A stretch of DNA of 64,000 nt from Humibacter albus DSM 18994 (GTDB taxonomy: Bacteria > Actinomycetota > Actinomycetes > Actinomycetales > Microbacteriaceae), in the NCBI RefSeq assembly GCF_000421825.1, contig NZ_ATXT01000011.1:558001-622000 (forward strand). Direction: 5' to 3'. A model generated the notes under the pieces. That model saw nothing but the letters and a program-made list of their open reading frames with translations. It was not told the origin of the DNA and made no database searches. The position numbers and the translations under genes were made by a program. Below are positions 1-64,000 of the stretch, in pieces; the stretch's first letter is position 1, and every line of letters begins with the position of its first letter.

Positions 1-510
1 CTTGAGGAGGATGTTCTCCACGTCTTCGCCGACGTACCCCGCCTCGGTGAGCGCCGTCGCGTCGGCGAACGCGAAGGGCACGTTGAGTCGCTTGGCCAGC
101 GTTTGCGCGAGATAGGTCTTGCCACAGCCGGTCGGCCCGATGAGAAGGATGTTCGACTTCGCGATCTCGACGTCTTCGCCGACCGATTCCGCGGGACCGA
201 GAGTAGTGCGGGCGCGCACCCGCTTGTAGTGGTTGTACACCGCCACCGACAACGCCTTCTTGGCGGCGTCCTGACCGATCACGTACTCCTCGAGGAAGGC
301 GAAGATCTCTTTCGGCTTCGGCAGGTCGAACTGTCCGGTGCTCTCTTCACCGGACTCCGCCATGCGCTCTTCGATGATCTCGTTGCACAACTCGACACAC
401 TCGTCGCAGATGTACACGCCCGGGCCCGCGATGAGCTGCTGCACCTGCTTCTGGCTCTTTCCACAGAATGAGCACTTGAGCAGGTCGGCGCTTTCTCCGA
501 TGCGAGCCAT
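1..510 (-). CDS. clpX: ATP-dependent Clp protease ATPase subunit ClpX (N-terminal part)
   Basis: ClpX is the AAA+ unfoldase that feeds substrates into the ClpP1P2 peptidase. Only the first 170 residues lie in the window; the gene runs off the left edge. The N-terminal zinc-binding domain is complete, with cysteines at 13, 16, 35 and 38. The Walker A motif GPTGCGKT follows at residues 125-132. The ATG at 510 is preceded by a good GGGAGG ribosome binding site. It lies downstream of clpP1 and clpP2 on the same strand, but a hairpin at 613-644 separates it from clpP2, so it may have its own promoter. Confidence 0.97.
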
Positions 511-612
511 GGAACCTCCCGAGTGGGCTGCTTCTTACGAGCCTAACGTGTGGTGCCGACATTGACGCGAAGCACTCCGGCCGGTGTCGCGCGCCTCGAA
601 AGAAACGACGAA

Positions 613-644
613 GGAGGCGGAGAACGCTCGTGTTCTCCGCCTCC
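613..644 (-). terminator. Hairpin terminator downstream of clpP2
   Basis: A perfect 13-bp inverted repeat (GGAGGCGGAGAAC paired with GTTCTCCGCCTCC, 6-nt loop) starts 20 nt after the clpP2 stop. On the minus strand it is followed by a T-rich stretch, as expected of an intrinsic terminator. Confidence 0.75.
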
Positions 645-663
645 GGCGCCTGTGGTGAACCTG

Positions 664-1338
664 TTACTTCGCGGTGAGCGCGAGGCTCTTGCGGCTCGTC
701 AACACCTGGTCGATGAGCCCGTATTCGCGCGCTTCCTCCGCCGAGAGGATCTTGTCGCGATCGATGTCCTTGTTCACCTGCTCCACGGGCTTGCCGGTGT
801 GCTGCGACAGCGTCTCTTCCAGCCACGTGCGCATGCGCATGATCTCGTTCGCCTGGATCTCGATGTCGGATGCCTGTCCCTGCCCGGCCTCGCCCACGGC
901 AGGCTGGTGAATGAGGATGCGAGCGTTCGGCAGTGCCAGGCGCTTGCCCGGCGTTCCGGCCGCTGTCAGCACAGCCGCCGCCGAGGCGGCCTGTCCCAGC
1001 ACCACGGTCTGGATCTCGGGACGGATGTACTGCATCGTGTCGTAGATCGCGGTCATGGCCGTGAACGAGCCACCGGGCGAGTTGATGTACATGACGATGT
1101 CGCGGTCGGGATCCTGGCTCTCGAGCACGAGAAGCTGGGCCATGATGTCGTCCGCCGACGCGTCATCGACCTGAACGCCGAGGAAGATGATGCGATCCTC
1201 GAAGAGCTTCGCATAGGGGTCCTGGCGCTTGTAGCCGTAGGCCGTGCGCTCCTCGAAGCTGGGGAGGATGTAGCGGGAGCCGGGCATCGCGATGCGCCCT
1301 GCGCGGCCCGCCAGACCGGAGAAGTTCGGGGTTTCCAT
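664..1338 (-). CDS. clpP2: ATP-dependent Clp protease proteolytic subunit ClpP2
   Basis: Serine peptidase subunit of 224 residues. Actinobacteria use a mixed ClpP1P2 tetradecamer. The catalytic triad is visible: Ser119 (in GQAAS), His144 (in LIHQP) and Asp196 by alignment with E. coli ClpP. The INSPGG substrate-strand motif is at 85-90. The N-terminal extension of about 40 residues before the conserved core is usual for ClpP2 paralogues. A ribosome binding site (AAGGA) precedes ATG 1338, and the gene lies 29 bp downstream of clpP1, so the two are probably one operon. Confidence 0.97.
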
Positions 1339-1367
1339 GGGTGTCGTGTCCTTCGTTTCTCTCTCGC

Positions 1368-1952
1368 CTACTCCTGGGTTCCGCCGCCGCCGACCACGTC
1401 GGTCGCGGATTCACGGATGTGGTCCACGAACCCGTACTCGAGTGCTTCCTGCGCATTGAACCAGCGGTCGCGGTCGCCGTCTTCGTTGATCTGCTCGACG
1501 GTCTTGCCCGTCTGCGACGCTGTGATCTCGGCGAGCCGCTTCTTCATGTCGAGGATGAGCTGCGCCTGCGTCTGGATGTCGCTGGCCGTGCCGCCGAAAC
1601 CGCCGTGCGGCTGGTGCAGCAGTACGCGGGCATTAGGCGTGATGTACCGCTTGCCCTTCGTGCCTGCGGTGAGCAGAAGCTGCCCCATCGACGCTGCCAT
1701 GCCGATGCCGACAGTCACGATGTCGTTCGGCACGAACTGCATGGTGTCGTAGATGGCCATTCCGGCCGTGATCGAGCCGCCGGGAGAGTTGATGTACAGG
1801 TAGATGTCGCGCTTCGGATCCTCCGCCGCCAAGAGCAGCAGTTTGGCCGCGATCTCGTTGGCGTTGTCGTCACGCACCTCCGAGCCGAGCCAGATGATGC
1901 GGTCCTTCAGCAGTCGGTCAAAAACACTGGGTTGCAGTGTCGGTTCGGCCAT
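1368..1952 (-). CDS. clpP1: ATP-dependent Clp protease proteolytic subunit ClpP1
   Basis: Second ClpP peptidase subunit, 194 residues, the usual length. The triad is Ser88 (MAASMG), His113 (LLHQP) and Asp162, with INSPGG at 54-59. AGGAAGAAGGGG upstream of ATG 1952 is a strong ribosome binding site. It is the first gene of the clpP1-clpP2 pair and lies after the small TPR gene. The C-terminus ends in a glycine-rich tail. Confidence 0.97.
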
Positions 1953-2070
1953 GAACGTGCCCCTTCTTCCTACGTGCTTCCGAATCTATCGACTCGGTCG
2001 CTGCCGCACGGGCCTGTTCGCCGTCGGCAGAGCCGCGGGCGAACCGAAGCTCGCTGGGTGCGGCGCTTCT

Positions 2071-2547
2071 TCAGAAGGCGATCTCGCGCGCGTAGGCGGC
2101 GACCGATGTCGTGTAGAGCGGTAGATGCGGTGCGAGTGCGCCGAGCGCGACGGATGCCGCGCGCCGGGACTCCCCGCTGGTCACCAACGCGAGCGCGTAG
2201 AACGCGGCCACGGAGTCGCGATACGGAGACGTGGGGTGATGCGCATACTCCTCACCGAGCATCCAGACGGCTTCGTGCACTCGCCCGAGGTTACGCAGAG
2301 TGCTTGCCAGCTGCACGACCGCCTGCACCCGATGGTCGTCGTCGAGTCCGAGCTGGAGAGCGCGGCGATAAAGCGGCTCCGCGTCGGCCTCGCGACCGGC
2401 GGCATCCCGAGCCCCCGCTCGATGGAACAGCGCGATGGCGTTATCGCCCCACACCCCGGCGAGCCGGTCGATGATCTGCACGCGCTCGTCGTCGCTCAGT
2501 TCCGTGTCGTTCCAGACCGCATCGAACTGACTGTCCCAGTCGGTCAC
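2071..2547 (-). CDS. Tetratricopeptide-repeat-like protein
   Basis: A helical protein of about 158 residues resembling the short TPR proteins found beside clp genes in actinobacteria. Repeats can be made out around residues 35-120 (LYRRALQLGL, VVQLASTLRNLG, VAAFYALALV). No enzyme motif is visible, and its partner is unknown. I chose the GTG at 2547 because GAAGGG lies about 10 nt upstream; the open frame extends to 2679, but the extra residues are low in complexity and overlap the terminator hairpin. It sits between tig and clpP1, on the same strand. Confidence 0.7.
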   Translation of the reverse strand: MTDWDSQFDAVWNDTELSDDERVQIIDRLAGVWGDNAIALFHRAGARDAAGREADAEPLYRRALQLGLDDDHRVQAVVQLASTLRNLGRVHEAVWMLGEEYAHHPTSPYRDSVAAFYALALVTSGESRRAASVALGALAPHLPLYTTSVAAYAREIAF

Positions 2548-2651
2548 TGTCTTCGGCCCTTCGTCTGATCGGCTGCTGACCGCATGCCCCGGCTCCCCAT
2601 CGAACCGTGCGCTCCGGGAGCGGTCGTCCTCGACGCACCTGCGCGGATGCA

Positions 2652-2687
2652 CGAAGGGGGCGGATGCCGAAGCATCCACCCCCTTCG
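2652..2687 (-). terminator. Hairpin terminator downstream of tig
   Basis: Near-perfect inverted repeat of 16-bp arms (CGAAGGGGG-n-GGATGC against GCATCC-n-CCCCCTTCG) with a CGAA loop, starting 15 nt after the tig stop. No T-run follows, which is common in actinobacterial terminators. Confidence 0.65.
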
Positions 2688-2701
2688 AACGACTCTAGTG
2701 T

Positions 2702-4129
2702 CTACTCGTCGGCGCTCGCCTCAGCGTCGTCGCCCTTGTCGGCGGCCTTCTTGCGCGAGGATGCCTTCTTCTTCGGCTTCTCCTCCTCGACCGGCTCGTT
2801 CGCAGACTCTGCCTCCGACGACTCCGCCTCGGCGCCTTCTTCAGCGGCGGGCTCGCTCACGGCGGCGAACTCCGACAGGTCGACAGGGTTGCCGGCGCTG
2901 TCCTTGACGACGGCGCGACCGAGCACGACGGCGATCGTCTTGTTGCGGGCGACCTCGCCGAAGACCTGGCCGAGCTGTCCGTTCTCGCCGAGAACCTGCA
3001 CGAATTCGTTCGGGTCCATGCCGTACTGGGCGGCGGCCTGCACCAGGTAGTTGTTCAGCTCTTCCTGTCCGACCTGGATGTTCTCCTTCTTCGCGATCTC
3101 GTCGAAGAGAACCTGGGTGCGGAAGGTCTTCTCGGTGGCCTCGGTCACCTCGGCGCGGTGCACGTCGTCTTCGAGACGTTCCTCGGCCTCGAGGTGGCGG
3201 TGCACCTCGTCTTCGACGAGGCCGGCCGGGACCGGGATCTCGGTGAGTTCGAGCAGACGGTCGACGAGGAGGTTGCGCGCTTCGTTGCCCTGAGCGAACG
3301 TCTTGCTGCGGGCTGCCTCGCCCCGCAGGCTCTCGCGGAGCTCACCGATGGTGTCGAATTCGCTGGAGATCTGGGCGAAGTCGTCGTCGGCATCCGGAAG
3401 CTCGCGTTCCTTGACGGCGGTCAGCGTCACGTTGATCTCGGCGTCCTCGCCCTCGTGGTCACCGCCGAGCAGCTTCGAGGTGAACGTCGTCGACTCGCCC
3501 GCCGAGAGCGCGTCGAGCGCCTCGTCGATGCCGTCGATGAGCTCGCCCGAACCGACCTCGTACGAGACGTTGCTCGCAGTGTCGACCTGCTCGTCGCCGA
3601 TCGTGGCGAGAAGGTCGAGCTGTGCGAAGTCACCCTTCTTCGCCGGACGCTCGACTGTCACGAGAGTGCCGAAGCGGCTGCGCAGGCGGTCCAGCTCGGC
3701 CTCGACGTCGTCGTCGGTGACCTCGGCGGCCTCCACCGTCAGCTCAAGGCCCTCGTAGTCGGGCAGCGTGATTTCGGGGCGCACGTCGACCTCGATGGCG
3801 ACGACGAGATCGCCGGAGAAGTCCTTGTCGCTGGGCCACTCCGTGATGTCTGCCTCGGGACGGCCGACCGGCTGAACGTCGTTCTCCTCTACCGCGGTGC
3901 GATAGAAGCCTTCGAGACCCTCGTTGACCGCGTGCTCGAGAACGGCGGCCTTGCCGACGCGCTGGTCGATGATGGGCGGCGGCACCTTGCCCTTGCGGAA
4001 ACCGGGCACGTTCACCTCGTCGGCGATGTGCTCGTACGCGTGCTTGATGCTGGGCTGCAGCTCCTCGGGGGTCACTGCGATGGTGAGCTTCGAGCGAGTC
4101 GGGCTCAGCTGTTCGACCGTGGTCTTCAC
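2702..4129 (-). CDS. tig: Trigger factor (ribosome-associated chaperone, peptidyl-prolyl isomerase)
   Basis: Binds at the ribosomal exit tunnel and folds nascent chains. The ribosome-docking signature GFRKGK is at residues 43-48. An FKBP-type isomerase domain follows at roughly 155-245, then the helical chaperone arms. At 475 residues it is longer than E. coli trigger factor because of an acidic, then lysine-rich tail from about residue 425, as in other actinobacteria. The start is GTG 4129 with AGGAG upstream. Its position just before clpP1/clpP2 is conserved in many bacteria. Confidence 0.97.
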
Positions 4130-4177
4130 GTGGGAGATCTCCTGTGTTCGAAAGTGGTTCGGTCAGAGTCGACCTTG

Positions 4178-4252
4178 TCGGGGCGACAGGATTCGAACCT
4201 GCGGCCTCCCGCTCCCAAAGCGGGCGCTCTAGCCAAGCTGAGCTACGCCCCG
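4178..4252 (-). tRNA. tRNA-Pro (anticodon TGG)
   Basis: Complete cloverleaf on the minus strand: acceptor CGGGGCG/CGCCCCG with discriminator A, anticodon stem CCCGC/GCGGG with loop TTTGGGA, and T-arm GCAGG-TTCGAAT-CCTGT. CCA is not encoded. Confidence 0.95.
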
Positions 4253-4420
4253 GATCTGGTGGACCCGTGAGGTCCGACCGGCCGGGCACGCGCCAGGGCG
4301 ATCAGCAAGTCGAAATGACCTCGGACAGTCTAGCGAATGATAGAGGATGCCTGTTCCAGGCTGACGATGAACGCCACCTTCGGCTCGGTGCGGGAGTGCG
4401 GACCGGCGCTTGCCATGCAC

Positions 4421-4426
4421 TACACT
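4421..4426 (+). promoter_or_regulatory. Probable -10 element for tRNA-Gly
   Basis: TACACT lies 24 nt upstream of the mature tRNA-Gly 5' end. No convincing -35 hexamer is visible at the expected spacing. Confidence 0.4.
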
Positions 4427-4450
4427 TGCACAGCGGCGCACCGCCGCCTC

Positions 4451-4524
4451 GGGGATGTAGCTCAATGGTAGAGCCTCAGTCTTCCAAACTGATGGTGCGG
4501 GTTCGATTCCCGTCATCCCCTCCA
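4451..4524 (+). tRNA. tRNA-Gly (anticodon TCC)
   Basis: Acceptor GGGGATG pairs with CATCCCC; the anticodon loop is CTTCCAA and the T-arm CGGG-TTCGATT-CCCG. CCA is encoded at 4522-4524. Confidence 0.95.
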
Positions 4525-4847
4525 AGTAATGTCTCGGTTCCGTCACTAGACGGTCCAGATCGATCCGGGCACGTGCCCAAGATCGTTCGGGGCCGAGAGT
4601 GACCCTGCCACACGTTCAGGGAGTGAGACCGCGACGCGTCGGTGCGTTGCTCGAGAAGGTATCCGGGCAGATCAGCAGACGGGCCATAGGCTGTCGAACC
4701 GCGATGGGCGACCCAATCGCAGCTCAGTCCCGCAATGCACGCCCCCAGAACAGGTCTATTGGGGCCGGATTCGCGTCCTCCCGCTCGGGTAACCATTATG
4801 CTCAGGCAGTCTTCAGCAGTTGTTGAGCATTCAGAAAGGTAACCCAA
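4525..4847 (+). other. Intergenic region upstream of the DUF2510 gene
   Basis: About 320 bp with no gene I can support. Short open frames here have no recognisable content. TATGCT at 4797-4802 is a possible -10 element for the downstream gene. Confidence 0.5.
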
Positions 4848-5777
4848 ATGAGTGACAACCAGGTTCCCGCGCCACCCGGGTATTACGACGACGGAACGGG
4901 CAACCAGCGCTATTGGGATGGCCAGCATTGGGCGGGCGAGGGCGTCCTCCCACAGCCGCAGACACAAGTGCTCACGCCCGGACAGCCCATCACTTACGCG
5001 CACGCACCCGCCGTGAAGCAACGGAACGTCCTTGGAATCGTGGCGCTGGTCGTCGCCGCGTTCGGGTTCGTTTTCGCGTGCATTCCGGGCGCTCTGATCA
5101 TCGGTTGGATTGCACTTCCGATCGCATTCGTCCTCGCGATCGTCGCCCTCTTCCTGAAGGGCAAGGGCAAAGCGCTGGCGCTGACAGCCCTCATCATCTC
5201 TGTCGTCGGGACGATCATCGGCTTCGTGGTCTTCTTCGCTGTCGTGGCAGCATCGTTCAACGATGCGTTCGGCGACTCGGGCACCTCCGTCACACAGCCG
5301 AAGTCATCGAGCGCCGCGAAGAGTTCGGAATCCGACAGCGGATCGAACGAGGCGAAGGTGGGAACGCGTGACAATCCTGCGGCGATCGGCTCGCAGATCA
5401 CGAGCGGTGATTACACGGTGACGGTCAACTCAGTGGAGCTCAACGCCACGGACAAGGTGATGGCTGCGAACGAGTTCAACGATGAACCCGACTCAGGAAC
5501 CGCGTACGCACTCATCAACGTCACGGTGAAGTACACCGGCAAGGACTCGGGAAACACGTCGTACGTCGGCGTTGCTTACGTCACCGCGAGCGGAAACGTC
5601 ATCAACGACTACGACAAGATGGCCATGGGACCCGACCCTGCCTTCGGGGGTCAGGAACTCTACCCCGGTGCCAGTGCGACGGGGAATGTCGTGATCCAGG
5701 TTCCCACGGGCGACTCCGGCCTCATCCGGATCCGTCCGGGAATCGTCGTCAATGAAATCTTCGTGAAGACGCACTAG
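4848..5777 (+). CDS. DUF2510 / DUF4352 membrane protein
   Basis: Unknown function. The first 30 residues form a DUF2510 motif (PPGYYDDGTGNQRYWDGQHW), common at the N-terminus of actinobacterial membrane proteins. Three hydrophobic segments lie between about residues 60 and 135, followed by a Ser/Lys-rich linker. Residues 165-309 resemble a DUF4352 immunoglobulin-like extracellular domain. A ribosome binding site (AAAGG) precedes ATG 4848. A likely topology is a cytoplasmic N-terminus and an exported C-terminal domain. Confidence 0.8.
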   Translation: MSDNQVPAPPGYYDDGTGNQRYWDGQHWAGEGVLPQPQTQVLTPGQPITYAHAPAVKQRNVLGIVALVVAAFGFVFACIPGALIIGWIALPIAFVLAIVALFLKGKGKALALTALIISVVGTIIGFVVFFAVVAASFNDAFGDSGTSVTQPKSSSAAKSSESDSGSNEAKVGTRDNPAAIGSQITSGDYTVTVNSVELNATDKVMAANEFNDEPDSGTAYALINVTVKYTGKDSGNTSYVGVAYVTASGNVINDYDKMAMGPDPAFGGQELYPGASATGNVVIQVPTGDSGLIRIRPGIVVNEIFVKTH

Positions 5778-5941
5778 CAGGCGCTCCCGCCGCTCAGGCG
5801 ACCTGGTGGAGCCATCCTCGAACCGGAGGCTTCCACCGGGTCGCGTCTGCTCGCGCGCACGATCCCGTTGCTACGTGCAGGCGCAAGGGCCTCCGCCCAC
5901 TTCCCGGACCAGCGTCTATCTTCATCTGTCAGGATGGGCCA

Positions 5942-6457
5942 ATGCGGTCGCGTCCCACACACCTTCGCGCCATCAGCCTCGCGGTCGGCGGCCTCGCGGT
6001 GCTCGCCCTGAGCGGTTGCGCCGCAGCCAGTACACCGACGACGAGCGACGCCGTCCGCTTCACCACGGGAGGGCACCACTCCTGCCATTCGCGAGCATCC
6101 ATCGAGCTCGACGGCGACTCGCACACATTCATCGTCTCCGGGCACTGCGCTTCCGTCACGGTCAATGGAGACGGCGACATCGTTCGCCTTGCGCACACCG
6201 ACGCTCTCGCCGTCAACGGTCAGTCGGCCACCATCACGGTGGCCGGCAAAGTGCGGTCCGCTGTGCTTCGGGGCAACGGCGTGCAGTTGTCGGCGGACTC
6301 GATCGGCTCGATGGAGATCACCGGGCAGCGCAACTCGGTCTCGGCCCCGGCACTCGGGTCCGTGGTCGTGCAGGGCGATCACAACGTAGTCCGCTCGAGT
6401 CAGCGACCGAGCAACTATCAGGTCTCGGGCCAGGACGACATTCTCACGCTTCGCTGA
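5942..6457 (+). CDS. DUF3060-type lipoprotein
   Basis: A 171-residue predicted lipoprotein: a positively charged N-terminus, a hydrophobic segment and the lipobox LSGC with Cys26 as the lipidated residue. The mature part is a series of short beta-strand repeats of the type VNG-ATITVAG, typical of DUF3060 proteins and predicting a beta-solenoid. Function is unknown. AGGATGG upstream of ATG 5942 could serve as ribosome binding site. Confidence 0.8.
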   Translation: MRSRPTHLRAISLAVGGLAVLALSGCAAASTPTTSDAVRFTTGGHHSCHSRASIELDGDSHTFIVSGHCASVTVNGDGDIVRLAHTDALAVNGQSATITVAGKVRSAVLRGNGVQLSADSIGSMEITGQRNSVSAPALGSVVVQGDHNVVRSSQRPSNYQVSGQDDILTLR

Positions 6458-6550
6458 GCGGCCCGTCTTTTGCGAGAATCGATGCGAACCCTTCGCATTC
6501 TCGCGACTCCGACCACGGCGCCGATGCCGGACCACACGTGAAAGCCGACC

Positions 6551-7147
6551 ATGACTCCTGACGAAGCTGCAGACATCCTCGACGTCAAGACGGATGCCAG
6601 TGCCTCCGACATTCTCGCGGCCTACTCCACTAAGGCCAAGGCCGTGAGCGGAGAGCACCAGGGCGATCCCGAGAGCGAGAAGGCGCACGTGCAGTTGCTC
6701 GGGGAGGCGCGCGTCACGCTCATGACGCACCGCCAGAAGAGCCAGGGCACGCAGCAGCGCGTGCAGGTCGCGCAACAGGCGTCGGGCAAGACGAGCGGCG
6801 TACCGCAGTACGGCGAGCGCATCGCCCAGCCCGCGACGTCCGGATGGCCGGACGACCCGCCTAAAGGCAAGCGGCGCACAACCGAGGAAGAGCTGGTGCG
6901 CAAGCAACGATCGCTCATCATCGCGATCATCGGCCTCGTGCTGTCACTCACCGCGTGGATCTGGTGGCTCCTGGAGCCGCTCTCCGTGTTCGGCATCGGC
7001 CTGTCGATCTGGGCGCTCGTGCGCGTGCGCGGGTACGGCAGCGGCCTCTACACCGGGACACGGATCGTCGCCTGGGTATCCATCGCACTCGGAGTGCTCG
7101 GCCTGATCGGCAACGTCCTGCTCGTCGTCAACGCGCTCGCCGGCTGA
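6551..7147 (+). CDS. Membrane protein with a degenerate J-domain-like N-terminus
   Basis: 198 residues. The first 65 residues (AADILDVKTDASASDILAAY, then helical text) have the layout of a DnaJ J-domain, but the HPD motif needed to stimulate Hsp70 is absent; GDP occurs near that place. A charged linker leads to two or three transmembrane helices at about 118-155 and 168-195. The J-domain reading is an inference from layout, not a firm assignment. GAAAG precedes ATG 6551. Confidence 0.65.
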   Translation: MTPDEAADILDVKTDASASDILAAYSTKAKAVSGEHQGDPESEKAHVQLLGEARVTLMTHRQKSQGTQQRVQVAQQASGKTSGVPQYGERIAQPATSGWPDDPPKGKRRTTEEELVRKQRSLIIAIIGLVLSLTAWIWWLLEPLSVFGIGLSIWALVRVRGYGSGLYTGTRIVAWVSIALGVLGLIGNVLLVVNALAG

Positions 7148-7202
7148 GCCGCGTCCATACGTCGCACGATCGCCGCGTGCACTGCCGGTGAGGACAGGCA
7201 AG

Positions 7203-7213
7203 GCTTAGTAAGC
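7203..7213. promoter_or_regulatory. Palindrome upstream of dps (possible operator)
   Basis: GCTTAGTAAGC is a perfect 11-base palindrome about 80 bp before dps. A regulator site is plausible for a stress-controlled gene, but the sequence does not match the DtxR/IdeR consensus well. Confidence 0.3.
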
Positions 7214-7290
7214 GCAGCCTGTGCTTGCTTGCGGAATGCGTGCGTCTGCGTAGCGTTGAAGGTGTCACCACGAGCGAAGGGACGTCATTC

Positions 7291-7776
7291 ATGAGCAACA
7301 CCGTCACCACCCCGAAGGCCACCACGAACCCCGACGTCGCGGCGGGCACCGCGCAGTTCCTCACCCCCGTGGTCATCGAGCTCGAGGCGCTCGTGGTCAA
7401 CGGCAAGCAGGCGCACTGGAACCTGCGCGGCGCGAACTTCATCGGCGTGCACGAACTTCTCGACACCTTCGTCGAGCACGTGCAGGACTGGGCCGACACG
7501 GCCGCGGAGCGCATCATCGCTCTCGGCCTTCCGATCGATGCGCGCATCGCGACGGTCGCCGCCAACACCAAGGCACAGCCGCTCAGCGACGGCTTCGTGC
7601 AGTCGGACAAGTCCATCGCCGAGCTGATCAATCAGATCGACGTCGCGCTCGACGCCGTCAACACGGCCGTGCGCGAGCTGGACGAGCTGGACCAGTCGAG
7701 CCAGGACGTCGCGATCGAGATCGCCCGCGGGCTGGACAAGGACCGCTGGCTGCTCTTCGCGCACATCGCGAAGTAG
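7291..7776 (+). CDS. dps: Dps family ferritin-like DNA-protection protein
   Basis: Dps dodecamers oxidise and store iron with hydrogen peroxide and protect DNA. The 161-residue protein has the family pattern: QAHWNLRGANFIGVHELLD (ferroxidase His and following helix, residues 39-57) and HVQDWADTAAERI with the acidic iron ligands. Start ATG 7291 has GAAGGG upstream; TAGCGT at 7251-7256 may be the -10 element. A strong terminator follows at 7791. Confidence 0.93.
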   Translation: MSNTVTTPKATTNPDVAAGTAQFLTPVVIELEALVVNGKQAHWNLRGANFIGVHELLDTFVEHVQDWADTAAERIIALGLPIDARIATVAANTKAQPLSDGFVQSDKSIAELINQIDVALDAVNTAVRELDELDQSSQDVAIEIARGLDKDRWLLFAHIAK

Positions 7777-7790
7777 CACGACTCCCACGA

Positions 7791-7836
7791 GAGCGGGGGC
7801 CGCGACCAACACGGTCGCAGCCCCCGCTCCTTTTTT
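7791..7836 (+). terminator. Intrinsic terminator after dps
   Basis: A long GC-rich hairpin (GAGCGGGGGC, then GCGACC, loop, GGTCGC, then GCCCCCGCTC) is followed by a run of six T residues. It is a textbook rho-independent terminator. Confidence 0.92.
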
Positions 7837-7983
7837 CCGCACCTTCTGCCAAATGCACCGAATTGCCGCCTCAGTGCCGGGTGGACAGAGTCGTTCGGGT
7901 GCACTCGCCGGGGGTGAGTGCTGCGCAGGCGCCGGCAGGCAGGCGCGTGTGGGCCGTGAGCATGGGTCAGCAAAGGAGAATGC

Positions 7984-8079
7984 AGGATCAGTTCCGACAG
8001 TGAGGATCAGGCCTGACAGCAAGATCAGGCCCGACAGCGCGGATCAGGCCCGACGGCGCGGATCAGGCCTGGCAGTACG
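7984..8079. repeat. Five-copy 18-19 bp tandem repeat at the 3' end of nei1
   Basis: GATCAG recurs at 7986, 8005, 8023, 8042 and 8061, with spacings of 19, 18, 19 and 19. The unit is close to GGATCAGGCCCGACAGCGC. The last copy lies in the end of the nei1 coding region, so each unit repeats a sequence derived from the final codons and TGA stop of that gene. This looks like slipped-strand amplification of the gene end. Confidence 0.85.
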
Positions 8080-9052
8080 GACACCAGTACAGCTTGCGAG
8101 AGGCCATCATCTCCATGACGATGTGCGTGCCGCACACTCGGCACGGCAGCCCCTCGCGCTTGTAGACCCAGTGCCGGTCCTCGCGGCTGGCCATCGCCTT
8201 CGCCCAGTCCTCGGGCGACAGATCATCCATCGTCATCATCTGGCCGGTGCGCACGCCGACGTCGAGCAGGTGCGCCCAGTCCCGCCAGAGCGCCCTCGCG
8301 GCTTCGAGCGGCACCTTCTTGCCCGGCGTGTGCGGGTTGAGGCGTGCCCGGTAGAGCAGTTCCGCCCGATACACGTTCCCGATCCCGCTGATCACCGACT
8401 GATCCATCAGGAGTTGGCCGACCGGCGTCTGCTTCGACGTGATCGTGTCTGCCACGCGATCCTCGACCTCCGGCCCGTCATCGATGAGGGGGTCCGGACC
8501 GAGCTTCGCGATCGCCTCGGATGCCCGTTGTTCGTCGATCACTTCGCAGGCCGTGGGCCCGCGCAAGTCCGCGACCGCCGTCTCGCTCAACAGCCGTGCA
8601 CGAACGGCTCCGACCGGTTCCGGCGGGAAGACGAAGTCGGTCTCATCCTCCTTCTCGGACTCCGACATGCGGAGTCGGGCGCGCCTCGGCGCTCCCATGC
8701 TCGCGATGGAGTCCTCGCCCCGGGAGTCCAGCACGGGCACCCCGACGTCGGTGCCGTGCTGGTTGGTCTGCCCCATGCGGCCATTCGACGAGCGGATCGT
8801 GTCGTCGACGGTGATCTCGCCGGCGAAGTCCCAGGCGCCATAGATGCCCAGATGCACGCGCAGCCACAGACCGCTGTCGAACTCGAGGAACATCTGCTTG
8901 CCGACGGCACGGGCATCCACCATTCTCTGGCCGTCGATGAGGGCCGCGTCCGCGGCGAAACGCCCCTGCGGCGAGCTGACCGCGATCGCGTGGCCGACGA
9001 AGTTGCGCCGGAACTGCAGGGCGATGCGGTGTACGGAGTGACCCTCGGGCAT
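8063..9052 (-). CDS. nei1: Endonuclease VIII / Fpg family DNA glycosylase (Nei1 type)
   Basis: Base-excision repair glycosylase/AP lyase for oxidised bases. It begins MPEGHSVHR, with Pro2 and Glu3 the catalytic pair of the family. It has the helix-two-turn-helix signature (LLMDQSVISGIGNVYRAELL) and a C-terminal zinc finger with four cysteines (CRVC ... CPYC). It closely resembles mycobacterial Nei1 (Rv2464c), also beside rpiB. At 329 residues it is about 60 longer than that protein because of an insertion around residues 93-150. The 3' end lies in a tandem repeat. Confidence 0.93.
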   Translation of the reverse strand: MPEGHSVHRIALQFRRNFVGHAIAVSSPQGRFAADAALIDGQRMVDARAVGKQMFLEFDSGLWLRVHLGIYGAWDFAGEITVDDTIRSSNGRMGQTNQHGTDVGVPVLDSRGEDSIASMGAPRRARLRMSESEKEDETDFVFPPEPVGAVRARLLSETAVADLRGPTACEVIDEQRASEAIAKLGPDPLIDDGPEVEDRVADTITSKQTPVGQLLMDQSVISGIGNVYRAELLYRARLNPHTPGKKVPLEAARALWRDWAHLLDVGVRTGQMMTMDDLSPEDWAKAMASREDRHWVYKREGLPCRVCGTHIVMEMMASRKLYWCPYCQA

Positions 9053-9061
9053 TCGCGCCGC

Positions 9062-9547
9062 CTAGTCGACGTGCTTGCCGACGATGGTGCCGGTCGCCTC
9101 GAACTCCGCGACCTGGGCGATGCGTCGCACGTGACGCTCCTCGAACGAGAACGGTTCGGCGATGAACGTGTCGATGAACGAAATGGCCTCGTCGACGGTG
9201 TGCTGGCGGGCTCCGATCGCGATCACGTTCGCGTCGTTGTGCTGTCGAGCAAGCAGCGCGGTGCTCTCGTTCCAGACCAGGGCGGCACGGATGCCACGCA
9301 CCTTGTTCGCCGAGATCTGCTCCCCGTTGCCGGACCCGCCGAACACGACACCGAGCGCCTGCACCCCTGCCTCCTGGTCTGCGATGACGCCCTTCGCGGC
9401 GTTGATGCAGAAGGCGGGATAGTCATCCAGTGGATCGAAGTCTTGCGGTCCGTGGTCGATCACCTCGTGGCCCTGCTCGCGCAGATGCTGCTGCAGAGTC
9501 TGGGAGAACTCGAGGCCGGCGTGGTCGGTACCGATGTGGATGCGCAT
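9062..9547 (-). CDS. rpiB: Ribose-5-phosphate isomerase B
   Basis: Interconverts ribulose 5-phosphate and ribose 5-phosphate in the pentose phosphate pathway. Family motifs are GTDHAG at the N-terminus, FGGSGNGEQISANK in the middle (actinobacterial RpiB uses this Ser/Glu site in place of a catalytic Cys) and RQHNDANVIAIGAR. Start ATG 9547 (MRIHIGTDHAG) gives the usual length of 161 residues; an ATG at 9556 is possible. It lies 9 bp upstream of nei1 and is probably co-transcribed with it. Confidence 0.94.
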   Translation of the reverse strand: MRIHIGTDHAGLEFSQTLQQHLREQGHEVIDHGPQDFDPLDDYPAFCINAAKGVIADQEAGVQALGVVFGGSGNGEQISANKVRGIRAALVWNESTALLARQHNDANVIAIGARQHTVDEAISFIDTFIAEPFSFEERHVRRIAQVAEFEATGTIVGKHVD

Positions 9548-9591
9548 GGCTCTCATTTTAGAGATCGCCGACGTCCTTCACGCGCTCCGCT

Positions 9592-10353
9592 TCACGTCGT
9601 CAGGATGACCGGGCCGTCCTCGGTGATCGCCACCGTGTGCTCGCTGTGCGCCGTGCGCGAGCCCGTCGCGCTGCGCAGCGTCCAGCCATCGTCGTCGGTA
9701 ACCAGTTCGTCGGTGTCCGCCATGATCCACGGCTCGATCGCCAACAGCAGTCCCGGCCGCAACCGGAAGCCACGGCCGACACGACCGTCGTTGGCGATGT
9801 GCGGGTCCTGATGCATGGTCGTTCCGACACCGTGACCGCCGAACTCCATGTTCACCCGATAACCGTCGCCCCGAAGAACCTCGCCGACAGCAGCCGAGAT
9901 GTCGCCGACCTTGCCTCCGGGCTGTGCCGCGGCGATGCCTGCGGCGAGCGCGCGTCGGGTGGTGTCGATCATCGCGAGGTCCGGCGCGGCCGCGTTCCCG
10001 ACGACGAAGCTGATGGCGGAGTCGGCCACGAGCCCGTTCAGCGACACGGCGAGATCGAGCGTCAGAAGATCGCCATCGCGCAGCGCGTAGTCGTGAGGCA
10101 GCCCGTGCAGCACGGCGTCGTTGACAGACGTGCAGATGTAGTGGGAGAACGGTCCGCGACCGAACGACGGCGCGTAGTCGACGTAGCACGACTCGGCGCC
10201 GGCATCCGTGATCAGCTGCGACGTCCAGCCGTCGATCTCGAGCAGATTGGTGCCCACTGTCGCCCGCGACTGCATGGTGCGCAGGATCTCGGCGACCAGC
10301 GCTCCGGTCGCTTTCGCACGCTCCACCTCGGCGTGGCTCAATACCTCGATCAT
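9592..10353 (-). CDS. map: Type I methionine aminopeptidase
   Basis: Removes the initiator methionine from nascent proteins; a dinuclear metallopeptidase of the pita-bread fold. Visible metal and catalytic positions include the SVNDAVLHG His region, DLLTLDLAV, VADSA, GHGVGTTMHQDP and the Glu in LAIEPW. Start ATG 10353 (MIEVLSHAEVERAKA) gives 253 residues, normal for type Ia enzymes without the N-terminal zinc finger. It sits between rpiB and the DsbA-like gene; the genome may carry a second map near the ribosomal protein genes. Confidence 0.93.
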   Translation of the reverse strand: MIEVLSHAEVERAKATGALVAEILRTMQSRATVGTNLLEIDGWTSQLITDAGAESCYVDYAPSFGRGPFSHYICTSVNDAVLHGLPHDYALRDGDLLTLDLAVSLNGLVADSAISFVVGNAAAPDLAMIDTTRRALAAGIAAAQPGGKVGDISAAVGEVLRGDGYRVNMEFGGHGVGTTMHQDPHIANDGRVGRGFRLRPGLLLAIEPWIMADTDELVTDDDGWTLRSATGSRTAHSEHTVAITEDGPVILTT

Positions 10354-10370
10354 GTGTTCGCCGTTCCCGC

Positions 10371-10970
10371 TCAGTCGAAGATCGGCTCGCGGGTGCGGCT
10401 GCGCTTGAGCTCGAAGAAGCCGTCGTACGACGCGGCGGCCACGATGCCGTCCCACAGGGCCAGCGCCTTCTCACCGCGGGGCGTCGGCGAGATGACCGGC
10501 CCGAAGAACGCAGTGCCGTTCACCGCGATGACCGGGGTCCCGACGTCCTGTCCGACCCGCTGGATGCCGTCGGCGTGGCTCGCGCGCAGCGGTGCGTCGA
10601 ACTCGTCGGAGTCGGCGTACCGCGCGTACTCCTCCGGCAACCCGAGCTCGGCGAGCGCCTCCGCGATCACGGCCTCGACATCCTTTCGATGCCCGACGTG
10701 GATGCGCGCGCCGAGCGCGTCGTAGAGCGGTTTGACGGCATCCTGCCCCTGCAGCTCCCCCACCGCGGTCACGAGGCGTGCGTACCGAAGAGTGCGCGGA
10801 AGAGACCGGCGGTAGGAGTCGGAGACGTCCTTATCCTCGTTCAGCACGTACAGGCTCATGATGTGCCAGGTCACGTTCAGCTCGCGGTGCGGGGCGACCT
10901 CGTCCACCCAGCGAGAGGTCATCCAGGCCCACGGGCAGGAGGGGTCGAACCAGAAATCAACGTCGGTCAT
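10371..10970 (-). CDS. DsbA-fold protein of the mycothiol-dependent reductase family (Rv2466c-like)
   Basis: 199 residues, closely matching the pattern of mycobacterial Rv2466c (FWFDP-CPW-W at the N-terminus, GTPVIAVNG with cis-Pro, FELKRSRTREP at the end). Rv2466c is a mycothiol-dependent thioredoxin-fold reductase with a CPWC active site. Here the motif reads CPWA: the second cysteine is alanine, suggesting a monothiol mechanism or an altered function. Start ATG 10970 fits the family; ATG 10979 is also in frame. It is divergent from pepN, the same neighbourhood as in mycobacteria. Confidence 0.88.
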   Translation of the reverse strand: MTDVDFWFDPSCPWAWMTSRWVDEVAPHRELNVTWHIMSLYVLNEDKDVSDSYRRSLPRTLRYARLVTAVGELQGQDAVKPLYDALGARIHVGHRKDVEAVIAEALAELGLPEEYARYADSDEFDAPLRASHADGIQRVGQDVGTPVIAVNGTAFFGPVISPTPRGEKALALWDGIVAAASYDGFFELKRSRTREPIFD

Positions 10971-11129
10971 GGCATCCATCTCAGCACGTCCGCCCCGACT
11001 GCTGTGGTCGGCGGGCAGCCTCAGGCGCCACCTCTCCCCCGGCACCCCTCCCGTACGGACGGCCACACCCTAGGCTGGGATGTCGGACGCCTTTCACGAG
11101 ACGGCGTCGGCACAGACACAGGGAGAACC

Positions 11130-13706
11130 ATGCCAGGAGAGAACCTCACGCGCATCGAGGCGGCCGAGCGCGCCGCCCTCATCTCGACCCATTCGTACGT
11201 GGTCGACATCGACGTCACCACGCCGGAGGGCGGGGTGCGCGAGGAGACGTTCCACAGCCGCAGCACCGTGCGATTCTCCGCACGAGCCGGCTCATCCACC
11301 TTCATCGACGCCATCACGAAGAACGTGCGGTCGATCACGTTGAACGGTCGCGAGCTCGACCCCGCCGTCGTGAGCGACGGCGTGCGCATCCAGCTCGACG
11401 GTCTCGACGACGAGAACGAGTTGATCGTGGATGCCGACATGCTCTTCACGAACACCGGCGAGGGCCTGCACCGCTTCGTCGACCCGGTCGACGGCGAGGT
11501 GTACCTCTACACGCAGTTCGAGGTGCCCGACTCCCGGCGCATGTTCGCCGTCTTCGAGCAACCCGACCTCAAGGCGACGTTCCGGTTCACGGTGACCACC
11601 CCGGCCGGGTGGGCCGTCGTCAGCAACTCGCCGGAAGCATCCGTCTCCGAGTCCGGCGCAGTGAAGACCACCGTGTTCGAGGACACGCCCATGATTTCGT
11701 CGTACATCACCGCCCTCATCGCCGGGCCGTATTCGAGCTGGCGCTCGGAGCTCACGAGCCGCGACGGCCGCACCATTCCGCTCGGCGTTTACGCACGCGC
11801 ATCGCTGGCGGAGTTCATGGATGCCGACTACATCTTCGACAAGACCCGCGAGGGTTTCGCGTTCTACGAGGAACGCTTCGACGTGCCCTACCCGTTCGCG
11901 AAGTACGACCAGCTCTTCGTGCCGGAGTTCAACGCGGGCGCCATGGAGAACGCGGGCGCGATCACGTTCACCGAAACGTACGTGTTCCGTTCCAAGGTGA
12001 CCGACGCGATCAAGGAGCGCCGCGTCGTCACGATCCTCCACGAGCTCGCGCACATGTGGTTCGGCGACCTGGTCACCATGAAATGGTGGAACGACCTGTG
12101 GCTGAACGAGTCGTTCGCCGAGTACGCCTCCACTCTCGCCACCGCCGAGGCCACCGAGTGGCACGAGGCGTGGACGACGTTCGCTGCCATGGAGAAGAGC
12201 TGGGCGTACCGACAGGATCAGCTGCCGTCGACGCATCCGATCGTGGCCACGATCAACGACCTGGAGGACGTGCAGGTCAACTTCGACGGCATCACTTACG
12301 CCAAGGGCGCCTCGGTGCTCAAGCAGCTCGTGGCGTGGGTGGGGCAGGACGACTTCCTCGCCGGGGTCTCTCAGTACTTCAAGAAGCACGCGCACTCCAA
12401 CACCGAGTTGCGCGACCTGCTCGTCGAGCTGGAGGCGACCAGCGGACGCGATCTCGCCTCGTGGTCCAAGCTGTGGCTGGAGACCGCGGGCGTGAACACG
12501 CTGCGCCCCGAGATCACGGTGGATGCCGACGGCATGATCACCTCGTTCGCCGTTCTCCAGAGCGCTCCCGCCGACTACCCGACGCTGCGGCCGCACCGCC
12601 TGGCGATCGGTCTTTACAACCTGCACGAGAACGCAGACGGCAAGCAGGCCCTCGTGCGCGACCAGCGGCTCGAGCTCGACGTGGACGGTGAGCGCACCGA
12701 GGTTCCGGAGCTGATCGGGACTCGGCGCGCCAACCTCGTGCTGATCAACGACGACGATCTCGCGTACGCGAAGATCCGGCTCGACGGCGCATCGCTCGCT
12801 GTCGCCGTCAAGCACCTGGCCGATATCCAGTCGCCGCTCGCGCGATCGCTGGTCTGGGGCTCCGTGTGGGATGCCACTCGTGACGCCGAGACGCCGGCCA
12901 GCGACTACGTGCACCTCGTGCTGGGCAACATCGGCGCCGAGACGGAGTCGACGACGCTGCGCACGACGCTCAACCAGCTGATGCTGAGCGTGAACGCCTA
13001 CGTGGCACCGGAACGACGCGCGGCTCTGCGGCACGAGGCGGCCGACACGCTGTGGCGGCTCGCCTCGGGCGCCGAGCCGGGTTCGGACGCCCAGTTCCAG
13101 TTCGTGAAGTTCTTCGCCGCGCTGGCCTCGACGCCCGAGCAGCTCGACTCGGTCGCCGCGCTCCGCGCCGGCTCCGTCTCGCTCGACGGGCTCACGATCG
13201 ACACCGACCTCTCGTGGGAGCTGCTCACCTCGCTGGTGGCCGGCGGTCGCGCCGGAACGTCCGAGATCGACGGCGCCCTGTCCGCCGACAACACGGCCAC
13301 CGGTGCGCAGGCCGCGGCGCAGGCGCGCGCGGCGATCCCGACGGCGGAGGGGAAGGCATCCGCCTGGGCGAGCGTGTTCGACTCCGACCAGCTCCCGAAC
13401 ACCATCGTGCGGATGACCGGGGTCGGCTTCCAGCGTGCCGCCGATGTGACAGTGCTCGAGCCGTACGTCGCGAAGTACTTCGACGCACTGCAGTCGGTGT
13501 GGGCCTCGCGCACCTACAAGATCGCGGAGTACCTCGTGGAGGGAATGTTCCCGTTCCCCCTCGCCGATGCGCGCCTCGCCTCGGCGACCCGGGAATGGCT
13601 GGACGCGAATCCCGAGCCCGCCGCTCTGCGCCGCCTCGTCACCGAGAACCTCGCCGCGGTGCAGCGCGCCCTGGCAGCCCAGGAGCGAGATCGCGCCCAG
13701 GCCTGA
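11130..13706 (+). CDS. pepN: Aminopeptidase N (M1 family zinc metallopeptidase)
   Basis: Cytosolic aminopeptidase of 858 residues, standard for actinobacterial PepN. The exopeptidase motif GAMENAG is at about 271. The zinc site HELAH is at 304-308 and the third ligand Glu327 follows in NESFAEY. The C-terminal half is the helical ERAP1-like domain. Start ATG 11130 has GGGAGA upstream. A strong hairpin at 13741-13780 ends the transcript. Confidence 0.96.
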   Translation: MPGENLTRIEAAERAALISTHSYVVDIDVTTPEGGVREETFHSRSTVRFSARAGSSTFIDAITKNVRSITLNGRELDPAVVSDGVRIQLDGLDDENELIVDADMLFTNTGEGLHRFVDPVDGEVYLYTQFEVPDSRRMFAVFEQPDLKATFRFTVTTPAGWAVVSNSPEASVSESGAVKTTVFEDTPMISSYITALIAGPYSSWRSELTSRDGRTIPLGVYARASLAEFMDADYIFDKTREGFAFYEERFDVPYPFAKYDQLFVPEFNAGAMENAGAITFTETYVFRSKVTDAIKERRVVTILHELAHMWFGDLVTMKWWNDLWLNESFAEYASTLATAEATEWHEAWTTFAAMEKSWAYRQDQLPSTHPIVATINDLEDVQVNFDGITYAKGASVLKQLVAWVGQDDFLAGVSQYFKKHAHSNTELRDLLVELEATSGRDLASWSKLWLETAGVNTLRPEITVDADGMITSFAVLQSAPADYPTLRPHRLAIGLYNLHENADGKQALVRDQRLELDVDGERTEVPELIGTRRANLVLINDDDLAYAKIRLDGASLAVAVKHLADIQSPLARSLVWGSVWDATRDAETPASDYVHLVLGNIGAETESTTLRTTLNQLMLSVNAYVAPERRAALRHEAADTLWRLASGAEPGSDAQFQFVKFFAALASTPEQLDSVAALRAGSVSLDGLTIDTDLSWELLTSLVAGGRAGTSEIDGALSADNTATGAQAAAQARAAIPTAEGKASAWASVFDSDQLPNTIVRMTGVGFQRAADVTVLEPYVAKYFDALQSVWASRTYKIAEYLVEGMFPFPLADARLASATREWLDANPEPAALRRLVTENLAAVQRALAAQERDRAQA

Positions 13707-13740
13707 CCCGCCGAGGCGGCGAGCCAGAACGAATACTCTC

Positions 13741-13780
13741 GCGGGTGCATCCGTCTCATCCTCTGGACGGATGCACCCGC
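13741..13780 (+). terminator. Hairpin terminator after pepN
   Basis: Perfect 15-bp inverted repeat (GCGGGTGCATCCGTC / GACGGATGCACCCGC) with a 10-nt loop, 35 nt downstream of the pepN stop. It has no long T-run. Confidence 0.7.
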
Positions 13781-13807
13781 ACCGTCTTCACCCGTAGCGT
13801 GGTGGGC

Positions 13808-14719
13808 ATGATCGAAATAGAAGGCCTCACCAAGAGGTACGGCCCCAAGCTCGCCGTCGACGACGTCAGCTTCACCGTACGTCCCGGGATCGTCACCGGG
13901 TTCCTCGGACCGAACGGCGCCGGCAAGTCGACGACCATGCGCATGATCATGGGTCTCGACAAGCCCAACGCCGGAAGCGCGCTCGTGGCCGGCAAGCCGT
14001 ACGCTGCCCACCGCGCTCCGCTGCACGAGGTCGGCGCGCTGCTCGAGGCCAAGGCGGTGCACACCGGCCGCACCGCGTTCAACCACCTGCTCGCGCTCGC
14101 GGCGACCCACGGCATCCCGAAGAGCCGGGTCAGCGAGGTCATCGCGATGACCGGCCTCGAGTCGGTGGCGAAGAAGCGCGTCGGGGGTTTCTCGCTCGGC
14201 ATGGGGCAACGGCTGGGGATCGCGGCCGCACTGCTCGGCGACCCGCACACGCTCATCCTCGACGAGCCTGTCAACGGCCTCGACCCGGAGGGCGTTCGCT
14301 GGGTTCGCGAGTTCTGCCGCTACCTGGCCGCCGAGGGCCGCACCGTCTTCATCTCGTCGCACCTGATGAGCGAGATGGCGCAGACGGCTGACCACCTCAT
14401 CGTTCTCGGGCGAGGCCGAGTGCTCGCGGATGCCCCGATCGCCGACGTCATCGCCGGTGCCACCCGCCGCACCGTACGGGTCCGCTCCCCACGGGCGCCG
14501 GAGCTCGCAGCCGCTCTCGCCGGCCCGGATGTCACCGTCACCTCCTTCGATGACGGCGCCCTCGAGGTCGCCGGACTGCAGGCGGCGCAGATCGGCGACG
14601 CCGCGGCACTGGCCGGCATCGCGCTGCACGAACTGACTCCCGTCGACGCCTCCCTCGAGGAGGCCTACCTCGAACTCACGCAGGACGAGGTCGAATACCA
14701 CTCGGAGGTGGCCCGATGA
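13808..14719 (+). CDS. ABC transporter ATP-binding protein (ABC-2 exporter)
   Basis: ATPase of 303 residues. Walker A GPNGAGKST is at 34-42, the signature SLGMGQ at 129-134 and Walker B with Asp152-Glu153. A C-terminal domain after residue 215 is typical of DrrA/CcmA-type exporters. It overlaps the following permease gene by 4 nt (ATGA), so the two form one transporter. The substrate is not evident. TAGCGT at 13795-13800 lies 7 nt before ATG 13808, indicating a leaderless mRNA. Confidence 0.92.
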   Translation: MIEIEGLTKRYGPKLAVDDVSFTVRPGIVTGFLGPNGAGKSTTMRMIMGLDKPNAGSALVAGKPYAAHRAPLHEVGALLEAKAVHTGRTAFNHLLALAATHGIPKSRVSEVIAMTGLESVAKKRVGGFSLGMGQRLGIAAALLGDPHTLILDEPVNGLDPEGVRWVREFCRYLAAEGRTVFISSHLMSEMAQTADHLIVLGRGRVLADAPIADVIAGATRRTVRVRSPRAPELAAALAGPDVTVTSFDDGALEVAGLQAAQIGDAAALAGIALHELTPVDASLEEAYLELTQDEVEYHSEVAR

Positions 14720-15579
14720 CCACGGCGACCGAAACCCGTCCCGCCACGAGCCCGCTCGACGGCGTCCGACTCAGCTTCGGCGGCATCGTCCGCTCCGAGT
14801 GGATCAAGCTGCGCAGCCTGCGCTCCACCTTCTGGTGCCTTGCGCTGGTCGTCGTGTTGTCCGTCGGCTTCTCGACACTCGTCGCCGGCGTCTACCACCT
14901 CGAGAACGCCTCCGCGATCCCCGCGGAGGGCGCACGTCAGATGCAGGTACTCGCGGCGACAGTCGGCGTCAGCTTCACACAGTTGGTCGCGGCCGTGCTG
15001 GGCGTGCTCGTCATCACCGGTGAGTACAGCACGGGCATGATCCGCTCGACGTTCGCCGCCGCCCCCGGCCGTCTCGGTGCGTACTTCGGAAAGCTCCTGG
15101 TGCTCGCCGTCGTGGTGTTCGTCGTCTCCGCAGTGTCGCTGGCGCTCTCCGCGCTCGTCTCCACGGCGATCTTCTCCGGGCGGGGCCTGACCACCGACCT
15201 CTTCGCCGGCCAGACGCTGTACCCGCTTCTTGGCGCCGCCTGCTACCTGACACTCATCGCTGCGATGGCGTACACCGCCGGCGTCATCATCCGGAACGCG
15301 GGCGGCGGCATCGCCACCGTACTCGGGCTGCTGCTCGTGCTCCCCGTGGTGATCAACCTCGCCGGCGCTCTCACACACGCACAGTGGGTCAGCAACCTCG
15401 GCCAGTTCCTGCCGTCTTCGGCCGGCGGCCAGCTCTATGCGTTCCAGCCCGAGCACGCGGCGACGGCGGCCTCCGGTGTGATCTCGCTGGATGCGTGGCA
15501 GGGCCTGGGCGTGCTCGCCCTGTGGGTCGTCATCCCGGTGATCGTCGGCGCCGTGCTCATCAAGCGGCGCGACGTGTAA
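14716..15579 (+). CDS. ABC-2 type permease
   Basis: Membrane partner of the preceding ATPase, 287 residues. After a cytoplasmic N-terminus comes SEWIKLRSLRSTFW, a very common opening of actinobacterial ABC-2 permeases, then about six hydrophobic segments. The start overlaps the ATPase stop (translational coupling). It ends with IKRRDV, a positively charged cytoplasmic tail. Substrate unknown. Confidence 0.9.
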   Translation: MTTATETRPATSPLDGVRLSFGGIVRSEWIKLRSLRSTFWCLALVVVLSVGFSTLVAGVYHLENASAIPAEGARQMQVLAATVGVSFTQLVAAVLGVLVITGEYSTGMIRSTFAAAPGRLGAYFGKLLVLAVVVFVVSAVSLALSALVSTAIFSGRGLTTDLFAGQTLYPLLGAACYLTLIAAMAYTAGVIIRNAGGGIATVLGLLLVLPVVINLAGALTHAQWVSNLGQFLPSSAGGQLYAFQPEHAATAASGVISLDAWQGLGVLALWVVIPVIVGAVLIKRRDV

Positions 15580-15627
15580 CGAAGAACCCCGGCGACCGGC
15601 GGCGACACCCGCCGGCTGCCGGTGAGC

Positions 15628-15670
15628 GGATGCCTGCGGGCGGCGAAGGGGACGCCGGCCGCAGGCATCC
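15628..15670 (+). terminator. Hairpin terminator after the ABC-2 operon
   Basis: Long inverted repeat: GGATGCCTGCGG pairs with CCGCAGGCATCC, with an inner GGCG/CGCC stem. It starts 49 nt after the permease stop. Confidence 0.65.
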
Positions 15671-15732
15671 ATCATGTGCGTCCCTAGGCAGCACCCAGGA
15701 TCGGTCCAGGCCGCTCACTAAACTCGACCACG

Positions 15733-16953
15733 ATGCATTTCACCGCGTTTCCCACTGATTCCGATCTGACGTCGCCCACGTTCTGGGGCCGGATCCTCGG
15801 CGTGCTCGTCGCTTCGGGATGGACGCTGGTCAGGGTCGCGGTGATCATCGCGATCGCCATCCTCGTGGCATGGATCATGCGCTTCGTGATCCGTCGGGTC
15901 GTGCGTCGGATCGTCTCCGGCGTGAAGAAGAAGCAGAACGTCGACGACACGCAGGCACTCACGGCTTCTCCCATCGCCGCGGTGCGCGTCGTGCAGCGCA
16001 CCCGCACGCTCGGCACCGTGCTCAGCAACATCGTGAACGTCATCGTGGTCATCATCGCGATCATCTGGATCGTCTCCACGATCAACCCCACCATCCTCAG
16101 CTCGTTCGCGCTGCTCACCGCGGCGCTCGGAGCCGGCCTCGGTTTCGGCGCACAGAACATCGTCAAGGATGTGCTCAACGGGCTCTTCATGGTGATCGAG
16201 GACCAACTCGGCGTCGGCGATGTCGTCGACCTCGGTCCCGCGACCGGGATCGTCGAGGTGGTCGGCATTCGCGTCACGCAGATCCGGGACGTGAACGGCA
16301 CGCTCTGGTTCGTGCGCAACGGCGAGATCCTGCGCGTCGGCAACATGTCGCAGGGCTGGGCCCGGGTGGTCACCGATCTCGCCGTCCCCTATGACGCCGA
16401 TGTCGAAGCGGTGCAGGAGCGCATGCTCAAGGTCGCGACGGAGCTGGCCACCTCGCCGCGCTGGCGCACCCGTTTCGTCGAGAAGCCGGAACTGTGGGGA
16501 ATCGAGTCCGTCTCCAGCGACGCCGTCGTGCTGCGTGTGGTGATGAAGACGCACACGACCGCGAAGGACGATGTCGCCCGCGAGTTGCGCAAGCGCCTCA
16601 AGGATGCTCTCGACGAGATGAACGTGACCCTCCCCTCACTCGCCAGCGTGGTGCTGACCGGGTTCGACGGTGCCGCCAGCATCACCGGGGCCCACCCACC
16701 GCGTACCCGCCCCACCCCGGTGGTGACCACGCAGGATCCCAAGAAGGCCAAGCGCAAACGGTCGAAACGCGAGCCGGCCGCGCCGGCGGGGTCGGCGGGA
16801 TCGGCGACCGAGAGTTCCGCGCCCGCGACCTTGCGGCATCCTCAAGCCATCACGAAGCCGTCCGCCCCCGACGCGAGCACGGCACCGAAGAACCCGTCGC
16901 CCGGTGAGCACGGACTGCAGAGCGACCACCACACCGACGAAGGACGATCGTGA
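15733..16953 (+). CDS. mscS: Small-conductance mechanosensitive channel (MscS family)
   Basis: Tension-gated channel that releases osmolytes on hypo-osmotic shock. Two to three transmembrane helices lie at about 20-50 and 95-150. The pore-lining TM3 is followed by LGAGLGFGAQNIVKDVLNG, the family signature, and the beta-domain motif around VGDVVDLGPATGIVEVVGIR. The last 90 residues are a proline/alanine-rich charged cytoplasmic tail, longer than in E. coli MscS. TAAACT at 15719-15724 lies 8 nt before ATG 15733, so the mRNA is probably leaderless. Its stop overlaps the glbO start. Confidence 0.93.
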   Translation: MHFTAFPTDSDLTSPTFWGRILGVLVASGWTLVRVAVIIAIAILVAWIMRFVIRRVVRRIVSGVKKKQNVDDTQALTASPIAAVRVVQRTRTLGTVLSNIVNVIVVIIAIIWIVSTINPTILSSFALLTAALGAGLGFGAQNIVKDVLNGLFMVIEDQLGVGDVVDLGPATGIVEVVGIRVTQIRDVNGTLWFVRNGEILRVGNMSQGWARVVTDLAVPYDADVEAVQERMLKVATELATSPRWRTRFVEKPELWGIESVSSDAVVLRVVMKTHTTAKDDVARELRKRLKDALDEMNVTLPSLASVVLTGFDGAASITGAHPPRTRPTPVVTTQDPKKAKRKRSKREPAAPAGSAGSATESSAPATLRHPQAITKPSAPDASTAPKNPSPGEHGLQSDHHTDEGRS

Positions 16954-17471
16954 GCGACACCCTCTCTCCCGCGGGCTCGGATGACACCGCGGACGACGCC
17001 GCACGGACTGCAACACGCGGCACGAGCGATCGAGTGGTTCCGCGCGTCGCCGCGCCCGTTAAGCTACGAAGCTCCGAGAGCGGCGAGTCCGCTACCGGCA
17101 ACTTCTACGAGCAGATCGGCGGCCACGAGACGTTCCAGCGGCTCGTCGAGCTGTTTTATCGCGGTGTCGCCAACGATCCGGTGCTGCGCCCGATGTATCC
17201 GGAACAAGACCTCGGCCCCGCCTCCGACCGGTTGCGCATGTTCCTGGAGCAGTACTGGGGCGGACCGACCACATACAGCGAACGACGCGGGCATCCCCGA
17301 CTGCGCTTGCGCCATCAGGCGTTCAAGGTGAATCCGGAAGCCCGCGATCGCTGGCTCTCCCACATGCGTGCGGCAATCGACCAGCTGCAGCTGCCGCCGT
17401 TGCAGGATGCCACGCTCTGGTCGTACCTGGAGCGCGCGGCCCACGCGCTCGTCAACACCTTCGAGGAGTAG
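16950..17471 (+). CDS. glbO: Group II truncated hemoglobin (GlbO)
   Basis: Heme protein with 2-on-2 globin fold, thought to bind oxygen or detoxify reactive nitrogen species. The globin core starts about residue 50 (NFYEQIGGHETFQRLVELFY). LRLRHQAFKV contains the proximal His on helix F, and YWGGP is typical of group II. A disordered N-terminal extension of about 48 residues precedes it. The GTG at 16950 overlaps the mscS stop (GTGA), so translation is coupled. GlbO lies near pepN in mycobacteria too (Rv2470). Confidence 0.92.
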   Translation: MSDTLSPAGSDDTADDAARTATRGTSDRVVPRVAAPVKLRSSESGESATGNFYEQIGGHETFQRLVELFYRGVANDPVLRPMYPEQDLGPASDRLRMFLEQYWGGPTTYSERRGHPRLRLRHQAFKVNPEARDRWLSHMRAAIDQLQLPPLQDATLWSYLERAAHALVNTFEE

Positions 17472-17604
17472 GCCGCCCGCGTTCGCGGCGTGCTACGTCG
17501 GCTACTGGTGCTGCGTCGGCCACGGCGTACCGTTTCACGGCTCGCCTCCCGTAGCGCTGTCGGGCGATACTGGTTCGACGCGATCCGATCGAAGGAGACC
17601 CCGG

Positions 17605-19284
17605 ATGCCCCCGACACCCCGGCCTGACGCTTCTGTACGCGATGCCGACGCGATCGTCGTCGGTGCGGGGCTCGCCGGGCTCGTCGCGGCCTCCGAGCTG
17701 CTGGAGTCAGGCAAGCGGGTGCTGATCCTCGAGCAGGAGCCGCCGCAGTCCCTGGGCGGGCAGGCGTTCTGGTCGTTCGGCGGGCTGTTCCTGGTGGATT
17801 CGCCGGAACAGCGACGCATGGGCATCCATGACTCCCTCGAGCTCGCGCGCCAGGACTGGTTCGGCACCGCGGGGTTCGATCGCGACGAGGACGCGTGGCC
17901 GCGCCGTTGGGCCGAGGCGTACCTCGAGTTCGCGGCCGGGGAGAAACGCTCCTGGCTGCGCCAGAGGGGCGTGAAACTCTTTCCGATCGTCGGCTGGGCG
18001 GAGCGCGGCAGCGGAACGAGCGGCGGACACGGCAACTCGGTGCCGCGGTTTCACATCACGTGGGGCACCGGGCCCGGCATCCTCGAGCCGTTCATCGGCC
18101 GAGTCCGCGCGGGCGTCCACGATGGCCAGGCGACCCTCGCCCACCGCCATCGTGTCGACGGTCTGCTGATGGAGGCAGGCGCCGTGGTCGGCGTGCGGGG
18201 CAGCATCCTCGCCCCTGACGAGGTGGAACGCGGTGTAGCCAGCAACCGTGATGTGCTCGGCGACTTCGAGTTCCGTTCTCCCGCGGTGGTGATCACCTCG
18301 GGCGGTATCGGCGGAAACCACGAGCTCGTGCGCCAGAACTGGCCGGAGCGCCTCGGCACCCCGCCGACGCGCATGCTCGCGGGCGTTCCCGCCCACGTCG
18401 ACGGGCGCATGATTCCGATCGCCCAGGATGCCGGTGCCCGTGTCATCAACGCGGACCGCATGTGGCACTACACCGAGGGCATCCAGAACTGGTCTCCGGT
18501 CTGGCGCAATCATGGCATCCGCATTCTGCCCGGGCCGTCGTCGCTGTGGTTCGATGCGGAGGGCAACCGGCTGCCCGCTCCTCTGTTTCCCGGCTTCGAC
18601 ACACTCGGCACGCTGGAGCACCTGCAGTCGACAGGCCACGACTACTCGTGGTTCGTTCTCACCCAGAAGATCCTCGAGAAGGAGTTCACGCTCTCGGGCA
18701 GCGAGCAGAACCCCGACCTGACGGGCAAGGACCTGAAGCTTCTGCTGCAGCGGGTTCGTCCGGGGGCGCCGGGGCCGGTCGAGGCGTTCAAGCAACGCGG
18801 CGCGGACTTCGTCGTCGCTTCCACCCTGCCCGAGCTCTTCGCCGGCATGCAGGCGAAGGCCGACGTGCCGTTCGACGAGAAGGCGATCGAGCGCGCGATC
18901 ATCGAACACGACCGTGAACTCGACAACGGCTTCTCGAAGGATGCCCAACTGAGCGCCATCACGTCCGCCCGGCGGTACCGCGGGGACAAGCTCATCCGGG
19001 TCGCCGCGCCGCACAAGTTCCTCGATCCGAAGTCGGGACCTCTGATAGCGGTCAAACTGCATATCCTCACGCGGAAGACGCTCGGCGGCATCGAGACGGA
19101 CCTGCAGGGGCGGGCACAGAGCGCCGACGGCACACCGGTACTCGGGCTCTACGCCGCGGGCGAGGTGGCGGGATTCGGTGGCGGCGGCGTTCACGGGTAC
19201 CGATCCCTCGAGGGAACCTTTCTCGGCGGATGCCTGTTCTCCGGCCGCCAGGCAGCTCGCGGCGTGCTCGCCGACATCGACTGA
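17605..19284 (+). CDS. FAD-binding dehydrogenase (KstD / FAD_binding_2 superfamily)
   Basis: 559-residue flavoprotein. The dinucleotide-binding motif GAGLAGLVAASELL lies at about residues 20-33, followed by the acidic ribose-binding Glu in LILEQE. A C-terminal FAD motif AAGEVAGFGGGGVHGYRSLEG lies near 510-530. This pattern fits the uncharacterised FAD-binding dehydrogenases related to 3-ketosteroid dehydrogenase and fumarate reductase flavoproteins; the substrate cannot be read from the sequence. GAAGGAG precedes ATG 17605. Confidence 0.88.
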   Translation: MPPTPRPDASVRDADAIVVGAGLAGLVAASELLESGKRVLILEQEPPQSLGGQAFWSFGGLFLVDSPEQRRMGIHDSLELARQDWFGTAGFDRDEDAWPRRWAEAYLEFAAGEKRSWLRQRGVKLFPIVGWAERGSGTSGGHGNSVPRFHITWGTGPGILEPFIGRVRAGVHDGQATLAHRHRVDGLLMEAGAVVGVRGSILAPDEVERGVASNRDVLGDFEFRSPAVVITSGGIGGNHELVRQNWPERLGTPPTRMLAGVPAHVDGRMIPIAQDAGARVINADRMWHYTEGIQNWSPVWRNHGIRILPGPSSLWFDAEGNRLPAPLFPGFDTLGTLEHLQSTGHDYSWFVLTQKILEKEFTLSGSEQNPDLTGKDLKLLLQRVRPGAPGPVEAFKQRGADFVVASTLPELFAGMQAKADVPFDEKAIERAIIEHDRELDNGFSKDAQLSAITSARRYRGDKLIRVAAPHKFLDPKSGPLIAVKLHILTRKTLGGIETDLQGRAQSADGTPVLGLYAAGEVAGFGGGGVHGYRSLEGTFLGGCLFSGRQAARGVLADID

Positions 19285-19330
19285 CGGACGATCCGGCCCC
19301 ACGTCGAGCGTGCGGACCGAACGACGCGCC

Positions 19331-20020
19331 TCAGCCGCGCAACGACCAGGCGGGACGCTTCAGCAGCACGTGCCCGCGACGCGAGGTCAGCCGCGTCCAC
19401 GGCCCGGTCTCGAAGACGCCGACGGTCTCCTCCGGGTCGGCGAGAAAGCCGAGAGACTCGGCTGCGAACGCGGCGCCGGCCGCGACATATTCCAGTTCGG
19501 GAATGGGCCTGCCCCACACCTCTGCCCGGACCCGCAGCACCACGAGTTCGCCGATCTCCCCCGGGATCGCTTCCGCGACTTCGGCGATGCCGTCGGACGC
19601 GACGCGGGAAAGCACCGACGCGCTCGTCTCGCCCACGCGGCGCCACCCACCGCGCGGCGGGGTGATCCCCGCCCAGGTGACGGTGCTGACCTGGAGCGGG
19701 AGCCGGATCTGGACAGGCCTCGCCTCGTCTGGAGCCTCGCGGCCGGTCTCGGCGGCCCTGGCGAGCCGATCCAGCAGTGACCGGGTCGGAACGACCACAT
19801 CGAACGACGCCTGGGAGTCGGTGACGAACGTGCGAAGGCCGAGAACGGTCGGAATCCGATCGAGCAGTCCACGGGGATACAGCACCGCGGTGTAGGCGGC
19901 CAACACTCCGGATCCTGCAATGAGACGAACCGAGCCGTCTTCGACGCGGCCGGCACGCGACAGATACACCTGGAGATCGGAAACGGCCAGCCCGTCGACC
20001 AGGGAGAAGAAGTCATCCAT
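19331..20020 (-). CDS. Conserved hypothetical protein
   Basis: I do not recognise a family. The 229-residue protein is predicted soluble, alternating beta strands and helices, with no signal peptide, membrane segment or cysteine cluster. Codon use matches the core genes. TAGTTT lies about 9 nt before ATG 20020 on the minus strand, suggesting a leaderless start. It is divergent from tesB. Confidence 0.7.
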   Translation of the reverse strand: MDDFFSLVDGLAVSDLQVYLSRAGRVEDGSVRLIAGSGVLAAYTAVLYPRGLLDRIPTVLGLRTFVTDSQASFDVVVPTRSLLDRLARAAETGREAPDEARPVQIRLPLQVSTVTWAGITPPRGGWRRVGETSASVLSRVASDGIAEVAEAIPGEIGELVVLRVRAEVWGRPIPELEYVAAGAAFAAESLGFLADPEETVGVFETGPWTRLTSRRGHVLLKRPAWSLRG

Positions 20021-20107
20021 GTGCTGTCTAAACTACCGAATGCGGCCGTCTCAGTGGTCGCGCTGCGCACGCCGCGGCACCGCGCCGATTGACGATCGTG
20101 AGACACC

Positions 20108-20977
20108 ATGACAGACCCGCTCGACGGCCTGCTGGCCGCCCTCGACCTCAGCGACACCGGCGCGCGGACCAACGAAGACATCTTCACCGGACCCAGCCAG
20201 TGGATGCCGCACGGTCGCGTCTTCGGAGGCCAGGTTCTCGCGCAGTCTCTTGTGGCGGCGATGCGGACGATGCCGGAGGGAAGAGCCGTGCACTCCATGC
20301 ACGGATACTTCCTGCGACCGGGCGACGTGACGCAGCAGATCACGTTCTCGGTGGACCGCATCCACGACGGCCGGTCGTTCTCGACCCGGCGCACCCAGGC
20401 GTATCAGAACGGGCTGCCCATCCTGTCGATGATCGCCTCGTTCCAGGCTCCCGACACCGGGATAGACCACCAGATCGAGATGCCCTCGGATCTTCCGGAT
20501 CCCGACGATGTTCCGAGTGACGCCTCCCTCTTGGAGGGCCTCGATCACCCGGCGAGCACGTTCTGGCGCACCGCACGGCCCTTCGACCTCCGGCACATCC
20601 CGTCGCCGGTATATCTCACCGTCGAGGGCGCGCACGTGGCGCATCAGGCCGTCTGGTTCAAGACACTCCGCGAGCTTCCGGACGATCCCGACCTGCACCG
20701 TGCGGCGCTCGCGTACGCGAGCGACTACTCCATCCTGGAGCCCGTGCTGCGCCGGCACGGTTTCACCTGGTCGACGCCGGGTCTGAAGATGGCGAGCCTG
20801 GATCACGCCATGTGGTGGCATCGGTTCAGCCGGGTGGACGACTGGCTGCTGTACGTGCAGGAGTCCCCCAGCGCGACCGGCGGCCGCGGTCTTTCCCTCG
20901 GCCGGATCTTCAACCGTCAGGGCCTGCTCGTGGCGAATGTGGCGCAGGAGGGCATGTTCCGCCTGCCCGGAATCTGA
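20108..20977 (+). CDS. tesB: Acyl-CoA thioesterase II
   Basis: Double hot-dog thioesterase hydrolysing medium and long acyl-CoAs. Recognised by GRVFGGQVLAQSLVAA near the N-terminus, SMHGYFLRPGD, and the C-terminal hot-dog with LDHAMWWHR (containing the catalytic Asp) and GRGLSLGRIFNRQGLLVANVAQEG. 289 residues is the family length. Its stop is 6 bp from the stop of the convergent thioesterase gene. Confidence 0.94.
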   Translation: MTDPLDGLLAALDLSDTGARTNEDIFTGPSQWMPHGRVFGGQVLAQSLVAAMRTMPEGRAVHSMHGYFLRPGDVTQQITFSVDRIHDGRSFSTRRTQAYQNGLPILSMIASFQAPDTGIDHQIEMPSDLPDPDDVPSDASLLEGLDHPASTFWRTARPFDLRHIPSPVYLTVEGAHVAHQAVWFKTLRELPDDPDLHRAALAYASDYSILEPVLRRHGFTWSTPGLKMASLDHAMWWHRFSRVDDWLLYVQESPSATGGRGLSLGRIFNRQGLLVANVAQEGMFRLPGI

Positions 20978-20983
20978 GAAGCG

Positions 20984-21481
20984 CTACCGCCCTCGCCGGT
21001 GGAACTGGATCGCGGGTTCGACATAGGGCGACCAAGCGGCACGCTCGCGCTCGTTGATGCGCCGCGGCCGGCCGCTCTCCCGATCGACGAGCACGAGTGT
21101 CGTCGCCGCACGGGCGTACACCACCTCCGGCTGCACGCCTGCAGGCGAACGCACCTCGTAGCAGAGGTCCATGCTCGCCCCGCCGAGGCCGGACACCCAC
21201 AGCTGCACGTTCAGAGGCTGCCGCTGGTACGGGATCGGCACCAGGTACTCGATCTCCTGATGCGCCATCAGGCTCAGGGTGTCCGCCCCGGGCCGGCTGT
21301 CGAGCACAGCCGTCGAGGCGCCGATCGCCTCGCCAGAATCCACCCGAGCAGCCGCCTCGTCGGGCGCCCACAGCGCCAGGATGCGAGCCTCTTCGAGCAG
21401 GCGCAGCATCTCGGCGTTGTTCACGTGCCCGTAGGCATCCAGATCGCTCCAGCGAAGCCGGATCGGAACGTTCAGTCTCAT
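20984..21481 (-). CDS. 4-hydroxybenzoyl-CoA thioesterase-like (hot-dog) protein
   Basis: 165-residue single hot-dog protein. LRWSDLDAYGHVNNAEMLRL carries the family Asp and the HVNN motif. Likely an acyl-CoA thioesterase of unknown chain preference. A thioesterase of this type lies near ettA in mycobacteria (Rv2475c), as here. The start ATG 21481 matches the family N-terminus; longer in-frame starts add unrelated residues. Confidence 0.88.
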   Translation of the reverse strand: MRLNVPIRLRWSDLDAYGHVNNAEMLRLLEEARILALWAPDEAAARVDSGEAIGASTAVLDSRPGADTLSLMAHQEIEYLVPIPYQRQPLNVQLWVSGLGGASMDLCYEVRSPAGVQPEVVYARAATTLVLVDRESGRPRRINERERAAWSPYVEPAIQFHRRGR

Positions 21482-21565
21482 CGTGTCAGTCCCGGGTGTT
21501 CGCGCTTCACCCTCGATCCGACTCCATCGGCTCGGCAATGCGAGCAAGCTCTCATTGCTCTCGCC

Positions 21566-23248
21566 TCAGTCGCGGGTGAGCTTGCGGTAGGCGGAGCGGT
21601 GCGGCTTCGCCGCATCGGGGCCGAGGCGCTCGATCTTGTTCTGCTCGTACGCCTCGAAGTTCCCCTCGAACCAGTACCAGTTCGCAGGTTCCTCGTCGGT
21701 GCCCTCATACGCCAGGATGTGCGTGGCGATGCGGTCGAGGAACCACCTGTCGTGCGTGATCACCACTGCACAGCCGGGGAACTCCAGCAGGGCGTTCTCG
21801 AGGCTGGAGAGCGTCTCGACGTCGAGGTCGTTGGTCGGCTCGTCGAGCAGAAGCAGGTTTCCGCCCTGCTTGAGCGTGAGCGCGAGGTTCAGACGGTTGC
21901 GCTCACCGCCGGAGAGCACGCCGGCCTTCTTCTGCTGGTCAGGTCCCTTGAAACCGAATGTCGAGACGTAGGCGCGGCTCGGCACCTCGGTCTTGCCGAC
22001 CTGGATGTAGTCGAGTCCGTCGGAGACGACCTCCCAGAGCGACTTGTTGGGATCGATACCGCCGCGCGTCTGGTCGACGTACGAGATCTCGACGGTCTCG
22101 CCGACCTTCAGGTCTCCTCCGTCGAGCGGTTCGAGACCGACGATCGTCTTGAAGAGTGTGGTCTTGCCGACGCCGTTCGGCCCGATCACGCCGACGATGC
22201 CGTTGCGCGGCAGCGTGAAGCTCAGTCCGTCGATGAGCTTGCGGTCGCCGAAGCCCTTCTCAAGGCTCTTCGCCTCGATCACGACCTGGCCCAGGCGCGG
22301 CCCCGGCGGAATCTGGATCTCCTCGAAGTCGAGCTTGCGCGTGCGCTCCGCCTCCGCTGCCATCTCCTCATACCGGGCGAGGCGCGCCTTCGACTTCGCC
22401 TGTCGACCCTTGACGCCGCTGCGCACCCAGTCGAGCTCGTCCGCGAGGCGCTTGGCGAGCTTCGCATCCTTCTTGCCCTGCACCTGCAGGCGCTCGCGCT
22501 TCTTCTCCAGGTAGGTCGAGTAGTTGCCCTCATACGGGTAGAGGTGGCCGCGGTCGACCTCGGCGATCCACTCCGCGACGTGATCGAGGAAGTACCGGTC
22601 GTGGGTCACGGCGAGCACGGCACCGTGGTACTTCTGCAAGTGCTGCTCCAACCACAGAACGCTCTCGGCGTCGAGGTGGTTCGTCGGTTCGTCGAGGAGC
22701 AGGAGGTCCGGCTTCTGCAGCAACAGTTTGCACAGAGCGACGCGGCGCTTCTCACCACCGGAGAGCACGGAGACCGGAGTGTCGGACGGCGGGCAACGCA
22801 GGGCATCCATCGCCTGCTCCAGCTGCGAGTCGAGGTCCCATGCGTCGGCAGCGTCGATCTCCTCCTGCAGAGTTCCCATCTCAGCCAGGAGGGAGTCGAA
22901 GTCGGCGTCCGGCTCGGCCATCGCCGCGGAGATCTCGTTGAAACGATCGACCTTGCCCTTGATCGCGCCGAGACCCTCCTGCACGTTCTCGAGGACCGTC
23001 TTCGTCTCATCGAGCTCTGGCTCCTGCATCAGGATGCCGACGCTGTATCCCGGGGTCAGCTTCGCCTCGCCGTTGGACGGCTGGTCGATCCCCGCCATGA
23101 TCTTCAAGATGGTGGACTTACCGGCGCCGTTCGGGCCGACCACACCGATCTTCGCTCCCGGCAGGAACGCCATCGTGACGTCGTCGAGGATGAGCTTGTC
23201 GCCCACCGCCTTTCGGGCGCGGACCATCGAGTAGATATATTCGGCCAT
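21566..23248 (-). CDS. ettA: Energy-dependent translational throttle protein EttA (ABC-F)
   Basis: Cytosolic ABC-F ATPase that binds the ribosomal E site and gates entry into elongation according to the ADP/ATP ratio. 560 residues with two nucleotide-binding domains: Walker A GPNGAGKST at 38-46 and GPNGVGKTT in the second half, two LSGGE(K/R)RR/NR signatures, and a charged arm and linker between. There is no membrane domain. TAGACT at 23256-23261 (minus strand) lies 7 nt before ATG 23248, pointing to leaderless translation. Confidence 0.96.
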   Translation of the reverse strand: MAEYIYSMVRARKAVGDKLILDDVTMAFLPGAKIGVVGPNGAGKSTILKIMAGIDQPSNGEAKLTPGYSVGILMQEPELDETKTVLENVQEGLGAIKGKVDRFNEISAAMAEPDADFDSLLAEMGTLQEEIDAADAWDLDSQLEQAMDALRCPPSDTPVSVLSGGEKRRVALCKLLLQKPDLLLLDEPTNHLDAESVLWLEQHLQKYHGAVLAVTHDRYFLDHVAEWIAEVDRGHLYPYEGNYSTYLEKKRERLQVQGKKDAKLAKRLADELDWVRSGVKGRQAKSKARLARYEEMAAEAERTRKLDFEEIQIPPGPRLGQVVIEAKSLEKGFGDRKLIDGLSFTLPRNGIVGVIGPNGVGKTTLFKTIVGLEPLDGGDLKVGETVEISYVDQTRGGIDPNKSLWEVVSDGLDYIQVGKTEVPSRAYVSTFGFKGPDQQKKAGVLSGGERNRLNLALTLKQGGNLLLLDEPTNDLDVETLSSLENALLEFPGCAVVITHDRWFLDRIATHILAYEGTDEEPANWYWFEGNFEAYEQNKIERLGPDAAKPHRSAYRKLTRD

Positions 23249-23314
23249 GCGATCCAGTCTATGGGCGCCGGCGGAGTGGTCTCGGCCATCGGCGAGCGGC
23301 CGGGCCGAAGCGGT

Positions 23315-23824
23315 TCACTTGATCGGGACAGTGTCGCCGATCAGGCATTTTCCGGTGCTAAGCACGGAGGCCACCATGCTGTGATACCCGCCGATGTCCT
23401 GGCCGAACTGGCCGATCAGGCATCCGCCGTTGATGAGCACCGAGAACTGCACCGAGCCCGGCTTGAGGTTCACCGTTGTCGTGTCTGCTGTCATCTGCAT
23501 CGCAGATTTGTCGAACCCGGCCGCCGCGAGTGCGTTGACGAATTGCTCGGCCGACGGCGACGGGTTGGCCGCGATCGTGCTCTCGTTGATGTGGTCGAAG
23601 AAACCGCGATTCTGGCTCGCCGTACCCTTCGGGTCGAACGTGGGAACAGGCGTGGGCGTTGACGTCGACGTCGACGTTCCCGTAGCCGTCGCGGCGGACG
23701 ATGGGGACGGCGCGGGGCTCGCCCCGCTGCACGCCGTGAGACCGCAGCTGACAGCGAAAGCGAGCATGCCGCATGCGAAGCCTACGACCGCGCGTGAACC
23801 ACGATGTCGCGCGTGATCGTCCAC
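23315..23824 (-). CDS. Predicted lipoprotein (DUF6993-like)
   Basis: 169 residues. A hydrophobic signal segment ends in LTAC, giving a lipidated cysteine near residue 32, followed by a Ser/Thr/Pro-rich spacer. The globular part has two cysteines (in GGCLIGQFG and GKCLIGD) that could pair. Unknown function; the family is common in Microbacteriaceae. Start GTG 23824 has GGAGGGGAG upstream. Confidence 0.78.
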   Translation of the reverse strand: MDDHARHRGSRAVVGFACGMLAFAVSCGLTACSGASPAPSPSSAATATGTSTSTSTPTPVPTFDPKGTASQNRGFFDHINESTIAANPSPSAEQFVNALAAAGFDKSAMQMTADTTTVNLKPGSVQFSVLINGGCLIGQFGQDIGGYHSMVASVLSTGKCLIGDTVPIK

Positions 23825-23943
23825 GGGCCGCCTCTCCCCTCCATCGCCACCCGCGATTCGCGCGCAGCGTGAAGAATTCTAGGGGGTGACCGTGCCAGGA
23901 CGCCGTACGCGCCCGCCAGCACCGCGAACCATCAGCAGACTGA

Positions 23944-24546
23944 TCAGAACGGCGGTTCCGCTCCCGCGAATTCGAGCTCCGTGACGGCCGCCTCGACTTC
24001 GTCGGCATCGTCCGCCAGATCTGAGGCGGTGCCGGTCGCACCGGCGCGGGTCCCGTCATCACTGCCGGCTCCCGGAAGCGTCCAGCCGTCGGAGTCCACC
24101 GCGGTCGATTCCATTCCCGCCGATGCGGGGCCGCCGACATCCGCCCCGACCCCCGTCGCGGACGGTTCTGCGTGCGAGGCCGCCGACCCCGACGCCGAGC
24201 GAACGAACGTGTCGGTACCGAACATCAGATCGTGGCCGATCGCATCGGCGATCAGCTCGACCGTGTGCGTCCTCTGCCCTTCTCGTTCCCACTCGTCGAT
24301 CCTGAGCTTTCCCGCCACGACCACACGGTCGCCCTTCGTGATGGACTGCGCCGTGTTCTCGGCGAGCCGTCGGAAGGCGACGACGGTGTACCAGTTGGTC
24401 TCGCCATACTCGAAGGCGCCGGCCTCTTTGTTGTACTTGCGCTGGCTCGAGCCGAGCCGGAACTGCAACCGGGTCATACCGTTCCGTGTGGTCGTGGTCA
24501 CCGGCGGCGTACCGACTACTCCGGTGACGAACATGCTGTCGGGCAT
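23944..24546 (-). CDS. ssb: Single-stranded DNA-binding protein (second SSB type)
   Basis: OB-fold ssDNA-binding protein of 200 residues. The N-terminal domain (about 1-110) carries VTGVVGT, TNWYTVVAFRRLAENTAQSITKGDRVVVAGKLRIDEW. The C-terminal tail is acidic but ends EPPF without the classical DDDIPF tip, which suits a non-essential SsbB-type protein. A second ssb-type gene beside ettA also occurs in mycobacteria (Rv2478c). AAGGAG precedes ATG 24546. Confidence 0.92.
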   Translation of the reverse strand: MPDSMFVTGVVGTPPVTTTTRNGMTRLQFRLGSSQRKYNKEAGAFEYGETNWYTVVAFRRLAENTAQSITKGDRVVVAGKLRIDEWEREGQRTHTVELIADAIGHDLMFGTDTFVRSASGSAASHAEPSATGVGADVGGPASAGMESTAVDSDGWTLPGAGSDDGTRAGATGTASDLADDADEVEAAVTELEFAGAEPPF

Positions 24547-24807
24547 TTCGGGTTCTCCTTCGGGTTCGAATAGTGAGGTATTCGCTCGTGTGTCGCGCGC
24601 CCCGGCGCGTCTTCTGCTTCGACCCACTGTCGCTCTCGGCCGAGCTCGCCGGGCACGGTAAGGCCAATCTGTTCACAACTCGGGCCGCCGGAGAGCCGGG
24701 GACGCAGAGACGAGCCCGGATCAGTCCTGCGCGGAGCGGACACCGCGGATCCGAAACTCGGACGACTCCGCCCGGCGCCGCCGGGGGCGGACCAATACGA
24801 TGCGGGA

Positions 24808-25815
24808 ATGCCTTACGAAGCCGCCGCAGACCGTTATGACTCCATGAACTACCGCCGCACCGGGGACAGCGGCCTCCTGCTTCCCGAGGTCTCGCTAGGG
24901 TTCTGGCACAACTTCGGCGATGGCCGCTCCTACGAAACGCAGCGTGCCATCGTGCGCCGGGCTTTCGACCTCGGAGTCACGCACTTCGACCTCGCCAACA
25001 ACTACGGTCCGCCGCCCGGATCCGCCGAGGTCACGTTCGGCCGCATCCTGAGCGACGATCTTGCACCGCACCGCGACGAGATCATCGTCTCGACGAAGGC
25101 GGGCTATCGCATGCACGCCGGCCCCTACGGCGAATGGGGTTCGCGCAAGTACCTTCGCTCGTCGCTGGACGCCTCGCTGCGGCGTCTCGGTCTCGAGTAC
25201 GTCGACATCTATTACTCGCATCGGCCCGATCCGGCGACCCCGGTCGAGGAGACGATGGGCGCGCTCGCGGATGCGGTGCGTCAAGGCAAAGCCCTCTACG
25301 CCGGCATCTCGAACTACAGCCCTGAGCAGACCCGCGCGGCGGCGGCCGCGCTCGCCGCGGAGGGTGTGCCCCTCCTCATCCATCAACCGAGCTACTCCAT
25401 GTTCAACCGGCACGTCGAGAACGGCCTCTTGGACACGCTCGGCGACCTCGGCGTCGGAGCGATCGTGTTCTCCCCGCTGCAGCAGGGGCTGCTCACCGAT
25501 CGATATCTGAAGGGGGATGTCCCGAGCGACTCACGCGCGGCGACCAGCGTCTTCCTGCATCCGGAGAACATCACCGACGAGTATCTGGATCGTGCAAGGG
25601 CACTCAACGAGATCGCCGCAGGACGGGGACAATCACTCGCCCAGCTCGCGCTCACCTGGGTGCTGCGGCAGAAGCAGGTCACGAGCGCTCTCATCGGTGC
25701 GTCGAGCGTCTCGCAACTGGAGCAGAACATCCAGGCCGTGCACGCACCGGCGCTGACCGCCGAGGAGATCGCTGCGATCGAGCCGCTCGCGGTCGACGGG
25801 ACGGGCCGGAGCTAG
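24808..25815 (+). CDS. gpr: Aldo/keto reductase, L-glyceraldehyde 3-phosphate reductase type
   Basis: NADPH-dependent reductase of the AKR14 (YghZ/Gpr) group, 335 residues. Strong family text: LGFWHNFGD, FDLANNYGPPPGSAE with catalytic Asp and Tyr, STKAGY, VDIYYSHRPD with the catalytic His, LLIHQPSYSMFNR, VLIGAS for cofactor binding. It may detoxify methylglyoxal or L-glyceraldehyde 3-phosphate. TACGAT at 24796-24801 lies 6 nt before ATG 24808 (leaderless). Confidence 0.93.
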   Translation: MPYEAAADRYDSMNYRRTGDSGLLLPEVSLGFWHNFGDGRSYETQRAIVRRAFDLGVTHFDLANNYGPPPGSAEVTFGRILSDDLAPHRDEIIVSTKAGYRMHAGPYGEWGSRKYLRSSLDASLRRLGLEYVDIYYSHRPDPATPVEETMGALADAVRQGKALYAGISNYSPEQTRAAAAALAAEGVPLLIHQPSYSMFNRHVENGLLDTLGDLGVGAIVFSPLQQGLLTDRYLKGDVPSDSRAATSVFLHPENITDEYLDRARALNEIAAGRGQSLAQLALTWVLRQKQVTSALIGASSVSQLEQNIQAVHAPALTAEEIAAIEPLAVDGTGRS

Positions 25816-25911
25816 CACTCGCGTCGCCGATGAATCGAGCCGGCAGATCGGTTCGACGTCGCCCGGCACGCCTTCGCGGCGTTCACCACTGCGGCCGGTA
25901 CTGTCGCCGCT

Positions 25912-26676
25912 ATGCAGTGGTGGAATGATTTCTGGGAGTGGCTCACGTCGCAGGACGCCCAGCCGGTGATCTTCGCCGGCGTCGTTCTGCTCGTGGCCAT
26001 CATCGTCGCCGGTCTGTTGTCGGCATGGATCGCGCGAGGCGCGATCCGCGGTCTGCTCTCGCGCGCCGAGCGCGAGCAGAAGGCCGCCGCCGTCGCAGCC
26101 CTCGTGGATGCCGCCGTCGAGGCATCCGTCTGGAACTCGCTGACCCCGGGTGAGCAGGTCCTCTCCGATCGATCCGTCGGCCAGGCCGACATCATGGTGC
26201 GCCTGCTGCCGGTCAAGTCCGCAGCGATCGCCGCCGACTGGGCTTCGCACCAGCTGGCCGACCTGAAGCGCAATTCGGCGACCTACGGGTACAGCCTGGA
26301 GCCGGCGATCATCGAGTTCCGCGACCGCCTGGTCGAGTGGCAGAACAAGCCGCGTCGCTCACGCCGTCTGTTCCTCGAAGACCTGGAACGCTGGCGCTTC
26401 GAACGCACCACCAAGGCGGAGTCGGCGAGCGAGGAGCAGGATGCCTGGGTCGCCCGCCAGCATCACGACCGCTTCACTGCGCCCAAGGCCGCACCTGGCG
26501 CTGACGCGACCACGCCGGCGGCCGACACCGCTCCCACGCGCGCCGTGCCGGCCGCGTCCCGATCGGTGAGCGCCGACACGGTGGCACTCGATGCCAAGGA
26601 CCTGCCCACGCCGAACGCGGGAGAACCGGTTGCCGCGTTCACGGCGCGTCGGGCGACAGGGCTCGAATCGGACTGA
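25912..26676 (+). CDS. Membrane-anchored hypothetical protein
   Basis: 254 residues. One transmembrane helix at about 18-43 is followed by a helical cytoplasmic region (residues 45-190) rich in Arg, Glu and Ala and a disordered Ala/Pro tail. I see no catalytic motif. It resembles conserved proteins of unknown function seen in Microbacteriaceae. TACTGT precedes ATG 25912 by 7 nt, indicating a leaderless mRNA. It shares a bidirectional terminator with nadE. Confidence 0.72.
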   Translation: MQWWNDFWEWLTSQDAQPVIFAGVVLLVAIIVAGLLSAWIARGAIRGLLSRAEREQKAAAVAALVDAAVEASVWNSLTPGEQVLSDRSVGQADIMVRLLPVKSAAIAADWASHQLADLKRNSATYGYSLEPAIIEFRDRLVEWQNKPRRSRRLFLEDLERWRFERTTKAESASEEQDAWVARQHHDRFTAPKAAPGADATTPAADTAPTRAVPAASRSVSADTVALDAKDLPTPNAGEPVAAFTARRATGLESD

Positions 26677-26698
26677 TCGCCCGACCGCGATCCGAAAG

Positions 26699-26735
26699 GG
26701 TGAAGGGCCGTCGCTTCGCGCGACGGCCCTTCACC
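26699..26735. terminator. Bidirectional terminator between convergent genes
   Basis: A perfect 16-bp inverted repeat (GGTGAAGGGCCGTCGC / GCGACGGCCCTTCACC) with a TTCGC loop lies between the stop of the membrane protein gene and the stop of nadE. Confidence 0.8.
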
Positions 26736-26763
26736 TCTTCTTCAGAACTCCGGTTCCTCCGCG

Positions 26764-27585
26764 TCAACGCCACCAGTCATCGTGCGGCGTCGCCGGCAGG
26801 TGCCGCTTGTGCCGCGTCGCGAGGTACTTCGTCTCGATGGCGTCGGCGACGGCATCCGAGACCTCACCGCCTTCCAGGTACGCATCGATGTCTCGGTACG
26901 AGATGCCCAGATTGTCCTCGTCGGTCTGGCCCGGGGCATCGTCGAGCAGATCGGCAGTGGGGACCTTCTCATAGAGCCGCTGCGGGGCATCCAACTGCTC
27001 GAGCAGCCGACGGCCCTGCCCCTTGGTCAGGCCGGAAAGCGGAGTGAGGTCGGCTCCGCCGTCGCCGAACTTGGTGAAGAACCCCGTCACGGCCTCGGCG
27101 GCGTGGTCGGTGCCGACGACGAGCAGTCCGCTCTGTCCGGCGAGCGCGTACTGGGCAACCATGCGCATCCTGGCCTTCACGTTCCCCTTGACGAAGTCGC
27201 GGATCGGCTCTCCCGCTGCCCGCTCGAACTCGGTGGTGATTCCGCCCACGCCGGGCTGCACGTTGAACGTCACGACCCTTTGCGGCCGGATGAAGCTGAG
27301 CGCGAGCTGGGCGTCGTCCTCGTCCGCCTGCACCGCATAGGGCAGACGCACGGCGACGAACTCGGCGCTCAGTCCGTCCGTCTGCAAGCGCTCTGTCGCG
27401 AGTTGGCACAGCCTGCCCGCGAGGGACGAATCCTGTCCTCCGCTGATGCCGAGCACGAAACCGCGCGCGCCAGATGCCCGCGCATAGTCCACGAGGAACC
27501 CGACGCGCGCCTCGATCTCTGCGGCCGGATCGATGACGGGTCTCACGTTGAGGTCGCGGATGATCTCCGCCTGAAGTTCGCGCAT
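26764..27585 (-). CDS. nadE: NH3-dependent NAD+ synthetase
   Basis: Final step of NAD biosynthesis: amidates deamido-NAD with ammonia and ATP. 273 residues without a glutaminase domain, so ammonia-dependent, similar to E. coli NadE throughout. The PP-loop GISGGQDSS is at 46-54; [22 protein letters not shown] and [10 protein letters not shown] are the substrate-binding signatures. TAGGGT lies 7 nt before ATG 27585 on the minus strand (leaderless). Confidence 0.95.
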
Positions 27586-27656
27586 AGATGGCACCCTATG
27601 CCCGCCGTGTTTCCGGCGTGCAACGTCATCGCTCGCCCCCGCTGCCGCGGCCGTCA

Positions 27657-28091
27657 TCATGGCACAGCGACGCCCGTCAACGCGGTCGTGTCGCGATACC
27701 TCACCTCGTAGACGCGCTCCACGAACCTCCACCCCTCGCTCGTGCGCCGATAGCGATCGTGGTAGATGGAGTAGTTCAGTTCGGAACCGCCGTCGATGTC
27801 GCCGAACTCCACGACGTAGGCACGCCCGCTCGCCGAGTCTTCGTCCACCCTTACGTACCCGGCATGGGTGTTCTGCACGAAGAACGCCCAGCGCGCCTGA
27901 AGCTGCTGGGAGGCCGATCGGATCCGTTCCCGGCCCGCGAGCTCGATTCCGGCATCAGGGATGCTGATGACCGCATCGAATGTGAAGAGGCCCGCGAGTC
28001 GGTCGAAGTCACGCATCATCACCGCATCGGTGTACTCGGCCTGAAGCGCGGCAATCTCGACGCGATCGGCGATCTCCTGAAGCGTGCTCAT
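27657..28091 (-). CDS. SnoaL-like / NTF2 family protein
   Basis: 144 residues with the cone-shaped NTF2 fold pattern: an N-terminal helix pair ([25 protein letters not shown]) followed by strands and a final [18 protein letters not shown]. Such proteins are isomerases, dehydratases or binding modules; the substrate is unknown. Its start overlaps the YceI gene stop by 4 nt (ATGA), so it is the second gene of that operon, divergent from an ECF41 sigma factor that itself ends in a SnoaL-like domain. Confidence 0.85.
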
Positions 28092-28687
28092 CGCACGAAC
28101 ACCGCGTGCACGTCCAGCTCGAACCGCTCGGGGACCGCCCCGAGCACGTTCCAGCGCATTCCGAAGTCGTCGCGGCGGAGCGTTGCGTGCGCATCGACGA
28201 TGATCCGTCCATTTTCCGCGATCGGTGCGGTGGCCGCCAACGAGACGACCCGGGCGGCGTCGCGGATCGTCAGCTGTCCGATCACCTCCGCCGGATCGCC
28301 GGGGCGTGTCTCGCGCAGCTCGAAGCGTGCGACCGGCTCGTGACGGGCATCCAGGAACGACGCCGACCGCAGATGCGCGTCGCGGCGCCGTGAGCCGGTG
28401 TCGACGGATGCCGTCCGCACCCTCACCACGCCCGTCACCTCACCGCTCCCCGCCACGGAACCGCTGCCGTCGAAGTCCGTGAACCGCCCGCGCACTGTTG
28501 CGAGACCGCCGAGCACCGCACTGGAGAAGCGGATGCTCGAGGCCGAGGGATCGAGCATCCAGTCGCCCTTGACCTGCTCGAGCGGAATCGCACGGGGAAG
28601 GCGCGTGCCGGCTCCGTGGATGCCGGTTGCGCCCTCTGGCGCCGGGGTCGAGGCCGAGGAAGTCGTTACGTTGGAACTAGCCCGCAT
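28088..28687 (-). CDS. YceI family protein
   Basis: 199 residues. YceI proteins form a lipocalin-like barrel that binds amphiphiles or isoprenoids; many are periplasmic, but no clear signal peptide is seen here. Recognised by GDWMLDPSASSIRFSSAVLGGLATVRGRF, ASVDTGSRRRDAHLRSASFLD and the ending GMRWNVLGAVPERFELDVHAVF. AGGAGA precedes ATG 28687. First gene of the yceI-snoaL operon, whose promoter region is shared with the sigma gene. Confidence 0.9.
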   Translation of the reverse strand: MRASSNVTTSSASTPAPEGATGIHGAGTRLPRAIPLEQVKGDWMLDPSASSIRFSSAVLGGLATVRGRFTDFDGSGSVAGSGEVTGVVRVRTASVDTGSRRRDAHLRSASFLDARHEPVARFELRETRPGDPAEVIGQLTIRDAARVVSLAATAPIAENGRIIVDAHATLRRDDFGMRWNVLGAVPERFELDVHAVFVR

Positions 28688-28698
28688 GGTCGCTCTCC

Positions 28699-28725
28699 TG
28701 TCACATCACCCGCGATTCGGGTGTC
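28699..28725 (+). promoter_or_regulatory. Possible ECF41-type promoter of the sigma factor gene
   Basis: TGTCACA, then 16 nt, then TGTC. The published ECF41 consensus is TGTCACA-n16-CGTC, so only one base differs. The spacer holds the inverted repeat CACCCG-n5-CGGGTG. This suggests autoregulation. Confidence 0.5.
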
Positions 28726-28762
28726 ATCTGAGACGACACGGCAGAAGCGAGGAGTGTGACCG

Positions 28763-29659
28763 ATGGCTGATCCGGAATGGTTGACGACGGCTTTCGAGCG
28801 GGACAGACCGCGGCTGCGTGCGGTCGCGTATCGAGTGCTCGGTTCCATGACGGACGCCGATGACGCGGTGCAAGAGGCATGGCTGCGGCTGAGCCGGGCG
28901 GGCGCGGACGATGTGGAGAACCTGTCGGCCTGGCTGACCACGATCGTGGCACGCGTGAGCCTCAACATGCTGCGCGCCCGTCGCAGCCGACGCGAGAACC
29001 CGCTCGACACGTACGTGCCCGACCCCATGGTGGGTAGCGTGGGAACGACCGGGCCGGAGGACGAGGCAGTGCTTGCCGATTCCATCGGTCTCGCGCTGCA
29101 GGTCGTGCTGGACACGCTCAGCCCGGCCGAACGGATCGCCTTCGTTCTGCACGACATGTTCGATGTGCCGTTCGACGACATCGCGCCGATGGTCGAACGT
29201 ACCCCGGCGGCTGCACGTCAGCTGGCGAGTCGCGCGAGGCGACGCGTGCAGGGCGCTGATCGCGGAACCGCCGGCGCAGGCTTGCGCCGCCAGCGACAGA
29301 TCGTGGATGCCTTCTTCGCCGCTTCCCGCGCCGGTCGCTTCAACGACCTGGTCGCCTTGCTCTCCCCCGACGTGGTTCTGCGCTCGGACGGCGGCGATCG
29401 CCTGCCCGAGGCATCCGTGAACCTGACGGGACCCGCCGGAGTGATCGCTCACGCGAGACGGTTCCACCAGTCGGGCGCGACGCTCGTACCCGCGGTCGTC
29501 AACGACGCCGCCGGTGTGCTCGTCTGGCTCGACGGCCGGCTCGGAGCCGTGATGTCATTCGCTTTCGACGACGAACGCGTTGCGGGAATCGAGATACTCG
29601 CCGATCCGGGGAGGCTCGAGCGGCTGGCCGCGCGACTGCCGAATCGACCGCATAAGTGA
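28763..29659 (+). CDS. ECF41-type RNA polymerase sigma factor (SigJ-like)
   Basis: 298 residues: sigma region 2 at about 10-75 (FERDRPRLRAVAYRVLGSMTDADDAVQEAW, FLR), region 4 at about 115-165 (LSPAERIAFVLHDMFDVPFDDIA), then a SnoaL-like C-terminal extension from about 180 that is the hallmark of ECF41 and regulates the sigma factor in place of an anti-sigma. GGAG lies before ATG 28763. The divergent yceI-snoaL genes are likely targets, and the intergenic region holds an ECF41-like promoter facing the sigma gene. Confidence 0.92.
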   Translation: MADPEWLTTAFERDRPRLRAVAYRVLGSMTDADDAVQEAWLRLSRAGADDVENLSAWLTTIVARVSLNMLRARRSRRENPLDTYVPDPMVGSVGTTGPEDEAVLADSIGLALQVVLDTLSPAERIAFVLHDMFDVPFDDIAPMVERTPAAARQLASRARRRVQGADRGTAGAGLRRQRQIVDAFFAASRAGRFNDLVALLSPDVVLRSDGGDRLPEASVNLTGPAGVIAHARRFHQSGATLVPAVVNDAAGVLVWLDGRLGAVMSFAFDDERVAGIEILADPGRLERLAARLPNRPHK

Positions 29660-29701
29660 GACCATGCCCGCGGAAGGATCGCGCTGCGCGCGATTGTGCT
29701 G

Positions 29702-29818
29702 TCACGTGGCGACGGCCGCGACCGCTTCGATCTCGACGAGCTGATTCTCGTAGCCGAGCACGGTGACGCCGAGGAGCGTGCTCGGCACCTCATGATCGGC
29801 TAAGGCATGCCTGATCAT
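29702..29818 (-). pseudogene. RidA family remnant (C-terminal 38 codons)
   Basis: The translation (MIRHALADHEVPSTLLGVTV, then LGYENQLVEIEAVA) matches the C-terminal third of RidA/YjgF imine deaminases, ending at a stop codon. The N-terminal two thirds are missing upstream. It marks a break point at the left edge of the accessory region. Confidence 0.7.
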
Positions 29819-29861
29819 GGGAGCGTTGCGCGAGAACCGGCACAGGCTCGGCAGGGACGTT

Positions 29862-29985
29862 ACGTGAGCCTGTCGCGCCTCTGTACTCGGCTCGCCGGGG
29901 CGAGTACCGGATCCTCTACCGCATCATCGACGAGTGCTTCATGATCGAAGTCGTCTCGGTCACCCACCGCCGCGACGGATACCGC
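29862..29985 (+). pseudogene. RelE/ParE toxin remnant (C-terminal part)
   Basis: In the frame of the downstream deaminase gene, the reading (PLYSARRGEYRILYRIID ... VTHRRDGYR) is the C-terminal half of a RelE/ParE toxin: the GEYR-(I/V)-YRI strand and the HRR-x-x-YR ending are characteristic. The N-terminal half and any antitoxin are absent. There is no stop between this fragment and the next gene. Confidence 0.7.
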
Positions 29986-30072
29986 GTTCAATCACATCTC
30001 CGAGGTGCCGTGCATGCACGGGTATCGGCCGGCGGACGCTCTGTTCCTTCTCCGATCTGGCAGAGTGACTGC

Positions 30073-30792
30073 GTGCTGTACCCGCCTGAAAAGCGCGTCC
30101 TTGATGCTGCGCTGAGCCAGCTGGAGCTGTTGACCGGCGACCCGAACCATACCGTCGCGGCTGCGGCGATGGACACGACTGGCCGCGTCTTCACGGCCGT
30201 CAACGACTACCACTTCACCGGTGGTCCGTGCGCCGAGTTGGTCGTGCTCGGAGTCGCCGCGGCGGCAGGAGCGGGACCATTGACCACGATGGTCGCCGTC
30301 GGCGATCGAGGCCGCGGCATCATCCCACCATGCGGCCGGTGCCGCCAAGTGCTCCTCGATCAGCAGCCGGGCTGCCAGATCATTGTTCCGAGCCCATCAG
30401 GCGATCCTGATCTGGTACCGGTGCGGCGCCTGCTGCCGTACAGCTACAACTTCCCAGACGCGGATCCCGAGCGGTTCATCCGATTCAACCCCCGCTACTA
30501 CGACAGCGTTGCCACCGGGCAGAAGACTGCTACCACTCGATTCGACGACCCCTGCACACCAGGGCCGGCGTGGTTGGTGTTCGAGTTCGACGACCAATAC
30601 AAGCGTCTTCGCGGCGTTGTCGACTTCATCGAGACCAAGCGATTCGATGCGATCACGGACGCCGATGCACAGCGTGAAGGTGGTGCTGTCGCCGGCGATC
30701 TCAGAAACGGGCTTCGGGACCACTATCCGGATATCCGGGACGACTCCATCGTGGATGTGGTGCACTTCCACGTCGAACCATTCGCGGTCTGA
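30073..30792 (+). CDS. Blasticidin-S-deaminase-like cytidine deaminase fused to an ASCH domain
   Basis: 239 residues. Residues 1-125 are a zinc-dependent cytidine deaminase domain close to fungal blasticidin-S deaminase: the segment around YHFTGGPCAELVVLG and PPCGRCRQVLL has Cys53, catalytic Glu55, Cys87 and Cys90. Residues 135-239 are an ASCH domain with GQKTATTR; Lys151, Thr154 and Glu202 align with the catalytic triad of E. coli YqfB, an N4-acetylcytidine amidohydrolase. The GTG start at 30073 is chosen because the upstream frame is a RelE remnant and CAGAGT lies 6 nt before it. It may act on nucleoside antibiotics or modified cytidines. Confidence 0.85.
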   Translation: MLYPPEKRVLDAALSQLELLTGDPNHTVAAAAMDTTGRVFTAVNDYHFTGGPCAELVVLGVAAAAGAGPLTTMVAVGDRGRGIIPPCGRCRQVLLDQQPGCQIIVPSPSGDPDLVPVRRLLPYSYNFPDADPERFIRFNPRYYDSVATGQKTATTRFDDPCTPGPAWLVFEFDDQYKRLRGVVDFIETKRFDAITDADAQREGGAVAGDLRNGLRDHYPDIRDDSIVDVVHFHVEPFAV

Positions 30793-30902
30793 CCCTCGTG
30801 CAGAACCGTTCGCCTGCGAAAGGATCGCTCACCGGCCAGGACGACCGTGTCTGGGAGTGGCGGAGCCTGTTCGTGCCACCGGGGCTGCGGCAGACTCTGC
30901 GT

Positions 30903-31358
30903 ATGGATATTGAAGGGATGCCGGAGAGTGAGCGGCGCGTAATCCTCGACCAGCTCGAGGCTGGGAATTCCGGGGCAGCGAAGCTCGTGGGCGGCCGGCT
31001 AGCCGGCCGCGCTACTCCCGACAGACCTGACGTTCCCATCTGGGAGTACCGAAATTACGTGGCCGGCCATCCGGAGGTTGCACTGGAAGAGCTGAGCACG
31101 ATTCGCTTCCCAATCGTCTTTTACGGAGGCCACGAGTCAACTGTCGGATCGGCAGCCGACTCGCTGGCTCCGGGGCCTGTTCCGCCAACCGTGCCGATCA
31201 CGCTGGATGACGTCATCGATCTGTGGACGCAACTCCACGCGGCCGGCGTGGTGCAATGGGACTGCGAGCGACGCGCCGTCGAACACGTCCGTCCCCTTGA
31301 GGACTATAGAGCGGTGTTGACTCGATGGGGCGTCACCCTGCGCCACTCCACCTCCTGA
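30903..31358 (+). CDS. Hypothetical protein of the accessory region
   Basis: Not recognised. 151 residues from ATG 30903 (CAGACT lies 6 nt upstream, fitting a leaderless start). The frame is open upstream to a GTG at 30798, which would give 186 residues. Features: WEYRNYVAGHPEVALEEL, a Pro-rich loop and LDDVIDLWTQLHAAGVVQWD. No membrane segment. It follows the deaminase-ASCH gene on the same strand. Confidence 0.5.
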   Translation: MDIEGMPESERRVILDQLEAGNSGAAKLVGGRLAGRATPDRPDVPIWEYRNYVAGHPEVALEELSTIRFPIVFYGGHESTVGSAADSLAPGPVPPTVPITLDDVIDLWTQLHAAGVVQWDCERRAVEHVRPLEDYRAVLTRWGVTLRHSTS

Positions 31359-31425
31359 GCACATCGAAGTGCGGAAGCGGACCAACGCATGGGCACACGC
31401 CGGTTGTGGACGCTTGCCAGAATGG

Positions 31426-32280
31426 TCAGCGAGTCCAGAAGTCCTCTGGACGCGCTCCTGGGCGGAATCCGAACGACTCCACCATCATCATCGCCTCAGG
31501 AAAGTGCGCGGCAAGACCATAGGGTCCATGAGTGTCGCTGCCGAAGGTGACTGCTCGGCCGCCTTCTTCGGCCCACCATTGAGGGATCCACGGCCACAGG
31601 CGTCGCGTATTCATCTCCAGCGCGCGGCCGGTGTCAGCGAGTGCCCGCATCGCTGCGCGGAACCCTTCCTCGAAGCGTCGCGGGTCAAAGGGCCCATCGC
31701 TCCCGGCGGGCCACGAACGCACGGCGTAGTCGATGTGCGTGAAGACCTCGAAAGAATCCGAACCGGCAATCATGCGAGGAATCTCTTCGAGGTATGCCCA
31801 CATGACCTCATCCGCGGCGCGGTACTTGTACAGAGTGGTCGGCTCGGTGCGATCACCGTGGTCGAAGGGCAACATATGCAGCGACCCGTTGATCCGTTCG
31901 AAGTCGCCACCGGCGAAAAGGGCCGCGGCCTTCGAGTCCCATAGATGTGGTTGGCCGAACTCAACGCCCGTAAGAATGCGCAACTGCTGATACTCGTGTC
32001 GCAGACGCTCGATGGCTGCCAGGTATCCGTCCGCATCGAACGGAGGAAGAGTGACGTGGCCGGCTCCGTCCATGTACTTCTGCGCCGTATCGCCGATATC
32101 GCCATAGTCGGCGCGCCATGAGTCCTCGAGATCGAGATGCTCCGTGAAGATCACGGCCGGGAGTCCGATCTCGATGGCCCGTTCGCAAATGCGCGCCATG
32201 GAGCCAACCGACTCGGGGTCCGACCCATAGTCCCAGGACCACTCACTATGAACGTGCGCATCGGCAGTCAGGCTCAACAT
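31426..32280 (-). CDS. PHP-domain phosphoesterase (histidinol-phosphatase-like)
   Basis: 284 residues. The polymerase/histidinol phosphatase (PHP) fold is shown by DAHVHSEWS (His9, His11), TEHLD (His48), GVEFG, THIDYAV, and SDTHG near the C-terminus, all metal ligands of the trinuclear site. It is closest in style to histidinol-phosphatase family proteins, but there are no histidine genes nearby, so the substrate is open. TAGCCT lies 6 nt before ATG 32280 (leaderless). Confidence 0.85.
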   Translation of the reverse strand: MLSLTADAHVHSEWSWDYGSDPESVGSMARICERAIEIGLPAVIFTEHLDLEDSWRADYGDIGDTAQKYMDGAGHVTLPPFDADGYLAAIERLRHEYQQLRILTGVEFGQPHLWDSKAAALFAGGDFERINGSLHMLPFDHGDRTEPTTLYKYRAADEVMWAYLEEIPRMIAGSDSFEVFTHIDYAVRSWPAGSDGPFDPRRFEEGFRAAMRALADTGRALEMNTRRLWPWIPQWWAEEGGRAVTFGSDTHGPYGLAAHFPEAMMMVESFGFRPGARPEDFWTR

Positions 32281-32535
32281 TCGGCGAGGCTACTACCGCT
32301 TCCGCGTCGATCCTGTCACGAGTGCCTTCCTGCCAAATGGCGCTCGTGTGCCTTGGTCGTCTACTCGACCTGGATGCTGGCGCGAGCGTGGACTGCAGCG
32401 AATGTCCGCTGTAGCCGACGATGCGGTGGAGCGCGGAACGCCCGGACGGTTGGCGCGCAGTTTCATCGCGAGGAGCGCTTCTTTGGACGCGACCTCAATG
32501 ATGATGCGGGCGATCGCCGTCCGTAGGCTGGCCGG
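32281..32535. other. Non-coding or decayed stretch of the island
   Basis: Short open frames exist on both strands, but none shows a recognisable domain or start context. TAGGCT at 32524-32529 serves the next small gene. Confidence 0.4.
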
Positions 32536-32634
32536 ATGGGATCGGCTGGCAATGCAAGTCCGCAAGGGCAGCACGTGTTCGTTGTGCTCGGCCTGGCAGT
32601 AGTGCTTCTCGGACTGCTCCTCGCCGGAGGGTAA
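32536..32634 (+). CDS. Small single-pass membrane peptide (32 aa)
   Basis: MGSAGNASPQGQH is followed by a hydrophobic helix of about 18 residues ending at TAA. TAGGCT lies 6 nt before ATG 32536, the leaderless pattern of many genes in this window, which supports expression. Function unknown; it could be a stress peptide, a toxin-like peptide or a subunit of a membrane complex. Confidence 0.5.
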   Translation: MGSAGNASPQGQHVFVVLGLAVVLLGLLLAGG

Positions 32635-32637
32635 TTA

Positions 32638-32910
32638 GTGGCGGCCAACTACAAGGGGGCAACCTTCAAATGCTTGGTCGAGGGCCCCAGTTCTTCATTG
32701 GCAGAAGTCTCCGAACGCTCCGATATCGTCACCGGTCATCCCGCACTCTGGCCTCTCGGTCGAGCGTGCGATTGGAAGCGTTCGGACGGTGCTGGAACGA
32801 TCACGACGTATTCCGGCAGCTGGCCCGGAACCGTCGAGTCGTTGGTGCTACTGGTCGGTGGAGCCGTCCTCACGCTTACCCCGCGGCGCCAGCAACCGAG
32901 AACGGTCTGA
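32638..32910 (+). CDS. Hypothetical small protein
   Basis: Begins with GTG three bases after the stop of the 32-residue membrane peptide and encodes 90 residues. Residues 65-80 (VESLVLLVGGAVLTLT) form a short hydrophobic segment near the C-terminus. No family recognised. The tight spacing suggests translational coupling with the peptide gene, but codon statistics are unconvincing. Confidence 0.35.
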   Translation: MAANYKGATFKCLVEGPSSSLAEVSERSDIVTGHPALWPLGRACDWKRSDGAGTITTYSGSWPGTVESLVLLVGGAVLTLTPRRQQPRTV

Positions 32911-33083
32911 GCACCCGGCACAGCCGAGCTCCAGGGTGAAACTAGGCCGCAGCGCCATGCGTGCCTCCAGGACGCACCAATATGGGATCCCTGAGCGGGC
33001 GTCGTGATGGATTGGATTGCGATCGTGCGCAGTCCTCCGCGGTACGGCGGAAGCAGGGTGGCCGCCAACCCTACGGGGACACC

Positions 33084-34010
33084 CTAGGTCGGGGCGACAC
33101 TCCTCGCGTACGGGGATAGCAGCCCGCGTAGCGTGGGCGCCGACGAGGTGCCCATGCGTTGGATGACGTTCGCGCAGAGCAGGCGGAACTCGTCGTGTTC
33201 ACTGGCGCGGAAGTGCGGCGCCAGTGCGATCGTGCCCACGGGGCCGCGCAGGGCACGCCGCCAATAAGCTGTAGCGAACCAGCGCGGCGTCCACGAGAAC
33301 AGTATCCGGAGCGCGCTCGGCGTGACACCGACGCCGTGCGCCTGCAGCGCTCCGAAGCCCTCGCGCACCGCCGACGCCACCGAGCGCAGCCGAGAGGCGT
33401 TGCCGGCGAGCGCCGCCGCGTCACCGCCGCAACTGAGGATGCCCGCACCCATGCAGGCGATGAGCACCTCGTGGGTCGCGTACCAGCCGGCCATGTCCCG
33501 CTCCATCACGGTAGGCAGGCCCGTCGAGGCGAGCAGCCGGCGAACCAGCGCGCCCCGGGGTGCGCCGGCATCGATCGTGGTCGGCTGAGCTGCGATCCCG
33601 ACGTACTCGACCGTCCCGTCGTCGTGAATCAGGCCTCCGACACCCGGGAACGCCCGCACGGCGCGCTCGGCACCGACACGATCGACAACCTCCGACGCTT
33701 CGCCACCAAGGTGCTGCAGAAAGAGCACCGTGGCGTCCGGCGCGGCCTCGAGGAGTTCGAGCACGGCTCGGAGCTGACCGGCGCGAACCGTGACGATGAC
33801 AAGGTCCGTCTCGGGAAGAGCGGCCGAAGGAGGCAGCAGGTCGACGCGAGGCATCAGCACGCGCTCGCCTGACCGCACGCGTAGCCCGTTGCTCGCCAAC
33901 TCGGTAAGCCGCCGGCCGCGCGCCAGAACACCGACGTCTTCGCCGGCCGCGGCAAGCTGAGCGGCGTAGATCGATCCGATCACACCCCCGCCCACCACGA
34001 CGACCCGCAT
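33084..34010 (-). CDS. Ketopantoate reductase family protein (ApbA/PanE-like)
   Basis: 308 residues. An N-terminal Rossmann domain with VVVGGGVIGSIYAAQLAAAG binds NADPH; VLARG follows at the ribose-binding position. The C-terminal helical domain has the expected length, but I cannot confirm the Lys/Asn/Glu active-site set, so the substrate may not be ketopantoate. TACCGT lies 6 nt before ATG 34010 (leaderless). Confidence 0.82.
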   Translation of the reverse strand: MRVVVVGGGVIGSIYAAQLAAAGEDVGVLARGRRLTELASNGLRVRSGERVLMPRVDLLPPSAALPETDLVIVTVRAGQLRAVLELLEAAPDATVLFLQHLGGEASEVVDRVGAERAVRAFPGVGGLIHDDGTVEYVGIAAQPTTIDAGAPRGALVRRLLASTGLPTVMERDMAGWYATHEVLIACMGAGILSCGGDAAALAGNASRLRSVASAVREGFGALQAHGVGVTPSALRILFSWTPRWFATAYWRRALRGPVGTIALAPHFRASEHDEFRLLCANVIQRMGTSSAPTLRGLLSPYARSVAPT

Positions 34011-34037
34011 CTGTCCACGGTAGCGCCGCCGGATCTT

Positions 34038-34256
34038 CTACAACGGTCGAGCCTTTGGAAGGTCCTCTGAGGGGAAGAACAGTTCTTCGATGGGTCTGTC
34101 ACAGAGACGGGAGACGCGGAACGCCAATGGAAGGGAGGGGTCGTACTTGCCTGTTTCGAGGGCGACGATCGTTTGTCGAGACACCCCGAGTTGTTCACTG
34201 AGTACGGCCTGGGCCCATCCCCGCTCCTCGCGTTCCGAGCGGATCAGGTTTTCCAT
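34038..34256 (-). CDS. Small XRE-family helix-turn-helix regulator
   Basis: 72 residues from ATG 34256. MENLIRSEREERGWAQAVL, then SEQLGVSRQTIVALETGKY is a clear Cro/C1-type HTH of the short class in which the protein is almost only the DNA-binding domain. It ends IEELFFPSED, like the YgzD-type regulators that pair with a membrane protein gene. No such partner is adjacent. The frame is open upstream into an amidohydrolase fragment. Confidence 0.85.
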   Translation of the reverse strand: MENLIRSEREERGWAQAVLSEQLGVSRQTIVALETGKYDPSLPLAFRVSRLCDRPIEELFFPSEDLPKARPL

Positions 34257-34502
34257 CAGACGACGGGGGTTGCAGAACCCCGCCGTGACCACACGCCCGG
34301 CGACGCTCAGGCGCGGAACGCCCGCGGGCGGGACCACGTCCGCCCCAATCCGCGTGATAAGCCCGTCGCTGATCAGGATCGAGACAGGACCCCTGACCGG
34401 CTCATCCGGGGCAGGCCAAACCCGCGCATCCGTCACAAGCAAACTGCCTGCGCCACGAACCGCCCCACTCGACCGCGACCCCATATCAGCGAGCGTACCC
34501 AC
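34257..34502 (-). pseudogene. Amidohydrolase N-terminal fragment in frame with the XRE gene
   Basis: LLVTDARVW, a spacer, then SILISDGLITRIGADV and LSVAGRVVTAGF are the N-terminal strands of imidazolonepropionase-like amidohydrolases. The metal-binding HxH that should follow VTAGFWN is lost: the text reads VTAGFCNPRRL and passes straight into the XRE start. It is about 80 codons of a gene normally over 400. GTG 34502 could start a fused protein. Confidence 0.7.
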
Positions 34503-34582
34503 GAGACAGGTCGGACCCAGCCCGTACGCAAGCCGATCCCTCTGCGCGCCGAGCAGGGTTGGCTTCCTTATATCGTGGTGCC

Positions 34583-36004
34583 GTGGCCGAAAGCGGTGGT
34601 TCCGGCGTTCTAGCGTCGATGCGTGATGACTTCCCCCGGTGGTATCAGGATGTGCTGGAGAAGGCTCAGCTCGCAGACAACGGGCCGGTGCGCGGCACCA
34701 TGGTCATCCGACCGTATGCGTTCTCGATCTGGGAGCGGATGCAAGCCGACGTCGACGCGCGCATCAAGCGCACGGGCGCGGAGAACGTGTATCTTCCGTT
34801 GTTCATCCCGCAGTCGTACCTCGAACGGGAGGCCGAGCACGTCGAAGGTTTCAGCCCCGAACTCGCCGTGGTGACGCACGCCGGCGGTAAGGAACTGACG
34901 GAGCCGGTTGTGGTGCGGCCTACCAGCGAGACGGTGTTCGGCGAGCTGATGGCCAAGTGGGTACAGTCCCATCGTGATCTGCCGATGCTGCTGAACCAGT
35001 GGTCGAACGTAGTGCGATGGGAGCTACGCCCGCGCCTGTTCCTGCGTACCAGCGAATTCCTGTGGCAGGAAGGCCACACCGCGCACGCGACGGCGGAGGA
35101 CGCGGCGGCGTATGCCCGGCGTATCCACCTCGAGGTCTACCGCGACTTCCTGCAGGACATGCTTGCGATCCCGGTGTACGTGGGAGTGAAAAGCCCCCGT
35201 GAGCGTTTCGCCGGCGCGATCAACACGATGACGTGCGAGGCGATGATGGGCGACGGGAAGGCGCTTCAGATGGCCACGAGCCACGAACTGGGCCAGAACT
35301 TCGCCCGTGCCTTCGGCATCGGCTACACGGACACCTCCGGAGCGGTCCGAACGTGCTGGACGACATCCTGGGGTTCGAGCACCCGCATGATGGGCGGCTT
35401 GATCATGTCCCATGGCGACCAGGCGGGACTGCGGGTCCCGCCCCGTATCGCTCCGATCCAAGCTGTCGTCATCGCAGTGAAGGATGATGAGCGCACCGTC
35501 GCGGCGGCAGCCACGCTCGTCGATGAGTTGACGCATGCGGGCGTGCGGGCGCGACTTGACGCGCGCAGCACCCCCGGTTTCGGCCGGCGGATCGTCGAGT
35601 GGGAACTCAAGGGAGTGCCGCTGCGCATCGAGGTCGGCCCGCGAGATCTGGACGCGCAGCAGGTCACGGTCGCGCGCCGCGACCTGCCCGGAAAGACAAC
35701 GCTGGTGCTGGATCACGTGAGTACGTCAGCATCCCTACTCCTCGACGAGATGCAGGCGGCGCTGTTCGCGCAAGCGACCCAGCGCCTGAACGAGAACACT
35801 ACCGACGTCGACACCGTGGCTGATGCGATCACCGCGGCATCCAGTGGCTTCGCGCGGATTCCCTACGCGAGCCTCGGGGAGAGCGGCGAAGACCGACTCG
35901 CGTCAAACGCGATCACGGTCCGTTGCCTCCAGACCCCCGACGGCGAGCTTCCATCCGCCGATGCCACAGAGGAGTTGTACGCGATCGTCGGCCGCAGCTA
36001 CTAA
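34583..36004 (+). CDS. proS: Prolyl-tRNA synthetase, eukaryote/archaea-type
   Basis: Class II synthetase charging tRNA-Pro, 473 residues from GTG 34583; TATCGT lies 6 nt upstream (leaderless). Residues 15-270 are the catalytic core (VRGTMVIRPYAFSIWERMQ, RPTSETVFGELMAKW, LFLRTSEFLWQEGHTAHAT, ATSHELGQNFARAFGI); the anticodon-binding domain follows. It lacks the INS editing insertion of E. coli-type ProRS. The C-terminal zinc domain is shrunken, with one of the usual cysteines, though the conserved C-terminal Tyr remains. Given its island context, it may be an extra copy. Confidence 0.9.
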   Translation: MAESGGSGVLASMRDDFPRWYQDVLEKAQLADNGPVRGTMVIRPYAFSIWERMQADVDARIKRTGAENVYLPLFIPQSYLEREAEHVEGFSPELAVVTHAGGKELTEPVVVRPTSETVFGELMAKWVQSHRDLPMLLNQWSNVVRWELRPRLFLRTSEFLWQEGHTAHATAEDAAAYARRIHLEVYRDFLQDMLAIPVYVGVKSPRERFAGAINTMTCEAMMGDGKALQMATSHELGQNFARAFGIGYTDTSGAVRTCWTTSWGSSTRMMGGLIMSHGDQAGLRVPPRIAPIQAVVIAVKDDERTVAAAATLVDELTHAGVRARLDARSTPGFGRRIVEWELKGVPLRIEVGPRDLDAQQVTVARRDLPGKTTLVLDHVSTSASLLLDEMQAALFAQATQRLNENTTDVDTVADAITAASSGFARIPYASLGESGEDRLASNAITVRCLQTPDGELPSADATEELYAIVGRSY

Positions 36005-36013
36005 GCGGGTTCG

Positions 36014-36190
36014 CGCGAAACTGTTGCATTTGCCGGTCTCTCCGGTCGAGACATCGCGAAGTACCTCGGCCACAAGCGCCCGTCGATGACGCAGAACGTC
36101 TACATGTCCCGCACTACGCACTCAGCAAGAGCCGCCGGAGTACTGGATTCAAAGTTCGGGGTCAGGAGCCTAAAACGCCCAAGACCTTGA
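36014..36190 (+). pseudogene. Tyrosine recombinase (integrase) C-terminal remnant
   Basis: The translation (AFAGLSGRDIAKYLGHKRPS, then MTQNVYMSR) is the C-terminal core of a phage-type integrase: LGH holds an active-site His and the VYM tyrosine is the nucleophile position. It ends at TGA 36188-36190, a few bases from the 3' end of tRNA-Arg. The N-terminal 300 or so codons are absent. Confidence 0.75.
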
Positions 36191-36192
36191 GT

Positions 36193-36268
36193 TGGTGCCC
36201 CCGGCAGGAATCGAACCTGCGACCAAGAGATTAGAAGGCTCCTGCTCTATCCGCTGAGCTACGGGGGC
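36193..36268 (-). tRNA. tRNA-Arg (anticodon TCT)
   Basis: Acceptor GCCCCCG/CGGGGGC with discriminator A and encoded CCA (36193-36195). Anticodon loop TTCTAAT; T-arm GCAGG-TTCGATT-CCTGC. Its 3' end adjoins an integrase remnant, so it is probably the attachment site of the accessory region. Confidence 0.95.
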
Positions 36269-36300
36269 TGAGGCGGACTCCAGGCTACCGTAGCGCGGGT

Positions 36301-36561
36301 TCAGACGGCTTTGGCGGCCGCGACGATCACTTGTGCGAGCGTCGGAGCACCGGACGCTCGGAACACCTCGGCACCACCGGCGTCGCGCACGATCACGGTC
36401 GGAGTCGCCGTGATGTCCTCGGCGACGGCACGATCTTCGTGGCGTACGACGTCGAATTCTGTCACCGTGGCATCCGGAATCAGACGCTCGGCCTGCGCCA
36501 AGACGGCCCGAGCGTGCGCGCACGCTCCGCAGAAGGCCGAGGTGTAGAGCTCCAGTTCCAC
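36301..36561 (-). CDS. Thioredoxin/glutaredoxin-like protein
   Basis: 86-residue single thioredoxin-fold domain: LYTSAFCGACAHAR with redox pair Cys11 and Cys14 (CGAC), and the cis-proline in TATPTVIV. Short, like glutaredoxins and mini-thioredoxins. GTG 36561 is preceded by TAGAAT 7 nt upstream (leaderless). It could accept electrons from thioredoxin reductase or mycothiol; the partner is unknown. Confidence 0.85.
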   Translation of the reverse strand: MELELYTSAFCGACAHARAVLAQAERLIPDATVTEFDVVRHEDRAVAEDITATPTVIVRDAGGAEVFRASGAPTLAQVIVAAAKAV

Positions 36562-36665
36562 GCGATGGATTCTAGGCTCGTGACCCCGCTCGAGCCGAGC
36601 GGGGCGGGGATGCTTCGAGCAGGCATCAGCACGTCCTGTCGGAGGTGCGCCGATAGACTCGCGTC

Positions 36666-37286
36666 ATGCCGAAAGCGAACGATGCCCTGGTCTGGATCGA
36701 CTGCGAGATGACGGGGCTCGATCTCGCATCCGACGAGCTCGTGGAAATCGCCGTGGTCATCACCGACTTCGACCTCACTCCCCTCGATCCCGGCATCGAC
36801 ATCGTGATCAAGCCCGACCCCAGCGCGCTCGAGAACATGAACGACTTCGTGCGCAACATGCACACCACGAGCGGACTGATCGAGGAGATCCCGAACGGCA
36901 AGAGTCTTGCCGAGGCCGAATACGAGGTCATGGAGTACGTGCTGAAGTACGTGCCGGCCGAGCAGAAGGCGCCGCTCGCGGGCAACTCGATCGGCACCGA
37001 CCGGATGTTCCTCGCCAAGTACATGCCGCGGCTCGATGCTCACCTGCACTACCGCAACGTCGACGTGTCGTCCATCAAGGAGCTCGCCCGCCGCTGGTTC
37101 CCCCGCGTCTACTTCCACGCGCCCGCGAAGGACGGCGGCCACCGGGCGCTCGCGGACATCCGGGAATCGATCCGCGAGCTCGACTACTACCGTCGCGCAG
37201 TGTTCACCGCCGAACCGGGGCTGACGTCGGAGGAGGTCCAGAAGGCGGCCGACGACGTGGTGTCTGTCTGGGCCCCTCGTATGTAA
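36666..37286 (+). CDS. orn: Oligoribonuclease
   Basis: DEDDh 3'-5' exonuclease that clears the last dinucleotides of RNA decay and pGpG. 206 residues; the acidic set is Asp12, Glu14, Asp112, His159 and Asp164, with [11 protein letters not shown] and [13 protein letters not shown] matching the family. TAGACT at 36654-36659 lies 6 nt before ATG 36666 (leaderless). tRNA-His follows 34 bp after its stop. Confidence 0.96.
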
Positions 37287-37320
37287 TAAGATTGCAGGGT
37301 TGCCCGCTCGCGGGCACATG

Positions 37321-37396
37321 GTGGGTATAGCTCAGCTGGTAGAGCGCCTGGTTGTGGTCCAGGAGGTCGCGGGTTCAAGCCCCGTTACTCACCCCA
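37321..37396 (+). tRNA. tRNA-His (anticodon GTG)
   Basis: Acceptor GTGGGTA/TACTCAC, anticodon stem CCTGG/CCAGG with loop TTGTGGT, T-arm GCGGG-TTCAAGC-CCCGT. Discriminator C at 37393 and encoded CCA 37394-37396. Confidence 0.95.
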
Positions 37397-37508
37397 GAGA
37401 GTGACGCCGAGAATGCTCGCGTGCTCGATCCGAGCGAACAAGGGTTGACGCGCGGTGCGCGGAACGTCCCACCGCGAATCTCCGTCGCCATGGCACGCTG
37501 GAGACGTG

Positions 37509-37856
37509 ATGCGCATGGATGCCGACGCCTTCGAACGCCTCGTGATCGACGAGCTCGATGCGCTGCCCGACGACATGGTCGATGGAATCGAGAACGTCGC
37601 CTTCCTCGTCGAGGATCGTCCCGCCGACGGTTCGCTCAGCCTGCTCGGCGAGTACGACGGCATCGCGCTCACGGAACGCGACAGGTACGGGTTCGGAGAG
37701 ATGCCCGACCGCATCGTCGTCTACCGCGAACCGCTGCTGGCGATCTGCGCCGACGAGAACGAACTGCGCCACGAAGTGCACGTCACACTCGTGCACGAGA
37801 TCGCGCACTACTACGGCATCGGCGAGGCCGAACTGCACGAGCTCGGCTGGGCATGA
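37509..37856 (+). CDS. Zincin-like metallopeptidase family protein
   Basis: 115 residues with the Zincin_1 (PF06262) pattern: the N-terminal VIDELDALPDDMVDGIENVAFLV, then the zinc motif HEIAHYYGI (HExxH followed by His/Gly region). No signal peptide. Such proteins are widespread in actinobacteria; a physiological substrate is not established. GTG 37506 and ATG 37509 are both possible starts. Confidence 0.85.
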   Translation: MRMDADAFERLVIDELDALPDDMVDGIENVAFLVEDRPADGSLSLLGEYDGIALTERDRYGFGEMPDRIVVYREPLLAICADENELRHEVHVTLVHEIAHYYGIGEAELHELGWA

Positions 37857-37905
37857 CCGGATCTGACGGGGCACGCCCGTGCGTTGCACGACATCCGACC
37901 GCCCG

Positions 37906-38166
37906 TCAGCGACCGGGCTCGTCCTCCGGGTCGCTCTCGTACGGGTCGCTGTCGGGCGCATCGAAGGAGTAGCGCACGTGCAGTTCGCCCTGGACCTCGC
38001 GGCTGTCTTTCACCTTGTACTCGAACTGCGACTCGATGCCGTCGACAGCGGCATACGCGCTGACGGTCTTGTCGAATTCGCCGTGCACGAGAACGCGGCG
38101 TTCCGCGTTGCCGGCCAGCGGTCCGTCGATGTATTCGACGATGTACTCGGTTGCGCTCTCGCTCAT
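37906..38166 (-). CDS. Hypothetical protein (86 aa)
   Basis: A small acidic protein, MSESATEYIVEYIDGPLAGN at the start and Asp/Glu/Pro-rich at the end. Not recognised beyond similarity in layout to conserved Microbacteriaceae proteins. Its ATG overlaps the stop of the upstream kinase gene by 4 nt (ATGA), so it is probably the last gene of the thiamine-riboswitch operon. Confidence 0.65.
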   Translation of the reverse strand: MSESATEYIVEYIDGPLAGNAERRVLVHGEFDKTVSAYAAVDGIESQFEYKVKDSREVQGELHVRYSFDAPDSDPYESDPEDEPGR

Positions 38167-38771
38167 GGACTCACGGTACCGCGCGCGGCCGCCCCCGGTG
38201 CGGCAAGCACTGCGGTGGTGTCGAACACAAGATCTGCCAGCGACACGGGCGACTCCCGGGCGACCAGGCGCCCCCACTGGCGCTGCCACATGTCCCAGTG
38301 CGCATCGAACGCACCCCGGTCGCGGTCGAGGGCGCGGCGTTTGCGCACGTCGTCGGCCGCGTTGAGCCAGACGCGCAGGTCGGCGAGCGATGCGCTGGCT
38401 CGGGTGAGGCATCCGCAGCCCTCGATCACCAACGGATGCCCCGCACGTGCCACGCGCCTCTCCCCCGCTCTCGAAGCGGCCCAGTCCCACCGGCGCCAGT
38501 GGCCGACTCCCGACGACCGCAGCGGCAGCAGCAGATCGCGCACCACCTGGTGCGACGCGGGCTCCAGGCCCGCCCAGCCCGGGTAGAGGTCGTCCATGCG
38601 CACCAGCTGCGGTGCAACCCCGGGCCACGCCGCGACGATCGCGTCGGCGAACGTCGACTTGCCCGCGCCGCTCGGCCCGTCGACGAGCACGACCGGCGCC
38701 CGGGACTCCGCGAGCGCAGCGCGCACGACCGCCGACGCATCCAGGCGCACCGACCGGCTACGAGACGACAA
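38163..38771 (-). CDS. P-loop nucleoside/nucleotide kinase-like protein
   Basis: 202 residues with Walker A GPSGAGKST at 32-40, a Walker-B-like VRMDDLYPGW (uridine-kinase style) and a later ARDRG-type arginine-rich lid (KRRALDRDRGAFD). Related to AAA/uridine kinase-like phosphotransferases; substrate unknown. It overlaps ecfT by 14 bp, so it is in the riboswitch-controlled operon, which hints at a role with thiamine precursors or their salvage. Confidence 0.8.
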   Translation of the reverse strand: MSSRSRSVRLDASAVVRAALAESRAPVVLVDGPSGAGKSTFADAIVAAWPGVAPQLVRMDDLYPGWAGLEPASHQVVRDLLLPLRSSGVGHWRRWDWAASRAGERRVARAGHPLVIEGCGCLTRASASLADLRVWLNAADDVRKRRALDRDRGAFDAHWDMWQRQWGRLVARESPVSLADLVFDTTAVLAAPGAAARGTVSP

Positions 38772-39555
38772 GGTTCCAGCTTCCCGCCGCGACCGCGGCG
38801 GCCACAGCGCACCCGGCGACTCCGGCTCCGATCAGCACCATGACGACTTCCGCGCGGCCGAAGCGCGATGCTCGCGCCCACGTGCGCCTTTGGGAGCCGC
38901 CGAATCCCTTGGCCTCCATCGCTGTCGCCAGCTTGCTGCCGCGGCGCAGCGAGAGAACAAGCAGCGCGAACGCCTGCGAGCCCAGGCGGCGCAGCCAGCC
39001 GATCGGTCCGCCGCCGTCGCCGATGCCCCGCGCCCGGCGCGCTCGCGCCAGCGCCCGCCAATCGTCGACGAAGAGGCCGACGAGCCTCAGCGCCGCGAGG
39101 GCGCCGAGCACGAACCGGGCCGGAAGGTGGACGAGCTGGGCGAGCCCGTCGGCGAGTTCGGTCGGATCAGACGTCGCGAAGAGCACGACGCCGGGAAGGC
39201 CGATCGCCAGCACACGAAGACCGATCGCCGCTGCGAGCATCAGCGATCCCTGGGAGACGGTGACGAACCCGAACGACCACAGCACGAAGCCGGCATCGGC
39301 CCCGTAGAGGGCGGTCGCGACCGTCGCGGCGACCGCCGCGACCCACACCGGCGCGGTGCGCAGCCAGAACTGTCGTGCGCCGACGCCCGTGAACGGCAGA
39401 ATCGCCGCCTCGAGTGCGAGCGCCACCGTGGCGGAGACCCAGTCGATGCTCAGCACGAGAGTAAGCGAGACCAGCAACGCGGCGGCGAGCTTGGCGACCG
39501 GGTTGACCCTCGCGATGCGACTGCTGCGCAGCCTGCCGGTCAGTACGAGGCTCAT
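38758..39555 (-). CDS. ykoC: ECF transporter transmembrane subunit EcfT (YkoC-like)
   Basis: 265 residues, CbiQ/EcfT family. Four to six hydrophobic segments and the two coupling-helix motifs: ARRARG at about 163-168 and AMEAKGFGG near 213-221, which contact the ATPases. Overlaps the ATPase gene by 4 nt (ATGA). Together with the double ATPase and YkoE it forms a YkoEDC-type importer, whose known substrate in Bacillus is the thiamine precursor hydroxymethylpyrimidine. Confidence 0.92.
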   Translation of the reverse strand: MSLVLTGRLRSSRIARVNPVAKLAAALLVSLTLVLSIDWVSATVALALEAAILPFTGVGARQFWLRTAPVWVAAVAATVATALYGADAGFVLWSFGFVTVSQGSLMLAAAIGLRVLAIGLPGVVLFATSDPTELADGLAQLVHLPARFVLGALAALRLVGLFVDDWRALARARRARGIGDGGGPIGWLRRLGSQAFALLVLSLRRGSKLATAMEAKGFGGSQRRTWARASRFGRAEVVMVLIGAGVAGCAVAAAVAAGSWNLVVS

Positions 39556-41069
39556 CGTGTCGCCTCTGCGATGGTGAGAGCCCCGGGCCGTCGCACCCGC
39601 GAGTCACCGAGCTCGAGCACGTCGTCGGCAAGCACGTGCACAAGGGCATCATCGTGCGTGACGGCCATCACCGAGTGACCGGCGGTGAGCAGTTCGTCGA
39701 GCAGAGCGGCGAGCTCGCGCCAAGTGCGGGCATCCTGTCCGAAAGTCGGCTCGTCGAGCACGAGCAGGTCCGGTTCGGTGGCGATCGCCGTGGCGACCGA
39801 CAACCGGCGTTTCTCACCGCCGGAGAGCGTGAACGGGTTGGCTTCGGCCAGCCGCGACAAGCGCAGTCGGGAGAGCAGCTCATCGACGCGTCGCATCGTC
39901 CGCGCGCGGTCGGCGCCCGTCGCCAAAGGTCCCACCGCCAGCTCGTCGCGCACCCGCGTGCGCACGAACTGGTGCTCCGGATCCTGGAACACCGTCCCGA
40001 CGCGCGACACCAGCTGCCGGGACTTCCAGCGCATCGGCTCAGGCCGCAACCCACGGCGGAAGCCGTCCTCCGCGGTGATCGTTCCCCCCACAGGAGGCAG
40101 CAGCCCTGCCACGGTGAGCGCGAGCGTGGACTTGCCCGCACCGTTCGGCCCGGTCACGGCGAGGGCACGCCCCCGCTGCAGTGCGAGTTCGATGTCGGAT
40201 GCCACCGCCTGCGCCGTCCGCGTCCCGAACGGCGTGCGGCCCACGGCCAACGAACGTGCCGAGAGCAGGCACTCCCCTTCGACAGGGGCGGCTCGTGTGC
40301 GCTCCGGCGCCGGTCCCGGCACCCAGATGCCCGCCTCGCTCAGCCTGCCGCTCTCTCGAGCAAGCACGGCGTCGGTTCGGCCGTCGGCGAGGACGCCGCC
40401 GCCGGCGTCGAGCACGACCACCCGCTGTACCGTCTCGGTCCAGACCGCCACGCGGTGCTCCACGACCACGATGGTGGCGTCGGTGGCCTCGGCCAGGCGC
40501 GCGACGGCATCCCGCACCTCGGCCACGCCGGCCGGGTCGAGATTCGCGGTGGGTTCGTCCAGCAGCAGCAGCCTCGGGCGCATGGCGATCGCCCCGGCCA
40601 GTGCGAGTCGCTGCTTCTGCCCGCCGGACAGCGATGCGGTGGGAGTATCGAGCGGCACCTGAAGCCCCACGGCTTCCAGCGCGTCGTGCACCCGTTCCCA
40701 GATCTCGACCCGCGGAACGCCGGCGTTCTCGCACCCGAAGGCGACGTCGTCGCCGACCCTCGCCATCACGACCTGAGAGTCCGGATCTTGCAGCACGAGG
40801 CCGACGTGATCGCGCGCCGCCGAGGGCGGGAGTGCGTCGACGGTCAGAACGCCGGTGGCCTCACCCTCTTCGTCCCCGCCGAGCACTCCCGCGAGCGCGT
40901 GCAGCAGCGTCGACTTGCCGGCACCGCTGGCGCCCAGCAGCAGTACCCGCTCTCCCGGCTCGATCGTGAGCTCGAGGTCTCGCACGGCCCACCGGGAGCG
41001 TCCGGCGTGACGCCAGCCCCAGCCGCGCGCGTTCACCTGCGCGCCCCCCGGCATCCGTGACGCGGGCAT
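39552..41069 (-). CDS. ykoD: ECF transporter double ATPase (YkoD-like)
   Basis: 505 residues with two fused ABC ATPase domains: Walker A GASGAGKST near residue 46 and GPNGAGKST near 301, signatures LSGGQKQR and LSGGEKRR, and Walker B LLLLDEP and LLVLDEP. Two ATPases in one chain is the YkoD layout. It sits between ykoE and ecfT, with start ATG 41069 4 bp past the ykoE stop, all downstream of a TPP riboswitch. Confidence 0.94.
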   Translation of the reverse strand: MPASRMPGGAQVNARGWGWRHAGRSRWAVRDLELTIEPGERVLLLGASGAGKSTLLHALAGVLGGDEEGEATGVLTVDALPPSAARDHVGLVLQDPDSQVVMARVGDDVAFGCENAGVPRVEIWERVHDALEAVGLQVPLDTPTASLSGGQKQRLALAGAIAMRPRLLLLDEPTANLDPAGVAEVRDAVARLAEATDATIVVVEHRVAVWTETVQRVVVLDAGGGVLADGRTDAVLARESGRLSEAGIWVPGPAPERTRAAPVEGECLLSARSLAVGRTPFGTRTAQAVASDIELALQRGRALAVTGPNGAGKSTLALTVAGLLPPVGGTITAEDGFRRGLRPEPMRWKSRQLVSRVGTVFQDPEHQFVRTRVRDELAVGPLATGADRARTMRRVDELLSRLRLSRLAEANPFTLSGGEKRRLSVATAIATEPDLLVLDEPTFGQDARTWRELAALLDELLTAGHSVMAVTHDDALVHVLADDVLELGDSRVRRPGALTIAEATR

Positions 41070-41072
41070 CGG

Positions 41073-41756
41073 CTATGCCGCGCTTCCGTGGCCGCCGGAG
41101 GCGACGGAGGCGACGGAGTCCGCCTCATCACCATCGTCCACAATGCGGGCCCGTCGTCCCGCAGCGAAGCGGTTCAGGGCACCGGTCGCCGCGAGCCCGC
41201 GCACCGCGAGCCAGCTCAGGATGCCTGCGATGACGACCCCGGAGATGATCGAGGTGACGAAATAGAGCGACTTCTGGCCGACATCCAGCGCCGCGAGCGA
41301 GGTGAATGTGGTGTCCATGACCCCGGTCGACAGCCCGGCGATCGCACCCGAGAGCAGCGCGGCCCCCAGGTTCCAGACGCGGTAGAGCAGGATCGCGAAG
41401 GCGATCTCGGCTCCGAGACCCTCGATCGCCGCCCAGATGAAGTTCGTGAAGCCCCATTCGTTGCCGATCAGCATCTCGACCACTCCGGCCACGATCTCGG
41501 TGAACAGTGCCGCGCCGGGCTTGCGGACGATCAGGCCGCCCAGTACGCCGGCGAACAGCCAGCCGCCCGAGAGCAGGCCGGAAGCCCCGGGACCGAGGAA
41601 CGTGAGCGCCGCCGACAGGGGCGTCCACGCGAGGCCCCAGGCCCAGAAGATGACTCCGGAGGCGACGCCGACGACGGCGGCGATGATGATGTCGACGACC
41701 CGCCAGCGGTAGATCCGCGGAGCGGGACGTGCAGTGGTGGCGAGGGTTGCGTGCAC
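41073..41756 (-). CDS. ykoE: ECF transporter substrate-binding subunit (YkoE family)
   Basis: 227 residues, six hydrophobic helices, with the YkoE text GVIFWAWGLAWTPL, GGWLFAGVLGGLIVRKPGAA, ELVAGVVE-like EIVAGVVEMLIGNEWG. This S-component binds hydroxymethylpyrimidine or thiamine. Start GTG 41756 has AAAGGG upstream; an in-frame upstream start would run through the riboswitch. First gene of the operon ykoE-ykoD-ykoC-kinase-orf86. Confidence 0.92.
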   Translation of the reverse strand: MHATLATTARPAPRIYRWRVVDIIIAAVVGVASGVIFWAWGLAWTPLSAALTFLGPGASGLLSGGWLFAGVLGGLIVRKPGAALFTEIVAGVVEMLIGNEWGFTNFIWAAIEGLGAEIAFAILLYRVWNLGAALLSGAIAGLSTGVMDTTFTSLAALDVGQKSLYFVTSIISGVVIAGILSWLAVRGLAATGALNRFAAGRRARIVDDGDEADSVASVASGGHGSAA

Positions 41757-41830
41757 GATTCGTGCCCTTTCGTTCGTCTCAAACGTGGGCACGGGTGGAT
41801 GCCCCGCACGGTGCGAAGCGCCCCAGAGAA

Positions 41831-41923
41831 AGCCTTCCTGCGCTGGCATGATCCAGATCAGGTTCGACGGTCGAAGGTTGGAGAACCTTCCTCTCAGCCC
41901 GGCTCACCGGACTCCCGTGTTCG
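41831..41923 (-). promoter_or_regulatory. TPP riboswitch (THI box)
   Basis: On the minus strand: ACGGGAGTCCGGTGAGCCGG, then GCTGAGAGGA, a GGTT/AACC stem, GAACCTGATCTGGATCATGC and CAGCGCAGGAAGG. The CTGAGA and CTGATCTGG-x-TCATGCCAGCG blocks are the conserved pyrimidine- and diphosphate-sensing helices. It lies 75 nt before the ykoE GTG. Thiamine diphosphate binding should shut the transporter operon off. Confidence 0.95.
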
Positions 41924-41930
41924 ACTCACG

Positions 41931-41959
41931 AGTATAGGAGGTCTCGCGCACGACGTCAC
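41931..41959 (-). promoter_or_regulatory. Promoter of the TPP-riboswitch operon
   Basis: On the minus strand GTGACG (-35, plus-strand 41954-41959), 17-nt spacer and TATACT (-10, 41931-41936), just upstream of the riboswitch. Transcription would start near 41923. Confidence 0.75.
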
Positions 41960-42009
41960 GAGCGGGTGTCCCCCGGGCTTAGGCTTGCTACGAAGACGAG
42001 GAGGCGCCG

Positions 42010-42237
42010 ATGGTGATCATGTGGGTGCTGCTCGTCGTCGCTCTGGTGTTCGTCGTACTTCTTCGCCTCATGATCCTGCGTATGCGCCGTTTCGAGCGCA
42101 TCGCCGCCGAACGGAGAGTGCAGGCGGCACGCGCCGCGGCCGCTCGCGCCGCACGCGAGACCGCCGCTCGTCGTGCCCGGGAGATCCAGGAGCGCGAGCA
42201 GCGCGAACTCAGCGCCGGCGACGCTTCAGAGCTCTGA
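42010..42237 (+). CDS. Small membrane protein with charged coiled tail
   Basis: 75 residues: a hydrophobic helix at 3-23 followed by an Ala/Arg/Glu-rich helix (residues 25-65) likely to form a coiled coil or to bind acidic partners. GAGGAGG precedes ATG 42010. No family assigned. Its 3' end overlaps the end of the convergent GerW-like gene by 29 bp. Confidence 0.6.
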   Translation: MVIMWVLLVVALVFVVLLRLMILRMRRFERIAAERRVQAARAAAARAARETAARRAREIQEREQRELSAGDASEL

Positions 42238-42550
42238 GAACGGCGGCCAGTCCTCGCGTCGTCACGAAGACGAACGGGATGGCGACGGCGAGCATCGCGA
42301 TCGGGTTCGGTTCGAAACGCACGCCGGTGCGGTCCTTGATATAGGCGCCGACCGGAATGCTCGCGCCGCCGCCACCGCCTCCCGTGCCGGTCGCCGGTTC
42401 CTCGGGTCCTGCCCCACCGCCGAATCCGAACCATGCGAGCGCCACCGGGATCACGGTCACGTCGTCGAGCGCGACCGGCTCGCCGTACGCGGTGCGCACG
42501 CCGACGGTGGACTTCACGGAATCAGCGAGCTTGAGCACGAAGTCAGCCAT
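42209..42550 (-). CDS. GerW/YtfJ family protein
   Basis: 113 residues with the YtfJ pattern: an N-terminal helix, YGEPVALDDVTVIPVALAWFGFGGG, a Gly-rich loop, GAYIKDRTGVRFEPNP, and a C-terminal hydrophobic segment. In Bacillus the homologue is a spore protein; in non-sporulating actinobacteria the role is unknown. TAGCGT lies 6 nt before ATG 42550 (leaderless). Confidence 0.82.
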   Translation of the reverse strand: MADFVLKLADSVKSTVGVRTAYGEPVALDDVTVIPVALAWFGFGGGAGPEEPATGTGGGGGGASIPVGAYIKDRTGVRFEPNPIAMLAVAIPFVFVTTRGLAAVLRALKRRRR

Positions 42551-42660
42551 ACGGCCACGCTACCCGTGGCATCCGTCTGCGGGAAGACATCCGGCTGCGA
42601 GAGGCGTCGTCGCGAGCGACGTACACCGGATACACGGGCATGCCACGCCATAATCGTCGG

Positions 42661-43581
42661 ATGCCGAAGAGCCGACGATCGCGATCCGACAACGGGCCGG
42701 TCGTCGGCGTGCTCGGCCTGCTCACGGCGGCGGTCCTGCTCGGGCACACGCTGATCCCGGATGCCGGCGGCTACGTCTCCCTGTTCGAGACGTTCCTGCC
42801 CTGGTTGTGGGTCGCGATCGCGATGCTGCTCATCGCGGCCCTGGTGGTGCGACGCTCGGCGTTCGCCTGGATCGGCGTCATCGCGGCCGCGACGGTGTGG
42901 GCGGTGCTCTTCGTGCCCGCGCTGCTTCCGCGCCACGAGGCGGGCACGGTGTCGTTGCGTGTGGTCAGCGAGAACATCGACGCCGACAACCATGACCCGG
43001 CAAGCACCGTGAACTCGCTCCTGAAGCGGGATGCCGATCTCCTCGCCCTGCAAGAGCTCGACTCGGCGTCCACTCCCGTCGCCGAGAAGTTGCTCGCCCC
43101 CGACTACCCGTATCGCTACGTCGTCGGAACGATCGGGCTGTGGAGCAAGACGCCGCTGCACGGAGGAGAGCCGCTCTCGCTGGGCCTCGGCTGGAACCGC
43201 GCGCTGAGCGTCGACGTGTCGACCGGTGCCGGCGCCGTTCGGGTCTACGAGGTGCACATGGCCTCTGTGCGACCCGGCGAGTATCAGAAGCGTGACACGA
43301 TGCTCCGCTCTCTCGCCGACGTGCTCGACCACTCGAGCGCGCCACGCCTGCTCGTCGTCGGCGACTTCAACTCGGCGACCACTGACCGCGAGTTCCGCCA
43401 GCTCGAGCGCAGCGTGCACGAGGCGCCCACCTCGACATTCGGCTTCGGATACACCTGGCCGTCGGCCTTCCCCTTCGCCCGCGTCGACCACGTGCTCACC
43501 CGCGGACTGACCGCAGTCACGAGCACCGTCCTGCCGGCCAACGGCAGCGATCACCGGGCGATCGACGTCGGCCTGCGCTAG
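42661..43581 (+). CDS. Membrane-anchored endonuclease/exonuclease/phosphatase family protein
   Basis: 306 residues from ATG 42661 (ATG 42640 is also in frame). Three hydrophobic helices at the N-terminus (about 15-95), then an exported EEP domain: ENIDAD, LALQELD (metal Glu), VYEVHM (catalytic His region), VVGDFNS (Asp/Asn) and GSDHRAIDV (terminal Asp-His). The topology matches other actinobacterial EEP proteins; substrates may be nucleic acids or phospholipids outside the cell. A TAAT motif 6 nt before the ATG suggests leaderless translation. Confidence 0.88.
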   Translation: MPKSRRSRSDNGPVVGVLGLLTAAVLLGHTLIPDAGGYVSLFETFLPWLWVAIAMLLIAALVVRRSAFAWIGVIAAATVWAVLFVPALLPRHEAGTVSLRVVSENIDADNHDPASTVNSLLKRDADLLALQELDSASTPVAEKLLAPDYPYRYVVGTIGLWSKTPLHGGEPLSLGLGWNRALSVDVSTGAGAVRVYEVHMASVRPGEYQKRDTMLRSLADVLDHSSAPRLLVVGDFNSATTDREFRQLERSVHEAPTSTFGFGYTWPSAFPFARVDHVLTRGLTAVTSTVLPANGSDHRAIDVGLR

Positions 43582-43590
43582 ACCGTCGCG

Positions 43591-44868
43591 TCAGTCCGGG
43601 TGACCGTCGCGTTCCTGGATCACGCGCGCATTCGCGGTGTCCCCCACCTTGCGCGGCGTCGTGCCGACGAGCGACGCCGTCGTCACTGTACCCGCGCCGA
43701 ACCGGGCGGCCACTCGGTCGATGGCGTTCTCCGCGTCGCGCCACTCCTCGTCGGGGTCCCAGAGCACCGGCGCGCCCGAGCCGTCGGGCAGCAACTGCTC
43801 CGCCCGCACCCCGATGAGCCGCACGGCGTCGCCGGACCGCAGCGTGGCATCCAGCAGACCGGCCGCCTCCTCGTAGAGGCGCTTACCGACATTCGTCGGC
43901 TCCGCCAGCGTGCGCGACCTGGCGATCGTGCGGAAGTCTGCATACCGCAGCTTGAGCGCCACCGTGCGGCCGGCCATCCCGTGCGAACGCAGGCGCGCGC
44001 CGACCTGCGTCGACAGCCGCAGCAGCTCGCGGCGCAGCAGTGTGACATCTGTCACGTCTGTCTCGAAGGTCTGCTCGTGTCCGATGCTCTTCTCGTGCGA
44101 CACCGTCTCAACCGGACGCGGATCGATGCCGTTGGCCAGCTCGTGCAACTTGGTGCCGGACGCTTCGCCCACCCAGCCGCGCAGTACGCCCATCGGCACG
44201 TCGGCGAGGTCCCCTACCGTGCGCAGCCCGTAGCGATGCAGCGTCTCCTGCATGGCGGGTCCGACGCCCCAGAGCGCGGCGATCGGCAACGGGTGCAGAA
44301 ATGCGAGGGTCTGCGCGGGCGGAATGACGAGCATCCCGTCGGGCTTGGACCGCGTAGAGGCGAGTTTGGCCATGAACTTCGTGGCCGCGACGCCCACGGA
44401 ACAGACCAGCCCTGTCTCGGCGAGCACGCGCTGGCGGATGTCCGTGGCGATTCGCGCCGGAGACCCGAGCAGCCGCACCGCACCGGCCACGTCGAGGAAC
44501 GCCTCGTCGATGCTCACCTGCTCCACCAGCGGCGTGACGTCGTGCAGGATGCCCACCACACGTTTCGAATAGTGCGCGTACTTGTCGAAGTGCGGCTCCA
44601 GCACCACCGCCTCCGGGCACAACCGGAGCGCCTGCGCGACCGGCATCGCGCTGCGCACGCCGCGCCGCCGCGCCTCGTACGTGGCACTGGAGACCACGGC
44701 GCGACCGGATGCGTGTCCCACGATCGCCGGACGGCCGCGGAGCTCTGGTCGGTCGAGCAGTTCGACCGACGCGTAGAAGGCGTCCATGTCGACGTGCAGC
44801 TTCGTGGCACCCGTATCGTCGACGGGGCCCGTGGTGACCTGTCTGTCCCGTCCGTCGCCGCGTCCCAC
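43591..44868 (-). CDS. dinB: DNA polymerase IV (Y family)
   Basis: Error-prone translesion polymerase. From GTG 44868, 425 residues. Active-site signatures: LHVDMDAFYASVE, SSATYEARRRGVRSAMP, QVSIDEAFLDV (catalytic Asp-Glu), CSVGVAATKFMAKLAS. The little-finger domain follows from about residue 240. GACACT lies 6 nt before the GTG, suggesting a leaderless mRNA. It has no clear C-terminal beta-clamp motif that I can identify. Confidence 0.95.
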   Translation of the reverse strand: MGRGDGRDRQVTTGPVDDTGATKLHVDMDAFYASVELLDRPELRGRPAIVGHASGRAVVSSATYEARRRGVRSAMPVAQALRLCPEAVVLEPHFDKYAHYSKRVVGILHDVTPLVEQVSIDEAFLDVAGAVRLLGSPARIATDIRQRVLAETGLVCSVGVAATKFMAKLASTRSKPDGMLVIPPAQTLAFLHPLPIAALWGVGPAMQETLHRYGLRTVGDLADVPMGVLRGWVGEASGTKLHELANGIDPRPVETVSHEKSIGHEQTFETDVTDVTLLRRELLRLSTQVGARLRSHGMAGRTVALKLRYADFRTIARSRTLAEPTNVGKRLYEEAAGLLDATLRSGDAVRLIGVRAEQLLPDGSGAPVLWDPDEEWRDAENAIDRVAARFGAGTVTTASLVGTTPRKVGDTANARVIQERDGHPD

Positions 44869-45089
44869 TCCCCCAGTGTCGCATCCGCCTCCGACACGCG
44901 CCCTTCCTTCCCACTTGCCTCTCTTCGCCGCTTCCCTGTCGCTCCTCGCCCGATGCCATCCCTGCGAGACTGCGAGTGCATCCCAATGCCGCCGACGAGA
45001 CAGGTAGACAGGATCGTTCGGATGCACTCGCCTTGGGGCACAGCGCCCTGCGCGCGCGGGCGCGGGGAACTGCCGATAGCGTTGATGCC
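44869..45089 (+). other. Divergent promoter region between dinB and an aldo/keto reductase
   Basis: 220 bp without a supported gene. It has a purine/pyrimidine-biased stretch (about 44899-44955). TAGCGT at 45077-45082 is the -10 of the reductase gene. No SOS box of the LexA type was seen before dinB. Confidence 0.4.
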
Positions 45090-46094
45090 ATGGACTTCAG
45101 GTACCTCGGCAACAGCGGACTCAAGATCTCCGAGATCATCTACGGCAACTGGCTCACCCACGGATCTCAGGTGGAGAACGACGCGGCAACGGCATCGGTG
45201 CACGCCGCGCTCGACGCGGGCATCACCACCTTCGACACGGCGGACGCCTATGCGAACACGGCGGCGGAGAAGGTGCTCGGCGACGCGCTGAAGGGTCAGC
45301 GCCGGCAGTCGCTCGAGATCTTCACCAAGGTGTACTGGCCGACCGGCCCGGCGGGGCACAACGACACCGGCCTCAGCCGCAAGCACATCATGGAGTCGAT
45401 CGACGGCTCGCTGAGCCGCCTCGGTACCGACTACGTGGACCTCTACCAGGCGCACCGCTACGACCACGAGACGCCGCTGGAAGAGACCATGCAGGCGTTC
45501 GCCGACCTCGTACGCGCCGGCAAGGTGCTGTACGTCGGCGTGAGCGAGTGGACCGCCGACCAACTGCGCGCGGGGCACGCGCTCGCGAAGGACCTCGGCT
45601 TCCAGCTCATCTCGAACCAGCCGCAGTACTCGATGCTGTGGCGCGTCATCGAGGATCAGGTGGTGCCGACGTCGAAGGAACTGGGCATCTCGCAGATCGT
45701 CTGGTCGCCGGTGGCGCAGGGCGTGCTCACCGGCAAATACAAGCCGGGCGCCGAACTGCCCGCCGGCTCGCGTGCCACCGATGAGAAGGGCGGAGCGAGC
45801 GCCATCAAGCGTTTCCTGACCGACGATGTTCTGACGGCGGTGCAGAAGCTGCAGCCGATCGCCGACGAGGCGGGGCTCACGCTCGCGCAGCTCGCCGTCG
45901 CGTGGGTGCTGCAGAATCCGAACGTGGCAGGCGCCATCGTCGGTGCATCGAGGCCCGAGCAGGTGAAATCCAACGCCGAGGCCGCGGGCGTGAAGCTCGA
46001 CGACGAGGCGCTCGCCCGTATCGATGAGGTCATCCTGCCCGTCGCGACGACCGACCCGGCGCTCACCGTCTCGCCCGAGACGCGCGTGGCTTGA
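45090..46094 (+). CDS. Aldo/keto reductase (potassium channel beta-subunit-like)
   Basis: 334 residues, TIM-barrel NADPH oxidoreductase. Motifs: FDTADAY with catalytic Asp and Tyr, FTKVYWP with catalytic Lys, VDLYQAHRYD with catalytic His, QPQYSMLWR, WSPVAQGVLTGKY and IVGASRPEQV for cofactor binding. The closest named group is AKR6 (KvBeta-like). TAGCGT lies 7 nt before ATG 45090 (leaderless). The gene end is followed by a short tandem repeat. Confidence 0.92.
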   Translation: MDFRYLGNSGLKISEIIYGNWLTHGSQVENDAATASVHAALDAGITTFDTADAYANTAAEKVLGDALKGQRRQSLEIFTKVYWPTGPAGHNDTGLSRKHIMESIDGSLSRLGTDYVDLYQAHRYDHETPLEETMQAFADLVRAGKVLYVGVSEWTADQLRAGHALAKDLGFQLISNQPQYSMLWRVIEDQVVPTSKELGISQIVWSPVAQGVLTGKYKPGAELPAGSRATDEKGGASAIKRFLTDDVLTAVQKLQPIADEAGLTLAQLAVAWVLQNPNVAGAIVGASRPEQVKSNAEAAGVKLDDEALARIDEVILPVATTDPALTVSPETRVA

Positions 46095-46109
46095 TCGGCT
46101 GCTCCTGAC

Positions 46110-46152
46110 CGCTTCGCCTGACGGGTTCGCACGCTTCGCCTGACGGATTCGC
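46110..46152. repeat. Direct repeat between convergent genes
   Basis: Two copies of CGCTTCGCCTGACGG(G/A)TTCGC, 21 bp with one mismatch and a 22-bp period, and a degenerate third copy (ATTCGCCTGATGGGC) from 46173. The array runs up to the stop of the convergent gene at 46196. Confidence 0.8.
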
Positions 46153-46195
46153 CCCGGCCGGCCCATCTGGCCATTCGCCTGATGGGCGGCCTGGG

Positions 46196-46876
46196 TCAGA
46201 CGAGCGCCTCCACGATCGGCGTGAACCACGACCGGAATGCCTCGTGATCGTCGCGCAGGCTCCAGCTGACCACCACCGTGTCCGGCCCGACCACCCAGGC
46301 GCCGGGCACGGCGAGCGGCAGCACTTCGATGTCGAGACGGAACGATCCCGCCTGCCGGCGCAGGTCGTGCTCGCGGCTGCGCACCACGTCGACGATGTCG
46401 GCGGAGTAGTCGGCACGGTGGGCGTCGTCGTCGGCGAGGTACTCCTCCCGGCGCGCGATCGCCCATTCCAGGGCCTCGTCGAATCGATCGATCACGAGGT
46501 CCTGAAGGGCCAACTCGCGATCGAACGCCGCGAAGTGCGGGGGCACGAACGAGGTGCTCCAGGATGCCACGGCGTTGGCCTGCACAACGGCGCGCCGCCA
46601 CCAGCGCGTCCACTCCTCCGCCAGTGCGTCCGGCTCGCCGAAACCGGCGTCAGCGCACGCCGCACGGGGAACTGCGGAGCGGCGGGTCGCCGTCCCCGAT
46701 CGCGTCGAGAGCATCCCGGACGGGACCGACCGGCGCGAGACGCCGGGAACGACCTCCGGCAGCGCCGGATCGCCCGCGTCGCCGAGGCCGGCGAGATCGC
46801 GCAGGCACAACCCGACGAGCAGGTCCAGCGGAGCGTCCTCTGTGACCCGCCATCGGAGAGTGCCCTCGACGAGCAT
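46196..46876 (-). CDS. Conserved hypothetical protein
   Basis: 226 residues, not recognised. Predicted soluble and mostly helical at the N-terminus (residues 75-150, Trp-rich: EEWTRWWRRAV), with beta strands near the end (IEVLPLAVPGAWVVGPDTVVVSW). TAAGAT lies 6 nt before ATG 46876, a leaderless start. Confidence 0.68.
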   Translation of the reverse strand: MLVEGTLRWRVTEDAPLDLLVGLCLRDLAGLGDAGDPALPEVVPGVSRRSVPSGMLSTRSGTATRRSAVPRAACADAGFGEPDALAEEWTRWWRRAVVQANAVASWSTSFVPPHFAAFDRELALQDLVIDRFDEALEWAIARREEYLADDDAHRADYSADIVDVVRSREHDLRRQAGSFRLDIEVLPLAVPGAWVVGPDTVVVSWSLRDDHEAFRSWFTPIVEALV

Positions 46877-47021
46877 GACCTCATCTTAGATTTCACGCCC
46901 GGCGCCGGAACGGGTTGACGACCGAATCACCCGAGGCGTAGCAGGATGCAGTGGAGAACCCACGAATCCGGTCTCCCGGGTCTCAACGGGCGCGCGCGTC
47001 AGCCGATAGCTGCGCGTGGCG

Positions 47022-47372
47022 TCAATCGGCCACACTCGCGGCATCCACGTAAAGCCACGCCGTCTCTCCCGAGGCGAGCTGCACGGCCACGCGCGTGTAG
47101 TCATCCACCTCGTACTCGTCGGCGGCGGCAAGCTCATCATCGCTGAGCTCGAGCACCACGCCCGGAACGCGGTCCGCCGTGTCTCCGGTGCGCCGCGCGA
47201 ACGGGTGCACCGCGCTGCCGCTGACCTCGAGCACGTGGGTGTCGGTGATCGCGACCGAGTCGAGCACGTAACCGACGAGCTCGGCTCGACGCACGGGCAT
47301 CCGGCGACCGAACGTCGCGTTCTGCACACTCGGCAGCTGGAGCGTTCCGTATGAGAACAGCAGGTGGCTCAC
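47022..47372 (-). CDS. Gamma-glutamylcyclotransferase-like (AIG2) protein
   Basis: 116 residues: LLFSYGTLQLPSVQ at the N-terminus is the BtrG/AIG2 substrate-binding signature, followed by GYVLDSVAI and VPGVVLELSDDELAAADEYE with the catalytic acidic residue, and YTRVAVQL. Likely acts on gamma-glutamyl amines or peptides. GTG 47372 has GGAG upstream and overlaps the upstream gene stop (4 nt), so it is coupled to orf 47369-47722. Confidence 0.88.
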   Translation of the reverse strand: MSHLLFSYGTLQLPSVQNATFGRRMPVRRAELVGYVLDSVAITDTHVLEVSGSAVHPFARRTGDTADRVPGVVLELSDDELAAADEYEVDDYTRVAVQLASGETAWLYVDAASVAD

Positions 47373-47722
47373 CTGGCATCTCCGTCTTCTGCCTCACCGG
47401 CGGCGTCCGTTTGGTCGGCGACGGGCGCCGTCATCAGCAGGTACTCGGGCACGTTCGCCCGCTCGACGGGACCGCTGCCGTCGGCGCGGTACTGCGGCTC
47501 GTCGAACGCCACGGTCCACACGCGTCCCGAAAGCCGATGCACCTCGAAGGCGCCGTTCGCCACCGTCGACGCACCCGCCACGATCACTCCGGTCGGATCG
47601 CCGACCCAGCCCTTCGGACCCTGCCGCTCGTCGTCGACCACGTGCACCTGCACGCCCACGCCGAACCGTTGATCGGATGCCGCCTCCCGCGGCTTGTCCC
47701 GTCGCCACCACACGCTCGACAT
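47369..47722 (-). CDS. Conserved hypothetical protein (117 aa)
   Basis: Not recognised. Small soluble protein with alternating strands (VQVHVVDDERQGPKGWVGDP, GRVWTVAFDEPQYR). GGGAGA immediately precedes ATG 47722. Co-transcribed with the AIG2-like gene. Confidence 0.65.
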   Translation of the reverse strand: MSSVWWRRDKPREAASDQRFGVGVQVHVVDDERQGPKGWVGDPTGVIVAGASTVANGAFEVHRLSGRVWTVAFDEPQYRADGSGPVERANVPEYLLMTAPVADQTDAAGEAEDGDAR

Positions 47723-47848
47723 TCTCCCACCGCGGCAAGCAGCTCCCCCCAGTGACAAGACGGCCGCTCGGGCACGCACCGTCGAACAAGTCCCCGGACG
47801 GCGGCTGCCTCTTCTGCACTGCGCCGTCAGGGCGAGCATGATGGAGGC

Positions 47849-48523
47849 ATGGCACGCGTGGCGATCATCGGAGCACATGGCAAGGTGGCGCAGCAGCTCA
47901 TGCGGCTGCTCTACGACGACGGGGACGATTTCATCGGCGTCGTGCGCAACGAGGATCACGCCGACGACATCTATCGCTTCGGCGGCGAAGGCGTGCTGCT
48001 CGATATCGAGCAGGCCGAGCCGGATGCACTGGCGCGCGCCATCCACGGCGCCGACGCGGTCGTGTTCGCGGCCGGTGCCGGCCCGAACTCCGGGCCCGCA
48101 CGCAAGGCGACCGTCGACTACGGCGGCTCCGTGAAGTCGCAGCAGGCCGCCGTCGCGGCCGGGGTCCGGCGATTCATCCAGGTCTCCGCTCGCGGAACGG
48201 ATGATCCGGTGGCTCCCGGCTCCGACGAGTCATGGACCGCCTACGTCGCCGCGAAACGCGACGCCGACGCCGAGTTGCGCCGCAGCACGCTGGAGTGGAC
48301 GATCGTGCGCCCCGGCACCCTCACGCTCGACGACGGGACCGGGTTCGTCGAGGCTGCGCCACGCGTCGAACCTGGGACGATCGCCCGCGAAGACGTCGCC
48401 CGCGTCGTGATCGCGACGCTGCGCGAGCCGACGAGCATCCACACGCAGTTCGAGGTGGTGGCCGGTTCGACCCCGATCGAGGAGGCCATCGCCTCCGTGG
48501 CGACGACGGCTCGCCTCGGCTGA
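47849..48523 (+). CDS. NAD(P)-binding SDR-like oxidoreductase
   Basis: 224 residues, atypical short-chain dehydrogenase of the NAD(P)H-binding/NmrA type. The nucleotide loop is GAHGKVA at 8-14. VVFAAGAGPNSG and DYGGSVKSQQAA follow, then ISARG-like VSARG and an AKRDADAELRRS helix near the usual Tyr/Lys position; the classical YxxxK motif is present as YVAAK. Substrate unknown. GGAGG precedes ATG 47849. Confidence 0.87.
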   Translation: MARVAIIGAHGKVAQQLMRLLYDDGDDFIGVVRNEDHADDIYRFGGEGVLLDIEQAEPDALARAIHGADAVVFAAGAGPNSGPARKATVDYGGSVKSQQAAVAAGVRRFIQVSARGTDDPVAPGSDESWTAYVAAKRDADAELRRSTLEWTIVRPGTLTLDDGTGFVEAAPRVEPGTIAREDVARVVIATLREPTSIHTQFEVVAGSTPIEEAIASVATTARLG

Positions 48524-48667
48524 CCGACGACGTGACGACGACGACCACGTGACTGCGCGATGACGACGGGTGGGGGAATGAACGAGCACGCTCCGCGGTT
48601 CTGGAACACGCACGATGAGGCACTCACGAACGGTGAGGCCGACGACCGCGATCCGAAAGGCCGCCGC

Positions 48668-49237
48668 ATGTCATTCACCGATTGGTTGAGGGTTCAGGAA
48701 CGCGCCCACGCCGCCTTCGGTGCCCGGGTCGCCCTCGTCGCTCAGTGGGATGCGCCGACGCCGGACGAGGACTGGGACGTGGCGGCGCTGGTACGGCACG
48801 TGATCGAGGAGCAGCAGTGGGTGCCGCTGCTGCTGGCGGGCCGCACCGTCGGCGAGGCCCGATCGCGACTCGAGCCCCTGGGCAGCGATCTGCCCGCCGC
48901 CTGGGAGCGGTACTCGGCAGCGGCGACGCGGGCATGGGCATCCGTCGACCCCGATGCTCCGGTCAACCTCTCGTACGACACGGTGCCCGCGGCGGCCTAC
49001 CTGCGCGAGCAGTCGTCCGACGTGATCGTGCACACCTGGGATCTCGCGCGTGCCATCGGCGCAGACGACGCGCTCGGCGACGACCTCGTCGAGGCCGCCT
49101 GGACCGTCTTCGCTCCGCAGAAGGACACGCTCGAGGCGAGCGGCCTGTTCGCCTCGCCTCTCCCCATCCCCGAGGACGCACCGCTGCAGTCCCGGCTGCT
49201 CGCGCTCACGGGCCGGGACGACCGCATCGCAGCCTGA
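48668..49237 (+). CDS. TIGR03086 family protein (mycothiol-dependent isomerase-like DinB fold)
   Basis: 189 residues. Four-helix DinB-like bundle: DWDVAALVRHVIEEQQWVP near the N-terminus places the metal-binding His, and VIVHTWDLARAIGAD carries the second His motif of the family. Related to mycothiol-dependent maleylpyruvate isomerase N-terminal domains; a mycothiol-linked role is plausible. ATG 48668 has a GAAAGG upstream; longer in-frame starts lack support. Confidence 0.85.
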   Translation: MSFTDWLRVQERAHAAFGARVALVAQWDAPTPDEDWDVAALVRHVIEEQQWVPLLLAGRTVGEARSRLEPLGSDLPAAWERYSAAATRAWASVDPDAPVNLSYDTVPAAAYLREQSSDVIVHTWDLARAIGADDALGDDLVEAAWTVFAPQKDTLEASGLFASPLPIPEDAPLQSRLLALTGRDDRIAA

Positions 49238-49300
49238 CCGCTCCTTCGCGCCGGGCCAAGGCCGGGGTGGCCCGCACCGGGACGTCCTAGGGTGGATGCC

Positions 49301-51001
49301 ATGAGCAGCGATGCCGAACGTCCCTGGATTTCGAGCTACGCGGAGGGCGTGCCGGCCGACATCGATCCGCCGACGCATTCTCTGCCGCACCTGATCGAGG
49401 AGTCGGTGGCCGCGTATGGCGATCACGTCGCACTCGAGTTCTTCGGTCGCACGACGACGTATCGCGAGCTCGGCGCCGCGATCGACCGGGCGGCGGGCGG
49501 TCTGAAGAGACTCGGCGTGCAGGCGGGAGACCGCGTCGCACTCGTGCTGCCGAACTGTCCGCAGCACGTGATCGCGTTCTATGCCGTGCTGAGGCTGGGC
49601 GCCGTCGTCGTGGAGCACAACCCGCTGTACACGCCGCGCGAGATGCGGCACCAGTTCGAGGACCACGGAGCCAAGCTGGCGATCGCCTGGACCAAGGTGG
49701 TCGCATCGCTGCAGGACATGCCCGCCGACATCGGACTGGAGACGATCGTCGCGGTCGACCTGGTGGACGCCATGCCCGCACGTCTGCGGATCGCCCTTCG
49801 GCTGCCCGTGAAGAAGGCGCGCGAGTCCCGCGCGCAGTTGCAGGCGAAGGTGCGCGGAGCGGTGCGCTGGGACGAGGTGGTCTCGTCGAAGCGCGTGAAG
49901 GCATCCGTTCCCCGCCCCGAGGTCGAGGATCTCGCGCTCATCCAGTACACGAGCGGCACCACGGGCGTACCCAAAGGCGCCATGCTCACGCACGGCAACC
50001 TGGTGGCGAACGCGGCACAGGCCCGTGCCTGGGTGCCCGCCGTGCCGCGCGGCACATCCGTCGTCTACGCGGTGCTGCCGCTCTTCCACGCCCACGGGCT
50101 CACCTTGTGCCTGACGTTCGCGATGAGCATGGGCGCTCGGCTCGTGCTCTTCCCCAACTTCGACCCGGATACGGTGCTGAACGTCGTGAAGAAGCGTCCC
50201 GCCACCTTCCTGCCGGCCGTGCCGCCCATCTACGAGCGCCTCGTGAAGGCGGCGAAGGCGAAGAAGGTCTCGCTGTCGGGCATCGAGATCGCCATCTCTG
50301 GTGCGATGAGCCTGCCCGACACGATCGTGGGGCTCTGGGAGAAGGAGACGGGCGGGTACCTCGTGGAGGGGTACGGGCTCACCGAGGCATCTCCGGTGCT
50401 CATGGCCAACCCCGTCGGCTCGACGCGCAAGGCGGGAACCGTCGGCCTGCCCATGCCGAGCACTCTGCTGCGCGTCGTCGACCCCGATGACCGTTCACGC
50501 ACGATGCCGATCGGCGAGCCGGGTGAGCTCGAGGCCCGAGGGCCGCAGATCTTCCGAGGCTACTGGCGCCGGCCGGAGGAGACGGCGGCGGTTCTGGATG
50601 CCGACGGCTGGCTTCGCACCGGCGACGTCGTCACGATGGACGAACAGGGCTTCGTACGCATCGTCGACCGCATCAAGGAACTCATCATCACGGGCGGCTT
50701 CAACGTCTCGCCGACCGAGGTCGAGGACGAGCTGCGCGCGTATGAGGGCATCGCCGACCTCTCGGTCGTCGGCCTGCCGCACGCCCGTGGAGGCGAGGAT
50801 GTCGTCGCCGCGGTGATCATGAAGCCCGGTTCCTCGTTCGACGAGGACGCCATCCGGGCGTTCGCGCGTTCGGCGATGACACCGTACAAGGTGCCGCGGC
50901 GGGTGTTCGAGGTGGACGAACTCCCCCGCTCGATCGTGGGCAAGGTGCTGCGTCGGCAGGTCGTCGAACTGCTGACGGCCAGGCTCGCCGACGAGTCGTG
51001 A
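49301..51001 (+). CDS. Long-chain fatty-acid-CoA ligase (AMP-binding)
   Basis: 566-residue adenylate-forming enzyme that activates a fatty acid with ATP and CoA. Motifs: IQYTSGTTGVPKGAMLTHGN (P-loop), LPLFHAHGL, GYGLTEASPV (A5), GWLRTGD (A7), VDRIKELIITGGFNVSP (A8) and a final PRSIVGKVLRRQ with the catalytic Lys. It resembles FadD-type ligases. TAGGGT at 49288-49293 lies 7 nt before ATG 49301 (leaderless). Confidence 0.94.
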   Translation: MSSDAERPWISSYAEGVPADIDPPTHSLPHLIEESVAAYGDHVALEFFGRTTTYRELGAAIDRAAGGLKRLGVQAGDRVALVLPNCPQHVIAFYAVLRLGAVVVEHNPLYTPREMRHQFEDHGAKLAIAWTKVVASLQDMPADIGLETIVAVDLVDAMPARLRIALRLPVKKARESRAQLQAKVRGAVRWDEVVSSKRVKASVPRPEVEDLALIQYTSGTTGVPKGAMLTHGNLVANAAQARAWVPAVPRGTSVVYAVLPLFHAHGLTLCLTFAMSMGARLVLFPNFDPDTVLNVVKKRPATFLPAVPPIYERLVKAAKAKKVSLSGIEIAISGAMSLPDTIVGLWEKETGGYLVEGYGLTEASPVLMANPVGSTRKAGTVGLPMPSTLLRVVDPDDRSRTMPIGEPGELEARGPQIFRGYWRRPEETAAVLDADGWLRTGDVVTMDEQGFVRIVDRIKELIITGGFNVSPTEVEDELRAYEGIADLSVVGLPHARGGEDVVAAVIMKPGSSFDEDAIRAFARSAMTPYKVPRRVFEVDELPRSIVGKVLRRQVVELLTARLADES

Positions 51002-51092
51002 GTCTCGTGTTCGATCCGAGGGCCGGCCGGACCGCCTGACGTTCTGACGTCCGCGGCGAGTAGCTACGGGACCAGCCGGCGCGCACGGCGCC

Positions 51093-51506
51093 TCAGTGGC
51101 GTCGGAGCGCACGCACCGCCAACGCGATCGCCCGCCACCCGATCAGGAAGACGGCGAGCACCACGGCCGCGACGACGACGAACGGCGCCGCGATCCCCTG
51201 TCCGCTCACCACGCGCAGCGCCATCCCGAGCACGAGCGTGGCCGCCCACACGACCACTCCGGTCGGCCAGAGCGCCATCGGACGACGCCATGCCAGGCAG
51301 GCCACCCACCCGATCACCAGCCCGACGGCGAACGGCCAGAACGTCGTGAGCGCCCCGCCGATCACATTCTCTCCGTGACTGCCACGCCCGATGAGTACGA
51401 ACGCGAGCACGAGCACGACGTCGAGCACGGCCGAGAGAACGACAGCCGCGGTGCCGGCACTCCGAACGGCAGAAGCGGACGACGAGGACGACGCGGAAGA
51501 AGACAC
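51093..51506 (-). CDS. DUF3054 membrane protein
   Basis: 137 residues with a Ser-rich N-terminus and four hydrophobic helices. The text VLDVVLVLAFVLIGRGSHGE and TFWPFAVGLVIGW is typical of DUF3054 proteins, whose function is unknown. TAGACT lies 7 nt before GTG 51506, so this start and a leaderless mRNA are favoured. Confidence 0.85.
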   Translation of the reverse strand: MSSSASSSSSASAVRSAGTAAVVLSAVLDVVLVLAFVLIGRGSHGENVIGGALTTFWPFAVGLVIGWVACLAWRRPMALWPTGVVVWAATLVLGMALRVVSGQGIAAPFVVVAAVVLAVFLIGWRAIALAVRALRRH

Positions 51507-51599
51507 GATCGCCAGTCTAGGCAGTGTCCAAGATGCCGCGCCGACGGTGGGGTGCTCGGTGGGTGCGCGGTGGCTGCACGGCAGGCGCACCTGCTGAGG

Positions 51600-53180
51600 T
51601 CAGTCCAGGTCGTCGGGATCGAGCACGCCGGTGAAGATCAGTTCGCGCACACGCGGGAGGAGATCGGCGGTGAGGTCCGTGGCGTCCGCACCGAGAAGGT
51701 CGGCAAGCGCACCCACGATGACGCCGACCGGCAGATCGCCATCGCACGCTCCGACGAGCCCGGCGAGCCCGGTGTCCATCGCCAGGCGACGCCCGAAGCC
51801 GCCGCCCTGCACGAGCGCGAGCACCGTCGGGTCGTCGTCCCCCGGCCAGTAGTGGCGCTCCTCGGTGACATCGGCGGCGGTGCGCAGGCAGGTGAGCCCG
51901 AGCTGTTGATCGGTGACGGATGCCAGCCAGCGACCGACACGCAGCCCTCGCTCCAGGTGCGGTCCGAGTCCGCCCTCCGATGCGCCAGAGGACTCCACCG
52001 ACTCGAACCGCCGCAGCGTCACGTCTCCGTCGGCGGGGCGTCGTAGTGTCAGATATCCGAAGCCGACCGCGCACACGTTCCTGCCGGCGAAGTCGTCGAG
52101 CCAGGCATCCATCAGACGTTCGAATTCGGCGCTGCCCGGCCGGGTCCCACCGTCGCGGATCCACGTCTCCGCATACCGCGGCGCATCCTGCAGCTCGCGC
52201 TCGACGACCCAGGCGTCGAGCGCGCCGGGTTCCGTCGCGTCACCGAGCCATCCCCGCACGCGATCGAACGCCTCACCGTCGCCGCGGTACTCCCAGTTGC
52301 CGAGGAACTGCGCGACGCCCCCCGGTTCGAGGTGTTCGCGCACGCCGCGCACGACGGCCTCGACGATGGCGTCACCCGTGAGGCCGCCATCGCGGTACTC
52401 GTACTCGGGAACGCCGGCGACGCGCGGTGTGATGACGAACGGCGGATTCGAGACGATGCGGTCGAAGCGCTCCCCCGCCACCGGTTCGAACAGGCTTCCG
52501 AGCCGGAACTCGATGTTGTGCACGCGGTTCAGTGCAGCGTTGAATCGGGCGAACCTCAGCGCCCGAGCCGAGATGTCGGTGGCCACCACCCGGTCGGCGT
52601 GACGCGCCGCATGCATCGCCTGGATGCCGCAGCCGGTGCCGAGATCGAGTGCGGTGCCGACGGCAGCCCGCATCATGATCGCACTCAGCGTGTGAGAGGC
52701 CCCTCCCACACCGAGCACATGGTCCTCGCGCAGTTCGCGCCCCAACGCGAGTTCACCGAGGTCGGAGCAGATCCACCAGGATCCGGCACCGAGGTCGTCG
52801 TCGAACGAGTAGGGGCGAAGGTCGACCAGTGGACGCAGCATCGCCGCCGAGTCGCCCGGGCCCGTTCCCTCGCTCCCGGCCACCAGTCCGAGGCGAACAG
52901 CGCCCTGGATTCCGAGCGTGGGCAACGCGGATGCCACGGCCCGCTCGGGCACCGGCAGCCCCAGTACGAATGCGGTCGCCAGCACCGCCAGCGGCTCTCC
53001 GCGAGACGCTCCCGGCTCAGCGGCGCGACGCGCGGCGACGCGATGCCCGCGGAAGAGCGCGGCGGCGGCCTCCTCCCCCCACAGAGCGTCGAGCGCCGGC
53101 ACCGTGAAGTCCGCGCACTCGAGGTCGCGCCGAAGACGTGCGAGCGGTTCCGGGTCGATCTCGAGAGAGTCTGCGGGCAT
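51600..53180 (-). CDS. SAM-dependent methyltransferase (N6/N5-glutamine type fold)
   Basis: 526 residues. An N-terminal helical domain of about 160 residues (DUF7059-like) precedes a class I methyltransferase: ALDLGTGCGIQAMHAA (motif I) near residue 177, VVATDIS, and NPPF (motif IV), the catalytic tetrapeptide of enzymes that methylate planar amide or amino groups (PrmC, HemK, RsmC groups). A C-terminal region of about 150 residues is of unknown role. The target could be a ribosomal RNA or protein glutamine. ATG 53180 is the first start in a conserved context. Confidence 0.88.
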   Translation of the reverse strand: MPADSLEIDPEPLARLRRDLECADFTVPALDALWGEEAAAALFRGHRVAARRAAEPGASRGEPLAVLATAFVLGLPVPERAVASALPTLGIQGAVRLGLVAGSEGTGPGDSAAMLRPLVDLRPYSFDDDLGAGSWWICSDLGELALGRELREDHVLGVGGASHTLSAIMMRAAVGTALDLGTGCGIQAMHAARHADRVVATDISARALRFARFNAALNRVHNIEFRLGSLFEPVAGERFDRIVSNPPFVITPRVAGVPEYEYRDGGLTGDAIVEAVVRGVREHLEPGGVAQFLGNWEYRGDGEAFDRVRGWLGDATEPGALDAWVVERELQDAPRYAETWIRDGGTRPGSAEFERLMDAWLDDFAGRNVCAVGFGYLTLRRPADGDVTLRRFESVESSGASEGGLGPHLERGLRVGRWLASVTDQQLGLTCLRTAADVTEERHYWPGDDDPTVLALVQGGGFGRRLAMDTGLAGLVGACDGDLPVGVIVGALADLLGADATDLTADLLPRVRELIFTGVLDPDDLD

Positions 53181-53232
53181 CCCGTCATTGTTCCACTTGC
53201 GTCGACGCAGCGACCGCCGATCGCGCCGCACG

Positions 53233-54729
53233 CTACTGGGCGGCGCGCTCCAGCACGAGCTCGCGCACGCGGGCGGCGTCCGCCTGACCTCTCATCGCCT
53301 TCATCACGGCGCCGATGACGGCTCCGGCCGCCTGCACCTTGCCGTCTCGGATCTTCTGCAGCACGTCCGGCTGAGCTGCCAGCGCCTCGTCGATGGCAGC
53401 GATCAACGCACCGTCGTCGGAGACCACCTTGAGCCCGCGCGCTTCCACGACCTGGCTCGGCGACCCTTCACCGTCGATCACACCCTCCAGCACCTGACGC
53501 GCGAGTCGGTCTGTCAGATCGCCGTTCTCCACGAGCGCGACCAGCTCCGAAACGTGCTTCGGGGACACCAGCTCGCCGGCGGTCGCCCCGCGCGCGTTGG
53601 CGACGCGTGAGATCTCGCCGGTCCACCACTTGCGCGCGGCGGCAGGTGACGCGCCCTCGGCCACCGTCGCCTCGACGGCGTCGAGAAGGTCGCCGTTGGC
53701 GACATCCTGGAACTCGAGCGCCGTGAATCCCCACGCCTCGCGCAGACGGGCACGTCGCTCGGCCGGCGGCTCCGGGAGTGTGGCGCGCAGCTCCTCGACC
53801 CATTCGCGGCTCGGTGCCACCGGGACGAGGTCGGGCTCCGGGAAGTACCGATAGTCGTCGGCATCGGACTTCGGACGCCCCGCGGAGGTGGTGCCGGTGT
53901 CCTCGTGCCAGTGCCGGGTCTCCTGCGTGATCGTGCCACCGGCATCCAGGATCGCCGCCTGGCGCTGGATCTCGTACCGCACCGCGCGCTCCACCGAGCG
54001 CAGCGAGTTCACGTTCTTCGTCTCGGTGCGGGTGCCGAGCACGTTCGAGCCGCGCGGACGCAGCGACACGTTCGCATCGCAGCGCACGTTGCCCTCCTCC
54101 ATGCGCGCGTTGGAGACGCCGAGCGCCTTCACCAGCTCGCGGATGTGCGCGACGTACGCTTTGCCGACCTCGGGGGCGTCGGCTTCCGCACCCTCGATCA
54201 TGCGCGTCACGATCTCGACGAGCGGCACGCCACCGCGGTTGTAGTCCACCAGGGAGTATTCGGCACCCTGGATGCGGCCGGTGGTGCCCAGGTGCGTGAG
54301 CTTGCCGGCGTCTTCTTCCATGTGCGCGCGTTCGATGAGCACCGTCACACGACGGCCGCTCTCCAGCTCGACCGTGACCTCGCCGTCGTGCGCGATCGGC
54401 TCGTCGTACTGCGATGTCTGGAAGTTCTTCGAGGTGTCCGGGTAGAAGTAGTTCTTGCGCGCGAACCGGGAGCTCTCCGCGATCCCGCAGCCCAGCGCCA
54501 GCCCGAGCCGGATGCTCGACTCAACGGCCTGGTGGTTGACCTGCGGCAGTCCCCCGGGCAGGCCGAGGCAGGTGGGGCAGGTATTGGTGTTGGCGCCGGA
54601 CCCGAACTCGTTCGCGCAGCCGCAGAACATCTTGGTCTTGGTGTTCAGCTCGACGTGCACCTCGAAGCCGAGCACCGGCTCGAACAGCTCGATGGCCCTC
54701 TCGTAGTCCATCAGTTCGGCCTTGGCCAT
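53233..54729 (-). CDS. gatB: Asp-tRNA(Asn)/Glu-tRNA(Gln) amidotransferase subunit B
   Basis: 498 residues. GatB binds the mischarged tRNA and activates it with ATP. N-terminal [18 protein letters not shown] with the zinc cysteines, [21 protein letters not shown]-like [19 protein letters not shown], and the helical YqeY-type C-terminus (residues 340-498). Its ATG overlaps the gatA stop (TGATG), so the two are translationally coupled. Confidence 0.97.
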
Positions 54730-56285
54730 CAGACTGCTCCTTCTTCGCTCGCGAACATCTCCGACTGGGCCAGCGACGGCGCCGACTGGAGCAGCGGATG
54801 CCCCCACCCGGCTTCGAGCAGCTGCTCGAGCGCCGCACCGACCGTGTAGAGGCGAGCGTCCTCGTGCGCGGGGGCCATGAGCTGCACTCCGACCGGCAGC
54901 CCGTCCTCGGGCGCCAGGCCGACCGGGAGCGCCAAGCCGGGCACGCCGGCGAGGTTCGCAGGGATCGTCGTGATGTCGTTGAGGTACATGGCGAGTGGAT
55001 CGTTCACCTTCTCGCCGATCTTGAAGGCCGTGGTCGGAGCCGCGGGGCTGATCAGTACATCCGCCTGCTCGAACGCGGCAGCGAAATCGCGCTGGATGAG
55101 CGTGCGCACCTTCTGCGCGCTGCCATAGTACGCGTCGTAGTAGCCCGCGCTCAGCGCATACGTACCGAGGATGATGCGGCGCTTCACCTCGGCGCCGAAC
55201 CCGGCATCGCGCGTGGCGGCCATGACCCGTTCGCTGGTGACGGGACCCGATACCGGGTTCACCCGCATCCCGAAGCGCACGGAGTCGAACCGGGCGAGGT
55301 TGCTGGAGGCTTCAGCCGGAAGGATGAGGTAGTACGCGGCGACGGCGTACTCGAAGCTGGGTGCGGAGACCTCGACGACCTCGGCGCCCGCCGCGGTGAG
55401 CAGCCGGACCGTCTCGTCGAAACGCTGCTTGACGCCGGCCTGGAAGCCTTCCCCGTCGCCCGCGATCTCCTTCACCACGCCGACGCGCAGGCCCTTCAGC
55501 GCGTTATCGCGCAGTCCGGCTCGCGCCGCGTCGGCCATGGACGGCCACTCGTGATCGATCGAGGTGGAGTCGCGCGGATCGTGTCCGCCGATCACGTCGT
55601 GCAGCAGGCCCGCATCGAGCACGCTGCGCGTGACCGGGCCCACCTGATCGAGCGAACTCGCCAGTGCGATGGCACCGTAGCGGCTCACGCCGCCGTATGT
55701 GGGCTTCACACCCACCGAGCCGGTGACCGCAGCGGGCTGGCGGATGGAGCCGCCGGTGTCGCTTCCGAGAGCCAACGGCGCTTCGAACGCGGCCACGGCC
55801 GCCGCCGAGCCGCCGCCAGAACCCCCGGGAATGCGCTCCAGGTCCCACGGGTTGTGCGTGGGACCGAACGCGGAGTGCTCGGTGGACGAGCCCATCGCGA
55901 ACTCGTCCATGTTCGTCTTGCCGAGCGGAATGAGCTCGGCCTCGCGCAGCTTGCGCACCACGGTCGCGTCGTAGGGCGGCACCCAGCCCTCGAGGATCTT
56001 CGATCCGGAGGTCGACGGCATGTCCTGCGTGCACAGCACGTCTTTGATGGCCACCGGCACACCGGCGAGCGGGCCGAGCGTCTCTCCGGAGGCGCGGCGG
56101 GCATCCACGGCCTTCGCGGTCTCGATCGCACGTTCTGACGCCACATGCAGGAACGCGTGCACATCGGGATCGACGGAGGCGATGCGCTCGAGGTGTGCTC
56201 GGGTGGCCTCCTCACTGGAGACCTCGGAGGCGGAGAGCTTCTGCGCCAGGTCGGCGGCAGTGAGCCGGGTGAGGTCGTCCATCAT
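54729..56285 (-). CDS. gatA: Asp-tRNA(Asn)/Glu-tRNA(Gln) amidotransferase subunit A
   Basis: 518 residues; glutamine amidase releasing ammonia for GatB. The Ser-cisSer-Lys catalytic set is present: Lys81 (VAIKD), Ser156 (PGGSGGGS) and Ser180 (TGGSIRQPA), matching the spacing in characterised GatA. Its start overlaps the gatC stop. The complex implies that this organism makes Gln-tRNA and/or Asn-tRNA indirectly. Confidence 0.97.
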
Positions 56286-56581
56286 GCCTCCTCACCCAGG
56301 ATCGGCGCCACGCGGAAGAAGTCGCCCTCCCGCTCCGGCGCGCCGGAGAGCGCCTGCTCCACGGAGAGCCCGGGGACCACCGCGTCGTCGCGGAACACGT
56401 TGGTCATCGGGATGGGATGGCTGGTGGCGGGCACGTCGGGCGTGGCCACCTCGCTCACCTTCGCGACCGAGTCGACGATCTGGGCGAGTTCCGCGGTGAG
56501 GCTGGTGAGCTCGTCGTCGCTCAGGTCGATGCGGGCAAGGTCGGCCAGATGGCGCACCTGTTCGGCGCTGATGTCGGGCAT
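56282..56581 (-). CDS. gatC: Asp-tRNA(Asn)/Glu-tRNA(Gln) amidotransferase subunit C
   Basis: 99 residues, the normal size. GatC stabilises the GatA-GatB interface. Family text: [17 protein letters not shown] at the N-terminus and [31 protein letters not shown] at the C-terminus. CGGAG precedes ATG 56581; TAGAAT about 38 nt upstream may be the -10 of the gatCAB operon. Confidence 0.95.
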
Positions 56582-56732
56582 GCGTCTCCGTTGTTCAGAA
56601 CTTCGTACGGGATGCCTTCATTCTATTCGTCCGCGAGCAGCGCTCCCCGGGGCCGGACGCCTGCACTCCCGGAAAGGCCGCCGGCGGTGGGAGGGAGATC
56701 GCTGCGCGGTGCGCCGAGGACGGGGCGGGAGA

Positions 56733-58667
56733 TCACTCCCCTGACGGCGTCGGAGGCGGGCTCGACGTGGGGGCAGGCGTATCGCCGGGGGTGAGCGGCG
56801 TGATCCGCTTCTCGTGTCCGACTCCGAACAGCCCCTGACCCCGCTCGGCGATCAGGTCGTACGCCTCTCGATAGGTGCGCGGCACCTTGGTCTCGTCTCC
56901 GCCGTAGTGCGCGATGAGCAGGCCCAGCAATCCGACCCCGGGCGGAGAGAGCGGGCGATCGCCGTCTTGCTCCGGAGCGCTGGCCTCCGGATTCGGCGGC
57001 AGCCACTGCGGATGCGTCTGCGGCCACGTGGCAGGCTGGCGCGCCCTCGTCAGTGACACCGCGTTGTCGATGGTCGGCGCGTTCTTGTCACGGTCGGTCA
57101 GATGCGGCAGACCGTACTTCTTCGTCAGCGTCGCGATCACCGACGAGTGATGCATGGTCTCGTTGATGATCTGTCCCTTGGCCGTCCACGCGGAGATGGC
57201 CAGTGCCGGCACTCGCACGCCGAGCCGGTCGAAGCCGAAGCCCATCTCGGTCTCGCCCATGTTCTTGGACGGCGGTGTTGCCGCGGGCGGCGGAACGTGA
57301 TCGTAGAGTCCGCCGTGCTCATCGAACGTCACGAACAGCATGGTGTTCATGGCGTTCGAGCCCTTCAGGCTCGCGCTGGTGCGGACGGCCGTGTAGATCT
57401 GGTGGAGCAGAGCGTCGCCGGCCCGCACGTCGGAGATCGCACCGCCCGAGATCACCTTGCCGTCGACATCCGTTCGCGTCATCGGCCCGACGGGCGGGTG
57501 CATGTCGTTGTGGTCGTACACCAGCCGCGGTTCGATGAACGAGTAGTCGGGCAGTCTGCCGTTCTTCACGTCGTCGTAGAACCGGGTCATGGTGCGGAAG
57601 TGGTCGGTCTTCCAGTATTTCTGCAGTGCGGGCGTGTGGATGAAGCCCGTCATGGAGATGAACTGGCGATCGTCGAAGTAGATCGCCCAGGAACGCCCGC
57701 CTGCCTGCAGGCGGTTGAAGATCGTCGGCGCGTAGGCGCTCTTGTCGATCCACTTCTTGTAACTCGGCAGCCCGTTCGTGACGAAGCCGTGCGACGTGGA
57801 CGCGTGGAAGAACGAACGGTTGCAGAACGTCTGAGACGGCACGGCGCAGTGCCAGTTGTCGTAGACAGCGAACTCTCGGGCCAAAGTGGAGAAGACCGGC
57901 AGCATCGTCGGATCGAACGCGCCCATGATGTGTCGATACACGTCGAACGCCGGCGCGGAGCCTTTGCGTTCGGTGCGCAGGTGGTCGATGTAGTCGGCCA
58001 AGAAGCCGCTCATGTCTGCTTCCGCATCGACGGGCGGAGCGTTGTACGGAGCCTCCATCTCCCAGATCATCCGGTTCGCGTTCTCGGCGGGGTCAAGGGT
58101 GCCGAACAGCTGGTGGTTGACGAACGGGTATTCCTCGCCCGGATCGGGATCCGGCTGGCTCATCACGAAGTCGGTGGTGCCGTTGTAGACGTGCGCCGCG
58201 ATGTCCTGTCCCGTCAGCGGGTCGTGGTTCGTGTCGCGCGCGACGTCGAGGCCGTGGAACTTCTGGCCGCGGGGCGGCTTCTGATCGGCGTAGAGGAACC
58301 CGAGGATGTTGTCGAAGGACCGGTTCTCGAACATGACCACCACGAGGTGCTCGAAGCCGGGCTTCGACGGCTCCGGCAGAAGCCCGAGCTCCTTCTCGAT
58401 CTTCGGATGCACGCTGTCGCGCCCTGCGACAGCACCGACCACGCCGCCGACGACGCCGCCCACCACTCCGCCCGCCGCAGCCCCGGCCGCAACGAGCCCG
58501 GCCCCGCGCAGGAACTTGCGCCGCGACGTCGAATCACGTGCAGACCGTTCCGTCGTCTCCTGACCGCTCGACGACTGCCCCGTCGCGTCCGACGCAGCCG
58601 TCTCATCGTTGGCTCCGAGCTCACTCGCGGGCTCCGACTTCTGCGGCCTGTGCTCTCCCTCGGCCAT
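56733..58667 (-). CDS. Tat-exported phosphoesterase / phospholipase C-like enzyme
   Basis: 644 residues. The twin-arginine signal SRRKFLRG at 48-55 is followed by a long Ala/Gly/Val hydrophobic stretch containing GGVVGGVVGGVVGAV. The enzyme part has MFENRSFDNILG (metal Glu/Asn and nucleophile Ser region), FSTLAREFAVYDNWHCAVPSQT and FVTFDEHGGLYDHVPPP, the signature of bacterial phosphatidylcholine phospholipase C and AcpA acid phosphatases. It ends in a Ser/Pro/Thr-rich tail. The folded enzyme is exported. GGGGGAGG precedes ATG 58667. Confidence 0.92.
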   Translation of the reverse strand: MAEGEHRPQKSEPASELGANDETAASDATGQSSSGQETTERSARDSTSRRKFLRGAGLVAAGAAAGGVVGGVVGGVVGAVAGRDSVHPKIEKELGLLPEPSKPGFEHLVVVMFENRSFDNILGFLYADQKPPRGQKFHGLDVARDTNHDPLTGQDIAAHVYNGTTDFVMSQPDPDPGEEYPFVNHQLFGTLDPAENANRMIWEMEAPYNAPPVDAEADMSGFLADYIDHLRTERKGSAPAFDVYRHIMGAFDPTMLPVFSTLAREFAVYDNWHCAVPSQTFCNRSFFHASTSHGFVTNGLPSYKKWIDKSAYAPTIFNRLQAGGRSWAIYFDDRQFISMTGFIHTPALQKYWKTDHFRTMTRFYDDVKNGRLPDYSFIEPRLVYDHNDMHPPVGPMTRTDVDGKVISGGAISDVRAGDALLHQIYTAVRTSASLKGSNAMNTMLFVTFDEHGGLYDHVPPPAATPPSKNMGETEMGFGFDRLGVRVPALAISAWTAKGQIINETMHHSSVIATLTKKYGLPHLTDRDKNAPTIDNAVSLTRARQPATWPQTHPQWLPPNPEASAPEQDGDRPLSPPGVGLLGLLIAHYGGDETKVPRTYREAYDLIAERGQGLFGVGHEKRITPLTPGDTPAPTSSPPPTPSGE

Positions 58668-58695
58668 TCAGACCTCCCCCTCTGCGCCGTTGTCC

Positions 58696-61173
<2,478 letters not shown>

Positions 61174-61255
61174 CTAAGAGCGGCCACCGTCATCGAAGCG
61201 GCAGCGACGGCCACCTCACCCGGAAGTCGTCCGGCGCCTCCCGGCGACGCCTCGC

Positions 61256-62356
61256 TCAGGCGGGGACGGCGCTCACCGTGCGGTCGATCGTGCACTGGCC
61301 GAGAACGCGGGTTCCGACATAGACGACAGCGCTCTGCCCGGTCGCTACCCCGTTGATCGGCGTCTCGGGACGGATGACGAGTTCCCCGTCACGCAGGACG
61401 GCCGTGGCCGGTACGGGATCGGCGTGAGCCCGGATCTGGACCTCGCAGGAGAACGGCGTGGCGGCATCCTTCGGCGGCTGCCCGGCCCAGGTGAGGCGCG
61501 AACCGGCGAGCTCGGCGATGTCCAGCGCCTCTTTGGGGCCCACGACGACGGTGTTGTCTTTGGGCCGCACCTCCAGCACGAATCGCGGCCGGCCATCGGG
61601 TGCGGGCACCGTGATGCCGAGTCCGCGGCGCTGCCCAATCGTGTACGCCGTCGCGCCCTCGTGGCTGCCGACGACAGCTCCTTCGCGGTCCACGATCCGA
61701 CCGGGCGCGGACCCCACGTGCTCGGCCAACCAGCCACGGGTGTCGCCGTCCGGGATGAAGCAGATGTCATGCGAGTCGGGCTTCTGCGCCACGGTGAAAC
61801 CGCGCTCGGCCGCCTCCGCACGCACCTCGGCCTTGGACGGCGTCGCGCCGAGCGGGAACATCGCGTGCGCAAGCTGGTCGGCGGTGAGAACGCCCAGCAC
61901 GTAGGACTGGTCCTTCGCCCACGCCGCCGCGCGGTGCAACTGACGGTTGCCGTCGGCGTCCGTCACGATGCTCGCGTAGTGGCCGGTGCAGACCGCGTCG
62001 AAGCCGAGCGCGAGCGCCTTCTCGAGCAGCGCCGCGAACTTGATCTTCTCGTTGCAGCGCAGGCACGGGTTCGGGGTGCGTCCCGCGGAGTACTCGGCGA
62101 TGAAGTCGTCCACCACGTCGAGCTTGAAACGCTCGGAGAAGTCCCACACGTAGTACGGGATGCCGATCATGTTCGCCACGCGCTGCGCATCCATCGAGTC
62201 CTCGATCGTGCAGCATCCGCGGCTTCCCGTTCGCAGGGTGCCGGGCATGCGGCTCAACGCCAGGTGCACTCCGACCACGTCGTGGCCGGCTTCGACGGCA
62301 CGCGCCGCCGCCACCGCCGAGTCGACACCACCGCTCATCGCCGCAAGAACACGCAT
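61256..62356 (-). CDS. mnmA: tRNA-specific 2-thiouridylase MnmA
   Basis: 366 residues. Adds the 2-thio group to uridine 34 of Lys, Glu and Gln tRNAs. The PP-loop SGGVDS is at 8-13, Cys101 in [12 protein letters not shown] and Cys199 in [10 protein letters not shown] form the catalytic pair. TAGACT lies 7 nt before ATG 62356 (leaderless). It lies 88 bp downstream of the cysteine desulfurase gene on the same strand, the likely sulfur source. Confidence 0.96.
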
Positions 62357-62443
62357 GAGGGCCAGTCTACGAAACGCGCCCTGGGAGCAGGCCTCGACCG
62401 TGGTGAGGCTTCCCGCGCACGCGGGTGATCGCCGTCGTGGCTG

Positions 62444-63694
62444 TCAGGCGCGAAGCCCGAAGGCCGATTCCTGCGTGGCCAGGCCTGCTTTGGATGCCTG
62501 AGCGTACGCCGCAGGCAATGCCGCCAGGAACGCGTCGACGTCGGCCTCGCTCGACGTGCGCCCCAACGTGATGCGGAGCGCTCCGCGTGCTTCGTCCTCG
62601 GTGCGCCCCATGGCGCGCAGCACGTGCGACGGCTCGGGGATTCCCGCCTGGCACGCGGATCCGGTGGAGACCTCGACTCCTGCCGCATCGAGCAGGAACA
62701 GCAGCGAATCTCCCTCGCAGCCGGAGAACGTGAAGTGCGCGTTGGTGGCGAGACGGGCATCGCCAGGCTCGCCCGGCGCCGCCCTTGGCGGCTCGGGGCC
62801 GTTCAACACCGCGTCGGGCACGAGTCGCCGCACGCCATCGATCACGCGGTCCCGCAGCACCGTCAGCCGTGCGGACTCCGCGGCCCGATCCGCCTCGGCC
62901 GCCGCAGCGGCCACCGCGAACGCCGCCGCCGCCGCCACGTCCTGGGTGCCGCTACGCACCTGCCGCTGCTGTCCGCCGCCGTGCAGCAGCGGCACGATGA
63001 CGGCGTCGCGCGACAGCACCAGCGCACCGGCGCCGATCGGCCCGCCTATCTTGTGTGCCGAGACGCTCAGTGCTGCCAGTCCCGCACGACCCGTCGACCC
63101 CGTCGCGGCCCGGAGTGCGGCGAAGTCGATCGGCAGATGTCCGTAGGCCGAGACCGCATCCAGGTGAACGGGAACCCCCGCCGCCGCGGCGAGTGCGATG
63201 ATCCGCTGAGCCGGCTGTATCGTCCCGACCTCGTTGTTCGCCCACAGAAAGGTCAGCAGCGCGATCGAGGCGGGCTCGCGCGTCAGCGCCGCCTCGAGCG
63301 CGTCCAGGCGCAGGAAGCCACGATCATCAAGCGGCAGCCATTCCACTTCGGCCTCTTCGGAGGCGGCCAACCACTCGACCGTGTCGAGCGTGGCATGGTG
63401 TTCGCCCTCCGGCACGAGCACGCGGGTGGCACCCGCCTTGCGGCGCGCCCAGTACAGTCCCTTCACCGCGGCGTTGATCGCCTCGGTGCCTCCGGAGGTG
63501 AACACGACTTCGATCCCCTGGCAGCCGAGGGTCGCGGCGACCTGCTCGCGAGCATCCTCGAGCAGTCGCTTGGCGTCTTGACCCGCCGAGTGGATGCTCG
63601 CCGGATTGCCGACGCGTGTCAGGGCGCTCGTGTACGCCTCGATCGCCTCCGGCAGGACGGGAGTGGTGGCGGCGTGGTCAAGGTAGACCGGCAT
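62444..63694 (-). CDS. Cysteine desulfurase (NifS/IscS-type)
   Basis: 416 residues. Removes sulfur from cysteine with PLP: Lys215 in SAHKIGGP binds PLP, and Cys348 in STGSACQAG carries the persulfide. Other motifs: YLDHAATTPV, TSGGTEAIN, LWANNEVGTIQP. ATG 63694 (MPVYLDHAATT) fits family length. It likely supplies MnmA. Its -10 TACAGT overlaps that of glgX, 7 nt before the start. Confidence 0.95.
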   Translation of the reverse strand: MPVYLDHAATTPVLPEAIEAYTSALTRVGNPASIHSAGQDAKRLLEDAREQVAATLGCQGIEVVFTSGGTEAINAAVKGLYWARRKAGATRVLVPEGEHHATLDTVEWLAASEEAEVEWLPLDDRGFLRLDALEAALTREPASIALLTFLWANNEVGTIQPAQRIIALAAAAGVPVHLDAVSAYGHLPIDFAALRAATGSTGRAGLAALSVSAHKIGGPIGAGALVLSRDAVIVPLLHGGGQQRQVRSGTQDVAAAAAFAVAAAAAEADRAAESARLTVLRDRVIDGVRRLVPDAVLNGPEPPRAAPGEPGDARLATNAHFTFSGCEGDSLLFLLDAAGVEVSTGSACQAGIPEPSHVLRAMGRTEDEARGALRITLGRTSSEADVDAFLAALPAAYAQASKAGLATQESAFGLRA

Positions 63695-63700
63695 AGGAAT

Positions 63701-63707
63701 TACTGTA
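63701..63707. promoter_or_regulatory. Symmetric bidirectional -10 element
   Basis: TACTGTA reads TACTGT on the plus strand and TACAGT on the minus strand. Each -10 is followed after exactly 7 nt by an ATG: glgX at 63714 (plus) and the cysteine desulfurase at 63694 (minus). Only 19 bp separate the two start codons. Confidence 0.7.
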
Positions 63708-63713
63708 GGACGC

Positions 63714-64000
63714 ATGCCTGCAGAGGACCCGTTCGCGCTGCTGGGCGTGCATCCCGGTGTGGACGGCGGAAGCATCGGCGTCTATTCGGCGCACGCCGAC
63801 GAGGTGGAGCTGCTCGTCTTCGACGGCGCGGATGCCCGTTGGCTGGCCGAGCGCATTCCGCTGAACCGCGGAGACGGAGACGTCTGGACCGCGCAGAGCG
63901 AGCAGCTGAGGCCCGGCGTGCGGTACAACATCCGGTGCTCGGGGCCCGAAGGGCCCGGGCATCGCTTCGATGCCCGGCGAGTGCTGATCGATCCGTACGC
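63714..64000 (+). CDS. glgX: Glycogen debranching protein GlgX (N-terminal part)
   Basis: The first 95 codons are in the window; the gene continues beyond the right edge. The N-terminal carbohydrate-binding (CBM48-like) domain is recognised: GSIGVYSAHADEVELLVFDG, then RYNIRCSGPEGPGHRFDARR, and VLIDPYA, typical of GlgX/TreX isoamylases. A branching-enzyme identity is less likely because VLIDPYA is a GlgX feature. TACTGT 7 nt before the ATG suggests a leaderless transcript. Confidence 0.85.
   Translation, partial: MPAEDPFALLGVHPGVDGGSIGVYSAHADEVELLVFDGADARWLAERIPLNRGDGDVWTAQSEQLRPGVRYNIRCSGPEGPGHRFDARRVLIDPY

Follow-up and report, generated by a model that had tools for sequence, protein, structure and literature searches.

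Two kinds of described enzymes stand closest to the protein considered here: blasticidin-S deaminase (BSD), with the cytidine deaminases (CDA) of the same superfamily, and E. coli YqfB, a member of the ASCH fold family. BSD converts blasticidin S into the non-toxic deaminohydroxyblasticidin S, as described in PMC4664946. According to PMC9897663, Glu44 of CDA_F14 is the ribose-binding glutamate of cytidine deaminases, and in CDAs the active site is lined by a Phe that belongs to a different subunit, close to its C-terminus.

For YqfB, the proposed mechanism comprises a threonine nucleophile, a lysine base and an arginine oxyanion hole. As reported in PMC6972931, the replacement of K21, T24 or R26 by alanine abolished the activity, the T24S variant was about as active as the wild type, E74A caused a loss of about 1000-fold on ac4C and H70A a loss of more than tenfold; H70 and D27 are given as 100% conserved in YqfB-like proteins. 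The YqfB-type enzymes described in PMC9599836 cleave N4-acetyl- and N4-benzoyl-cytosine nucleosides, act slowly on N4-(4-acetylbenzoyl)-2'-deoxycytidine, with incomplete conversion in 24 h, and are reported in that work not to bind nucleic acids. On the side of the antibiotics, PMC12856912 describes a ribosomal cytosine pocket common to blasticidin S and amicetin, the latter carrying a p-aminobenzoate (PABA) arm, and chimeras with a PABA-like arm on the C4 amine of blasticidin S, in which the cytosine amide is labile.

The fusion gene and its deaminase half

In the window, i.e. the whole analysed stretch of 64,000 nucleotides from Humibacter albus DSM 18994, positions 30073-30792 of the forward strand form one open frame of 239 residues, translated from a GTG. 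It joins a BSD-type deaminase domain to a YqfB-like ASCH domain, and the following parts have been distinguished:

30073..30792, + strand: whole BSD-ASCH fusion gene, 239 aa, GTG start, stop included
30073..30453, + strand: BSD-type deaminase domain, residues 1-127 (phmmer to 1wn5 residues 6-126; VIA-align to 2z3g)
30199..30237, + strand: BSD-type signature VNDYHFTGGPCAE, residues 43-55, with the Zn ligand C53 and the proton shuttle E55
30328..30348, + strand: PCGRCRQ, residues 86-92, with the Zn ligands C87 and C90 (family counts)
30454..30465, + strand: short linker PDAD, residues 128-131 (alignment)
30466..30780, + strand: YqfB-like ASCH domain, residues 132-236 (Pfam PF04266 and ASCH profile against the PDB)
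30523..30540, + strand: KTATTR, residues 151-156, in which K151, T154 and R156 correspond to YqfB K21, T24 and R26 (HMMER alignment)
30580..30585, + strand: F170-E171, invariant among the fusions (20/20)
30676..30678, + strand: E202, at the position of YqfB E74, variable among the fusions
30721..30729, + strand: H217-Y218-P219, in which Y218 corresponds to YqfB Y89 and H217 is invariant

The residues named in the original prediction (C53, E55, C87, C90, K151, T154 and E202) are all present under the same numbering. The longest ATG-started frame begins at 29941 and encodes 283 aa. The start codon is likely to be 30073 rather than this ATG, because the DNA similarity to the relatives begins near 30073 and the frame of one of them opens at the equivalent GTG. 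In the blastn comparison of five distinct relatives (a sixth locus, L059, duplicates L004), the similarity begins at 30047-30073 for L003, L047, L004 and L048 and at 30138 for L067, and the alignments end at 30678-30771; the L003 frame has its first codon precisely at the GTG that matches 30073, after a stop.

Residues 6-126 match the Aspergillus terreus BSD (1wn5) with an E-value of 7e-38 in phmmer, as against 1.7e-9 for the best cytidine deaminase. The close agreement with the fungal BSD core that had been claimed for this protein is confirmed, since YHFTGGPCAELVVLG is identical letter for letter in the A. terreus enzyme. The predicted model of the deaminase half superimposes on BSD 2z3g with Z 20.6 and an rmsd of 1.9 over 120 aligned residues (VIA-align), compared with Z 15.2 for the best CDA, and the identity to seven BSD entries in the structural alignments is 46-50%. 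In the AlphaFold2 model of the full chain, computed from an alignment of four rows, residues 1-120 lie in pLDDT blocks of 64-95, so that this half is modelled at fair confidence. The Pfam deaminase model scores 22.8 bits on the window protein, below its 25-bit cut-off, and the TIGR01354 equivalog of tetrameric cytidine deaminases scores 46.4 bits against a cut-off of 113.65.

The characteristic features of the BSD family are found in this half: (i) the zinc ligands and proton shuttle of the C-x-E ... P-C-x-x-C pattern (C53, E55, C87, C90); (ii) the HFTGGPCAE signature; (iii) a tyrosine, Tyr46, in place of the ribose-binding glutamate of CDAs (NxE). Among the 21 fusion deaminase domains compared, namely those of the 20 intact fusions and that of a fusion split by an insertion sequence (L072), HF and GGPC are fixed throughout and the ribose-Glu position is always occupied by Tyr, His, Ser or Phe; it is Tyr in the A. 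terreus BSD and Glu in the separate CDA of the window genome. By these sequence tests, the deaminase half is a member of the BSD family. Plain cytidine salvage by the fusion protein is unlikely, because its deaminase lacks the ribose-binding glutamate of cytidine deaminases; the deamination of cytidine itself, which had been proposed as one activity of the chain, has accordingly lost ground, the glutamate being replaced in 21/21 fusion domains and kept in the genome's own CDA.

C53, E55 and C87 are invariant in all 20 intact fusions, of which 15 have Cys and 5 have Asp at position 90. The replacement of the zinc ligand C90 by Asp is seen in 12 of 52 BSD-type rows (5/21 fusion, 7/31 other), PCGRDRQ standing in place of PCGRCRQ in the fusions L005, L057, L058, L069 and L070 and in the standalone proteins L040-L046. 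Position 127, that of the last active-site aromatic, is Phe in the window protein and W in 8, F in 7, H in 3, Y in 1 and S in 1 of the 20 fusions.

The ASCH half and its putative active site

Residues 137-234 are recognised by the Pfam ASCH model PF04266 (E 1.4e-7, 32.6 bits, cut-off 21.2). A profile of 12 ASCH halves, searched against 177,635 PDB sequences with an E-value limit of 10, retrieved only the E. coli YqfB entries 1te7 (E 3.7e-7) and 9kyf (5.9e-7). These E-values, like that of the BSD match, are well outside what chance would give. The AlphaFold2 models of this half, likewise from four-row alignments, are of low confidence: its pLDDT blocks range over 37-77 when the full chain is predicted, and the mean is 54.8 when it is predicted alone. 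Even so weak a model ranks YqfB 9kyf/9kyh at the top, with an rmsd of 2.8 over 72 aligned residues and a Z of 5.5, a value too low to stand alone; the next ranks are the ASCH-type 3s9x, 1t62, 2z0t, 5guq and 1xne (of which we take 1t62, 2z0t and 1xne to be ASCH structures), and other folds reach Z 2.5 at most.

The original prediction had matched this half to YqfB through a Lys-Thr-Glu set. The Lys and the Thr/Ser of this set, with Arg156 in addition, are fixed in the family, but the Glu is not, and the position of YqfB His70 is Asp198 here. Among the 20 fusions, K151 and R156 occur in all, and 18 have Thr and 2 have Ser at position 154, so that the essential YqfB residues K21, T24 and R26 have their counterparts. 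Position 202 is E in 13, D in 5, P in 1 and R in 1; position 198 is D in 14, S in 2 and Q, E, R and H in one each. Invariant in 20/20 are also E171 and H217, and Y218 is kept in 19 and replaced by Asn in one. The YqfB H70 and D27 equivalents of the window protein are Asp198 and Phe157, which departs from the YqfB pattern, and the NCBIfam YqfB equivalog NF003443 gives 13.7 bits against a cut-off of 93; by these measures the fusion protein falls outside the YqfB equivalog. The putative nucleophile-base-oxyanion part of the YqfB site is kept in the fusions, unlike its Glu/His part, for which E171 and H217 may stand in; E171 would be a candidate catalytic acid or substrate binder.

An open frame of another genome of the same bacterial family (G105, L079:407-1141, minus strand) runs from stop to stop and carries a HIT and an ASCH domain, both above the Pfam cut-offs; it is possibly another fusion of ASCH with an enzyme.

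Distribution, surroundings and history of the fusion

A total of 20 intact BSD-ASCH fusions, some chromosomal and some plasmid-borne, have been aligned; they represent nine genera or more. The expectation of two enzyme-type domains in one chain is thereby borne out, as the pair is conserved across a recurring gene family. Of the 398 genomes searched in the bacterial family, 10 carry an intact fusion (G000, G057, G330, G066, G126, G317, G163, G326, G234 and G136), and G294 has a degraded copy. The class sample contains fusions in 5 of 394 genomes, the window genome included, and the phylum sample in 2 of 396, both already among those of the other samples. Judged by the range matched, the fusions, with the degraded copy counted, make up 11 of the 29 BSD-type family rows at E up to 1e-20, and 5 of the 28 class rows; rows that are neither a fusion nor a degraded fusion number 18/29 and 23/28, respectively.

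Matches were obtained for 19 plasmid records, in 6 of which the query coverage is at least 80%: one Curtobacterium, three Streptomyces and one Rhodococcus, the sixth being a second S. goshikiensis record. The plasmid fusions, e.g. WP_111025509.1 and WWY89093.1, are annotated solely as 'ASCH domain-containing protein'; the sub-cut-off Pfam deaminase score may hide the deaminase half from annotation pipelines. Phage records and viral contigs yielded no relative of the fusion, nor did PADLOC give a match on the fusion locus, and a phage or defence origin was rejected on this basis.

In six close members, the pairwise dN/dS is 0.06-0.22 for the deaminase half (15/15 pairs) and 0.07-0.22 for the ASCH half (14/15 pairs, one saturated), figures that are rough since dS is near or above 1. 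Both halves are under similar purifying selection in these members. A chance or frameshift artefact is ruled out by this selection and by the 20 intact fusions.

The gene is mobile, with the patchy, non-syntenic distribution expected for a detoxification gene. Within the genus it is present in 3 of 5 genomes, one of the two genomes without it being a draft of 87% completeness. In G057, the PHP gene that neighbours the fusion in the window is located on a different contig, and in G126 about 1.2 Mb separate the two genes. The DNA common to the relatives in blastn is the gene and not the flanks, with one short exception. This is a 219-base stretch (window 32640-32858, L003 2746-2964 of Humibacter sp. 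RRB41) which is 77% identical, lies at most about 3 kb from the fusion gene in both genomes, and has no Pfam or Rfam match. A resolvase gene is found upstream of the fusion in L003, and the Rhodococcus plasmid fusion is flanked by IS elements. On the Paenarthrobacter plasmid pYJN5-2 (L072:7947-10161), an IS256 transposase gene lies between the BSD-type half and the ASCH half; both halves are still open, as separate frames, and the ASCH half is shortened.

The surroundings were examined through the annotation at five plasmid loci, Pfam searches of 10 window proteins, and Pfam searches of 20 frames from 11 further loci, chosen by a rough GC3 rule from loci other than L004, L005 and L058. At these five plasmid loci, the window and the 11 further loci, neither a consistent partner gene nor an antibiotic gene cluster was found beside the fusions, and the idea of an operon partner was dropped, as the neighbours differ from locus to locus. 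They include MFS, PadR, resolvase, M23 peptidase, GH25, methyltransferase, MOSC, YjbR, ABC and YchF proteins, among others. MFS transporters recur near three fusions at differing positions: one adjoins the fusion in L047, and the distance is about 2 kb in L071 and 5 kb in L069. In the window, the neighbour at 30798-31355 has no Pfam match, and the frame at 28763-29656 (+) encodes an ECF sigma factor with a SnoaL-like tail, which is SigJ-like with a score of 243 bits, below the cut-off of 271. Further along, 34559-36001 (+) encodes a prolyl-tRNA synthetase (TIGR00408, 485 bits, cut-off 437), which we take to be of the family-I, archaeal/eukaryotic type. A weakly similar 794-codon open frame at G000:C18:140999-142570 may be the usual bacterial ProRS, in which case the genome would have two.

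The history of the fusion was approached through trees of both domains. The deaminase tree comprises 53 rows, 21 from fusions (the IS-split L072 counted as one) and 32 others, after setting aside duplicate loci of the same genes, the degraded copy L054/L014, L074, 10 of the 29 family rows (E up to 1e-20) and the standalone plasmid hits H8-H18. The fusion state must change 6 times on this tree, and well-supported branches force at least 4 of these changes. For the ASCH tree (32 rows, 21 from fusions and 11 others), a single fusion clade is rejected with p-AU 0.0005, in the presence of long branches. A single-origin clade of the fusions was thus recovered for neither domain.

Some standalone deaminases fall inside fusion clades, such as L063, which stands next to the IS-split L072. 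In one genus, five standalone deaminases end just past a linker of the fusion type (LLPVSYA, R/L, PD, A/E, stop), and no ASCH remnant was found in the 1.5 kb downstream of them. Two of these five have lost a catalytic residue, C53 being replaced by S in L064 (G034) and E55 by A in L065 (G259), which may reflect decay or a non-deaminase role; in that genus it is as if the deaminase decayed once the ASCH domain had gone. The degraded fusion L054 (G294) retains the end of the deaminase, and its ASCH part is split between two frames. These patterns are read here as an old fusion that would have been split repeatedly, with decay in one genus; repeated joining would also fit the trees. The ASCH domain is dispensable in some lineages, because many BSD-type proteins lack it and some fusions have lost or split it.

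Proposed function and comparison with known systems

The BSD-ASCH fusion is proposed to be a horizontally moving detoxification enzyme, of the resistance type, in Actinomycetes, removing the N4-acyl group and then the amino group of cytosine nucleoside antibiotics such as those of the amicetin group. A probability of about 0.45 is given to this reading. The ASCH half would hydrolyse the cytosine N4-acyl amide, with Thr/Ser as the nucleophile, Lys as the base and Arg forming the oxyanion hole; the exposed 4-amino group would then be removed by the BSD-type zinc deaminase half, leaving an inactive uracil-type compound. Blasticidin-type compounds with a free amino group would be handled by the deaminase half alone. 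The most natural substrate class would be the amicetin group, in which the cytosine N4 is joined to p-aminobenzoate, and N4-benzoylcytidine and N4-(4-acetyl-benzoyl)-2'-deoxycytidine may be regarded as mimics of this N4-PABA amide. The activity of both halves in this protein, the sequence of the two steps and the choice of substrate are what we infer; the substrate is a guess, because no antibiotic cluster or consistent partner gene stands beside the fusions examined. An antibiotic-inactivation role, already put forward in the original prediction, is favoured by the BSD-type identity of the deaminase and by the patchy, plasmid-borne distribution, which resembles that of resistance genes.

As the ASCH domain starts right past the position of the C-terminal Phe of CDAs, it may sit at the mouth of the deaminase site of a neighbouring subunit. 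A separate deacylase is not strictly needed, because cytidine deaminases convert N4-acyl cytidines directly, according to PMC9897663. In a more specific version of the proposal, which is rather unlikely, the ASCH domain is rewired, the invariant Glu171 and His217 taking the roles of YqfB Glu74 and His70; it would cut the N4-amide, and the freed cytosine would be destroyed by the tethered BSD. The fusion would then be a natural single-chain, two-step resistance enzyme against N4-acylated cytosine antibiotics of the amicetin, plicacetin and cytosaminomycin type, with which the neighbours of producers would get round an N4-acyl cap; such a cap might otherwise protect the base from BSD.

The alternative that survives best, though rather unlikely, is that only the deaminase works as an enzyme, in a blasticidin-S-like detoxification, and that the ASCH domain, without catalysis of its own, serves as a lid, for substrate binding or for stability, at the mouth of the active site of an adjacent subunit. 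The evidence for the deaminase (E 7e-38, Z 20.6) is much stronger than that for the amidase, the E202 and H70 equivalents are not conserved, many BSD-type relatives have no ASCH domain, and the pocket Phe near the C-terminus of CDAs described in PMC9897663 would place any domain past residue 127 close to the site. A mere lid, however, would not need the set K151, T/S154, R156, E171 and H217, kept in 20/20 fusions, and the dN/dS of the ASCH half in the six close members is as low as that of the deaminase half.

Less probable still is a parallel detoxification, the halves acting on different bonds or on different antibiotics of a mixture, e.g. on an amide elsewhere in a peptidyl nucleoside. The invariant E171 and H217 and the lost H70 suggest an ASCH pocket changed with respect to YqfB, as this explanation would have it, but the YqfB-type activity described in PMC6972931 and PMC9599836 is on the exocyclic N-acyl group of cytosine or isocytosine.

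Pyrimidine salvage from N4-acetylcytidine through cytidine to uridine in one chain is improbable. The BSD-type deaminase without the ribose-binding Glu (21/21 fusions), the separate CDA gene of the window genome and a patchy, mobile, plasmid distribution unlike that of core salvage genes weigh against it, even though the Pfam search found no ASCH gene in the window genome other than the fusion itself and ac4C is described as the primary substrate of YqfB-type enzymes (PMC9599836). A nucleic-acid-directed enzyme, for RNA/DNA base editing or modified-base processing with ASCH as the binding domain, is very improbable: PUA/ASCH domains often bind nucleic acids (PMC7641849), but YqfB-type ASCH enzymes are reported not to (PMC9599836), the substrate of BSD is a free nucleoside, and the locus has neither a PADLOC match nor a homologue in phage records or viral contigs.

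If deacylation followed by deamination is indeed the function of the fusion, it would mean that ribosome inhibitors of the amicetin group can be inactivated by an enzyme; the PABA arm of these compounds is currently being attached to the C4 amine of blasticidin S to obtain selective antibacterials (PMC12856912). A natural chain of 239 residues would then carry out the deacylate-then-deaminate logic that prodrug researchers built from two enzymes (PMC10688628). The fusion also offers a directly testable case for the job of many uncharacterised ASCH domains, and the annotation of the gene family is poor, since the plasmid records name the ASCH half only.

As judged from its domains, the BSD-ASCH protein is a new combination of known enzyme kinds. 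The original prediction knew of no characterised enzyme with this pair, and among the papers listed by searches of the open-licence literature none, judged by title or start of abstract, deals with a blasticidin deaminase combined with an ASCH domain. With BSD (A. terreus 1wn5/2z3g, Coccidioides 3oj6 and the standalone actinobacterial BSD-type proteins) the fusion shares the fold, the zinc motif and the YHFTGGPCAELVVLG core; the A. terreus enzyme, of 130 aa, stops just past the last active-site aromatic (presumably Trp128), whereas the fusion runs on into the ASCH domain. The likeness to YqfB (1te7/9kyf) consists of the ASCH fold family, the K-x-x-T-x-R motif, a Tyr at the Y89 position and, in the window protein though not throughout the fusions, a Glu at the E74 position; YqfB is a standalone protein of 103 aa, and the fusion differs from it by Asp198, Phe157 and the invariant E171 and H217. 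The tetrameric CDAs have in common with the fusion the deaminase superfamily fold and the zinc site, and possess a ribose-binding Glu that the fusion, which has an ASCH domain, lacks. There is also a man-made counterpart: in PMC10688628, YqfB or D8_RL is combined with a cytidine deaminase of the cell for prodrug activation, N4-acyl 5-fluorocytidines being first deacylated and then deaminated, as is proposed for the fusion. In contrast to that prodrug system of two separate proteins of different origin, the fusion is one natural chain.
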